Assembly: GCA_027489365.1 (NCBI GenBank)
Contig: JAIXZV010000420.1
Span: 1 to 49,140 of the forward strand
Direction: 5' to 3'
DNA: 49,140 bases
Origin: Sphingomonadales bacterium
Lineage (GTDB): Bacteria > Pseudomonadota > Alphaproteobacteria > Sphingomonadales > Sphingomonadaceae
The notes under the pieces are model-generated. The model worked only from the letters and a program-made list of their open reading frames with translations, made no database searches and had not been told where the DNA came from. The position numbers and the translations under genes are program-made. Each line of letters begins with the position of its first letter. Positions within the stretch are counted from its first letter, which is position 1. Below are positions 1-49,140 of this stretch, one piece after another.

Positions 1-966
1 GATGGTGTAGATGTCGATGCCGAAGCGCGCGTGGAACGGGCCGGCGATGTCGGTCAGCGGCACCATGAAGGCGGCGCGCACGCCGTGGTTGCGGTCGTCG
101 GGCGACGGTTCGCGTTTCATCAGGAAGGTCGCCATCACGCCCAGCAGGAATACGACGGTGGCCTTGGTCTGCCGCGCGATTTCCCAGAAGCGGTCGGTCG
201 AAAAGGATTCGATCAGCGCGACCGACGCCCCGCGCGCGAGCATCACGAACGGCGGGCCCATCCCGCCGATGTGGAAGATCGGCGCGACGCACATATAGCG
301 ATCGTCCTCCCCCACCATCGGCCAGGATTCAGGTCCGGCGTTGGAAAACATGTGGAGATAGGAGGACAGCACGCCTTTCGACGGGCCGGTCGTGCCCGAT
401 GTGTAGATGATCGACTGGATGTCCCACGGCTCGATCGGCCGCTCCAGCGGATCGAGCGTGTCGCCGCCGATCGCGTCGAAGCGTACCACCGGCAGACCGA
501 CGTCGGGCGCCGCGCCGTTCGTCACGAGCACGAGCTGCTGCAGATCGGCGCGATCGATCTCGCCCAGCCGCTCGACCAGATCGGGGTGGACGATCATCAC
601 CTTGGCACCCGAATTGGCGACGACATGCGCCAGCAGATTGCCGCGGTACGCGGTGTTGAACGGCACGAACACCGCGCCAAGATAATTGATCGCATAGAAA
701 GCGATCAGCGCGTCGCGTCCGCTCGGTAGCCAGGCGGCGACATAATCGCCTTGCCGCACGCCGAGCTGTTGCAGACCCGCCGCTTTGTCGACGACGCGGC
801 GGCGCAGCTCGGCATAGCTCCATTCCTCGCCATCTTCGAAGATGACGTGGGTCTTGTCGGGCCGCTCGCTCGCCCAGCGATCGACCAGATAGCGCAGCAC
901 GCATTCGTCGCGATTGGGAATGCGCGGATCGCTAAAGTCGCGCGGACGCGCCAAGGTCGTCGTCAC
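1..966 (-). CDS. AMP-dependent synthetase/acyl-CoA ligase, partial (3' end off the left edge)
   Basis: Minus-strand frame starting at GTG 966 reads VTTTLARPRDFSDPRIPNRDECVLRYLVDRWASERPDKTHV...PLTDIAGPFHARFGIDIYTI, typical of crotonobetaine/carnitine-CoA ligase-like enzymes. The listed 329..904 ORF is a different frame. Confidence 0.85.
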   Translation of the reverse strand, partial: MTTTLARPRDFSDPRIPNRDECVLRYLVDRWASERPDKTHVIFEDGEEWSYAELRRRVVDKAAGLQQLGVRQGDYVAAWLPSGRDALIAFYAINYLGAVFVPFNTAYRGNLLAHVVANSGAKVMIVHPDLVERLGEIDRADLQQLVLVTNGAAPDVGLPVVRFDAIGGDTLDPLERPIEPWDIQSIIYTSGTTGPSKGVLSSYLHMFSNAGPESWPMVGEDDRYMCVAPIFHIGGMGPPFVMLARGASVALIESFSTDRFWEIARQTKATVVFLLGVMATFLMKREPSPDDRNHGVRAAFMVPLTDIAGPFHARFGIDIYTI

Positions 967-1004
967 GGTATCTGCCTCCCGAAAAGTCCGAACGCGGTCA
1001 GCCG

Positions 1005-1649
1005 TCACGCCAGCCCGACAAGCCGCAGACAGGCTTCGACCGCCTGATCGACGACCGTCTCGGCGGAGCGTTTGCTGCCCGGACGATAGCAATGGATGAT
1101 CCAGCTCAGCAGCCCGCCGATCCACACCGACATCGCTGCGGCATTGTCGACGCTCACCGATCCGTCGCGCACGCAATCCTCGATCAATTTGCCGATGCGC
1201 AGATCGAATTCGTGCCGCAGCCGCAGGATGCGCTGCGCGTCGGTGCGATCGAGATTCATCATCTCGCGCTGATAGATGACGAGATATTCGTGGCGCTTGA
1301 CGATGATCTCAGCGACCTCGCGCAGCGATGCCTTGAGCTGGTCGATCGGTTGCCGCTCGATCTCCTCGATCCGGTCGAGCGCGGCGAGCGATTCCTGCAC
1401 GCCGGCTTCGCAGATCGCGCTCAGGATCGCGCTCTTGCCCTTGAAATAGGTGTAGAGGAACGGCTTGGTCGCGCTCAGCCGGTCGGCGAGCATTTCCAGC
1501 GTCGCCGATTCATAGCCCTTTTCATAAAAGAGCGCACTGGCTTCCTCCAGGATCCGCGCGCGTTTGAACGCGACGACGCCGGGTTTGATTTCCCGGGCGC
1601 TCTGTTCGGAAACCGGCGGCGTTCTGGCGGCGGCGCTGGATTTTGTCAT
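1005..1649 (-). CDS. TetR/AcrR family transcriptional regulator
   Basis: MTKSSAAARTPPVSEQSAREIKPGVVAFKRARILEEASALFYEKGYESATLEMLADRLSATKPFLYTYFKGK: TetR N-terminal HTH. Internal start of the listed 1005..1859 ORF. Confidence 0.9.
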   Translation of the reverse strand: MTKSSAAARTPPVSEQSAREIKPGVVAFKRARILEEASALFYEKGYESATLEMLADRLSATKPFLYTYFKGKSAILSAICEAGVQESLAALDRIEEIERQPIDQLKASLREVAEIIVKRHEYLVIYQREMMNLDRTDAQRILRLRHEFDLRIGKLIEDCVRDGSVSVDNAAAMSVWIGGLLSWIIHCYRPGSKRSAETVVDQAVEACLRLVGLA

Positions 1650-2830
1650 GCGGCCCTTCTGAGAATTTCCATGATGTCGGCAGGCTGGGTCACCGGACGC
1701 GGATTGGTCCGGCCCCAGATGTCGAGCATGGTATATTCCGCGACTTGCTGGAAGCGGTCTTCGGTGACGCCGACTTCGCTGAGCGTACGCGGCATTCCGA
1801 GCGCGCGGATGAAGGCATCGAGGCTCGCGCCTGCGGTGGCGTGGGTGTTGCCGAGGCACGCGTTGATGCGGTGCTGGCGGCTGTCGTCATGCTCGGCATT
1901 CCAGTCGAGCACATACGGCGCCATCACACACGAGCAATGGCCGTGCGGCACGTTGCAGGTGCCGCCCAGGATATGGCTGATCGCATGGCTGGCCCCCATC
2001 GGCACGCCGCCGATGATCGAGATCATCGATTGCCACGCACCGATCTGGCACTTCAGCCGCCCCGCCATGTCCTTGGGGTCGGTCTTGGTGCGCGACAGCC
2101 CCTCGACCAGCAGGCGCAGCGCATTGTCGGCCAGGCCGTCGGCGAAATCGTTCGACATTTTGGAGCCGAGCGTCTCGACCGCATGATCGACCGAGCGCAC
2201 CCCGGTCGACAGCCACAGCCATTCGGGCGTGTGCACCGTCATCGCGGGATCGAGCACGACCATGATCGGCGCCATCGTGCGATGCTCATAGCCCTGCTTG
2301 TGCGCGGTCACTTCGTCGGTCGATCCCGACAGCGCGTTGAACTCGCCGCCCGACAGCGTCGTCGGCACGCAGATCGTGCGGATGTCGGGGCCGATCTTGA
2401 CCGGGTTGATGACATTGCCGGCGTCGTCGACATAGGTGCGCAGCGGCTCGAAATCCTCGACCGTGCGGACATTGTGCTTGAGCAGCAGTGGGATGATCTT
2501 GCCCGCGTCGATCACCGATCCGCCACCGATCCCGACGATCAGATCGGCATCGACCGCGCGTGCGGCGTCTGCAGCGGCCAGCACGTGCGCGCGCGGCGCG
2601 TGCGAGGCTATCCCGCTGTGCGTCCCGGCATGACGATCGCCGAGTGCCGCCTCGATCTTGGCGATTTCATCGGTTTCGCGGCGCAGCGTGTCGGACGTCA
2701 GCAGGAACACCCGCCGCGCGCCCATGACTTCGGCTTGCTCGCGCACCGCCTCGCTCGCGGGCTTGCCCATCGTCACGCGCTCGGTGACGGTGAAGGTCAT
2801 CTGGCTTGGGATCACGTCTGCCACGGTCAT
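1646..2830 (-). CDS. Iron-containing alcohol dehydrogenase
   Basis: 394 aa; GGGSVIDAGKII and HAISHILGGTCNVPHGHCSCVMAPYVL motifs of the Fe-ADH family. Overlaps the TetR start by 4 nt. Confidence 0.9.
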   Translation of the reverse strand: MTVADVIPSQMTFTVTERVTMGKPASEAVREQAEVMGARRVFLLTSDTLRRETDEIAKIEAALGDRHAGTHSGIASHAPRAHVLAAADAARAVDADLIVGIGGGSVIDAGKIIPLLLKHNVRTVEDFEPLRTYVDDAGNVINPVKIGPDIRTICVPTTLSGGEFNALSGSTDEVTAHKQGYEHRTMAPIMVVLDPAMTVHTPEWLWLSTGVRSVDHAVETLGSKMSNDFADGLADNALRLLVEGLSRTKTDPKDMAGRLKCQIGAWQSMISIIGGVPMGASHAISHILGGTCNVPHGHCSCVMAPYVLDWNAEHDDSRQHRINACLGNTHATAGASLDAFIRALGMPRTLSEVGVTEDRFQQVAEYTMLDIWGRTNPRPVTQPADIMEILRRAA

Positions 2831-2886
2831 CTCCTACTGCGACGCATATCTTTGCGGTCTTGCGGGCATTATGCACATGGGCTGCC

Positions 2887-2910
2887 TACTGGCTAGTATA
2901 TTTATATACT
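2887..2910. promoter_or_regulatory. Candidate operator/promoter region between Fe-ADH and CaiB
   Basis: TACTGGCTAGTATAT followed by overlapping inverted repeat AGTATA-TTTA-TATACT (2895-2910). Confidence 0.4.
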
Positions 2911-3118
2911 GATGTTCGCAAAATGGGTCTTGTCCAGCTTGACCGTGGCCATACCCGTAGGTAGCCCTGCATCTGACACGCCACGGTATACGGCCGCGGC
3001 ACCGATGCGGGAACCCAGATTGCGCGCCGATGGATCAGCACTTGCGTTCTCCTGATCGGCGCGGGATCCATGTCGCGGCACGCGCGGCGTGCGGTGGCAG
3101 CCGGGACACGGTTCGCCG

Positions 3119-4237
3119 ATGAGCGGTCCGCTGGCGGGCATCCGCGTCGTCGAATTCGCCGGATTGGGGCCGACGCCGTTCGGCGCGATGATGCTCGCCG
3201 ATATGGGTGCCGAGGTGCTGCGGATCGACCGGCATGGTGCTGAGGCCTTTGGCGGCGGCGACGCACGTGACGATTTTCTCAATCGCGGTCGCCCCTCTGT
3301 GACCGCCGATCTGAAATCGCCCGAAGGCAAAGCGCTGGCGATCGCGGCGGCCACCCGCGCCGATATCCTGATCGAAGGCTTTCGCCCCGGCGTCATGGAA
3401 CGCCTCGGCCTCGGCCCGGAGCCGCTGCTCGCCGCCAATCCGCGCCTCATCTATGCGCGCATGACCGGCTGGGGTCAGTCGGGGCCAATGACGCACAAGG
3501 CCGGGCACGACATCAATTATCTGTCGATGACCGGCGGGCTCAGCCTGATCGGACCGTTCGACGGGCCGCCGGTGCCGCCGATCAACTATGTCGCCAATTT
3601 CGGCGGCGGGGGCATGTTGCTGACGGTCGGCGTGCTCGCGGCGCTGGTCGAACGCTCGATCAGCGGGCGTGGCCAGGTCGTCGATGCCGCGATGGTCGAT
3701 GGGGCCTCTTTGCTCGCGACGCAGATTTTCGCCTGGACCGCGATGGGGCGCTGGCGGCCGCAGCGCGGCGGCAATCTGCTCGACGGCAGCGCCTATTTCT
3801 ATCGCTGCTATCGCACCGCCGACGACAAGTTCGTCGCGGTCGGCGCGCTCGAGCCGCAATTCCATGCCGCGCTGATCCGTGGCGTCGGGCTCGATCCGGG
3901 CGATTTCGGCGATCATCTCGATCCGGCGTGCTGGCCGACGCGCAACGCGCAATTGGAGGCGATCTTCGCCACCCGCGACCGGGACGCGTGGATCGCGCAT
4001 TTCGCCGATTTCGATGCGTGCCTCAGCCCGGTGCTGAGCCCGGAGGAAGCGACGCAGCATCCCGCCAATGTCGTGCGCGACGTGCATGTGACGGTGGCAG
4101 GCGCGCTGCAGCCCGCGCCAGCCCCGCGCTTCGATCGCACGCCATCGCCGCTGCCCGCGGCACCCGTCCGCGCGGGCGAGGGTGGGGCGGAGCGGCTGCG
4201 CGCCTGGGGGATCGATCCGGCTTTGACTGGCCTATAA
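3119..4237 (+). CDS. CaiB/BaiF family CoA-transferase (alpha-methylacyl-CoA racemase-like)
   Basis: MSGPLAGIRVVEFAGLGPTPFGAMMLADMGAEVLRIDR...GFRPGVMERLGLGPEPLLAANPRLIYARMTGWGQSGP: class III CoA-transferase signature. Confidence 0.92.
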   Translation: MSGPLAGIRVVEFAGLGPTPFGAMMLADMGAEVLRIDRHGAEAFGGGDARDDFLNRGRPSVTADLKSPEGKALAIAAATRADILIEGFRPGVMERLGLGPEPLLAANPRLIYARMTGWGQSGPMTHKAGHDINYLSMTGGLSLIGPFDGPPVPPINYVANFGGGGMLLTVGVLAALVERSISGRGQVVDAAMVDGASLLATQIFAWTAMGRWRPQRGGNLLDGSAYFYRCYRTADDKFVAVGALEPQFHAALIRGVGLDPGDFGDHLDPACWPTRNAQLEAIFATRDRDAWIAHFADFDACLSPVLSPEEATQHPANVVRDVHVTVAGALQPAPAPRFDRTPSPLPAAPVRAGEGGAERLRAWGIDPALTGL

Positions 4238-5131
4238 AGCGGGCGAAAGGATCGGGCGAAAGCCGGTCCCGTCGCGCACCACCCGCGCGACATGGTTGCC
4301 GCCGAAATGCGCCGGGATCAGCAACGCCTCACGATCAGCCGCCTCGCCCAGCACTTGCCGCCGCGTCTCGCGCGCTTGCTCCTGGTCCTCGCAGAACGCG
4401 CTGTTCCATTCGGGGGCGTAGATTTGCGCGGGGTGGTGGACCACATCGCCGACGAACATCGCCTCCACCCCGTCCGACGAAACACGCATTACGCTGCTGC
4501 CCGGCGTATGCCCCGGCCGCGACTGCAACACGAAGCCCGGCGCAACTTCGAACCCATCATCGGCCCATTCCGCCCGTCCAGCCTCCAGGATCGGGCGAAC
4601 GCTATCCTCATACATCCCGGCATTCACAAGTTTGCCGACATAGCCCGGCCCGACGGTCTCGACCTCGGGGTCCCAATAATCGCGGTCGTGCACCGGCAGG
4701 ACATAGCGCGCGTTGCGGAAGGTTGGTTGCCAGACGCCTTCGATCAGCCGCGTGTTCCAGCCGACATGATCGACATGGATGTGCGAACACACGACGGTAT
4801 CGATGTCTTCGGGCTGGAAACCGGCGGCGGCGAGGCGCCCGAGGAAATCGGTCTGCAGATGCGCGAAGATCGGCAGATCGGGGCGATCCTTGTCATTCCC
4901 CGCGCCGGTGTCGAACAGGATGCGCTCGGAGCCGGTATCGAGCACCCAGCTTTGCAGGCACGCGACCAGCTTGCCCGAGGCCGGATCGAAATAGTCGGGG
5001 ACGAATTCGCCCTCGCGCCGGTCCCAATCGTGCCTTTGAAAGCCCTGGAACAGCTCGCTCGGCGGGCTGAAGGTGCCGCTCCATTCTTCGATCCGGTGGA
5101 CCGCAATCTTGCCGATCTGAAAGCGGTCCAC
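4232..5131 (-). CDS. MBL-fold metallo-hydrolase
   Basis: Contains HIHVDHVGWNT (HxHxDH metal motif) and GHTPGSS. GTG start chosen at 5131; the longer listed ORF overlaps the TBDR. Confidence 0.88.
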   Translation of the reverse strand: MDRFQIGKIAVHRIEEWSGTFSPPSELFQGFQRHDWDRREGEFVPDYFDPASGKLVACLQSWVLDTGSERILFDTGAGNDKDRPDLPIFAHLQTDFLGRLAAAGFQPEDIDTVVCSHIHVDHVGWNTRLIEGVWQPTFRNARYVLPVHDRDYWDPEVETVGPGYVGKLVNAGMYEDSVRPILEAGRAEWADDGFEVAPGFVLQSRPGHTPGSSVMRVSSDGVEAMFVGDVVHHPAQIYAPEWNSAFCEDQEQARETRRQVLGEAADREALLIPAHFGGNHVARVVRDGTGFRPILSPAL

Positions 5132-5148
5132 CGTGTCTGTCCCAACCG

Positions 5149-7431
5149 TCAGAAGTTGAAGCTCAGCGTGGCGCCATAGGTGCGCGGCGGCATCACCGAT
5201 CCGACGCGCGGGAATTGATAGGTTGAAGCGGCGATGATGTTGTTTGCGATCACGAACTCGTCGCCGATATTCTTGACCCACGCACCCAGCGACCAGCGAT
5301 CCCGTGCCGCGTGATAGGTCAGGCCCATATTGGCCATGAAATAGGCGCCCTGCTCGGCATCGCGATTGTTGAACTCGGTGAAGTACACCTTCGATTGCCA
5401 TTTCCCGTCGCCGTTCAGCGTGACCTTTCCGTCGCCGACCGGCACATCCCAGGTGAAGCCGCCGCCGAGCGAGAAGCGCGGTGCGTTGGGCAGGCGGTTG
5501 CCGCTCAGATCGACCAGGCCGGGCTGGCCCGGGCAGGGCGCATAGGAAATCCCTGCGCGTGCCGGGAAGGCGGCGCCGTAATAGGCGTTGCAGAATTTCG
5601 TGAACTTGGCGTTGAGGTAGGAGGCGTTGGCATTGATCGACAGGCCACCACCGACGCGCGCCTCCAGCTCCAGCTCGCCGCCATAGTTGCGTGCGGTGGC
5701 TGCGTTGATCGTCTGCACGATGCTGTTCGCGTTGACGAAGCTGACCTGCAAATTCTTGTAGTCGTAGTAGAAGATCGCACCGCTCAGGCGAACGCGATTG
5801 TTCAGGAAGCGTTGTTTGAAGCCCGCTTCATAGCTCCACACGGTCTCGGGATCGATCGCCGGATCGGTGCTGCCGACGTTGATCACGCCCGATTTGAAGC
5901 CCTTGGTGACGCTCGCGTACAGCATCGTCGTCGAACTCGGACGATATTCGACCAGCGCCTTGGGCGTGACCGACGACCAGCCCTTCGATACGTTCGTCGG
6001 GATGTTGAGCCCGATCGCATCGAAGCGGAAATAGCCGTTACCGCTACGGTGTTCGTAATTGTAGCGCGCGCCGAGCGTCAATTTCACCGCCGGGCTGACT
6101 TCATAGCTGCCCTGCAGATAGACGCCGACGGCGTCGATCTTGACCACGCCGTTCTGCTCATAGGCGCCGGCGTCGAAGGTGTTGGCTGGCAGGCCGAACA
6201 ACAGTCCGAGATTGGTGGTGGGCACGAGCACCTGCCCGGTGAGCTTCTCGTTCAAATACATTGCGCCGCCGAGCAGCGAGAAGGCGCCGCTTTGATAATT
6301 GACGGTCACTTCCTGGCTGATCGAGCGGCTCTTTTCGACATAGTTGTTCTGGCCGGCCAGATTGACCTGCGAGGAATCCAGATCGTCGCGCTGGAAGCGG
6401 TCGAAGCTGCGATAGGCGGTGATCGTCTTGATGGTCGCCGCGCCGAGATCGAAATCGAGCGTGCCGGTGGCGCCATAGCCCTTGCGGCGGTTGATCGCTT
6501 CCTGGTCCGAATAGATGTTGCGCAGGTTCGGCGTCTGGCCGCGCGCCTGATAATAGCCGATCACCGTCTGCCCGCCGAGCAGGACATGCGGGAGCTGGTT
6601 CTCGGGGACCACCGACGGCCCAAAATAATGGAAGGCGTAATTGTGGTCGTCTTCGTTGAAATGATCGAGGACGATCGTCGCCTTAACCGACGGGCTGATC
6701 TTGCCGATGATGGTCCCGCGCAGCGCATAGGTGTCGCGATCATCGACCGCAGCGCCGGTGAACAGGTTCGTGCCGTAGCCGCCGCGCTTTTCGTATTTGC
6801 CGGCCACGCGCACCAGCAGCGTGTCGTTGCCCGTCAGGCTGCCGCCGATCGCGCCTTCGAGGATCTTCGCGTCATAATTGCCATAAGTGGCACGAAAGAA
6901 GCCGCCGAGCGCCTCCTTCGGGCGCGCGGTGACAAGGTTGATCGCGCCTGCGGTCGCACCGCGGCCGTAGAGGATCGATTGCGGGCCGCGCAGGACTTCG
7001 ATCTGTTCGAGATCGAAGAAGCCGCTCAATTGTTGCGCCGGGCGCGGCAGGATCGCGCCGTTCTGCAGGAAGGCGACCGCACCTTCGCCGCCGACATCGA
7101 AATTGTTGAGGCCGACGCCGCGAATGAACGTGCGGTTCACGCCGAACTGGTCGCCGATCGACACGTTGGGAACGACGACCTGAATGTCCGAGATATTGGA
7201 GACGCCGCCGGGGCCGATATCGGCGGTGGACAGCGCGGTGACCGAGGCCGCGACGCGGCTGAGCGAGGTATTCTCGCGCGTGGCGGTGACGACGATGTCG
7301 CCCAGCGCTTCGGTGTCCGGCGATTGCTTGGCAGGGGGTGGGGTGGTCGGCGCCGTCTGGCCATAAGCCAGCGTCGGCACCATCAGCATGGCCAAAGACG
7401 CATACCGCGCTACGCAAAGGCGATTTACCAT
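5149..7431 (-). CDS. TonB-dependent receptor
   Basis: Signal peptide MVNRLCVARYASLAMLMVPTLAYGQ, plug domain (IVVTATRENTSLSRVAASVTALS), C-terminal beta-strand ending LSFNF. Alternative ATG start at 7446. Confidence 0.92.
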   Translation of the reverse strand: MVNRLCVARYASLAMLMVPTLAYGQTAPTTPPPAKQSPDTEALGDIVVTATRENTSLSRVAASVTALSTADIGPGGVSNISDIQVVVPNVSIGDQFGVNRTFIRGVGLNNFDVGGEGAVAFLQNGAILPRPAQQLSGFFDLEQIEVLRGPQSILYGRGATAGAINLVTARPKEALGGFFRATYGNYDAKILEGAIGGSLTGNDTLLVRVAGKYEKRGGYGTNLFTGAAVDDRDTYALRGTIIGKISPSVKATIVLDHFNEDDHNYAFHYFGPSVVPENQLPHVLLGGQTVIGYYQARGQTPNLRNIYSDQEAINRRKGYGATGTLDFDLGAATIKTITAYRSFDRFQRDDLDSSQVNLAGQNNYVEKSRSISQEVTVNYQSGAFSLLGGAMYLNEKLTGQVLVPTTNLGLLFGLPANTFDAGAYEQNGVVKIDAVGVYLQGSYEVSPAVKLTLGARYNYEHRSGNGYFRFDAIGLNIPTNVSKGWSSVTPKALVEYRPSSTTMLYASVTKGFKSGVINVGSTDPAIDPETVWSYEAGFKQRFLNNRVRLSGAIFYYDYKNLQVSFVNANSIVQTINAATARNYGGELELEARVGGGLSINANASYLNAKFTKFCNAYYGAAFPARAGISYAPCPGQPGLVDLSGNRLPNAPRFSLGGGFTWDVPVGDGKVTLNGDGKWQSKVYFTEFNNRDAEQGAYFMANMGLTYHAARDRWSLGAWVKNIGDEFVIANNIIAASTYQFPRVGSVMPPRTYGATLSFNF

Positions 7432-7478
7432 CGACACTCCCCTCATCTGACCACGTTTGGACACGCGGAATCTTCTAT

Positions 7479-7493
7479 TACCAGCTGGTATAT
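7479..7493. promoter_or_regulatory. Candidate operator TACCAGCTGGTATAT upstream of the TonB-dependent receptor
   Basis: Contains the perfect 12-bp palindrome TACCAGCTGGTA; 12/15 identical to TACTGGCTAGTATAT at 2887-2901. Confidence 0.45.
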
Positions 7494-8029
7494 CTAGCTT
7501 TACGTTGGTATTCAAGGGGGGTGTCGGGGGCAACGTTGGGAACGCCATGAGCCTTCTGGCGCATAGCGTAGGCCACCCATGCTCAATGCAAGCCGCTGCG
7601 CGCGACTGCGCCTCAGATTCGCTCCTTTGAAGGCGTTTGGTGCCTCATGAATAATAACCGATCAGGTTATACCGTGAGATACATATCGCTACACTCGTAC
7701 CTGATCGAAGCGACGATATCTCCCATTTGGTGCAGATGATGCGCTCCGGCACAAATCCTCCGGCACCCCCGACATCCCTCGTCCCGAGGTCGCCCGCGTC
7801 TCTGTTGCGCGCTGCTGCTGACCAGAACCGATCTATAAGGCACTACATTGGGATTTGTGCCTGTGCCCGACCGACGATGATGTTCGCCAACCGTTACCCC
7901 GGCGTAATCGACGCGCCGCGGCGCAACAAATGCGCGTTCTGAACATTGTTACGCTGCCGAACAGAACAGGTGGTCTTCATTTCCGTCCCCGCGCCTCCCC
8001 ATGAGTTCCTGCCGCATGAACGTCCATTC

Positions 8030-9649
8030 ATGCCGGGATCGCCCGCGACTCCGGCGCATCCGATGCGGCGGCGCGTGGGCTATTTCGCGATCGGCGTGCT
8101 GCTGGCGGTAGCGGGCGGTTTTCTGAACGGGCTGCTGCTCGCTAACCTGCCGCAGATTCAGGGCGCGCTCGGGCTGACGCCGGTCGAGGGTGGGTGGCTG
8201 ACGGCAGCCTATTCGATGACCAACGTCTGCATGAGCCTGTTGCTGATCAAATTCCGCCAGCAATTCGGCATCCAGCGCTTCACCCGTGCCACGCTCGCGG
8301 GGTTCCTCGCGCTCAACGTGACGCAGCTGTTCGTCCACGACTACACCTTCGAACTCGTCTTGCGCGCGGCAAGCGGGATCGTGGCGAGTGGCCTGTCGAC
8401 GCTCGCCTTGTTCTACATCATGCAAGCGATGCCGTCGGCCAAGCGGCTTGGTGGCTTCGTGCTGGGCGTCGGCTTCGGTCAGATCGCGACGCCGCTCGCC
8501 CGCGTCGTCTCGCCCTTCCTGCTCGGGCAGGGCGACATCGAGAATCTGTTTATCTTCGAACTCGGGCTGACGCTCGCCTGCCTCGGCAGCGTTGCGCTGT
8601 TGCGTCTGCCGCCGAGCGAGCGTGTCGAGGCGTTCGAGCCGCTCGATTTCCTCACCTTCGCACTGTTCGCGCCGGGCATGGCGCTGCTGTGTGCGGTGCT
8701 GGCGCAAGGGCGCATCATCTGGTGGAGTACGCCGTGGCTCGGCTGGGCGCTGGCCGGCGCGACGATCCTGATTTCGGCGGCCTTGCTGATTGAGCGCAAC
8801 CGCGCGAACCCGCTGCTCAACACGCGCTGGATCGGCAGTCGCGACGTGCTGCGTTTTGCGGTGGTGGCGGCGGCTATGCGTATCCTGCTGTCCGAACAGA
8901 GCTTCGGGGTGCTTGGCCTGTTCACCGTCGTGGGCATGTCGAACGATCAGTTGGTCGGCTATTACGCGCTGCTGACGGGCGCTTCGGTCGCCGGGCTGGT
9001 GATCAGTATCGTTTTGCTCAACCCGCTCGATTTGATCCGTCCAGTGATCTTCGCGACCGCGCTGATCGTGGTCGGGGCGCTGATCGATGCGCACGCGAAC
9101 AATCTCACCCGGCCGGAGAATCTCTATTTCAGCCAGGCGCTGATCGCTTTTGCCGCAATCTACTTCCTCGGCCCGACGATGATGATCGGACTGGTGCGCG
9201 CGCTCGCCAAGGGGCCGAGCCATATCATCAGCTTCTCGGCGGTGTTCTCGATTTCGCAGACGCTGGGTGGTTTGGGTGGCGCGGCATTCCTCGGCAGCTT
9301 CCAGATCCTGCGCGAGAAATTCCATTCCAACGCGCTGTCGCAATCGCTGGTGCTGAGCGATCCGCTGGTGGCGACGCGGGTGCAGCAGCTCGGCGGCGCC
9401 TATGCCCGCGCGCTGGGCGATCCGGTCCAGCGCCAGACACAAGGGATCACGCTGCTCGGCCAGCAAGTCGCGCGCGAGGCGAACATCCTCGCCTTCAACG
9501 ACGTGTTCCTGCTGATCGCAGCGCTCGCCGTGTTCGTCTTCGTCTGGCTGACGGCACGGTGGGGCTGGCACAAATATCGCGGCATTAATCCACTCGCCGG
9601 TGAACTGGCGGCACTCCAGAAAATGATGACACAAAGGCAAGCACAATGA
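8030..9649 (+). CDS. MFS transporter, EmrB/DHA2-like
   Basis: MRRRVGYFAIGVLLAVAGGFLNGLLLANLPQIQGALGLTPVEGGWLTAAYSM and many TM helices; stop overlaps the start of the HlyD gene. Confidence 0.88.
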   Translation: MPGSPATPAHPMRRRVGYFAIGVLLAVAGGFLNGLLLANLPQIQGALGLTPVEGGWLTAAYSMTNVCMSLLLIKFRQQFGIQRFTRATLAGFLALNVTQLFVHDYTFELVLRAASGIVASGLSTLALFYIMQAMPSAKRLGGFVLGVGFGQIATPLARVVSPFLLGQGDIENLFIFELGLTLACLGSVALLRLPPSERVEAFEPLDFLTFALFAPGMALLCAVLAQGRIIWWSTPWLGWALAGATILISAALLIERNRANPLLNTRWIGSRDVLRFAVVAAAMRILLSEQSFGVLGLFTVVGMSNDQLVGYYALLTGASVAGLVISIVLLNPLDLIRPVIFATALIVVGALIDAHANNLTRPENLYFSQALIAFAAIYFLGPTMMIGLVRALAKGPSHIISFSAVFSISQTLGGLGGAAFLGSFQILREKFHSNALSQSLVLSDPLVATRVQQLGGAYARALGDPVQRQTQGITLLGQQVAREANILAFNDVFLLIAALAVFVFVWLTARWGWHKYRGINPLAGELAALQKMMTQRQAQ

Positions 9650-10836
9650 CCGAAGACGGGCGCCCCGTGGCGCGGGATAGCGAGATGTCGGACCCCGAGG
9701 CGCGGCTCGACGATCCGGTCGAGACGCAGACCGGGCCCGGTGCCGCAAGTGCCGCGCCGATGGCCGACGCCGAGCCAGCGCGGCGTGGCTGGGCACCGCC
9801 GCGCGGTGGGCGCGGCGCGACGCTGGGCTTTATCGCGCTGGCGGTGATCGGCGTGTTGTTGATCCTCTATGCGTGGCGTCTGCCGCCGTTCACCTCCGCG
9901 ATCGAAGCGACCGAAAATGCCTATGTCCGCGGGCAGACGACGATCATCGCGCCGCAAGTGAATGGCTATGTCGCGCAAGTGCTGGTGCAGGATTTCGACA
10001 CGGTTCGCGCGGGCCAGGTGATCGCGCGGATCGACGATCGGATCTATCGCCAGCGCGTCGAACAGGCGATCGCGGCGCGTGCCGGGCAGATCGCGACGCT
10101 CGCCAATGCCGACCAGAGCCAGCGTTCGAGCGAAGCGACGCTCGGCGGGCAATCGGCCGCCGTGCTCAACGCCCGCGCGCAGTTGCAACGCGCGCAGGCC
10201 GACATGGGGCGCGTCGATGATCTGGTGAAGGAAGGGTCGGTATCGCTGCGCGAACGCGACCAGACGCTCGCCGCGCTGCGCCAGGCCGAAGCGGCGGTGT
10301 TGCAGGCGCAGGCGCAGCGCAGTGTCGCCGCCGAACAGGTGCGTACCGTAAAGGTCGGGCGCGGCGGGTTGAAGGCGGCGGTGTCGGGTGGCGACGCGGC
10401 GGTGCGGCTCGCACAGATCGATCTGGCCAATACCGTGATCCGCGCGCCGCAGGACGGGCGGCTGGGTGAGGTCGGGGTTCGGCTCGGCCAATATGTCATG
10501 GCGGGCACCCAATTAACCACGCTGGTCCCGCCGAAGGTGTGGGTCTCGGCCAATTTCAAGGAAGCGCAGACCGCGCTGATCCGGCCTGGCCAGCGCGCCA
10601 CGGTTCAGGTCGATGCGCTCGGCGGGGCGGAGTTGCGCGGTACGGTCGAGCGGCTGTCGCCCGCTGCGGGCAGCGAGTTTTCGGTCATTCGCCCCGACAA
10701 TGCCACCGGCAATTTCGTCAAGGTGGCGCAGCGGATCACCGTGCGGATCGCGCTCGATCCGCGCGATCCGATGTATCAGCGGCTCAGCCCCGGCATGTCG
10801 GTCGAGGCGCGCGTCGATACGGGGGCGCGCCGATGA
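9646..10836 (+). CDS. HlyD/EmrA family membrane-fusion (periplasmic adaptor) protein
   Basis: AIEATENAYVRGQTTIIAPQVNGYVAQVLVQDFDTVRAGQVIARID...APQDGRLGEVGVRLGQYV: biotinyl-lipoyl-like halves of HlyD proteins. Confidence 0.92.
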   Translation: MTEDGRPVARDSEMSDPEARLDDPVETQTGPGAASAAPMADAEPARRGWAPPRGGRGATLGFIALAVIGVLLILYAWRLPPFTSAIEATENAYVRGQTTIIAPQVNGYVAQVLVQDFDTVRAGQVIARIDDRIYRQRVEQAIAARAGQIATLANADQSQRSSEATLGGQSAAVLNARAQLQRAQADMGRVDDLVKEGSVSLRERDQTLAALRQAEAAVLQAQAQRSVAAEQVRTVKVGRGGLKAAVSGGDAAVRLAQIDLANTVIRAPQDGRLGEVGVRLGQYVMAGTQLTTLVPPKVWVSANFKEAQTALIRPGQRATVQVDALGGAELRGTVERLSPAAGSEFSVIRPDNATGNFVKVAQRITVRIALDPRDPMYQRLSPGMSVEARVDTGARR

Positions 10837-12206
10837 GACCGTCGCGGATCGCAACGGCGGGCGCGATCGCGCTCGTGCTGACCGGATGCGTGCCGGGTCA
10901 GACGCCGCGGCCGGAGGCGGCGCGGGTGGTGCCGCCATCGGGGTGGCGGACACCTCTCGCGGCCACCGTGCCGTTGAAGGCGCAATGGTGGCGCGATTTC
11001 GGCGATCCCGCGCTCAACGATCTGGTTGCCGCCGCGCTCGCTGGCAATCCCGACATCGCCACCGCTGCCGCCCGCGTGCGCGAGGCGCGGGCGCAGGAGG
11101 CACTCGCACGCGCGCAGCTCTTTCCGTCGCTCGATCTGGGGGCGGGCGGCAGCTATGCCCGCAGCGTCAGCGCGTTTGGAACGCCCGTGACGAGCGCGGG
11201 TGTCCAGCCGGTCTTTCAGGCGGCGTATGAAGTCGATCTGTTCGGGCGGATCGACAAGCAGATCAGCGCGGCCCGACTCAACACCAGCGCGCTCGATGCG
11301 GCGCGCGATGCCGCGCGGCTGAGCGTGACGGCTGCGACGGTGTCGGGCTATCTGACATTGCTCGGTCTCGGCGCGCGGTTGCAGGTTGTGCGCGAGACGA
11401 TCACGTCGCGTGCGGAGGCGCTGCGCATCGCCCGTTCGCGCGCGCGCGTCGGCTATACGTCCGAACTCGAATTGCGGCAGGCCGAGGCGGAATATCAGGC
11501 GACGGTGGTGATCCAGCCGCAAGTGCAATTGGCGATCGCGCGGCAGGAAAATGCGCTAAGCGCACTCGTCGGCCGCACGCCCGGTCCGATCCCGCGCGGT
11601 GCAACGCTGGATCGGCTGGCGACGCCGGGCGTGCCGACCGGCTTGCCGTCGGAGCTGCTGCGGCGGCGGCCCGACATTGCGCAGGCCGAACGTACGCTGG
11701 CCGCCTCCGACGCGACGATCGCGGCGGCGCGCGCGCAATATCTGCCGAGCCTGCGCCTGACCGGGACGGGCGGGGCGGCGCTGTCCACCGCGCTCGCCAA
11801 TCCGCTGACGATCTGGTCGGTCGGAGCGAGCGTGCTCGCGCCGATCTTCCAGGGCGGGCGGTTGCGCGCCAATGTCGATGCGGCGACGGCGCGGCGCGAT
11901 CAGGCCGCGTTCGGCTACCAGCGCGTCGCGCTGCAGGCGTTCCGCGAGACCGAGGATGCGCTCGTCGCGATCGACCGGCTGCGCGAACAGGAGCGCGTGC
12001 TGGCGGCGCAGCGCGTGGCGGTGGCGGAGACCTTGCGCCACGCGACCAACCGCTATCGCGCCGGGTACAGCCCCTATCTCGAACAGCTCGACGCGCAGCG
12101 CGCGCTGCTGTCGGTCGATCTGTCGCGCGTGCAATTGCGCACCGATCTGCTGGGCGCGCGCGTCGCGTTGTTCCAGGCATTGGGCGGCGGCTGGCAGCCG
12201 ACGTAA
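10833..12206 (+). CDS. NodT-family efflux outer membrane lipoprotein (TolC-like)
   Basis: Lipobox LVLTGC, WWRDFGDPALNDLVAAALAGNPDIATAAARVREARAQ, YEVDLFGRI, RRRPDIAQAERTLAASDA. Confidence 0.93.
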   Translation: MRPSRIATAGAIALVLTGCVPGQTPRPEAARVVPPSGWRTPLAATVPLKAQWWRDFGDPALNDLVAAALAGNPDIATAAARVREARAQEALARAQLFPSLDLGAGGSYARSVSAFGTPVTSAGVQPVFQAAYEVDLFGRIDKQISAARLNTSALDAARDAARLSVTAATVSGYLTLLGLGARLQVVRETITSRAEALRIARSRARVGYTSELELRQAEAEYQATVVIQPQVQLAIARQENALSALVGRTPGPIPRGATLDRLATPGVPTGLPSELLRRRPDIAQAERTLAASDATIAAARAQYLPSLRLTGTGGAALSTALANPLTIWSVGASVLAPIFQGGRLRANVDAATARRDQAAFGYQRVALQAFRETEDALVAIDRLREQERVLAAQRVAVAETLRHATNRYRAGYSPYLEQLDAQRALLSVDLSRVQLRTDLLGARVALFQALGGGWQPT

Positions 12207-12262
12207 GCCGACCGGCGCGTTAGCCCTTGCCCCTTGCCCCTGCGATCGTACATGCGGGCGGG

Positions 12263-13714
12263 ATGACGTTTCAGGTCGACATGGGGCTCGACGGCGCGGG
12301 TCAGTCCGTGCCGATCGATCTGGAGGAATTGCTGGCGACGCGGTTGCTTGTCCAGGGCAATTCCGGCTCGGGAAAATCGCATCTTTTGAGGCGCTTGCTG
12401 GAACGCAGCGCGGCGCAGGTGCAGCAAATCATCATCGATCCGGAGGGCGACTTCGTCACTTTGGGCGACGCGTACGGGCATATCGCGATTTCGGCATCGG
12501 AATATTCGATCGCCGAAGTTGCAAAGTTTGCCGCGAGAATCCGGGAACATCGTACCTCCGTAGTTCTGGATTTGGAGGGGCTGGAGATGGAGGGGCAGAT
12601 GCGCTGCGCCGCCGCCTTCCTGTCCGCTTTGTTCGATGCGCCGCGCGAACATTGGTTCCCCGCGCTGGTCGTGGTGGACGAAGCGCAGGTCTTCGCGCCG
12701 TCGCAGGGGGCGGAGGTGACTGAAGAGGTGCGGCGCGCGTCTTTGGGCGCGATGACCAACCTCATGTGCCGCGGGCGGAAACGCGGGCTCGCCGGGATCA
12801 TCGCGACGCAGCGCCTCGCCAAGCTCGCGAAGAATGTCGCGGCCGAGGCGTCGAATTTCCTGATGGGCCGCACCTTCCTCGACATCGACATGGCGCGCGC
12901 GGCCGATCTGCTCGGCATGGAACGGCGCCAGGCCGAGCAAATCCGCGATCTCGCACGCGGCACCTTCCTCGCGCTCGGCCCGGCGGTCTCGCGGCGTCCG
13001 GTGGCGATCCGGATCGGCGCGGTCGAGACGGGATCGCGCGGCGGCGGCCCGACGCTGACGCCGCTGCCGCAACAGCCGGCCGGCGAAATGCGGCAATTCC
13101 TGTTCGCCGAGATGGAGGAGCCGGTGCGCCCGCCGCCACCGCCCCCACGCCCGCCGCGCGCGGAACAGGTGCTCGACCGGATCGAGACGGTGGCGGAACC
13201 CGATCGCGCGCCCGCCGAGCCACGCTATGACGCCGCGCAACTGGCGCAGATCATCGGCGACGTGCTCCACGCGATCGTCGCCGATCCCGACGCGGCATCG
13301 CGCCCGGCGTCGATGCTGTATCAGGATTTCCAGGTGCGCTGCCGGATGGTCGGGGTGACCCCCGCGCCGCTCGACCCGTCGGCTTTCTCGCGGCGGCTGG
13401 CGGCGGCGCGCGCCGGGATTTTCGACGGGCTCGACGACGAATGGGCCGAGGTGATCGCGGTGGCGGACGATTTGCCCGACGAGATGCTCGGCTGCTTTCT
13501 GCTCGTCGCCCGCGCCGCACGTGAGGGCGCGCCGTGCCCGAGCGACGAGGACCTGGCGCGCACGTACGGCACCAGCTCGCTCGGCCGCGCGCGGCGCGTG
13601 CTGGGCTATATCGAGGGCCGCGGGCTGCTCGTCACGCGGATTGATCTGGCGGGGAAGCGCTCGGTCACCGTGCCTGCGCTGGGGTGGACGACGGCGTCGG
13701 CCGACGCGGGGTAA
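12263..13714 (+). CDS. HerA/FtsK-like ATP-binding protein (DUF87-type)
   Basis: Walker A QGNSGSGKSHLLRRLLE, Walker B ALVVVDEAQVFAP, IIATQRLAKLAKNV; proline-rich linker and C-terminal domain. Confidence 0.82.
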   Translation: MTFQVDMGLDGAGQSVPIDLEELLATRLLVQGNSGSGKSHLLRRLLERSAAQVQQIIIDPEGDFVTLGDAYGHIAISASEYSIAEVAKFAARIREHRTSVVLDLEGLEMEGQMRCAAAFLSALFDAPREHWFPALVVVDEAQVFAPSQGAEVTEEVRRASLGAMTNLMCRGRKRGLAGIIATQRLAKLAKNVAAEASNFLMGRTFLDIDMARAADLLGMERRQAEQIRDLARGTFLALGPAVSRRPVAIRIGAVETGSRGGGPTLTPLPQQPAGEMRQFLFAEMEEPVRPPPPPPRPPRAEQVLDRIETVAEPDRAPAEPRYDAAQLAQIIGDVLHAIVADPDAASRPASMLYQDFQVRCRMVGVTPAPLDPSAFSRRLAAARAGIFDGLDDEWAEVIAVADDLPDEMLGCFLLVARAAREGAPCPSDEDLARTYGTSSLGRARRVLGYIEGRGLLVTRIDLAGKRSVTVPALGWTTASADAG

Positions 13715-13789
13715 CGTGAACAAAAGGTCACGAACGCTTCATCCCGTCTCTGTTGCAGCGCGGCACGGCCCGTCCTAGGCAAGCCATCG

Positions 13790-14524
13790 ATGAGCGCCGA
13801 GTCCTATAGTTCCGCATCGGACCGGTCGCGCTGGCGCGGTATCCTCTTCGCGCTGGTGATCGAGGGGCTGATTCTGCTGCTGCTGACGACGCTCGGCAGT
13901 GGCATTTTCACGAAGGTCGAGAAACAGCCGAAGCTGACGACCTTCGACGTCCGCCCGATCGGCCCGCCGATCGCCAAGGAAGCGCAAAAGGCCAAGGTCG
14001 CGAGCAAGCGCAACCCGGTGAAGACCGCGTCGGCCGCACCACCCCCGCCGATCGCCCCGCCGCCGTCGCCGGTGAAGGCCCCGCCGACCAAGCTGATTCA
14101 GCTCAGCCCGGAGGATTATGCCGCGTCCGACATCGGCAAGATGCCGTCGGCGCAGGGCGATGGCGCGGGGCAGGACAGCGGCCGCGACAGCGTCGCAGCG
14201 TACGGGCCGGGGCAGGGGCCGGGGGGTGGCGCGCTCTACAATGCCGAATGGTATCGCGAGCCGCGCGATGCCGAACTGGCCCCGTATTTGAAGGAATATA
14301 GCAAGGGGACGGGCTGGGCGCTGATCGCGTGCAAGACCGCGCCCGATATGCGCGTCGAGAATTGCCGCTCGATCGACGAATCCCCGCCGGGCGGGGGCTT
14401 GGCGCGCGCGCTGCGGCTGGCGGCGTGGCAATTCCGCGTGCGCCCGCCACGCGTTGGGGGGAAACCGATGATCGGGGCGTGGGTGCGGATCCGGTTTGAT
14501 TTGACGGTTGGGTTTACGAAGTAG
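13790..14524 (+). CDS. TonB-like / energy-transducer-like protein
   Basis: Single N-terminal TM ([21 protein letters not shown]), proline-rich linker ([18 protein letters not shown]), C-terminal domain [34 protein letters not shown]. Confidence 0.7.
14314..14524 (+). repeat. Direct repeat copy 1: 3' end of the TonB-like gene (intact)
   Basis: CTGGGCGCTGATCGCGTGCAAGACCGC...TTGACGGTTGGGTTTACGAAGTAG; aligns with 15330-15541. Confidence 0.95.
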
Positions 14525-14590
14525 ATTTCTCGTTTCGTATTTGAAACGGTGCGAGACACGCGTGCGGCGACCACCATTTTGCTTGCACTC

Positions 14591-14609
14591 TATGCGGCAT
14601 TGCCGCATA
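14591..14609. promoter_or_regulatory. Perfect 9-1-9 palindrome, candidate toxin-antitoxin operator
   Basis: TATGCGGCA-T-TGCCGCATA, directly 5' of the probable GTG start (14619) of the toxin gene. Confidence 0.55.
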
Positions 14610-14618
14610 TTCACGAGC

Positions 14619-14951
14619 GTGCAGGCGATCATCGAAACCCACACCTATCTCGCCGATGCCAAGGCCGCTGGCATGTCGGAAGAGGAGTGCGATGATGTGA
14701 AAACCATGATCGCCACAAACCCTTTACTCGGGACACCGATCGCGGGCGGGGCGCGCAAGCTTCGGGTTGCAGGTCGCGGCAAGGGTAAGTCGGGCGGTTA
14801 TCGGGTCGTCTATTTCTTTGGCGGCGGCGATATCCCGATCTTCCTGCTCACCGTGTTTGGCAAAGGCGAAAAGGACAATCTGACCAAGGCAGAACAGAAT
14901 GCGCTCGCGGGGGTTGGAGACCGGTTGCGCGTATCATTGACCAAGAGGTGA
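14619..14951 (+). CDS. Type II toxin, RelE/HigB-like
   Basis: [95 protein letters not shown] start preferred over ATG 14592, which lies inside the palindrome. Confidence 0.85.
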
Positions 14952-14973
14952 AAGCCACGGAGGGCTGGATATT

Positions 14974-15261
14974 ATGAAGAGCGCATTTGACAAGATCATG
15001 GGCGGGCTGGATGATGCCGTTGCCTATGCCGAAGGGGACCATCGTCGCGGGCGCGTTGCCACCGTGGATGTAAAGGCCGTTCGTGCCGCGACCAAACTCA
15101 GCCAGAGCAAGTTTGCCGATACCTATCGCTTAAGCGTCGCGACCGTTCAGGACTGGGAGCAGGGACGACGCGCCCCGGACCGCAGCTCGGTCACGCTTTT
15201 GCGGATGATCGAGGCGGATCCGGCTGGTGTGCAGCGGATTATGGCGAAGATACCAGCGTGA
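14974..15261 (+). CDS. HigA/XRE-type antitoxin
   Basis: VKAVRAATKLSQSKFADTYRLSVATVQDWEQGRRAPDRSSVTLLRMIEADP: HTH of HigA-like antitoxins, immediately downstream of the toxin. Confidence 0.87.
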   Translation: MKSAFDKIMGGLDDAVAYAEGDHRRGRVATVDVKAVRAATKLSQSKFADTYRLSVATVQDWEQGRRAPDRSSVTLLRMIEADPAGVQRIMAKIPA

Positions 15262-15329
15262 GCGCCGGCCAGGCAAAGGCCGGACTTTCGTGAAGCCTCG
15301 GACTCGTACCAGAGACGAGCCATTGCACT

Positions 15330-15541
15330 CTGGGCGCTGATCGCGTGCAAGACCGCGCCCGATTTCCGCGTCGAGAATTGCCGCTCTATCGAGGAATCGC
15401 CGCCGGGCGGCGGCTTGGCGCGCGCGCTGCGGCTGGCGGCGTGGCAATTCCGCGTGCGCCCGCCGCGCGTTGGGGGGGAAGCCGATGATCGGGGCGTGGT
15501 TGCGGATTCGGTTTGATTTGACGGTTGGGTTTACGAAGTAG
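15330..15541 (+). pseudogene. Direct repeat copy 2: truncated, frameshifted copy of the TonB-like gene 3' end
   Basis: About 10 substitutions and one extra G in a G-run (7 G versus 6 G) relative to copy 1. Reads [49 protein letters not shown] then shifts frame. Confidence 0.93.
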
Positions 15542-15708
15542 GTTTGGAGCGCAATCGAAACCAAATTTGTGAAAGGAAAGCCGAGACCATTACGGAGCGG
15601 CCCACAAGGGCGACCGTTTCACTATCAGGAAGTTTCGGGCACGGCATGTAGGCTCTTCCGCCGAGTTTCAACCATCCGCGCTAGGGGCCAATTTCCGAAC
15701 TGGCACAA

Positions 15709-16677
15709 TCAAGCTGCAAGTGTCGCGACATTCACTTTCACGGAAGGAGTTCCAAGCTTGGAGGCGCGCCACTGATTGTGGTGAAACTCGGCTTGCACGC
15801 GACAGCGCGGGTCGATCTGCGTCGCTTCATAGAGACGAGAGACGAGTGGTGGATACAGCTTTAGCCTATCCTCGCGGACCACGCACATTTTCAACTCGCG
15901 GGTTGCCGCGCGAATTTTCTGCCATCGGCTGAAGGGAAGTCCGATACCCAACGACCCAACGATCACGCCAGTGACCACCTTCGCGTCGTGAGGCGCGAAA
16001 CGGTGATCCTTGTGCGCGCGGAGACCCGCGCGGAAAATCAACGTCCTCGCCTCGTGCAACACGCGATTTGTTGCGCCAGGACCAGACATTGTGATGTCAT
16101 CAACATAGCATGTCATCGTCAGATTATGCCGACCCGCCAGCGCGGCCAAATCATCGAACAATTCCTGAAAAGCGTAATAGGAGACGATCGGACTTGCAGC
16201 GCTTCCCGTAGCCAGATGCCCGCGGAAGCAAATCAATTTTGCCAACAGACCGGCAACGTCGGCAGAACAATTCATCCGGTCTCGGAAAAAATGCATTACC
16301 TTATGTTGTGGAACTGACTGATAGAACTTTGCAATATCAAGCTTTATAAGAGAACCGTTTCCGACGTGAGCCTTAGCATTCGTCAGATATGATCGCCCCT
16401 TCAGCGCGGAATGAAGATATGGCGGAGCATCGATTCTTGATAGGTACTTATGGATCTGACGATGCAAGCTCTGCAGTGCGGGATTAGGCTCTTGAATTTC
16501 TCGCCCAGTTTTTGGATGATTGTAAACACGATAACCACCATCCGCCGCTAACTGGCGGAGCTTGCTCAAGTCCCAGCCGAGACGCTTTGCCAAGGCATGT
16601 GGCGATCTAAACCCGTACAGGTGGCACCTGTCCAAGGGTATGCGCTCAATCGCTTTTGCGGGCTTCACGCTCATCAT
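15709..16677 (-). CDS. Reverse transcriptase, retron-like
   Basis: SYLTNAKAHVGNGSLIKLDIAKFYQSVP (motif A region), HLATGSAASPIVSYYAF (motif B), TMTCYVDDITMSG (catalytic YVDD at 16096-16107), AKVVTGVIVG (VTG motif). Start ambiguous (GTG 16680, ATG 16677, ATG 16674); overlaps the HTH gene. Confidence 0.9.
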   Translation of the reverse strand: MMSVKPAKAIERIPLDRCHLYGFRSPHALAKRLGWDLSKLRQLAADGGYRVYNHPKTGREIQEPNPALQSLHRQIHKYLSRIDAPPYLHSALKGRSYLTNAKAHVGNGSLIKLDIAKFYQSVPQHKVMHFFRDRMNCSADVAGLLAKLICFRGHLATGSAASPIVSYYAFQELFDDLAALAGRHNLTMTCYVDDITMSGPGATNRVLHEARTLIFRAGLRAHKDHRFAPHDAKVVTGVIVGSLGIGLPFSRWQKIRAATRELKMCVVREDRLKLYPPLVSRLYEATQIDPRCRVQAEFHHNQWRASKLGTPSVKVNVATLAA

Positions 16678-16960
16678 CACTACCTTCTGCTACCCACTCT
16701 AACATCTTTAGCACCTTGTCGGCGACGAAGACGCGAGCCTTATCGGCTGACGTATTCTGTGAACGCTCCGCAAAAATCATAATAGACGATAGAGGAACAT
16801 CGAAGCGATCGGCATACTTTTGCAGTATATCCAAGCTCGGTGTTTTCTTCTTTCTTTCAATCTCATTCAGATATGGTCGAGATATTCCTATCTGATCAGC
16901 AAGCTCGGCTTGCGTTACCCTATGGTACAACCTAATTGTTTTTAAAGCGCGATCATACAT
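16646..16960 (-). CDS. XRE-family HTH protein, retron-associated
   Basis: MYDRALKTIRLYHRVTQAELADQIGISRPYLNEIERKKKTPSLDILQKYADRFDVPLSSIMIFAERSQ; GGAG Shine-Dalgarno upstream; 3' end overlaps the RT start. Confidence 0.88.
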   Translation of the reverse strand: MYDRALKTIRLYHRVTQAELADQIGISRPYLNEIERKKKTPSLDILQKYADRFDVPLSSIMIFAERSQNTSADKARVFVADKVLKMLEWVAEGSDDEREARKSD

Positions 16961-17006
16961 GTCACTGTCTCCAACAAACCCCTTTGCTGGAAGAATTAAG
17001 GGGGAC

Positions 17007-17180
17007 TTATCCAAACATGTCCCAGAGCTTCGCGACCGCATTCACTAACTTAAGAATGAATTCCAAAGCAGCGGTTGCAGCCTTCCACGTCTTCGGCGTT
17101 AGCAGTTTCTCCCGAAGGGGAGATTTACCTTCGCTTGTTCGTCGCTTCTTCTCGGCACTCGGTAACGGATTGGTATCCAT
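17007..17180 (-). CDS. 57-aa small protein, candidate retron accessory/effector (absent from supplied ORF track)
   Basis: ATG at 17180: MDTNPLPSAEKKRRTSEGKSPLREKLLTPKTWKAATAALEFILKLVNAVAKLWDMFG*. AAGAGG ribosome-binding site upstream; co-directional with HTH and RT. Confidence 0.65.
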   Translation of the reverse strand: MDTNPLPSAEKKRRTSEGKSPLREKLLTPKTWKAATAALEFILKLVNAVAKLWDMFG

Positions 17181-17432
17181 AAGATTTACCTCTTGTTATG
17201 CTCGGCGTCGGAATTGACACCCAGCTCCACCAACAAGAGATCAACGAGAGAAGAAGCACCCCCCTCAACCCTTCGCGTCCGGTCCACCCGGGCGCGCCTT
17301 ATCGGGTCGTGGGGCGGTCCCGCGGGCGGGGTCCCTACGCTGCCGACAAGTGTGAGAACTTCCTTGTGAGAAGCTCCGCGAGTGATTGCTCACCCAGAGT
17401 TTAAGTGGAATGTTGCCTTTTTCCCGAATGCT
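17181..17432 (-). ncRNA. Candidate retron msr-msd ncRNA / structured leader
   Basis: Transcribed non-coding leader with stem-loops GGGTGA-GCAA-TCACTC and GAGCTTC-TCACAAG-GAAGTTC, followed by a very GC-rich segment. Sits at the usual retron position 5' of the accessory and RT genes. a1/a2 arms and exact ends not resolved. Confidence 0.4.
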
Positions 17433-17438
17433 GAACGC

Positions 17439-17467
17439 TAAATAGGCGCACGTTCGCCAGTTGTCAA
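17439..17467 (-). promoter_or_regulatory. Near-consensus sigma70-type promoter for the retron-like operon
   Basis: Minus strand TTGACA (17467-17462), 17-nt spacer, TATTTA (17444-17439). Confidence 0.6.
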
Positions 17468-17498
17468 CAACAATTCGCTGGCAGATGACATTCTCGGG

Positions 17499-17930
17499 CT
17501 ATTTGCCCCCCGGCAAAGCCTCCAGAAACGCCCGCACCTCAGGCGCGATCGGTAGCGATTTCCCCGTCGGCAGATGGACGTTGACGATGACCATCTCGAT
17601 CTTGGTATGCACCTCGCCCGTTTCCGCGTGGCACAGCTCGAAGCTTTGCGTCAGGCTCGATGTGCCGATCCGCCCGATCCGCACGAACGCCTCGATCGTG
17701 TCGCCCAGCACGAAGGGCCGCAGATAGTCGATCTCGGTGTGGCGGACGTGGAATTCGGTGCGCTCCCATGCGCCGCCCAGCGCCGCCGAAATACCGGTCC
17801 AGTCCCAGAATTCGGTGACCGCGACATCGGCATATTCGAGATAGCGCGAGTTGAAGACGACCTTCTGCCCATCGATCTCGGCATAACGCACTTTGAACTG
17901 GCAGGAAAAAGCGAAACCGGGACGCGCCAT
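17499..17930 (-). CDS. Acyl-CoA thioesterase (4HBT/YbgC-like)
   Basis: MARPGFAFSCQFKVRYAEIDGQKVVFNSRYLEYADVAVTEFWDW...HTEIDYLRPFVLGDTIEAFVRIGRIGTSSLTQSFEL: hotdog thioesterase. Confidence 0.9.
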   Translation of the reverse strand: MARPGFAFSCQFKVRYAEIDGQKVVFNSRYLEYADVAVTEFWDWTGISAALGGAWERTEFHVRHTEIDYLRPFVLGDTIEAFVRIGRIGTSSLTQSFELCHAETGEVHTKIEMVIVNVHLPTGKSLPIAPEVRAFLEALPGGK

Positions 17931-18712
17931 CAAAACAAACCCAATAATTTCACGCCGACCAGCGCCAGCACCACGGCCAGGATCGGCCCCAACACGCGGT
18001 CCGATACGCGGCTTGCGATCACACTGCCAACCACGATTCCCGGAATCGATCCGACCAGCAACGAAACCAGCAGCGCGCCGTCGACCGAGCCGAGCAGCCA
18101 ATGCCCGATCCCGCCGAGCAAGGTGAGCGGCACGGCGTGCGCGATGTCCGATCCGACCAGCCGGTTGAGCGGCAGATCGGGATAGAGGATCAGCAGCGCG
18201 GTCATCCCCAGCGCGCCCGCGCCGACCGAGGTGAGCGAGACGAGCACGCCGAGCACGATTCCGAGCAGCACGGTAAGCTCGACCGCGCGCACGCGGCCGA
18301 TCTTGCCGAACGCGCGCTTCAAGCTGCTGACGATCCGCGCGCGGAACAGTGTGGCGAGGCCCGAGAGGATCAGCGTGAAGCCGAGCGCGACCGATATGGC
18401 GCGGCCGGTGTCCTTCGATTGCTCCCCCGCATAATGCAGCGCGGTGAGCGTCAGCAGCGCGGCGGGCACGCTGCCCAGCGCGAGCCGCCCGACCACGCCC
18501 CAATCGACCGTGCCGCGCCAGCCGTGCACGCTCGTGCCGACGGTCTTGGTCGCCGAGGCATAGAGCAGATCGGTGCCGACTGCCGTGGCGGGGTGGAAGC
18601 CGAAGGCGAGCACCAGCAGCGGCGTCATCAACGATCCGCCGCCGACCCCGGTCAACCCGACGATCAGCCCGACGAGGACGCCGGCCAGCGAATACAGCGG
18701 GTTAATCAGCAT
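17930..18712 (-). CDS. Sulfite exporter TauE/SafE family protein
   Basis: LINPLYSLAGVLVGLIVGLTGVGGGSLMTPLLVLAFGFHPATAVGTDLLYASATK: TauE/SafE signature. Confidence 0.92.
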   Translation of the reverse strand: MLINPLYSLAGVLVGLIVGLTGVGGGSLMTPLLVLAFGFHPATAVGTDLLYASATKTVGTSVHGWRGTVDWGVVGRLALGSVPAALLTLTALHYAGEQSKDTGRAISVALGFTLILSGLATLFRARIVSSLKRAFGKIGRVRAVELTVLLGIVLGVLVSLTSVGAGALGMTALLILYPDLPLNRLVGSDIAHAVPLTLLGGIGHWLLGSVDGALLVSLLVGSIPGIVVGSVIASRVSDRVLGPILAVVLALVGVKLLGLF

Positions 18713-18721
18713 TGAGGCGGG

Positions 18722-19930
18722 TCAGCCGGCCTTTGTGCTGGGGATGTTGACGCCCATCGACTGGAGATACTTCTTCACGTTGCGCGCCGCTTGCCGCAGC
18801 CGCTGTTCGTTTTCGACCATCGCGATGCGCACAAAGCCTTCTCCGTTCTCGCCGTACCCCACTCCTGGCGCAACCGCGACCTGAGCGTGCGTCAGTAATT
18901 GTTTGGAGAACTCAAGACTTCCTAAATGCGCCAGCGCGGGCGGCAGCGGGGCCCAGGCGAACATCGATGCGCGGGGGGAGGGGATATCCCACCCGGCGCG
19001 GCCGAAGCTCTCGACCAGCACGTCGCGGCGCTTGTGATAGAGCTGGCGGTTGGTCTCGACGATATCCTGCGGGCCGTTGAGCGCGGCGCAGGCGGCGGCC
19101 TGGATCGGGGTGAAGGCGCCGTAGTCGAGGTACGATTTCACGCGCGTCATCGCCGCGATCAATTTCTTGTTGCCGACCGCGAAACCGATCCGCCAGCCCG
19201 CCATCGAATAGGTCTTGCTGAGCGAGGTGAATTCGATCGCGACGTCCTTGGCGCCGGGGACTTGCAGGATCGAGGGCGTGGGGTTGCCGTCGTAATAGAG
19301 CTCCGAATAAGCGAGGTCGGAGATGATCCAGACCTTATTCTCCTTCGCCCAGGCGACGAGCCGTTCGTAGAAAGCGAGATCGACCGCCTCCGCCGTCGGA
19401 TTGGACGGGTAATTGACCACCAGCACCGACGGGCGCGGGACGGTGAAGGCCATCGCGCGCTCGAGTGCTTCGAAATATTTGTCGTCGGGGGTGGTCGGCA
19501 CCGCGCGGATCGTCGCGCCGGCAATGATGAAGCCGAAGGTGTGGATCGGGTAGCTCGGGTTGGGGGCGAGCACGACGTCGCCCGGCGCGGTGATGGCCGT
19601 CGCAAGGCTGGCGAGGCCCTCTTTCGATCCCATCGTGACGACGACTTCGCTCTCGGGATCGAGCTCGACGCCGAAGCGGCGGCCGTAATAATTCGCCTGG
19701 GCCTTGCGCAGGCCGGGAATGCCCTTCGACTGGGAATAGCCGTGCGCGTCGGGCTTGCGCGTGACTTCGATCAGTTTCTCGATCACGTGCGGCGGGGGCG
19801 GCAGATCGGGGTTGCCCATGCCGAGATCGATGATGTCCTCACCCGTCGCCCGCGCGGCCGCGCGCATCGCATTCACCTCGGCGATGATGTACGGCGGCAG
19901 GCGTTTGATGCGATAGAATTCATCGGACAT
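18722..19930 (-). CDS. alaC: LL-diaminopimelate/alanine aminotransferase-type PLP enzyme (AlaC-like)
   Basis: MSDEFYRIKRLPPYIIAEVNAMRAAARATGEDIIDLGMGNPDLPPP...SLSKTYSMAGWRIGFAVGN. Confidence 0.88.
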   Translation of the reverse strand: MSDEFYRIKRLPPYIIAEVNAMRAAARATGEDIIDLGMGNPDLPPPPHVIEKLIEVTRKPDAHGYSQSKGIPGLRKAQANYYGRRFGVELDPESEVVVTMGSKEGLASLATAITAPGDVVLAPNPSYPIHTFGFIIAGATIRAVPTTPDDKYFEALERAMAFTVPRPSVLVVNYPSNPTAEAVDLAFYERLVAWAKENKVWIISDLAYSELYYDGNPTPSILQVPGAKDVAIEFTSLSKTYSMAGWRIGFAVGNKKLIAAMTRVKSYLDYGAFTPIQAAACAALNGPQDIVETNRQLYHKRRDVLVESFGRAGWDIPSPRASMFAWAPLPPALAHLGSLEFSKQLLTHAQVAVAPGVGYGENGEGFVRIAMVENEQRLRQAARNVKKYLQSMGVNIPSTKAG

Positions 19931-20026
19931 TGCAAGGATTCCGGCTAGAGAGAGCTAGCTCCTTACGGCATTCGCGCTTTCGTGGGAATGACCGGCGGGG
20001 ACAGGACGAAGCGAGAGGACCGCCCG

Positions 20027-21760
20027 ATGGCAGATAAGCCGGATACAACCGACTTCGCGATGCCCAGTCTGGCGGATTTGCAGCATTGGACCTGGGTGCT
20101 GGGGCGCGCGCAGCAGATGGTGCTGGAGCAGGGGCTCGACGTGGCGGGCAAAGTCCTGCCGCCGATTCCCGGCGTGAGCGATCCCGACACGATCGCCCGC
20201 ACGCGCGATTTCTGGGCCGAGAGCCTGGGGCTGTGGCAGCGGATGCTGGTACCCGGCGAGGCTCCCGCGGCTGCGGAGACGCCCGAACAGGCGCGTGACA
20301 AGCGTTTCAAGGATCCGCGCTGGCGGGAAAATCCGGTGTTCGACTGGATTCGCCAAAGCTATTTCCTTCTGTCCGACCAGATGCTCGCGCAAGTCGAGGC
20401 GGTGCAGGGGGTGGATGACAAGCAGCGCGAACAGATGCGCTTTGCCGCACGCGGTTTTCTCGACGCGATCAGCCCGTCCAATTTCCCCGCCACCAACCCC
20501 GAAGTGATCGAGAAGACGATCGAGACGGGCGGCGAGAATCTGCTCAAGGGCTTGCAGAATATGCTCGCCGATCTCGGCAAGGGGCAGTTGACGCATACCG
20601 ATGCGCAGGCGTTCGAAGTCGGGCGCAATCTGGCGACGACGCCGGGCAAGGTCGTGCTGCGCACCGATCTGTACGAACTGATCCAATATAGCCCGACCAC
20701 CGAAAGCGTGCTGGCGGTGCCGCTGGTGATCTTCCCGCCGTGGATCAACCGCTTCTACATCCTCGATCTGACGCCCGAGAAGAGCTTCATCCGCTGGGCG
20801 GTGGAGCAGGGAATAACGGTCTTCATGGTCTCGTGGCGCTCGGCCGACGCCAGCATGAAGGATGTGCTGTGGGACGATTATATCGCCGCGCAGATTGAGG
20901 CGATCGACACGGTGCGCGCTTTGCTCGATGTGCCCGCGGTGCACACGATCGGATACTGTGTGGCGGGGACGACGCTGGCCGCGACGCTCGCGATCCTGGC
21001 GGCGCGCGGCGAGGCGGACAAGGTCAGGAGCGCGACCTTCTTCACCGCGCAAGTCGATTTCGAGAAAGCGGGCGAGCTGCTGCATTTCGTGTCCGACGAA
21101 CAGCTCGCGCTGATCGATTCGGTGACGAAGGAGGGTTTCCTCGGCGGTTGGTTGATGGCGGCGGTGTTCAATCAGCTGCGCGGGCGCGACCTGATCTGGA
21201 ATTACGTCACCAACAATTATCTGCTCGGCAAGGACTATGCGCCGTTCGACCTGCTGCACTGGAACGGTGACACGACCAATCTGCCCGCGACGTGGCACCG
21301 GCGCTATCTGACCGAATTGTACCGCGACAATTTGCTGAGCAAGCCGGGCGCCCTTTTCGCGCTGGGCACGCCGATCGACTTGGGCAAGATCACCACGCCG
21401 AGCTACATCCAGGCGGGGCGCGAGGATCATATTGCCCCAGCCGAAAGCGTGTGGGCGCTGATGCGGCTGTTTGCGGGTGAGAAGCGCTTCGTCCTCGCTG
21501 GGTCGGGCCATATCGCGGGGGTGGTCAATCCGCCTGTTGCGCAGAAATACCAATATTGGCTGAACCCGGCGCCGGTCGGCTCGCTTGAGGAGTTCGTCGC
21601 AGGGGCCGCCGAGACCAAGGGCAGCTGGTGGCCCGACTGGATCGACTGGTTGCGCACGCAGGATGCGACGACGGTGGACGTGGCCGGTGCGCGTCACCCC
21701 GGCGAGGGCTCGCTGGCGGCGATTTCGGATGCTCCCGGGGATTATGTGCGCGCAAGATAA
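20027..21760 (+). CDS. phaC: Class I poly(R)-hydroxyalkanoic acid synthase
   Basis: VIFPPWINRFYILDLTPEKSFIRWAVEQGITVFMVSWRSAD, GYCVAGTTLA lipase-box-like motif, SGHIAGVVNPP. Confidence 0.95.
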   Translation: MADKPDTTDFAMPSLADLQHWTWVLGRAQQMVLEQGLDVAGKVLPPIPGVSDPDTIARTRDFWAESLGLWQRMLVPGEAPAAAETPEQARDKRFKDPRWRENPVFDWIRQSYFLLSDQMLAQVEAVQGVDDKQREQMRFAARGFLDAISPSNFPATNPEVIEKTIETGGENLLKGLQNMLADLGKGQLTHTDAQAFEVGRNLATTPGKVVLRTDLYELIQYSPTTESVLAVPLVIFPPWINRFYILDLTPEKSFIRWAVEQGITVFMVSWRSADASMKDVLWDDYIAAQIEAIDTVRALLDVPAVHTIGYCVAGTTLAATLAILAARGEADKVRSATFFTAQVDFEKAGELLHFVSDEQLALIDSVTKEGFLGGWLMAAVFNQLRGRDLIWNYVTNNYLLGKDYAPFDLLHWNGDTTNLPATWHRRYLTELYRDNLLSKPGALFALGTPIDLGKITTPSYIQAGREDHIAPAESVWALMRLFAGEKRFVLAGSGHIAGVVNPPVAQKYQYWLNPAPVGSLEEFVAGAAETKGSWWPDWIDWLRTQDATTVDVAGARHPGEGSLAAISDAPGDYVRAR

Positions 21761-21801
21761 TCTTCTGAATCAATGAGATAATGGGTATGTGTAACGTTAT
21801 G

Positions 21802-21859
21802 TTGCGGTGCACCATTTTTCCTTGCAAATTCGCGCGATTGCTCTATATTGCAGTGCAGC
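21802..21859. promoter_or_regulatory. Two TTGCRGTGCASC direct repeats upstream of phasin, candidate PhaR-type sites
   Basis: TTGCGGTGCACC (21802-21813) and TTGCAGTGCAGC (21848-21859), TGC/GCA-rich, just 5' of ATG 21883. Confidence 0.45.
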
Positions 21860-21882
21860 AATAACGCGGGAGCAATCCGATC

Positions 21883-22608
21883 ATGGCCAGCAAAGGTCCC
21901 AAGTCCGACGCCTCGACCCCGGCCGCAAAGCCGGTTGCGAAGGCTGCGGCCAAGCCCGTGACGGTCGCCAAGCCAACGGAGTCGGTCGAGGCCGTCGCGC
22001 CGGTGGCCGCCCCTGTAGCTGCACCGGTCGTGGCAAAGCCTGCCGTCGCAGCGGCCGCGCCGAAACCGGCGCCCGTCGCCCCCACCGTTACTACCCCCGA
22101 AGCGAAAACGCCGGCCCCCGCACCAGCGGTGGCCATCCTCAAAAAGGAAGTCACCACCATGGAAAGCACCATCAAGTCCGCCGCCGAGAAGGTTCAGGCC
22201 CAGGCCACCACGCTGTTCGGCGATGTCAACGAGCGCGCCAAGACCGCGATGGAGAAGAGCTCCAAGCTGTTCGAGGACATGAACGAATTCTCGAAGGGCA
22301 ATGTCGAGGCGCTGGTCGAATCGTCGAAGATCGCCGCCAAGGGCGCCGAGGAGATCGCCAAGTACACGACCGATTACGTCAAGAGCTCGGTCGAAAAGGC
22401 CACCGCGACCGCCAAGCAGTTCGCTGGCGTCAAGTCGCCGACCGAATTGTTCGCGCTGCAGAGCGAGCACGCCAAGTCGGCGCTGGATTCGGTGATGGCC
22501 GAAACCGCCAAGTTCACCGAGAACTATCTGAAGCTGCTTGGTGAAATCGCGCAGCCGATTTCGAACCGCGTCGCTGTTGCCGCCGAGAAGCTGAAGATCG
22601 CTGCATAA
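21883..22608 (+). CDS. Phasin family protein with Lys/Ala/Pro-rich N-terminal extension
   Basis: C-terminal half [93 protein letters not shown] is a phasin domain. Confidence 0.92.
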
Positions 22609-22726
22609 GCGCTTCACGCCGAACGCGACGCAAGAGGGCGGTCCCGCGAGGGGCCGCCCTTTTCGTAGGGGCAGGTGCATCACCCCTCTTGCCCTCACCC
22701 CCCGCAATGCCATATTTTGCGGGCAC

Positions 22727-23086
22727 ATGATCAACAGCAGCATATTCTCGATGGCCGAACGCCGCGATGACGGATCGAGCGACGACGAGGGCACTGGCAT
22801 CGGTGTCGCGACCCGTACGCGCGCCAAGACGAAACAGCCGACGCCGTACCGCGTCCTGCTGCTGAACGACGATTACACGCCGATGGAATTCGTCGTGCTG
22901 GTGCTGCAGCGCTTCTTCCGCATGGATATGGAAGCGGCCACGCGCGTGATGCTGCACGTCCACCAGAAGGGCGTCGGGGTTTGCGGCGTGTTCAGCTATG
23001 AAGTCGCCGAAACCAAGGTCAGTCAGGTGCTCGATTTCGCGCGGCAGAATCAGCATCCGCTGCAATGTATGCTGGAAAAGGCCTGA
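22727..23086 (+). CDS. clpS: ATP-dependent Clp protease adaptor ClpS
   Basis: [64 protein letters not shown]. Confidence 0.96.
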
Positions 23087-23125
23087 GCGACCCGTGCGCC
23101 GCATGATGCGGCGGACTGCGCGATT

Positions 23126-23860
23126 TCACCGCCCGGCCGGCAACCATCCCAGATCGAGCCCAGCATAGCGATCGACGAAGTTTGCTGCCTGTTCCAGCGC
23201 GCGTTCGTCGGTGAAGGTGACGCGGCCCGCCTCGCGCGAAATCATGCCTTCATCTTCCAATTGCCGCAGCATTCGGTTGACGTGCACCGCCGTCAGCCCG
23301 GTGGCATCGCCGATTTCCTCCTGCGTCAGGCCGAGCACGAAGCTGCGGCCGATGCCGGGATCGAGCACGCGCATCCGGTTGCGCAAATCGATCAGGATCG
23401 CGGCGACGCGCGCCTTGGCCGAGGTGCGGCCGAGCACCGCGAGCCGATCGGTCAGCGCGGCGCGTTCGATCTGGTTGCACACCATGATCAGCGCCGCGAG
23501 CCGCGGATGTTCGGCGATCACCGCCGCGAAGCCACTGCGTTCGAACGGGCAGACGACGCAATCGGTCAGTGCCGAAATGGTTTCCGTCGCCTCGCGATAC
23601 GCCAGGCTCGACACCGCGATCATGTCGCCAGCGAAGTGAAAGCGCAGGATCTGGCGGCTGCCATCGACCAGCAGCACCGACGACATCATCATGCCCGAGC
23701 GGAGAATATACATCTCCCCGGCGCGATCATTCTCACGCTGCAACGTGGCACCGCGCGGCACCGCGCGTTTACGCTCCTCCAGCCGCTCCAGCGCTTGCCG
23801 TTCGTTCGCGGTCAGCACGACCATGTCGCCCAGTCGATCGGCGAAACAACTTCCTGACAC
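23126..23860 (-). CDS. Crp/Fnr family transcriptional regulator
   Basis: cNMP-binding-like domain (ILRSGMMMSSVLLVDGSRQILRFHFAGDMI) and C-terminal HTH (LGLTQEEIGDATGLTAVHVNRMLRQLEDEGMI). Confidence 0.92.
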   Translation of the reverse strand: MSGSCFADRLGDMVVLTANERQALERLEERKRAVPRGATLQRENDRAGEMYILRSGMMMSSVLLVDGSRQILRFHFAGDMIAVSSLAYREATETISALTDCVVCPFERSGFAAVIAEHPRLAALIMVCNQIERAALTDRLAVLGRTSAKARVAAILIDLRNRMRVLDPGIGRSFVLGLTQEEIGDATGLTAVHVNRMLRQLEDEGMISREAGRVTFTDERALEQAANFVDRYAGLDLGWLPAGR

Positions 23861-24009
23861 GCCCGAAACTTCCCCTTGAAGGCTTCACACAAAGCAGGGC
23901 CGCACGGACTCCGCATTAAAGTCGATCAACCGCACTCCGGCCGCGATGAGGCCGAAGCGGTCCAATCTATCGTGCTTGCGCGGATGTCGCGAGGCGATAA
24001 ACGAGAGGC

Positions 24010-25293
24010 ATGGATCGTATTCTCATTCGTGGCGGAAACCGCCTGTCGGGGCGCTTGCCCATTTCCGGGGCAAAGAACGCCGCACTCACGCTGATGCCGT
24101 GCGCGCTGTTGACCGAGGAGCCGGTGACGCTGCGCAATTTGCCGCGCCTGGCCGATGTCGACAGCTTCGGGCATTTGCTCAACCAGCTCGGCTGTTCGAC
24201 TCGGATCGAGGGAGCGCGGCCGGAGGATTTCGGGCGCGTGATGACTATCCGCGCGGGCAAGCTGACCGCGACCGAAGCGCCCTATGATATCGTGCGGAAA
24301 ATGCGCGCGTCGATCCTGGTGCTGGGCCCGCTGATCGGGCGGGCGGGCGAGGCGACGGTGTCGCTGCCCGGCGGCTGTGCGATCGGCAACCGCCCGATCG
24401 ATTTGCATCTGAAGGCGCTGGAGGCGATCGGCGCGAGCCTCGAAATGGCGGCGGGCTATGTCAAGGCGACCGCGCCGGGCGGGCGGCTGTCGGGCGGCAA
24501 ATATACCTTCCCGATCGTCTCGGTCGGCGCGACCGAGAATGTCGTGATGGCGGCGGTGCTGGCCAAGGGCGGCAGCCGGATCGAAAATGCCGCGCGCGAG
24601 CCCGAGATTGTCGACCTGTGCAATCTGCTGGTCGCGATGGGGGCGAAGATTTCGGGCATCGGCACCGAGACGCTGGAGATCGAGGGCGTCGACCGGCTCC
24701 ACGGCGCCACATACCGCGTGATGCCCGACCGGATCGAGGCGGGCAGCTATGCGTGCGCTGCGGCGATCACCGGCGGATCGGTCGAATTGGTCGGCGTGAA
24801 GGCGGCGGACATGCACGCGACGATCGATGCGCTGATCGCGGCGGGGGTGACGGTGGAGGAACGCGGCGAGAATTTGCTCGTCTCCGTCTCCGGACCGCTC
24901 CAGCCGCTGACGCTCTCGACTGCGCCCTATCCGGGCTTTGCGACCGACATGCAGGCGCAATTCATGGCGATGCTGTGCATGGCCCAGGGCGCGAGCGTGC
25001 TGACCGAGACGATCTTCGAGAATCGCTACATGCACGTGCCCGCGCTCGCGCGGAGGGGCGCGAATATCGAGGTCCACGGCCGCACCGCCGTGGTGCGCGG
25101 GGTCGAACGGCTGACCGGCGCGCCGGTGATGGCGACCGATCTGCGCGCCTCGATGAGCCTGATCATCGCCGGGCTGGTGGCGGATGGCGAGACGCAGGTC
25201 AGCCGGGTGTATCACCTCGATCGTGGCTATGAGCGGCTGGAAGAGAAATTGAGCGCGGTCGGGGCCGATATCGAGCGCGTTGGCGACGGGTGA
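24010..25293 (+). CDS. murA: UDP-N-acetylglucosamine 1-carboxyvinyltransferase
   Basis: [50 protein letters not shown]...[23 protein letters not shown]. Confidence 0.96.
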
Positions 25294-25323
25294 GTGGCTT
25301 TCGCCTCACCGCAAACTCCACCC

Positions 25324-25418
25324 CGTTCGCCCTGAGCTTGTCGAAGGGCTGTCTTTCTTGCCGCCGGTTGAGAAAGGCAGGGCTTCGACAGCCCCGGATC
25401 AAGTCCGGGGCCGAACGG
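25324..25418. repeat. Sphingomonad-type REP/inverted-repeat element with nested second palindrome
   Basis: CCGTTCGCCCTGAGCTTGTCGAAGGGCTG...CAGGGCTTCGACAGC[CCCGGATCAAGTCCGGGG]CCGAACGG. Confidence 0.8.
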
Positions 25419-25424
25419 TGAAAC

Positions 25425-26450
25425 TTATGCCTGCGCCACATAGGCATCGAGCGCCGCCAGATGTCCCGCGACCATGTCATCCGGCAGGAAGCTCCCCAGG
25501 AACGAGTTCCGCGCCAGCGTGACGAGATCGGCGCGGCTAAGCCCACGGGCCGCTTCGATCGCGCGGTAATTGTCGGCGATGTAGCCGCCGAAATAGGCGG
25601 GATCGTCGGAATTGACTGTCGCGCGCAGCCCTTCGCGCAACATCCGGTCGATCGGGTGCGCGGTCATGTCGCCGACCACGCAGAGCTTGAGGTTGGAGAG
25701 CGGGCAGACCGTTAGCGTCATCGCCGAGCGCGCCAGGCGCGCGACCAGCACCGGGTCCTCTAGGCTGCGGTTGCCGTGGTCGAGGCGGTCGATGTCGAGC
25801 AGGTCGAGCGCCTGATAGACATAGTCCGGCGGGCCTTCCTCCCCCGCATGCGCGACCGCTTTCAGACCGAGCGCGCGGGCGGCGGCGAAGACGCGCGCGA
25901 ATTTCTCCGGCGGATGGCCGAGTTCGGACGAATCGAGGCCGACCGCCGCGATCCGGTCGAGCCACGGGCGCGCCGCCTCCAGCGTCTCGAACGCGTCCGC
26001 TTCGTCGAGATGGCGCAGAAAGCTTAGGATCAGCTTGGTGGTCATGCCGTGCTTGGTCTCGGCCTCGTCCATCGCCGACAATAGCCCGGTGATAACAGTG
26101 TCGAACGACACGCCGCGCGCCGTATGCGTCTGCGGATCGAACATGATCTCAGCATGGACCACCCCGTCCGCCGCGGCCCGGTCGAAATAGGCTGCGGCGA
26201 GATCGTGAAAGTCCTGCGCGGTGAGCAGCACCGCGGCCCCGGCATAATAAATGTCGAGGAAATCCTGCAGGCGCGAGAATTGATAGGCGGCGCGCACTTC
26301 CTCGACGCTGGCATAAGGAATCGCGACATGGTTGCGTTCGGCCAGCGCGAACATCAGTTCGGGCTCGAGGCTGCCCTCGATGTGGAGGTGCAGTTCGGCC
26401 TTGGGCAGGCCGGCGATGAAATCTGCGGGAGCGGTTTGGGGCGTAGACAT
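25425..26450 (-). CDS. add: Adenosine deaminase
   Basis: FIAGLPKAELHLHIEGSLEPELMFALAERN...AHAGEEGPPDYVYQALDLLDIDRLDHGNRS...NSDDPAYFGGYIADNY. Confidence 0.93.
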   Translation of the reverse strand: MSTPQTAPADFIAGLPKAELHLHIEGSLEPELMFALAERNHVAIPYASVEEVRAAYQFSRLQDFLDIYYAGAAVLLTAQDFHDLAAAYFDRAAADGVVHAEIMFDPQTHTARGVSFDTVITGLLSAMDEAETKHGMTTKLILSFLRHLDEADAFETLEAARPWLDRIAAVGLDSSELGHPPEKFARVFAAARALGLKAVAHAGEEGPPDYVYQALDLLDIDRLDHGNRSLEDPVLVARLARSAMTLTVCPLSNLKLCVVGDMTAHPIDRMLREGLRATVNSDDPAYFGGYIADNYRAIEAARGLSRADLVTLARNSFLGSFLPDDMVAGHLAALDAYVAQA

Positions 26451-26560
26451 CGGCTATCCCTACGCCGCAGCCCGCACGAAGTTTAGCGCAAAAGCGATCA
26501 TCCGGCGGTACGCTCCGATGTTTACGAGACGTAGAGCTGCCTTGGTTATAAGCAGCGCGG

Positions 26561-28114
26561 ATGAAACGCCTCCCGGTCCTGATCCTGCTGCTGGCGACGG
26601 CGGTGCTGCTGTACGCGGCGTGGATGCCGCTCGCGACGCTCGATCCGCGCAATGTCGGCTGGTTGCTCGACGGGCACGACCATGGGCAAAGCGCGATCGG
26701 GCTTGCCGCCTATCTTGCTGGCGATGTCTGGCCGCCGTTCCACATCGCCTTGCTGTCCGCGCCAGAGGGGACGAGCTTGCTGCTGACCGACAGCATCCCG
26801 TTATTGGGGCTGCTGCTCGGGCCGTTCGCTGGCGTGTTGCCCCCGGGGCTGCAGTTCGTCGGGCCGTGGCTGTTCGCGTGCCTGATGCTGCAACTGTTGT
26901 TCGCCTGGGCGCTCGTGCGGCCGCACGCCCCCGATGTGCCGACGGCGTGGTTCGGGACGGTGTTGCTCGCGGCGCTGCCGATGCTGTTCAACCGCTATCC
27001 GCACGCGAGTCTGTGCGCGCAGTGGCTGATCCTGTGGGCGCTGTGGATCTATGTCGAACCGCGCCGGGCCGACCGGCCGTGGTGGTGGCTGGCGGTGCTG
27101 GGGGTGGCGACGCTCGTGCACAGCTATCTGTTGCTGATGGTCGCAAGCATCTGGGGCGCATCGCTGTTGCGGCGGCTGGTCGAGCGTCGGCAGGTACGCC
27201 CGCTGATCGAGGCGGTGGGGATCATCGGCGTCGTCACGCTGTTGCTGGCGGCGCAGGGGGTGTTTGGCGGCGGGTTCGCTTCGACCCACACGTATGGGGC
27301 GTTCCCGATGGCGCTGGATGCGTGGTGGAACCCGGCCAACCCGACCTACTCAGCGCTGCTGCCATCCTCGCCGCAGGATCATGGGCGCGGGTTCGAGGGG
27401 TTGAATTACCTGGGCGCGGGGCTGCTGCTGACGGTATTGATTGCGGTGGCGACGCGACGGGTGGCGCTGCGCCCGCTGCTATGGCTGGTGCCGGGATTTG
27501 CAGTGCTGGCGCTCGTCGCGATCGGGCCGCAGCCGCTGTTCTGGGGGCAGGCGCTTACGACGGTGCATCTACCGCTTTGGCTGACCGATGCGCTGGACCC
27601 GGTGCGCGCGTCGGGCAGGCTGGCGTGGCCGCTGACCTATACGATCGCCTATGCCGCGATCGTCAGCGTCATGGCGCTCAGTCGCGCGACCTTGCTGCTG
27701 GCGGCGGCGGTCGCGCTGCAGGCGGTCGATCTCGCGCCTATGCTCGCAGCGATCCGCGCGACGGCTGCGCGGGCGAACAGCAGCACCGTGTTCACGCGCA
27801 CGCCCGATCTGCGCTGGGAAGCATTAATCGCCCGCGCCCACCAGGTCGACTTCACCCCGGCCGATGCCTTCATCAATCTGGAGGTGATGGAGGAAATCAC
27901 GTGGCGCGCGGTCGCTGCGCGGCGTCCGGTCGGCTTTACCTATACCTCGCGCACGTCGCGGGCGACCAGGGAGCGCACCGCCGCCGAACGGCTGGCGTTC
28001 GAACGCGGCGTGGTGCCGCCCGGGCATCTCGTGATCGTCCAGGACGGTGTGGTCCCCGCGCCGCTCGCTCCGCGCGCGATCCGCATCGACGGGGTGACAG
28101 TCATCGTACCCTGA
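26561..28114 (+). CDS. Polytopic membrane protein of unknown function (glycosyltransferase-like topology)
   Basis: 517 aa, about 10 or more hydrophobic helices, HDHGQSAIGLAAYLAGD near the N-terminus; no confident family. Confidence 0.7.
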   Translation: MKRLPVLILLLATAVLLYAAWMPLATLDPRNVGWLLDGHDHGQSAIGLAAYLAGDVWPPFHIALLSAPEGTSLLLTDSIPLLGLLLGPFAGVLPPGLQFVGPWLFACLMLQLLFAWALVRPHAPDVPTAWFGTVLLAALPMLFNRYPHASLCAQWLILWALWIYVEPRRADRPWWWLAVLGVATLVHSYLLLMVASIWGASLLRRLVERRQVRPLIEAVGIIGVVTLLLAAQGVFGGGFASTHTYGAFPMALDAWWNPANPTYSALLPSSPQDHGRGFEGLNYLGAGLLLTVLIAVATRRVALRPLLWLVPGFAVLALVAIGPQPLFWGQALTTVHLPLWLTDALDPVRASGRLAWPLTYTIAYAAIVSVMALSRATLLLAAAVALQAVDLAPMLAAIRATAARANSSTVFTRTPDLRWEALIARAHQVDFTPADAFINLEVMEEITWRAVAARRPVGFTYTSRTSRATRERTAAERLAFERGVVPPGHLVIVQDGVVPAPLAPRAIRIDGVTVIVP

Positions 28115-28135
28115 CCGCCACCCACGCCTGGTGCA

Positions 28136-28990
28136 TCACCCGTTGAGCGCGCTTTGCAGCGTCGTGCGCCACGGCGTCGTTGGACGGTCGATCAGGTCGC
28201 GCAGCGCATGGCCATCGTCGAACAGCGCGTCGGCGGCGGCCTTGGCGTCGCTCTCGGCCAGCATCGCGGCGATTGGTGCGGGCAGTCCGACCTGCTCGAG
28301 CACCGTGCGATATTCGGCCTCGGGGAGATTCTGATAGGCCACTGGCTTGCCCGACAGATCACTGAGCGCCGCTGCCAGCTCGGTCAGCGTAAAGGCATCG
28401 TCCCCGGCCAGTTCATAGGTCGCGGGCGTTGCGACCTCTGCCGTCAACACCGCCACCGCCGCGGCGGCGTAATCGGCGCGTGCCGCACCGGAAATCCGGC
28501 CCGCACCCGCGCTGCCGAACAGCGCGCCATGGGCGACCGCGCCAGGTGCGCCCTGCGCATAATTCTCGGTATACCAGCCATTGCGCAGCAGGGCGTAGGG
28601 GACACCGCTATCAGCCAGAATCTGTTCGGTGGCGCGATGTTCGATCGCGAGGTCGAGCGGGTTGGTGTCGGCATGGAGGATGCTGGTGTAGGCGATGAAG
28701 CCGACGCCTGCCGCCTTCGCGGCGGCGATCACTGCGCGATGCTGTGCTTCGCGCTGGCCGACCTCGCTCGAGGAGATCAGCAGCAGCCGGTCGACGCCGG
28801 CAAGCGCGCTGCCGAGCGTGTCGGCCTGATTATAGTCGAATGCCCGCACCGTGACGCCGCGCTCCGCCAGATCGGCAAGCTTCGCCGGATCGCGCACCAG
28901 CGCGACGATCGTGGCGGGGGCGACCTTCTCCAAGAGCCCCGCGATGACGAGGCGACCGAGTTGGCCCGAAGCTCCAGTGACGGCAATCAT
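28136..28990 (-). CDS. NAD(P)H-binding SDR, quinone oxidoreductase QorB/YtfG-like
   Basis: MIAVTGASGQLGRLVIAGLLEKVAPATIVALVRDPAKLADLAERGVTVRAFDYNQ...YTSILHADTNPLDLAIEHRATEQILADSGVPYALLRNGWYTENY. Confidence 0.9.
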   Translation of the reverse strand: MIAVTGASGQLGRLVIAGLLEKVAPATIVALVRDPAKLADLAERGVTVRAFDYNQADTLGSALAGVDRLLLISSSEVGQREAQHRAVIAAAKAAGVGFIAYTSILHADTNPLDLAIEHRATEQILADSGVPYALLRNGWYTENYAQGAPGAVAHGALFGSAGAGRISGAARADYAAAAVAVLTAEVATPATYELAGDDAFTLTELAAALSDLSGKPVAYQNLPEAEYRTVLEQVGLPAPIAAMLAESDAKAAADALFDDGHALRDLIDRPTTPWRTTLQSALNG

Positions 28991-29035
28991 GACAATACTC
29001 CAAAAAACGGTTGAGACGCGTCATCTAGGACCCTA

Positions 29036-29070
29036 ACTTACCAAACATAAGTACGCACAAAAAGGTAAGT
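29036..29070. promoter_or_regulatory. Inverted repeat ACTTACC-N21-GGTAAGT in divergent SDR/HxlR promoter
   Basis: Perfect 7-bp arms at 29036-29042 and 29064-29070. Confidence 0.55.
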
Positions 29071-29077
29071 GAAGAAA

Positions 29078-29464
29078 ATGTCCGATCGCACCGCCACCCC
29101 GCTGTCGGATGCGCTGGAGCGCGGCGACGTGCTCAGCCCGCATTGCCCGTCGCGCGTCATCCTGAACCATGTCACCAGCAAATGGGGTGTGCTGACGTTG
29201 CTCGCTTTGCGGTCGGGCACGCTGCGCTTCAGTGCGCTGCGCCGCAAAGTGAGCGGGGTGAGCGAGCGGATGCTGGCGCAGACGTTACAGCAATTGGAGG
29301 GGTGTCGGCTGGTCGATCGGCACAGCTATGCCGAGGTGCCGCCGCGCGTCGACTATACGCTCACCCCGCTCGGGCATGAGGCGGCGGAGCGCGTTGCCGC
29401 GCTGGCGGACTGGATCGAAGCGTCGCTGCCGCTGTTGCTGGAGTCCGCATCGGCCGACGCATGA
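29078..29464 (+). CDS. HxlR (DUF24) family transcriptional regulator, QorR/YtfH-like
   Basis: MSDRTATPLSDALERGDVLSPHCPSRVILNHVTSKWGVLTLLALRSGTLRFSALRRKVSGVSERMLAQTLQQLEGCRLVDR. ATG 29078 preferred to GTG 29069. Confidence 0.92.
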   Translation: MSDRTATPLSDALERGDVLSPHCPSRVILNHVTSKWGVLTLLALRSGTLRFSALRRKVSGVSERMLAQTLQQLEGCRLVDRHSYAEVPPRVDYTLTPLGHEAAERVAALADWIEASLPLLLESASADA

Positions 29465-30747
29465 GGGCCGATCCGGGCGGCCGAGGTCGCCGCTAGCGCG
29501 GGCAGATCCCTCCCTGGCGGGGGAACGACCCGGTTTCGCCCGCCCTCTTTCGCCTGATACAGCGCCGCATCGGCAAGCGTCAGCAAGTCGGCGACGACCC
29601 GCGTACTGTCCGGAATCGCCGCGACGCCGAATGACGCCGAAATCGCGGCATCATGGGTGGTGGACAGCGCTTCGATCCGCTCGCGCAGGGTCTCGGCCTT
29701 GGCGATGGCTTCGGTCAGCCCGCATTCGGGAAGGATCACCAGCAATTCTTCGCCGCCATAGCGGCAGGCGATGTCCGACGGGCGCAGCGCACTCATGATC
29801 GTCGTGGCGGTCTCACGCAGGATCGCATCGCCGACGGCGTGGCCGAATTCATCGTTCAGCTTCTTGAAGTGATCGAGATCGATCATGATCGCCGACAAAT
29901 GCGTCCCACTGCGCTCGGCGATGCTGGCAAAGCGGCTGAGCGCGTCCTCCATATAGCGGCGGTTGTAGAGGCCGGTCAGCGGATCGCGCAGCGCCTGGGT
30001 GCGCAGCTTCTCCCGCAGCGCGATATTGGAGACCGCGAGCGACATCGCATCGGCGATCGCGGTGGCGAGCGGTTGCGCCTGCGCGAGTTGCGCCCGCGCA
30101 TCGGGCAGCATCGTCGCGATCTTCAACATGCCTTGAATCTCGCCATGGGCCGTCATCGGCAGTTCGAGCACGGTGGCATGACCAAGATGATGCTCGCAGC
30201 ACAGCGCGCCAGGCTCGCCTGCGTTTAGGTGAAACTTGCCGCGCTTCAGCGCCCAGCATTGTGCGGGGGCAATCACGGGACGGAGCGGAGCGGCCTCTGA
30301 CCAGTGCCACTGTGCGGAAAGCTCCAGTCGGTCGCGTGAATTGTTGAACACGTAGAGCGCGCCGCCGAAGCCGGGGAGCAGCAATTCGATCGTCGCGCCG
30401 AGCACGGCATTGGCGTCCGGATAGCCGTTGGCGCTCTGCAGCATCTCGGTCATGCGGAACAGATGATTGATCTGCTTCCGCTCGGCATGGGCGCGTTCGG
30501 CGTCTTCGCGCCGTTCGCGCAAAGCGCGGAGCGATTGCGGGGCGCCGAACAACAGCAACAGCATCGCGGTGATCGCGCCGCCGAATTCCACGACGCCGAC
30601 GATCATGCGGAGCTCCGACGTGTCGGCGAAGCGATGCGCCAAATGCGCGATCACCATGATTGCTACAGCGGCCGACGCCATCAACACCCGACGCTGCAAC
30701 GCGCGTTCGAGCGGATCATCGTTTCGGCCAAGAAAATTGTGGTTCAC
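29353..30747 (-). CDS. GAF-like/GGDEF diguanylate cyclase
   Basis: RDPLTGLYNRRYMEDALSRFASIAERSGTHLSAIMIDLDHFKKLNDEFGHAVGDAILRETATTIMSALRPSDIACRYGGEELLVILPE (GGEEL active site). Confidence 0.92.
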   Translation of the reverse strand: MNHNFLGRNDDPLERALQRRVLMASAAVAIMVIAHLAHRFADTSELRMIVGVVEFGGAITAMLLLLFGAPQSLRALRERREDAERAHAERKQINHLFRMTEMLQSANGYPDANAVLGATIELLLPGFGGALYVFNNSRDRLELSAQWHWSEAAPLRPVIAPAQCWALKRGKFHLNAGEPGALCCEHHLGHATVLELPMTAHGEIQGMLKIATMLPDARAQLAQAQPLATAIADAMSLAVSNIALREKLRTQALRDPLTGLYNRRYMEDALSRFASIAERSGTHLSAIMIDLDHFKKLNDEFGHAVGDAILRETATTIMSALRPSDIACRYGGEELLVILPECGLTEAIAKAETLRERIEALSTTHDAAISASFGVAAIPDSTRVVADLLTLADAALYQAKEGGRNRVVPPPGRDLPALAATSAARIGPHASADADSSNSGSDASIQSASAATRSAASCPSGVSV

Positions 30748-30923
30748 GGAGCGCGGACCCTTGTCGAGGCGAAAATCGCCACGGTTCCAAGGACATTATA
30801 GCGCCTGCTTGCGGCTTGTTCGCGCCGTGAGCCACTTTCTGTCGAAGTGCGTATCCGACCGGATCAATCGCCGTCTTGGCCGGACCGGCCCGATCGGTGG
30901 CGACCGATCGGGCGGCCTCCGCC

Positions 30924-32252
30924 TCAGATCGCCGCGAGCGCCTGTTCGAAATCGGCGATCAGGTCGTCGGCATCCTCCACCCCGATCGAGATACGCACGA
31001 GATTGTCGGTAATGCCGAGCGCCTGCTTGCGGGCGTCGGGCACCGAAAGGTGCGTCATTGCCGCCGGGTGCGACGCGAGCGTCTCGGTCCCGCCGAGTGA
31101 CACCGCGAGCTTGGCGATCTTTAGCGCGTCGAGGAAGGCGAAGGCCTCCTTCTCGCCGCCCTTCACCAGCAGCGAGAAGGTCGAACCGGCACCCGTGCAG
31201 TGCCGCGCGTAAATGTCGGCCTGGCGCTCCATCCCAGGCGTGTCGGCGAGGAAGCCGAGATAGCCGACGCGCTCGACCTTGGGGTGATTGCGCAGGAACG
31301 CGCAGACCTTGACGGCATTTTCGCCCGCGCGGCTCATGCGCAGCTCGAGCGTCTCGAGGCTGCGCATCAGCATCCACGCGGTGTTGGGATCGCAGATCGT
31401 GCCGATCGTGTTGCGCATCAGCCGGATCGTGTTGATGTGCTCCTTCGACCCGAGCACGCCGCCCGCGACGAGATCGCTATGGCCACCGGCATATTTGGTG
31501 AGCGAATAGACGACGATATCGGCGCCGTGCTGGAGCGGCTTCAGCCACAGCGGCCCGAGGAAAGTGTTATCGATCGCGATTGGTGGCTTGGCACCCTTGA
31601 AGATCGCGTCGCGGCTGGCCGCCACTGCCTGGATATCCACCAGCGCATTGGTCGGGTTGGCGGGGCTTTCGAGATAGATCAGCGCGACGTTTCCGGTCGC
31701 CGCCTTGCTCAGCACCGCGTCGATTTCCTCGCGCGTCGCGCCTGCCGGGAAATCGAGCCAATGGACGCCGAAGCGCCCGAGAATGCGCGCGATCAGCGTT
31801 TCGGTCGCCGCATAAAGCGGGCCGGAATGGACGATCGTGTCGCCGGGCTTGACCATCGACAGGAACAAGGTCGCGATCGCAGACATGCCGCTGGAGAAGA
31901 CCAGCGCGTCCTCGGCCTCTTCCCAGACGCCGAGCCGGTCTTCGAGGATTTCCTGATTCGGGCCGTTGAAGCGCGAATAGACGAGGCCCTCGGCGCCGCC
32001 CGGGCGCTTGCCGGTGACGCCTACGAAATGGCGCTTGCCCGCCGCTGCATTGGGGAAGACGTAGGTCGAGGTGGCGAAGATCGGGGGTTTCAACGATCCT
32101 TCCGACAGCGCCGGATCATAGCCATGGCCCATAATCAGCGAGGAGGGCTTGAGCTTGCGATCGCCGATCTTTTCGACTGAGGGCTTGGGCTTGGTGCGCG
32201 CCGCGACACCGGTCAGATCGGCTTCGGTTTCGTGCGTTTCGGGGTTCGCCAT
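30924..32252 (-). CDS. Cystathionine gamma-synthase family PLP enzyme
   Basis: VYSRFNGPNQEILEDRLGVWEEAEDALVFSSGMSAIATLFLSMVKPGDTIVHSGPLY...VYSLTKYAGGHSDLVAGG. Confidence 0.93.
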   Translation of the reverse strand: MANPETHETEADLTGVAARTKPKPSVEKIGDRKLKPSSLIMGHGYDPALSEGSLKPPIFATSTYVFPNAAAGKRHFVGVTGKRPGGAEGLVYSRFNGPNQEILEDRLGVWEEAEDALVFSSGMSAIATLFLSMVKPGDTIVHSGPLYAATETLIARILGRFGVHWLDFPAGATREEIDAVLSKAATGNVALIYLESPANPTNALVDIQAVAASRDAIFKGAKPPIAIDNTFLGPLWLKPLQHGADIVVYSLTKYAGGHSDLVAGGVLGSKEHINTIRLMRNTIGTICDPNTAWMLMRSLETLELRMSRAGENAVKVCAFLRNHPKVERVGYLGFLADTPGMERQADIYARHCTGAGSTFSLLVKGGEKEAFAFLDALKIAKLAVSLGGTETLASHPAAMTHLSVPDARKQALGITDNLVRISIGVEDADDLIADFEQALAAI

Positions 32253-32327
32253 GGGGAAGGGTCCTTCAAGAATGCTGCGCGACCCTAACGCGGGATAGTC
32301 TCAAATGATACCATCTGTGGTCGCGGA

Positions 32328-33086
32328 TCAGAGCCCGATCACCGAAACCTGCCGCCCATAGCCCGGCTCGCCGCGATGCGTCGCGCGGCGGAAGCTGAAG
32401 AAGCGCGCTTCGTCGGCGTAGGTGTCGAGCCCGAGCAGCGCGACGCGGCCGATCCCGGCGCTCGCCAAGCGGTGGGCGACATAGGCCTCCAGATCGAACT
32501 GGAAATGCCCCGCGCGGCCTTCGGCGAAGAAGCGTTCGTTGGCCCGGTCGTGCGCGTCGAAGCGGCGGGCGAAGGCCTCGTCCACCTCATAGCTTGCGCG
32601 CGCGATACACGGGCCGATCGCGGCGGCGATACGCTCGCGCTTGGCACCCAGCGCTTCCATCGCCAGGATCGTCGCGTCGGTGACGCCGCCGATCGCGCCC
32701 TTCCACCCGGCGTGGGCCGCGCCGACCACGCCTGCGACTTGGTCGGCGAGCAGCACCGGCGCGCAATCGGCGGTCAGGATGCCGAGCGCGAGGCCGGGAC
32801 GATCGGTCACCAGCGCATCGGCGCGCGGGCGCAGTCGCGCGTCGAAGGGTGCGCGCACCGTCACGCAATCGGCGGAGTGAATCTGATAGAGCGTGACGAG
32901 CGCCGCGCCGGGCAGGACCGCTTCGCTCGCCAGTCGGCGATTTTCGGCGACCGCAGCGGCATCGTCGTCCGACCCGATCCCGACGTTCAGGCCGGCATGA
33001 ATCCCGGTCGACACCCCGCCGGTGCGGCCAAGGAAGCCATGCGCAACGCCGTCGAGCGTTGGCGCGCGGATGACCTCTACGCTCAC
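32328..33086 (-). CDS. pgeF: Peptidoglycan editing factor PgeF (laccase-domain protein)
   Basis: HGFLGRTGGVSTGIHAGLNVG...QIHSADCVTV...LTADCAPVLLADQVAGVVGAAHAGWKGAIGGV...ATHRGEPGYGRQVSVI. Confidence 0.93.
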   Translation of the reverse strand: MSVEVIRAPTLDGVAHGFLGRTGGVSTGIHAGLNVGIGSDDDAAAVAENRRLASEAVLPGAALVTLYQIHSADCVTVRAPFDARLRPRADALVTDRPGLALGILTADCAPVLLADQVAGVVGAAHAGWKGAIGGVTDATILAMEALGAKRERIAAAIGPCIARASYEVDEAFARRFDAHDRANERFFAEGRAGHFQFDLEAYVAHRLASAGIGRVALLGLDTYADEARFFSFRRATHRGEPGYGRQVSVIGL

Positions 33087-33592
33087 AGCACCAGCCGCAT
33101 CAAATTGTCATCATCCACCGTTTCGCCAACGCGGAAGGCGATGCGGCCGATGTCCTCGAAGCCGTATTTCTCATAGAATCGATGCGCGCGGTGATTGTCG
33201 ACATAGACGCTGAGGATCACTTCCTTCGCCCCGTGGCTGCGCGCATGTTCCAGCGCCCAGGCCATCAATTCCTGTGCGACGCCCGCGCCATGCCATGCGC
33301 CGAGCACGTAGAATTGATACAGCTCGATCGCATCGGGCCGCCATTCGCCGGGGAAGGTGACCGGGCCCATTTTGACGAAGCCGATGATCTCGTCGTCTGC
33401 CAGCGCGAGCCGGATCGCGAAATCGGGGTCGGAGAGTTGCGAGGGCAAGCCGTTCGCGCCGAACGCCTCGTCGAGGAAGGCGGCGAGGTCGGACTGACGA
33501 TAGAGCGTGCCGAACGTCTCGGTGAAGGAGCGCCGCGCCATGGCGGCGAGCGGCGCGCCGTCGATCGCGCGGGCGTCGCGATAGGTGATCAT
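33083..33592 (-). CDS. GNAT family N-acetyltransferase
   Basis: YQFYVLGAWHGAGVAQELMAWALEHARSHGAKEVILSVYVDNHRAHRFYEKYGFEDIG. Confidence 0.93.
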   Translation of the reverse strand: MITYRDARAIDGAPLAAMARRSFTETFGTLYRQSDLAAFLDEAFGANGLPSQLSDPDFAIRLALADDEIIGFVKMGPVTFPGEWRPDAIELYQFYVLGAWHGAGVAQELMAWALEHARSHGAKEVILSVYVDNHRAHRFYEKYGFEDIGRIAFRVGETVDDDNLMRLVL

Positions 33593-34692
33593 GCAAAACC
33601 TTCCGGATTGGGCCAGTCCGGCGCGGTGACGGCGAGGACCTGAAAAAGCGTGCCCATGTCCTGCGTCAGGCGGGTTTTGTCCACGGCGATCTGCTCGGCG
33701 CGGTCCGGTGCGGCCTTGGCGAGCGTCGCCGCGCGGGCGTCGATGCCGAGCGCGGTCAGGAATGCGCCCTGGCCGACGGGGCCAGCGACCTGCGCGCGCT
33801 CGACCAAAGCGGCGGCGGCGAGCGTGCCGAAATCGACGTGCGCGGTCAGATCCTGTTCGCCGGGCATGTCATAGGGGTTGGCGAAGGCATGGCCGCGCAC
33901 CGCCTGCAACGTGTCGCCGATCGCCGGGCCATCATAGCCATAGTCGATCGCGAGCAGCGCGCCGCCTTGCGTTACGATGCGCTGCGCCAGGCCGCGCAGG
34001 ATCGCGACGCTGGCGGGCGAGGTTTCGATCACCGATCCGGCGGCGGCAGCGCGCAAGGTTTCGGGGATCACCGAATCGGGGACTTGCTTGCCCGCGATCG
34101 GCAGGAACAGCGTATCCTGACACGCGACGAGTCGCTCGAACCAGCCCGCGCCGCCCCGTACGAGTTGCCGGATCGGTAGCGCGTCGAAGAATTCATTGGC
34201 GATGACGATCAGCGGACGATCGCTCGGCAGCGTGTCGATTGCGTCGTGCCAGGTCGCGTGCGGCACGCGCTCGGCTTGCGCCGCGCGGAGGACCGGGCTG
34301 GTTTCGACCAGATGCACTGGCGGTGTGAAGCCAGCCTTGGCCATCGCGCGCAGCGCATCGGCGCTGAGCGTGCCGCGACCGGGGCCGAGTTCGACCCACG
34401 CAGCCTCGGGGCGTCCGGCGCGGCTCCACAGGTCGGCGGCCCACAGCCCGATCAGTTCGCCGAACATCTGGCTGATTTCCGGGCTGGTGGTGAAATCGCC
34501 GCCCGCGCCGAGCGGATCGCGCGTCGCATAATAATGCTGGTTCGCGGCCGCCATGAACTGCGCGAGCGAGATCGGCCCGGCGAGCGTGATCGCTCGGGCG
34601 AGGCGGTCGGCGAGAATTGGCGGGGAGGTTTCCCCTTTTCCGTTCGGGCTGAGCTTGTCGAAGCCCTGCTCTCCTCCTTCCGCCGCGCTCAA
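33589..34692 (-). CDS. NDUFAF7/MidA-like class I SAM-dependent methyltransferase (5' end uncertain)
   Basis: YYATRDPLGAGGDFTTSPEISQMFGELIGLWAADLW...VELGPGRGTLSADALRAM. The listed TTG start lies inside a REP-like repeat. Confidence 0.85.
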   Translation of the reverse strand: MSAAEGGEQGFDKLSPNGKGETSPPILADRLARAITLAGPISLAQFMAAANQHYYATRDPLGAGGDFTTSPEISQMFGELIGLWAADLWSRAGRPEAAWVELGPGRGTLSADALRAMAKAGFTPPVHLVETSPVLRAAQAERVPHATWHDAIDTLPSDRPLIVIANEFFDALPIRQLVRGGAGWFERLVACQDTLFLPIAGKQVPDSVIPETLRAAAAGSVIETSPASVAILRGLAQRIVTQGGALLAIDYGYDGPAIGDTLQAVRGHAFANPYDMPGEQDLTAHVDFGTLAAAALVERAQVAGPVGQGAFLTALGIDARAATLAKAAPDRAEQIAVDKTRLTQDMGTLFQVLAVTAPDWPNPEGFA

Positions 34693-34729
34693 GAGAAAGG
34701 CAGCCCTTCGACAGGCTCAGGGCGAACGG
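34640..34729. repeat. Sphingomonad-type REP/inverted-repeat element
   Basis: CCGTTCGGGCTGAGCTTGTCGAAGCCCTG...CAGCCCTTCGACAGGCTCAGGGCGAACGG. Confidence 0.85.
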
Positions 34730-34750
34730 GAAGTGGTGCGGCCGCCATTG

Positions 34751-35686
34751 CTAAGCGACGCTCTCGCTGCCCGCGATCGGCTCGACGCGGGTGCGGCGGC
34801 TCTTGGCGGTGAGCACCAGATACAGCCCGCCGACGATCATCGGCAGCGTCAGCACCTGCCCCATATGGATCGTGTCGGCGAAGAAGCCGCCGGCGAAGAA
34901 ACGGAATTGCGCATCGGGTTCGCGGAAGAATTCGACCGTGAAGCGCGCCAGACCGTAGCCGAGCAGGAACAGCCCGACGAGCTTGCCCGGCTCATAACGC
35001 GCCTTGGTCCGCCAGAAGGCGAACCACAGGATCGCGAACAAGGCGAGCCCTTCGAGGCCCGCTTCGTAAAGCTGGCTCGGGTGGCGGGCCGGGTCGATCA
35101 TGCCCACCGGCACGGTGTCGGGGAAGACGATCGCCCAGGGCACGTTGCTCGGCTTGCCCCACAACTCGCCATTCACGAAATTGGCGATGCGCCCGAAGAA
35201 CAGCCCGAACGGTACGGCGCAGGCGAGGTAATCGTGGACCCGCAGCCAATCGAGCTTGTGCTGGCGGGCAAACAGAATGATCCCGATTGAGGTACCGATC
35301 ATCCCGCCGTGGAACGACATGCCGCCATCCCACAGCCGGAAGAGGCCGAGCGAGAACAGCAGTTGCGGGGCGTAGAAGGCGGCATAGCCGATCCGCCCGC
35401 CGAGAATAATGCCGAGCGTCGCGTAAAACACGAGATCGTCGGCATGACGCCTGGCCATCGGGGCTCCGGGCTGGGCGATCAGCTTGAGCAGATACCACCA
35501 GCCGATAACGATGCCGGTGATGTAAGCGAGCGAATACCATTTGATGTCAAAATTAATGATCGAGAAATGAATCGGCAGCGCGACCTTGCTTAGGTGCAGG
35601 TCGGTGAAATGCAGATGCTGCGTGCCGCTCGCCGCGGCGACATCGAGGATCGGGCCGAGGGCCGGTTGAAGATGGGACAGGATCAA
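34751..35686 (-). CDS. lgt: Prolipoprotein diacylglyceryl transferase
   Basis: [32 protein letters not shown]...[14 protein letters not shown]...[11 protein letters not shown]...[15 protein letters not shown]. Confidence 0.96.
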
Positions 35687-35752
35687 GGCTTTTCCCCGGA
35701 GGTTTGCGCCTCCATAAAGGCGCTAAGCAATAAGACCAAGTGGAGAGCGTGG

Positions 35753-37462
35753 ATGCCGAGCAAACTGGACCTGCGGATGGATGCGGCGCTCGCCGCGCTG
35801 ACCGGACCTGGCGGACCGCTCGCGCTCGGCGCGGTCACCGTCGACGGGATCGAGCTGCCGCTGATCACCGGCGTGCCGCAGACGCTGCCGCCCTATTTCG
35901 GGCATTACTGCGCCGAACATGCCGACAAGACCTTCCTGGTCGCGGGCGAGGAGCGGCTGACCTTCGCCGACGTTTACGCTGCCGCCAGCCGTGTCGCGCG
36001 GGCGCTGGTCGCGACGCACGGCGTGCAGCCGGGCGACCGGATCGGCATCGCGATGCGCAATTCGCCGTCGTGGATCGTACTCTATATGGGCGCGCTGATG
36101 GCCGGCGGCGTCGCGACCTTGCTCAACGGCTGGTGGCAGTCGGTCGAGCTTGCCGCAGCGATGGCCGATGTCGAATGCAGCCTCGTCTTCGCCGATCCGC
36201 CGCGCGCGAAGCGGCTCGCGGCGATCCCCGACCTGAAGACTGTGGTCGTGACGATCGACGACACGCAGCCCTTGGCGGCCGCGCTCGCCGGTCTGACCGC
36301 CGATGGCGATGTCACCCTTCCCACGGTCGCGCCGACCGATCATGCGACGATCCTGTTCACTTCGGGCTCGACCGGCCAGTCGAAGGGCGCGATCAGCGAT
36401 CATCGCGCGGTGACGCAGGCGGTCTACAATTATCTGGCGCAAGCGCTGGTCATGCTCGGCATCACGACCGCCGACGGCAATCCGCCGGTCGGGCAGCCCG
36501 CGACGCTGCTCAACGTGCCTTTGTTCCACGTCACTGCCGAAGTGCCGGTGTTCCTGCAAAGCTTCGCGATGGGCCGCAAGCTCGTGCTGATGCCCAAATG
36601 GGATGCCGAGGAAGCGATGCGGCTGATCCAGGCCGAACAGGTCAGCTATTTCGTCGGCGTGCCGCTGATGAGCTTCGAGATCCTGACGCATCCCAAGCGC
36701 GGCGAGTATGATCTGTCGACCGTCACCGATTTCGCAGCGGGCGGCGCGCCGCGCCCGGTCGAGCATGTCCGCCGCATCGCCGAGGAGATGGGCGGGCCGA
36801 AACCGCTGCTCGGCTACGGCCTGACCGAGACCAACGGCATCGGCTGCGGCAATTTCCGCGACAATTATCTCGACAAGCCCAATTCGACCGGGCGCGCCTC
36901 GTTGCCGCTGGTCGATCTCGCGATCCTCGACGGGTCGGGAAAACCGGTGGCGCAGGGCGAACGCGGCGAAGTGGCGATTCGCTCTGTGTGCAACTTCACC
37001 GAATATTACGGACGCCCCGATGCGACCGAGGCGGCGTTCACGGCGGACCGCTACTTCCTGACCGGCGACATCGGCTATGTCGATGCCGACGGCTATCTGT
37101 TCATCGTCGATCGCACAAAGGACATCATCATCCGCGGCGGCGAGAATATCTCCTGCCAGGAAGTCGAAGCCGCGATTTACGAACATCCTGCTGTGGCGGA
37201 GGCGGCAGTGTTCGGTCTGCCCGACGAACGCTTCGGTGAAGTGCCCGGCGCGGTGGTGCTGGCGCGTGCGGGCGAGGCGCTGAACACCGAGGAACTGTGC
37301 GCCTTCCTGTTCGCGCATATCGCGGCGTTCAAGGTGCCGCAGCGGATCTGGTTCGTGGACGAAGCGCTGCCGCGGCTGGGGACCGAGAAGATCGACAAGG
37401 TGTCGCTGCGCACGAAGTACCGCGCGATCGCGGCGGCGGAGGCGGTCGAGGCGGTGGGGTAG
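35753..37462 (+). CDS. Class I adenylate-forming enzyme (acyl-CoA ligase)
   Basis: ATILFTSGSTGQSKGAISDHRA, LGYGLTETNGIGCGNFRDNY, YFLTGDIGYVDADGYLFIVDRTKDIIIRGGENIS. Confidence 0.93.
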   Translation: MPSKLDLRMDAALAALTGPGGPLALGAVTVDGIELPLITGVPQTLPPYFGHYCAEHADKTFLVAGEERLTFADVYAAASRVARALVATHGVQPGDRIGIAMRNSPSWIVLYMGALMAGGVATLLNGWWQSVELAAAMADVECSLVFADPPRAKRLAAIPDLKTVVVTIDDTQPLAAALAGLTADGDVTLPTVAPTDHATILFTSGSTGQSKGAISDHRAVTQAVYNYLAQALVMLGITTADGNPPVGQPATLLNVPLFHVTAEVPVFLQSFAMGRKLVLMPKWDAEEAMRLIQAEQVSYFVGVPLMSFEILTHPKRGEYDLSTVTDFAAGGAPRPVEHVRRIAEEMGGPKPLLGYGLTETNGIGCGNFRDNYLDKPNSTGRASLPLVDLAILDGSGKPVAQGERGEVAIRSVCNFTEYYGRPDATEAAFTADRYFLTGDIGYVDADGYLFIVDRTKDIIIRGGENISCQEVEAAIYEHPAVAEAAVFGLPDERFGEVPGAVVLARAGEALNTEELCAFLFAHIAAFKVPQRIWFVDEALPRLGTEKIDKVSLRTKYRAIAAAEAVEAVG

Positions 37463-37473
37463 AGCCACCGCAT

Positions 37474-37651
37474 CCGTTCGCTTCGAGCGTCGTCGAGAAG
37501 CCCTTATCCGGGCGATGGTTCAGGTTTCTCGACTTCGCTCGAAACGAACGGGTGCCACTGCCCGTTCGTGCTGAGCTTGTCGAAGCACTGCTTTCCTCGC
37601 GCACCGCGTCGCGTGCGGAGGGGTGCCCTTCGACCGGCTCAGGGCGAACGG
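37474..37651. repeat. Tandem pair of REP-like inverted-repeat elements
   Basis: 37474-37551 (CCGTTCGCTTCGAGCGTCGTCGAGAAG...TTTCTCGACTTCGCTCGAAACGAACGG) and 37562-37651 (CCGTTCGTGCTGAGCTTGTCGAAGCACTG...CCCTTCGACCGGCTCAGGGCGAACGG). Confidence 0.82.
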
Positions 37652-37686
37652 AAGGGGGATAGGCGGGTGCCAAACTCCCCCAGCCG

Positions 37687-39000
37687 TTACCCCGCGTCGC
37701 GTGCGTTACTGACCAGGAGTTTGTCGATCCGGCGGCCGTCGAGATCCACCACTTCGAACTTCCAGCCTTGCTCGACGAAGCTTTCGCCCTCGCCCGGCAA
37801 GTGGCGGAACACGGCGAGCGCGAGACCGGCGACGGTCGCGTAATCGCGCTCCTCGGGCAGATCGATGCCGAGCCGTTCGGCCAACGCATCTGCCGCCATA
37901 TGCCCGGCAACGAGCAGCGATCCGTCGTCGCGCGTCACCACGGTCGGCGCGTCCTCCGGATCGGCGTCGGAGGCGAATTCGCCAGCGATCGCGGCAAGCA
38001 GATCGGCGGGCGTCACGATCCCTTCGAAATGGCCATATTCGTCATGGATCAGCGCCATCGGCACCTCGGCCTGGCGCAGCGCGTCGAGCGCGTCCATCGC
38101 GTCGATCTGATCTAGCACGATCGGCGCCTGGCGCATCAGCGCGCGGACGTCGAGCGGCTCGCCCTTGAACAAGGCGACCGCGATATCGCGCGCCTGCACC
38201 ACGCCGATGACGGCGTCGACCGAACCTTCGGCGACCGGCAAGCGACTGTGCGATGCCTCGACCAAAGCTGCGCGCAGACCCGCATCGTCCAATGTCGCGT
38301 CGATCCATTCGATGTCTGTGCGCGGGGTCATAACCTCGCGCACGGGGCGATCCGCCAAGCGCACCACGCCCGAGATGATCGAGCGTTCATGTTCCTCGAT
38401 CACGCCCGACTTGCTTGCCTCGGCGACGATCAGGTGCAGTTCCTCGGCGGTGACATGCTCTTCCGATTCGCGCTTCAGGCCCATCAGCCGGAACAGCGCG
38501 CCGCTCGACGAATCGAGCAGCCACACGACCGGGGCGGCCCCCCAGGCGAGCGCCATCAACGGCCCGGCCATCGCCGCCGCGATCGGCTCGGGCGCGCGTA
38601 AGGCGATCTGCTTGGGCACCAGCTCGCCGATCACCAGCGACAGATAGGTGGTGATGCCGATCACGATCGCAAAGGCGATCGATTGCGCCGCTTCGGCGCT
38701 GAGCCCGAGGAAACCCATCCGCGCCGCAACCGGCCCGCCGAGGCTCGCGCCCGAATAGGCACCGGCCAGAATGCCGATCAGCGTGATGCCGACTTGCGTG
38801 GTCGACAGGAACTTGCCGGGGTCGGCGGCGAGCGCCATCGCGGCACGCGCGCCGCGCCGACCAGTGCGCGCCATCGCCTCCAGCCGCGCCTTGCGCGACG
38901 AGACGATGGCAAGTTCCGACATGGCGAAAACGCCGTTCAACACGATCAGCGCGAAGATGATCGCGACGTCGATCCACGGGAAGGGGGGTAAAGGGTGCAT
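37687..39000 (-). CDS. Hemolysin/CorC family protein (CNNM DUF21 + CBS pair + transporter-associated domain)
   Basis: ALIVLNGVFAMSELAIVSSRKARLEAMARTG...VMTPRTDIEWID...ALIHDEYGHFEGIVTPADLLAAIAGEF. Confidence 0.93.
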   Translation of the reverse strand: MHPLPPFPWIDVAIIFALIVLNGVFAMSELAIVSSRKARLEAMARTGRRGARAAMALAADPGKFLSTTQVGITLIGILAGAYSGASLGGPVAARMGFLGLSAEAAQSIAFAIVIGITTYLSLVIGELVPKQIALRAPEPIAAAMAGPLMALAWGAAPVVWLLDSSSGALFRLMGLKRESEEHVTAEELHLIVAEASKSGVIEEHERSIISGVVRLADRPVREVMTPRTDIEWIDATLDDAGLRAALVEASHSRLPVAEGSVDAVIGVVQARDIAVALFKGEPLDVRALMRQAPIVLDQIDAMDALDALRQAEVPMALIHDEYGHFEGIVTPADLLAAIAGEFASDADPEDAPTVVTRDDGSLLVAGHMAADALAERLGIDLPEERDYATVAGLALAVFRHLPGEGESFVEQGWKFEVVDLDGRRIDKLLVSNARDAG

Positions 39001-39080
39001 GATGCTGTCCCCTTCCTTCGCGCGATTCGGACGAATTCACAACCGTCGCTTTGTTTTCGAGTGTTGCTGGGGTGCGGGCC

Positions 39081-39551
39081 TCACCGCCGCGCGGTGAAGA
39101 AATCGCGGAGCAGCGCAGCGGCTTCGCCTTCGCCGATGCCCGCAAATACCTCCGGCCGGTGGTGGAGCGTCGGCTGTCCGAACAGCAGCGGCCCATGTTC
39201 GACCGCGCCGCCCTTAGGATCGCTCGCGCCGTAATAGAGCCGCGCGATGCGGGCGTGCGCGATGGCACCGGCGCACATCGCGCACGGCTCCAGCGTCACC
39301 CACAGGTCGCAATCGTTCAACCGGTCCGACCCGATCGCCGCCGCCGCCGCGCGAATCGCCAGCATCTCGGCGTGCGCGGTCGGATCATGCAGCGCGCGCG
39401 GGGCATTGGCGGAGGTCGCGATGATTCGCCCCTGGTGCACCACCACCGCGCCGACCGGCACCTCGCCCGCCGCAGCGGCAGCAGCGGCGGCATCAAGTGC
39501 GGCGCGCATCGGGGCGGGGAGCGGGATCACCCGCGCGCCATGCCCCAACAC
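39081..39551 (-). CDS. tadA: tRNA-specific adenosine deaminase (TadA-like nucleoside deaminase)
   Basis: VPVGAVVVHQGRIIATSANAPRALHDPTAHAEMLAIRAAA...WVTLEPCAMCAGAIAHARIARLYYGASDPKGGAVEHG. Confidence 0.94.
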   Translation of the reverse strand: MLGHGARVIPLPAPMRAALDAAAAAAAAGEVPVGAVVVHQGRIIATSANAPRALHDPTAHAEMLAIRAAAAAIGSDRLNDCDLWVTLEPCAMCAGAIAHARIARLYYGASDPKGGAVEHGPLLFGQPTLHHRPEVFAGIGEGEAAALLRDFFTARR

Positions 39552-39596
39552 GCCCCGAATCGCCAGAGGATCGCCAGCGCGGGCGTGCGCGATGCC

Positions 39597-39884
39597 TTAG
39601 CGCGTGGTGACGGTGTTGCCGTCGGCGTCGGTCGGCTTGGTGACCTTGAGCGTCGGCACTTCGATCGTCTTGGTGGTGGTCCCCACGGTCGGGACCTCGA
39701 CTTGCTTCTCGGTCGTGCCGAGCTCGACCGTCGCCATATTGGCCGTCACTTCGGGGGCCTTGCCGCCATTGACGCTGATGGTCGGCAGCGATCCGGCCTT
39801 GGTGCCGATCTGCAACATGCCGAGCGAGACGAGCGCGACGACGATCAGGGCGGCGAGGCCGACCAGGGCTAAAAGGAAACGCAT
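39597..39884 (-). CDS. Small exported/membrane-anchored hypothetical protein
   Basis: MRFLLALVGLAALIVVALVSLGMLQIGTKAGSLPTISVNGGKAPEVTANMATVELGTTEKQVEVPTVGTTTKTIEVPTLKVTKPTDADGNTVTTR. Confidence 0.7.
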   Translation of the reverse strand: MRFLLALVGLAALIVVALVSLGMLQIGTKAGSLPTISVNGGKAPEVTANMATVELGTTEKQVEVPTVGTTTKTIEVPTLKVTKPTDADGNTVTTR

Positions 39885-40103
39885 GGGCTTTTCTCCTGTT
39901 GAGCCCGTCAGCCGGGCGCATTCGATCCGTTTCCGTAACCAAACGCCGGGTTTGGCGGTTCGTTGCATCGCTGCGGTGCATTAGAGTCGGGGTATCCGTC
40001 GCCTCGGGTGGCGCACGATGTTGACCTGCCCCCCTGCTTTCGGTATGCGCCCCGCCTTCACGAGCCTCATTACGGGCTCGCTCATCGCACTCAGGAATTC
40101 ACG

Positions 40104-40406
40104 ATGGCCCGCATTTGCGAACTGACCGGCAAGGGCCGGATGGTCGGAAACAACGTTTCCCACGCTAACAACAAGACCAAGCGCACGTTCTTGCCGAACC
40201 TGCAGAACGTCACGCTCATCTCGGACGCGCTGGGCACCAGCGTGAAGCTGCGCGTTTCGGCACACGGTCTGCGCTCGGTCGAGCATGTCGGCGGGCTGGA
40301 CAATTGGCTGGTCAAGACCACCGACGACAAGCTGTCGCTGCGCGCACGCCGCCTGAAGCGTGACGTGTCGAAGAAGCTGACCGCCGCCACTTCGGCTGCC
40401 GCCTAA
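40104..40406 (+). CDS. rpmB: 50S ribosomal protein L28
   Basis: [69 protein letters not shown]. Confidence 0.97.
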
Positions 40407-40411
40407 TTAAA

Positions 40412-40526
40412 AGCCCCTCCCCTTCAGGGGAGGGGTTTGGGGGTGGGGCGTCTCAGTCTCACCGAGCCAAACCGTAAAATTTGCGGCACGGCCCCACCCC
40501 AACCCCTCCCCTGAAGGGGAGGGGCT
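40412..40526. repeat. Long inverted repeat with self-palindromic arms, candidate bidirectional terminator
   Basis: AGCCCCTCCCCTTCAGGGGAGGGGTTTGGGGGTGGGGC (40412-40449) / GCCCCACCCCAACCCCTCCCCTGAAGGGGAGGGGCT (40491-40526), between convergent rpmB and the phytase-like gene. Confidence 0.8.
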
Positions 40527-41508
40527 AAGGACGGATTACCGGGTCGAGTTTGAATTTCAGCAGCAGGCTGCGCTGAACCGGAAGCTGGTTGTCGTCGGAC
40601 ACTAGCCAGACGATTGTCGTGCCCCTTTCGCGCGTGGCGGCGACTCCCTCGAAATTGTCGTGGATCAGCGGTGCGGCCAGCGTCGCGATGTCGCGCCCGC
40701 GCACTGTCGCGCCGGGCCGTACCTGCGCCGGATCGATCACGCTCAATTTGCTCGAAAAGCGCGCCCAGTCGAAGCGCCGGTTGAGGATCAGCCAGCGCCC
40801 GTCGGGCAGCACGGTCATGTCGCTCGGGTCATAGCCGTCAGGCGGCAGATAGTTGAAGCGGAAGCCGCTGCGCGGGTGCAGCACCGGATCACCGAAAAAG
40901 ACGACGCCCGCGCGCCCCGGCTTGCCCGGCCACGGGTCCTGCTCGCCGATCGTCGCCATCCCGCCGCCGGGCAGCAGCGTCATCGCTTCCGGCCCCTTAT
41001 TCTCGGGCCAGTTGCGCATCACGCGCGGGCGAACATGCGCCTCGGCGCGGGCAAAGCCGGGGGCGTAGCGCCACAACGCATTGGCATTTTCGAACCCGAC
41101 CCAGATGTCGCCGGTCTTTGGATCGACGCTCATCGATTCGCTGTCGCGGCTGCGCTTGGACCAGCCGGTGCCGGGTCCGCCGGGCAGATCGCCGAAGCTC
41201 GGCCCGCGCAGCTTCCAGTCGGGGCCGAGCGCGAATCGCACGATATTGCCGCCGTCGCTCAGCAAGGTGAAGCGGTCGCCCGCCACCGAGAGCGAGGAAA
41301 AGCCGCCAAAAGCCGCGTCGTGGCTGGTGAGCTTAACCCCGCCGAGCCACACCAGATCGCCGACTCGGCGATTCGTCCGGTCGGCACCGCCTAGCGACAC
41401 GGGCGTCGCGCGCACATCCGCGACCGGTCCCAGGACCGGGCGGTGGATCGGTCGCGACCCTTCCGGGACCAACACCAGCACCAGCAAGAGCGACCACACA
41501 ATCCGCAT
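40525..41508 (-). CDS. Esterase-like activity of phytase family protein
   Basis: FGGFSSLSVAGDRFTLLSDGGNIVRFALGPDW...SRDSESMSVDPKTGDIWVGFENANALWRY...PPDGYDPSDMTVLPDGRWLILNRRF. Confidence 0.85.
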   Translation of the reverse strand: MRIVWSLLLVLVLVPEGSRPIHRPVLGPVADVRATPVSLGGADRTNRRVGDLVWLGGVKLTSHDAAFGGFSSLSVAGDRFTLLSDGGNIVRFALGPDWKLRGPSFGDLPGGPGTGWSKRSRDSESMSVDPKTGDIWVGFENANALWRYAPGFARAEAHVRPRVMRNWPENKGPEAMTLLPGGGMATIGEQDPWPGKPGRAGVVFFGDPVLHPRSGFRFNYLPPDGYDPSDMTVLPDGRWLILNRRFDWARFSSKLSVIDPAQVRPGATVRGRDIATLAAPLIHDNFEGVAATRERGTTIVWLVSDDNQLPVQRSLLLKFKLDPVIRP

Positions 41509-41671
41509 CCCATGCTCCTGCGGGAGAGCGACGCGGCGCGCAACCGCTCTCGTTTGCGCGGCCACTTGGATGAACGGCGGCTAACAACCCCATTCAGGCT
41601 TGTCTCAGTGCGACTCGGTTATAACCGCATCATCGGAAACGGCCCAACCGGCCCCGAACAGGAGACGTACC

Positions 41672-42091
41672 ATGATGAAGAAGCTCACGCTCGCCGCCAC
41701 CGCGCTGGCCATGACCGCGACCGGTTTGGCCGCAACCCCCGCCGCTGCGCAGCGCTATGACAACAGCCAGGCCTATGCCTATGACCAGGCGTATCGCGAC
41801 GGCTACAACCGGGACGACGTCGAGTATCGCCGCGACTATCGCGAATATCGCGACGACCGCCGCTATTACGATCAGCGCGATGACCGCCGCGGCTATTATC
41901 AGGATCGTCGCTATTACAACCAGTCGCGCAACCGCTGCCGCAGCGATCAGGGCACGATCATCGGCGCGATTGCGGGCGGTCTGCTCGGTAACGTCGTCGC
42001 CGGGAGCGGGAGCCGCGCGCTCGGCACCGTGCTGGGGGCGGGTGGCGGTGCGCTGGCTGGCCGCGCGATCCAGCGGGATGGGTGCCGCTAA
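41672..42091 (+). CDS. Glycine-zipper 2TM domain protein with signal peptide
   Basis: MMKKLTLAATALAMTATGLAATPAAAQ; Tyr/Arg/Asp-rich middle; IIGAIAGGLLGNVVAGSGSRALGTVLGAGGGALAGRAIQ. Confidence 0.9.
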   Translation: MMKKLTLAATALAMTATGLAATPAAAQRYDNSQAYAYDQAYRDGYNRDDVEYRRDYREYRDDRRYYDQRDDRRGYYQDRRYYNQSRNRCRSDQGTIIGAIAGGLLGNVVAGSGSRALGTVLGAGGGALAGRAIQRDGCR

Positions 42092-42247
42092 GGGCGCAGG
42101 GGCGGCGACGTCCGCCCCGGTGCTCGCCTAAGCGAGCAGCGCCCGTGCCGGACGGCGGGCCGCTTTAGCGGACCCGACCGACGGCGGCTTTGCCGACCGG
42201 CGCTGAACAGTTTCACAGTTACCCCCGTGTAGCGTAGCCGGGGGGGC

Positions 42248-42290
42248 GGGGTCGGCCTTTCCTCGAGAAGGCCGGCCCCGTTTGGTTTTT
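42248..42290 (+). terminator. Intrinsic-type terminator
   Basis: GGGGTCGGCCTTTCCTCGAGAAGGCCGGCCCC followed by GTTTGGTTTTT. Confidence 0.75.
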
Positions 42291-42408
42291 GGGCGGCGGG
42301 GTGGCCGACGGCGAAGCCGTCGGCCGGATCGGGGCGCTGCCCCGTCCGCCGGCCGTGCCGGTTCGTGCGCTGCGCGCAGCGGCGCGGGCGTGGCCGCGCC
42401 TCGAACCG

Positions 42409-43131
42409 TCAGTACATATGCTGTCCGCCGTTAATCGACAGCGTCGACCCGGGCACGAACCCGCCCGAATCGCAGCACAGGAATGTCACTGCGCGCGCGA
42501 GCTCGTTCGCCTGCCCGAGCCGCCCGACCGGAATCTTCGCGACGATCTTCTCCAGCACGTCGGAGGGGACTGCGGCGACCATGTCGGTGTCGATATAGCC
42601 CGGCGCGATCGCGTTGACGGTCACGTTGAACTTCGCGCCTTCCTGCGCCAGCGCCTTGGTGAAGCCGTGAATGCCCGATTTGGCGGCGGCGTAATTGACC
42701 TGGCCGTACTGCCCGGCCTGGCCGTTGATCGACCCGATATTGACGATCCGCCCCCATTTGCGCTCGCGCCTTCCTTGCAACACGCCCTTGGCCATGTTGA
42801 AGCAGCCGCCGAGATTGGTGTCGATCACCTCTTTCCACGCCTGATAGGTGAGCTTCATGATCGTGCCGTCGCGGGTGATGCCGGCATTGTTGACCAGCAC
42901 ATCGACCGGCCCGAGCTCGGCGGCGACGCGCGCGCATCCGTCCTGGCAGGCGTCAAAATCGGCGACATCCCATTTATAGGCGGCGATCCCGGTGCGTTCG
43001 GTAAATTCGCGGGCGCGGTCGTCATTGCCGGCGTAAGTCGCCGCGACGGTCATTCCGGCATCCTTCAGCCCAAGGCTGATCGCCTCGCCGATGCCGCGCG
43101 TTCCGCCGGTTACGATTGCCACGCGTGCCAT
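42409..43131 (-). CDS. phaB: Acetoacetyl-CoA reductase
   Basis: MARVAIVTGGTRGIGEAISLGLKDAGMTVAATYAGND...WGRIVNIGSINGQAGQYGQVNYAAAKSGIHGFTKALAQEGAKFNVTVNAIAPGYIDTDMV: PhaB signature. Confidence 0.94.
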   Translation of the reverse strand: MARVAIVTGGTRGIGEAISLGLKDAGMTVAATYAGNDDRAREFTERTGIAAYKWDVADFDACQDGCARVAAELGPVDVLVNNAGITRDGTIMKLTYQAWKEVIDTNLGGCFNMAKGVLQGRRERKWGRIVNIGSINGQAGQYGQVNYAAAKSGIHGFTKALAQEGAKFNVTVNAIAPGYIDTDMVAAVPSDVLEKIVAKIPVGRLGQANELARAVTFLCCDSGGFVPGSTLSINGGQHMY

Positions 43132-43169
43132 ATGTCTCTCCTCCTTGGATCTTCGTCCGCAGCGGTACG

Positions 43170-44210
43170 CTAAGCGGGGGCGACCCAGCCTTCAAGTTCC
43201 CGCGCCAGTAAAGTGCGCAACATACGAATGCCGACATCGCTGTCGTTGAGGCAGGGAATATAGGCGAAGTGCGTGCCGCCCTTTTCCTCGAAACTCTCGC
43301 GCCCGCGAATCGCCAATTCCTCGAGCGTCTCCAGGCAATCGGCCGAAAAGCCGGGCGCGAAGATGGCGATCTTGGTGATGCCCTTCTCGGGCAATTCCTC
43401 AAGCGTGGTGTCGGTCGCCGGGTCGAGCCACTTCGCGCGGCCGAAGCGTGACTGGAACGAGACGATCAACGGCTTGCCCAGCCGTTCGCCGAGCAAGCGC
43501 CCGGTCTTCTGGCAATGGCAGTGATAGGGATCGCCGAGTTCGAGCGTACGCTGCGGCATCCCGTGGAAGCTCGCGACGATCGCCTGCGGCTCGAAATCGA
43601 GCTTTGCCACCGCCGTCTCGATCGATTCGGCCAGCGCCTCGATATAGGCGGGATCGTCATAATAAGGCGGCAGCGTGCGAATCGTCGGCTGCCAGCGCAT
43701 CTTGGCGAGCGTCTCGAACACCTTGTCATTGGCGGTCGCGGTCGTCGCGCCGCAATATTGCGGGTAGAGCGGTGCGATCAGGATGCGGTCGCACCCGGCG
43801 TCCTTCAGCGCCTGCACGCGCTCGGGGATCGACGGCTTGCCATAGCGCATTGCCCAGTCGACCATCACGCCCGGCCCGAACGCGCCCTGCAAAGCGGTAT
43901 TCTGCGCCTTGGTGATCGCGGCGAGCGGCGATCCGTCGTCGCTCCACACCTGCGCATAGGCCTCGGCCGATTTGGCGGGCCGGGTGTTGAGGATGATGCC
44001 GCGCAGGATCGGCTGCCACAGGATTGCCGGGATTTCGACGACGCGGCGGTCCGACAGGAATTCGAGCAGATAGCGCTTCACCGATTTGACGTCAGGCCCA
44101 TCGGGCGTGCCGAGATTGGTCAGCAGCACGCCGACTTTCCGCGTGCGGACCGGCGGATGATCCGGTGGGAGCAGCTCGGGCGGCAGAGCAGGCGGCAGGA
44201 CAGGCGGCAT
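43170..44210 (-). CDS. hemH: Ferrochelatase
   Basis: RKVGVLLTNLGTPDGPDVKSVKRYLLEFLSDRRVVEIP...ILIAPLYPQYCGATTATANDKVFE...ASFHGMPQRTLELGDPYHCHCQKTGRLL. Confidence 0.96.
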   Translation of the reverse strand: MPPVLPPALPPELLPPDHPPVRTRKVGVLLTNLGTPDGPDVKSVKRYLLEFLSDRRVVEIPAILWQPILRGIILNTRPAKSAEAYAQVWSDDGSPLAAITKAQNTALQGAFGPGVMVDWAMRYGKPSIPERVQALKDAGCDRILIAPLYPQYCGATTATANDKVFETLAKMRWQPTIRTLPPYYDDPAYIEALAESIETAVAKLDFEPQAIVASFHGMPQRTLELGDPYHCHCQKTGRLLGERLGKPLIVSFQSRFGRAKWLDPATDTTLEELPEKGITKIAIFAPGFSADCLETLEELAIRGRESFEEKGGTHFAYIPCLNDSDVGIRMLRTLLARELEGWVAPA

Positions 44211-46459
44211 CAGACGGTTCCGGGAGCGAGCGGCAGGGTCCGCAAGCGTCCCCCCGTAGCGGCTTGCAGCGCGTTGGCAATCGCTGGCGCAACCGGCGGC
44301 ACGGCAAGTTCGCTCACGCCGCCGGGTTCGGCCTCGCTCGGGATCAGTTCGACGGTTATATCGGGCGTGTCGGCGAGCCGCGGCAGGCCGAGCGCGCCGA
44401 AGCTGCGCGCTTCAGCCAGATTGGCTTTGAACCCCGTCGCGCCGCCGATCGCCGCCGCCATGCCGAACAGCAAGCCGCCTTCGATCTGTTGTTTGACCAC
44501 GTCGGGATTGACCTGCCGCCCGCAATCGACCGCGGCGACGATCCGGTCGACACTGACCGCCTGGCCTTCCCCGACATGTGCCTCGACCAGCACGGCGATG
44601 TGGCTCCCGCGAAAACTGTGGCAAGCGAGGCCCTGGCCGCTGCCCGCGACGCCGCCCTCCCATCCGCCGAGCGAGGCGGCGGTCGACAGGCAACGCGCGA
44701 GCCGCGCATCGCCGCCGAGCATCCCGATCCGGTAGGACAGCGGCTCCGTCCCCGCCAGATGCGCGAGTTCGTCGAGAAAGCATTCGGTGAAAAAGGCGGT
44801 GTAGCTATGCGCGCCCGATCGCCAATGCCCGGTCGGCACGCCGATCTCGGCGGGGTGGTGATCGATCGCATAGGCCGGAATACGATAGACCGGCTTCGCG
44901 CCCGCGATGGCATAGCGATCGCTCGCGCCTGCCAGCGACAGCGCCGCGCTGAACCCGCGATCCTGCGCGAGCATGCGTCGCGCGAGTTGCTGGCCGGTGG
45001 CGGGCGCAGCGATCTTCGCCTGCCAGCCGAGGATCTGTCCGTTCGCGCCGAGCCGTGCGCTCATCCGTGCGCGCGCCGGGGGGCGGAAACGATCGTGCAG
45101 CAAATCCTCGGCGCGGCTCCACACCAATTGCACCGGGCGATCGAGCGTCCTGGCGAGCACCGCCGCCTGCGCCGCGCACTGTGTCTCCAGATTCGCGCCG
45201 AACGATCCGCCGATCAGCATCGGGTGCACCACCACCGCATCCTCTGAGATTCCGATCGCGGCGGCGGCAGCCGCGCGGGCGAGGCCGGGCGCTTGGGTTG
45301 GGAGCCACAGATCGAGCCGCCCGCCGCGCAGTTGCGCAGTGGCGGTCATCGTCTCGATCGCGGCGTGCGGTGCGAGGCCGACCTGATAGTCGGCTGTCAC
45401 CAGCTTGGCGTCCTTGAACGCCGCCGCCACATCGCCGGCTTGCGCGATGCGCGTGCCCGGTGCGTCGAGCGCGGCCTTCAGCGCGGCGGCGATGCTGGCA
45501 TCGTCGATCCGCCCCCCGCGCGTTTCGAAGCGCGGGGCCATTGCGTCGAGCGCTTTGTTCGCCGCCCACCATGTCGTGGCGACCGCCGCCACCCATTGAT
45601 CGTTGGTGACGACGTGCCGGACGCCGTTGATCCGGTCCGCCGCCGCGCGATCGACGCGCACCAGCTTGCTGTCGCCGACGGGGCCCTGGCGGATGCTGGC
45701 GAAGAGCATGTCGGGCAGGCGGATGTCGCCTGCGAAATTGGCGGAGCCATCGATCTTCGACGGTCCATCAAGGCGCGGGAGCGACTGGCCGTAGAGCCGG
45801 TTGGTAGCATCACCCCGCAGCGGGAGCGGATCGGGCAGTGCGGTGCCGCCGAAATCGCGCGCCGCCTCCGCCGCCAGTTCGGCAAAGCGCAGCCGGTCCT
45901 TGCCATGCGTGACGAAGCCGTCGCCGGTGGCGCAGGTCTGCCAGTCGACCTTCCAGCGGGCGGCGGCGGCCTTGCACAACAGGATGCGCGCCGCCGCGCC
46001 TGCTGCGCGGAGCGGGTCCTCGAACGTGCGGATCGAACTCGATCCGCCGGTGAACATCAGGCCGATCTGCACCGCGCGGGCATCGCGCCACGCCTTCGTC
46101 AGCGCATCGTCGCCGCCCTCGAACAGTTCCTCCGCGCCGAACGGATTGGCGTAGAGCGGGTTGAGCGGGGCGGGTTCGACCGCGACGGTGCGCCAATCCG
46201 CGCCCAACTCGTCCGCAACGATCTGCGGGAGCGTGGTGTAGACGCCCTGGCCATGTTCGGCCTGCGGCACCGCGACCGCGACATGGCCGTCATCGCCGAT
46301 CTTGATCCACGCACCGAACACCGTCTCGCCCTGATCGGCGGTGAGATTGGGCAGATATTTCCGCGGCCACAGGCTCCACGCGACAACCAGCCCGATCCCG
46401 GCCCCACCGCCGATCAGCAGCGTGCGGCGGTCGATCCGGGGAAGCGAAGGCGCGGGCAT
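44210..46459 (-). CDS. Molybdopterin-binding subunit, isoquinoline 1-oxidoreductase beta-like (xanthine dehydrogenase family)
   Basis: Tat-like RIDRRTLLIGGGAGIGLVVAW; GLAPHAAIETMTATAQLRGGRLDLWLPTQAPGLAR; IGGSFGANLETQCAAQAAVLA; VEAHVGEGQAVSVDRIVAAVDCGRQVNPDVVKQQIEGGLLFG. Confidence 0.88.
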   Translation of the reverse strand: MPAPSLPRIDRRTLLIGGGAGIGLVVAWSLWPRKYLPNLTADQGETVFGAWIKIGDDGHVAVAVPQAEHGQGVYTTLPQIVADELGADWRTVAVEPAPLNPLYANPFGAEELFEGGDDALTKAWRDARAVQIGLMFTGGSSSIRTFEDPLRAAGAAARILLCKAAAARWKVDWQTCATGDGFVTHGKDRLRFAELAAEAARDFGGTALPDPLPLRGDATNRLYGQSLPRLDGPSKIDGSANFAGDIRLPDMLFASIRQGPVGDSKLVRVDRAAADRINGVRHVVTNDQWVAAVATTWWAANKALDAMAPRFETRGGRIDDASIAAALKAALDAPGTRIAQAGDVAAAFKDAKLVTADYQVGLAPHAAIETMTATAQLRGGRLDLWLPTQAPGLARAAAAAAIGISEDAVVVHPMLIGGSFGANLETQCAAQAAVLARTLDRPVQLVWSRAEDLLHDRFRPPARARMSARLGANGQILGWQAKIAAPATGQQLARRMLAQDRGFSAALSLAGASDRYAIAGAKPVYRIPAYAIDHHPAEIGVPTGHWRSGAHSYTAFFTECFLDELAHLAGTEPLSYRIGMLGGDARLARCLSTAASLGGWEGGVAGSGQGLACHSFRGSHIAVLVEAHVGEGQAVSVDRIVAAVDCGRQVNPDVVKQQIEGGLLFGMAAAIGGATGFKANLAEARSFGALGLPRLADTPDITVELIPSEAEPGGVSELAVPPVAPAIANALQAATGGRLRTLPLAPGTV

Positions 46460-46505
46460 CGCCTTGCTGTATCGCGGCCAGGGAGGCGGCGAAAGGGGCG
46501 TGCGC

Positions 46506-47039
46506 CTAACCGCCCAATTTGCCAAACGCGGCTTCGTACCCGGCATGGTCCCCGGCGGCGAGCAATTTGGCCTGCTCGATCCAGCGGTCGCGGGTCATGC
46601 GGCCCTGGAAGGTGCCGAGCGTTGCGTCGAGCTCGGCTGCTTGCGCGGGCGTCAGCGCGGCGATCTGATCGATGCGCGTGATGCCGCGTTCCGCGAGCGT
46701 TGCGGCGAGTTTCGGGCCGAGGCCTTTGATCTTGGTGAGCTCGGTTGCGGGCGTGGCGGCGGGGGCCTCTGCCACCGGCTCGGCTGGGACGTCGCTGACC
46801 GCGCCATCGCTTGAGACGGCGGTCGGTTCGGTCGTTGCATTATGCTCTTCGGCGACCGCGAAATCCTCGGCCATCTGCTGCTGCGCGGCGGCATTGCGGC
46901 GGCGCAAAACCGTCCCCCACCAAATTCCGGCGATGGCGAGGACCGCCAGCACCAGAATCAGAATGACGTGCGTAACGGTGATCGGGACCATCATGTCGAT
47001 CGCCTGGTTCGGATTTTGCGGGCCAGCGGCCATGAACAT
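46506..47039 (-). CDS. Single-TM protein with C-terminal helix-hairpin-helix (SH3-BP5L/HHH-type) domain
   Basis: TM segment VTHVILILVLAVLAIAGIWWG; ELTKIKGLGPKLAATLAERGITRIDQIAALTPAQAAELDATLGTFQGRMTRDRWIEQAKLLA. Confidence 0.82.
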   Translation of the reverse strand: MFMAAGPQNPNQAIDMMVPITVTHVILILVLAVLAIAGIWWGTVLRRRNAAAQQQMAEDFAVAEEHNATTEPTAVSSDGAVSDVPAEPVAEAPAATPATELTKIKGLGPKLAATLAERGITRIDQIAALTPAQAAELDATLGTFQGRMTRDRWIEQAKLLAAGDHAGYEAAFGKLGG

Positions 47040-47072
47040 GCTCCTGTACGTATAGCCGGATAACGCATTCGA

Positions 47073-48338
47073 TCAGTTTGCGTCGCGTGCAATCTCGCGC
47101 CAGCCGATATCGTTGCGGTAGAATCCGCCGGGAAAAGCGATCGCCGCGACCGCGCGATAGGCGTCGGCCTGTGCATCGGCGATCGTCGGCCCGGTCGCGG
47201 TGACCGCGAGCACGCGCCCGCCCGAGGCAACGATCTGCCCGTCGGCCAGCCGCGTGCCCGCCTGAAACACCGTCGCGCCCTTCGCCTCGGCGGCCGCGAT
47301 TCCGTCGATCGGTGCACCGGTCTCGGGCGTGCCGGGATAGCCCTTGGCGGCCATCACAACGGTGAGCGCCGCCTCGTTCCGCCATTTCGCCGGGCCGCGT
47401 TCGCCCAGCTTGCCCGTTGCCACCGCCAGCACCACCTCAAGCAGATCCTCATCGAGCCGCGCCATCAGCACCTGGCATTCCGGGTCGCCGAAGCGGGCAT
47501 TATATTCGATCAGCTTGGGGCCGTCGGCGGTCAGCATCAGCCCGGCGTAAAGCACGCCCGAAAACGGCGTCCCCGCTGCCGCCATCGCCGCCACGGTCGG
47601 ACGCACGATCTCGTCGAGCGCGCGCGACTCCAACTCGGGGCTCAACACGCGCGCGGGGCTGTACGCGCCCATGCCGCCGGTGTTCGGCCCGATATCGCCA
47701 TCGCCGACGCGCTTGTGGTCCTGCGCGGTGCCGAATGGCAGGATGGCGGTGCCGTCGGTCAGCACGAACAGGCTGACTTCCTCGCCTTCCAGAAATTCCT
47801 CGATCACCGCTTCGCCGCCACGCGCGCCGAACAGATCGGCGAGCGCCGCTTCGGCTTCCTCGCGCGTCGTCGCGACGGTCACGCCCTTGCCCGCGGCCAG
47901 GCCATCGGCCTTGATCACGACCGGCGTGCCGAACTTGTCGAGCGCGGCGCGTGCCTCGGCGCGGCTGGTCGCGTGGACATAGCCTGCGGTGGGGATGTTC
48001 GCGCGGTCGCACACCGCCTTGGTAAAGGCCTTCGAGCCTTCGAGCTGCGCTGCGGCCTTGTCGGGTCCGAACACCGCGATGCCGGTGGCGCGGAGGCTGT
48101 CACCCAGGCCGTCGACCAGCGGCGCTTCCGGGCCGATCACCACCAGCCCGATGTTCTGTTCAGCACAGAAAGCGGTCACCGCCGCATGATCAGCCACGTC
48201 CAGCGCGACGATCTGCGCGTGCGCCGCAATGCCCGGATTGCCGGGTGCGGCGAACAGCGTATTGAGGCGCGGCGATTGCGCGAGCTTCCACGCGAGCGCA
48301 TGTTCGCGACCACCCGAACCGATCAGCAGGACATTCAA
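47073..48338 (-). CDS. purD: Phosphoribosylamine--glycine ligase
   Basis: [38 protein letters not shown]...[18 protein letters not shown]...[17 protein letters not shown] start. Confidence 0.96.
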
Positions 48339-49140
48339 TGGCGGACCCTCAAAGCGACGTGTTGTTCGATGCAGCAGCGCGCCTGCTAGCCGACAGCGCG
48401 CCCGACGACAACGCGGGTGCGCCGGGTAATTCGGTGATGGGCGTTGGCGAGCTCGCCAACAAGCTGAAGCGTGTGGTGGAAAGCGAATTCGGCCATGTCC
48501 GCCTGCGCGGCGAGATTTCGGGCTATAAGCGCGTCACCTCGGGCCATGCCTATCTCAGCCTGAAGGACGAGAACGCGGTCATCGATGGCGTGATCTGGAA
48601 GGGCAATGTCGCGCAATTGGGCTTCACCCCGCAGGACGGCGCCGAGGTGATCGCGACCGGCAAGGTCACCACCTATCCCGGGCGCTCCAAATATCAGATC
48701 GTGATCGATCGCATGGAATTGGCGGGCGAAGGCGCGCTGATGGCCTTGCTCGAAAAGCTCAAGGCCAAGCTGGCGGGGGAGGGGTTGTTCGCAGCCTCTG
48801 CCAAGAAGCGGCTGCCGTTCCTGCCCGCGCGGATCGGCGTGGTCACTTCGCCGACGGGGGCGGTGATCCGCGACATTCTGCACCGGCTCGAGGATCGCTG
48901 CCCAACGCATGTGCTGGTCTGGCCGGTCAAGGTGCAGGGGGCTGGCTCCGCCGCCGAGGTCGCCGCCGCGGTGCGCGGGTTCGATGCGATGCCGCCGGAG
49001 ACGCGGCCCGATCTCGTCATCGTCGCGCGTGGCGGTGGGTCGATCGAGGATTTGTGGTCGTTTAACGAGGAAGTCGTGGTGCGCGCGATCGCGGCGTGCA
49101 GCATCCCGATCATCTCGGCGGTGGGGCATGAGACCGACAC
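48338..49140 (+). CDS. xseA: Exodeoxyribonuclease VII large subunit, partial (3' end off right edge)
   Basis: [89 protein letters not shown]...[38 protein letters not shown]. Confidence 0.95.

Follow-up and report, generated by a model that had tools for sequence, protein, structure and literature searches.

A predicted leader RNA structure closes the start of the small open reading frame in a type VI retron operon of a Sphingomonadales bacterium

In a type VI retron operon carried by a Sphingomonadales bacterium, the leader RNA is predicted to fold back onto the small open reading frame (ORF) that it precedes. Read from the sequence of a 49,140-nucleotide stretch of contig JAIXZV010000420.1 (the window), the operon has a leader with a four-hairpin junction and three helices that close the small-ORF start, these helices being conserved in position and changing in sequence. 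We think it more likely than not that this leader is the type VI retron ncRNA and that its 3' arm, lying inside the small effector ORF, shuts off that ORF's translation. Type VI retrons with a small protein are already described; the newness of the leader structure is judged from limited literature only, a search of which returned no published RNA, leader pairings, effector action, or trigger for type VI retrons.

All operon features lie on the minus strand, in the order promoter-like site, leader (about 17432-17181, 252 nt), 57-aa ORF (17180-17007; ATG, 17180-17178), Xre-type HTH gene (16960-16646; 104 aa counted from the conserved start), and retron reverse transcriptase (RT) gene (16680-15709). 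Against PADLOC, the RT protein matched RT_VI (3.4e-72; next model RT_III-A, 1.3e-36) and the protein of the HTH gene directly upstream matched HTH_VI (7.9e-33); Pfam broadly agrees (RVT_1 and HTH_3, respectively). Retron RTs carry the motifs NAXXH, YXDD, and VTG, and the RT of the window (P0001) has NAKAH, YVDD, and VTG, as read by eye. Because of the RT_VI and HTH_VI matches and the RT motifs, the operon (17432-15709) is classified from its sequence as a type VI retron. It combines the features of that type (an RT of the type VI clade, an Xre-type HTH partner, and a small auxiliary protein) with those of retrons in general (RT motifs and a structured ncRNA adjoining the RT).

The transcription start near 17432 given by the first-pass annotation is plausible: TTGACA (17467-17462) and TATTTA (17444-17439) stand 17 bp apart, and a TTGACA-like box occurs at the equivalent place in most homologs, with no site listed at 17467-17439 by a stricter consensus promoter scan. 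AGCGAA (17479-17474) and GGCGAA (17458-17453) lie on either side of the -35 box, together spanning 17453-17479, and an AGCGAA-type motif is found just 5' of the -35 box in most type VI loci, whose sequences are otherwise unrelated; these repeats are likely the operator of the HTH protein.

A toxin-antitoxin pair adjoins the retron on the plus strand (14508-15262), consisting of a RelE-like toxin ORF (Pfam, 1.8e-7) followed by an HTH-like ORF recognized by eye, and toxin-antitoxin genes flank many other type VI loci too. The two ORFs are themselves flanked by copies of a repeat (14314-14528 and 15330-15545; ~95% identity, offset 1016-1017 bases) in which the 3' end of a plus-strand gene (ORF 13790-14524) is duplicated. 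The arrangement suggests an insertion that either brought the end of the gene with it or restored it.

The 57-aa protein is cationic (charge, +5) with an amphipathic C-terminal helix. Across the type VI loci read, which range from Proteobacteria to Firmicutes, a small ORF was nearly always present 5' of the HTH gene; it typically encodes ~45 to 70 aa, with a basic N terminus and a C-terminal helix that is amphipathic or hydrophobic. By the rule applied, no common-type small ORF was seen in four loci with RT_VI matches (L002, L026, L060, and L063). Third codon positions were the most variable in 4/6 close-homolog comparisons, and searches of the small proteins against Pfam, PADLOC, and NCBIfam gave no family above cut-off. 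The small protein is probably a membrane-active effector, its toxicity being deduced from its makeup. The "small auxiliary proteins" of type VI retrons were named by Mestre et al. 2020, as quoted in the relevant passages of PMC8541194, which do not describe their action. Directly 3' of the type VI RT, two plasmid loci carry a TIR-domain gene (L076, Microvirga, 3956-4915; L098, Pseudosulfitobacter, 2381-3346), a possible extra effector.

Type VI loci were drawn from whole-genome searches, a plasmid collection, and a phage collection; the first two sources yielded six alignable leaders of close homologs (L004, L073 from Sphingobium plasmid AP027326, and L081 to L084; alignment A1). A further search around G486 yielded no additional loci. 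When the leader plus ORF was searched with blastn, there was no match in the phage collection, and only L073 matched in the plasmid collection. Rfam 15 gave 0 matches above the gathering score anywhere in the window. The 252-nt leader folds at -104.2 kcal/mol, versus -89.3 kcal/mol for 200 dinucleotide shuffles (z, -3.1), so it is more stable than its composition-matched controls.

Conserved structure with compensatory changes was found upstream of the RT genes, in the form of a four-hairpin junction common to seven close homologs (alignment A1 and helix counts). The junction (17267-17401) is closed by AACTC (17401-17397) and GGGTT (17271-17267), a pair changed on both sides in L083 (AACCT/AGGTT), and encloses SL1 to SL4. 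Both stem-loops seen in the first-pass annotation are present, with pairing kept in six homologs: SL1 (GGGTGA-GCAA-TCACTC, 17395-17380) and SL2 (17377-17355), each msr-like. By hand count, 42/42 cells are paired in SL1 and 41/42 in SL2, with both-side changes in 4/6 pairs of either stem. SL3 (17298-17350) has a conserved base, CTTGTCGG/CCGATAAG, and a variable GC-rich interior. SL4 (17275-17295; GCGCCCG/CGGACGC) is nearly invariant in close homologs, with a single both-side change (L083). Across alignment A1, 95% of cells are paired, versus 36 to 54% with partners slid one to three columns, and 7/32 pairs are changed on both sides among the six homologs (shuffle mean, 2.4; 0/500 shuffles). CCAC/GTGG and CAAC/GTTG are fully conserved, the former with one both-side change (CCGC/GCGG in L083); because they cross each other, neither was adopted.

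What the first-pass annotation had called a candidate msr-msd (17181-17432) thus holds as a conserved, covarying leader ncRNA of the RT operon; its GC-rich tract, present at about 17344-17275, consists of the variable SL3 plus SL4 of the multi-hairpin junction, each of them a candidate msd. The long-range pairing suggested to enclose that tract (CTTGT/CGG/CGT/GGGA with TTCC/ACG/CCG/ACAAG) is complementary in the window and loses its partner in L004 and L083. It was rejected: homologs instead pair CTTGTCGG with CCGATAAG in SL3 and AACAAGAG with CTCTTGTT in the SD hairpin described below.

SL3 and SL4 bear on where the RT template lies, the candidates being three: SL3, SL4, and the SD/AUG region. 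In a conventional retron arrangement, SL3 and/or SL4 (the GC-rich tract) would be the msd, whereas the leader-ORF helices would serve separately to control translation. The conserved base and variable interior of SL3 suit such a role, as do the strong SL4-like hairpins of changing sequence found upstream of the X segment (below) in most type VI loci folded. Retron a1/a2 arms are usually longer than 5 bp, whereas the only inverted repeat directly around SL1 to SL4 is the 5-bp AACTC/GGGTT, and the longer arm pair ends in the ORF. We regard this arrangement as possible, if on the unlikely side. AACTC/GGGTT, although a real pairing, was dismissed as the main a1/a2 since it has 5 bp only and is internal. 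In a group of Acinetobacter plasmids (L093, L094, L096, L099, and L101), TTTTT comes directly after the hairpin in the SL4 position, which thereby resembles an intrinsic terminator; attenuation is possible in that group.

The reading that we prefer, translational shutoff by an in-ORF 3' arm, draws on helices formed between the leader and the small ORF. The first-pass annotation had left the a1/a2 arms undefined. An arm pair with a1/a2 topology does exist, and its 3' arm falls outside the interval 17181-17432, inside the small ORF; the interval ends one base before the ATG and so omits the structure's 3' half. The arm a1 (GCATTCGG, 17424-17431), located at the transcript's 5' end, is complementary to a2 (CCGAGTGC, 17155-17162; +18 to +25 of the ORF, codons 7 to 9), which lies just before X'. 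The second segment, X (TGCTTCTTCTC, 17248-17258, at -78), is complementary to X' (GAGAAGAAGCG, 17143-17153; +27 to +37). In four homologs, both sides of the leader-ORF pairing are altered together: TGCGTTTTCTC/GAGAAGACGCA in L081, CACAATCGA/TCGATTGTG in L082, GACGCTGGAAG/CTTCTAGCGTT in L083, and AGTTCTGTCTC/GAGGCAGAACT in L084. Together, a1 and X are predicted to bind codons 7 to 13 side by side. Among the loci in which both helices could be identified, most have a2 abutting X', so that two leader segments together occupy ~20 nt of the ORF. Since two separate leader segments bind the ORF start in tandem, the predicted structure is a pseudoknot. At 8 bp in the window and 6/8 in L073, a1/a2 is a short helix, and it is weak in L080, L091, and L098; the Scytonema and Enterococcus loci have the pattern only in part.

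The third helix, the SD hairpin (17188-17241), sits just 5' of the start codon, with the ribosome-binding site AAGAGG (17194-17189) buried in its outer stem; the hairpin sequences are changed in homologs. The predicted unpaired probability of the SD is 0.00 to 0.37 in the full transcript, versus 0.25 to 0.86 in a message cut at -25. In many loci, the apical loop (~17221-17208) keeps a CAATTCC- or CAATCCT-like sequence while the stem changes, and it may be a protein contact.

Recurrence of the three helices was assessed by exchanging partners between loci. The score was the best contiguous pairing between fixed leader windows and fixed ORF windows, summed over loci, and the null was obtained with partners exchanged between loci. 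Synonymous-codon shuffling per locus with a 285-nt leader was underpowered (p, 0.03 to 0.9), and partner shuffling was used instead. Across 18 divergent type VI loci, with windows set after part of the data had been seen, X/X' scored 371.5 against 249.9 ± 14.5 (z, 8.4), a1/a2 scored 320 against 256.7 ± 10.3 (z, 6.1), and the SD hairpin scored 356 against 254.9 ± 11.8 (z, 8.5), each with 0/100000 shuffles; three control window pairs gave z values of -0.6, -1.7, and 0.7. For L082, the start was taken as the GTG with a ribosome-binding site in preference to an upstream ATG.

Because the first windows had been set after seeing part of the data, 15 further loci were scored with the windows unchanged. 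Of these, nine represented a set of 12 plasmid loci (Staphylococcus, Enterococcus, Acinetobacter, a cyanobacterium, and others; L074, although obtained earlier, was previously unused), and six were phage borne. X/X' (z, 6.6; 0/100000), a1/a2 (z, 3.8; 48/100000), and the SD hairpin (z, 5.7; 0/100000) again exceeded the null, with control windows at a z of -0.4; the 15-locus counts are not fully independent, because some loci are kin to one another or to earlier loci (L090 is related to L078, and L105 to L108). These sequence comparisons place the three helices at constant positions across type VI loci whose sequences are unrelated. Type VI retrons with the same leader-ORF pairing were also seen within phage genomes (L103 to L109; Burkholderia KS5, P2_2H1, Yersinia, Shewanella, Klebsiella, and Pasteurella).

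The helices can be placed in a mechanism as follows. The leader RNA runs into the small ORF, where a1 and X would pair with codons 7 to 13 and the hairpin would cover the ribosome-binding site. The folded RNA would hold the RT and serve as its msr-msd template, and in this folded state the small protein, presumably a membrane-active effector, would not be made. Phage infection that disturbs the RT, cDNA, or RNA would open the start site, and the effector would then arrest or kill the cell. The HTH protein would repress the promoter at the AGCGAA repeats.

Covering of the SD by RNA structure, indicated here by prediction and covariation, is also known from type I toxin-antitoxin messages, in which the 5' end of the toxin mRNA pairs with a remote segment of the same mRNA or with the coding start. 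These resemblances, together with the toxin-antitoxin genes that are common neighbors, would fit a leader that is only a cis-acting translational lock on a type I-like toxin message, with the RT using another RNA or acting without this leader. Against such a separation, every locus read has a retron-clade RT beside the leader RNA, the RT keeps its retron motifs, and a second copy of the leader is absent from the genome to which the window belongs; we consider this reading improbable.

A further alternative adds a template assignment to the translational lock without contradicting it. The start region of the small ORF would itself be the msd, giving a cDNA antisense to the effector start, and reverse transcription itself would be the antitoxin. 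The SD/AUG region would qualify as template under the canonical geometry, with a priming G after a1 and copying from the base next to a2: from that G, the RT would copy codons 1 to 6, the AUG, and the SD hairpin up to X/X' (~85 nt), and RNase H removal of the template would destroy the message. Phage interference with the RT, the cDNA, or RNase H would, if this were true, release toxin synthesis. Known retrons have the same succession of a1, msr-like hairpins, hairpin, and a2; the base after a1 is a G in the window (17423) and in several homologs; and X/X', which adjoins a1/a2, would delimit the template. As msd hairpins, SL3 and SL4 are just as good, however, and the distance from the G to a1 is not fixed across all loci. 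Known RT-DNAs measure 40 to 160 nt (PMC8989520), a range that includes ~85 nt, but RNA secondary structure did not set termination in known retrons according to that one study. On this evidence, we rate the ORF start as an unlikely template. The likelihoods attached to these readings do not sum to one, because placing the msd either at the ORF start or in SL3/SL4 refines, and does not exclude, the explanation that we prefer, namely, a type VI retron ncRNA whose in-ORF arm shuts off translation.

The conserved RNA architecture points to translational control of the effector in type VI retrons, in contrast to the retrons of the literature consulted, in which the effector protein is kept inactive by an RT-RNA-DNA complex. 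The pairings specify exact bases to mutate, offer a route to the RNA elsewhere among type VI loci, and allow one to ask directly whether the toxin gene is silenced by the reverse transcriptase of its operon.

The type I toxin-antitoxin messages hok, tisB, and aapA1 encode a small hydrophobic or amphipathic protein, and the window shares with them such a protein, a structure-hidden SD, and a 5' end that pairs far along the message; it differs in that its ORF lies in an operon with an RT and an HTH gene. The analogue of their antisense RNA antitoxin would be the antisense cDNA, were the ORF start the msd. Type VI retrons, as presented in the passages of PMC8541194 that quote Mestre et al. 2020, match the window in that a single operon holds RT_VI, HTH_VI, and a small auxiliary protein; no RNA is described in those passages, whereas the window has a leader, in-ORF arms, and an SD hairpin. 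Retrons with known RT-DNA (Eco1/Ec86 and others; PMC8989520) resemble it in their RT motifs, 5' and 3' arms around stem-loops, and operon effector, and differ from the window, as read from its sequence alone, in that its 3' arm is inside a coding sequence, beside a second helix making a pseudoknot. DRT2, in the portions of PMC12039810 and PMC11100668 that describe it, likewise pairs a defense-associated RT with an adjacent pseudoknotted RNA and a linked toxic protein; in the window, by comparison, the genome already contains the ORF, the RT is a retron-clade enzyme, and nothing implies repeat synthesis.
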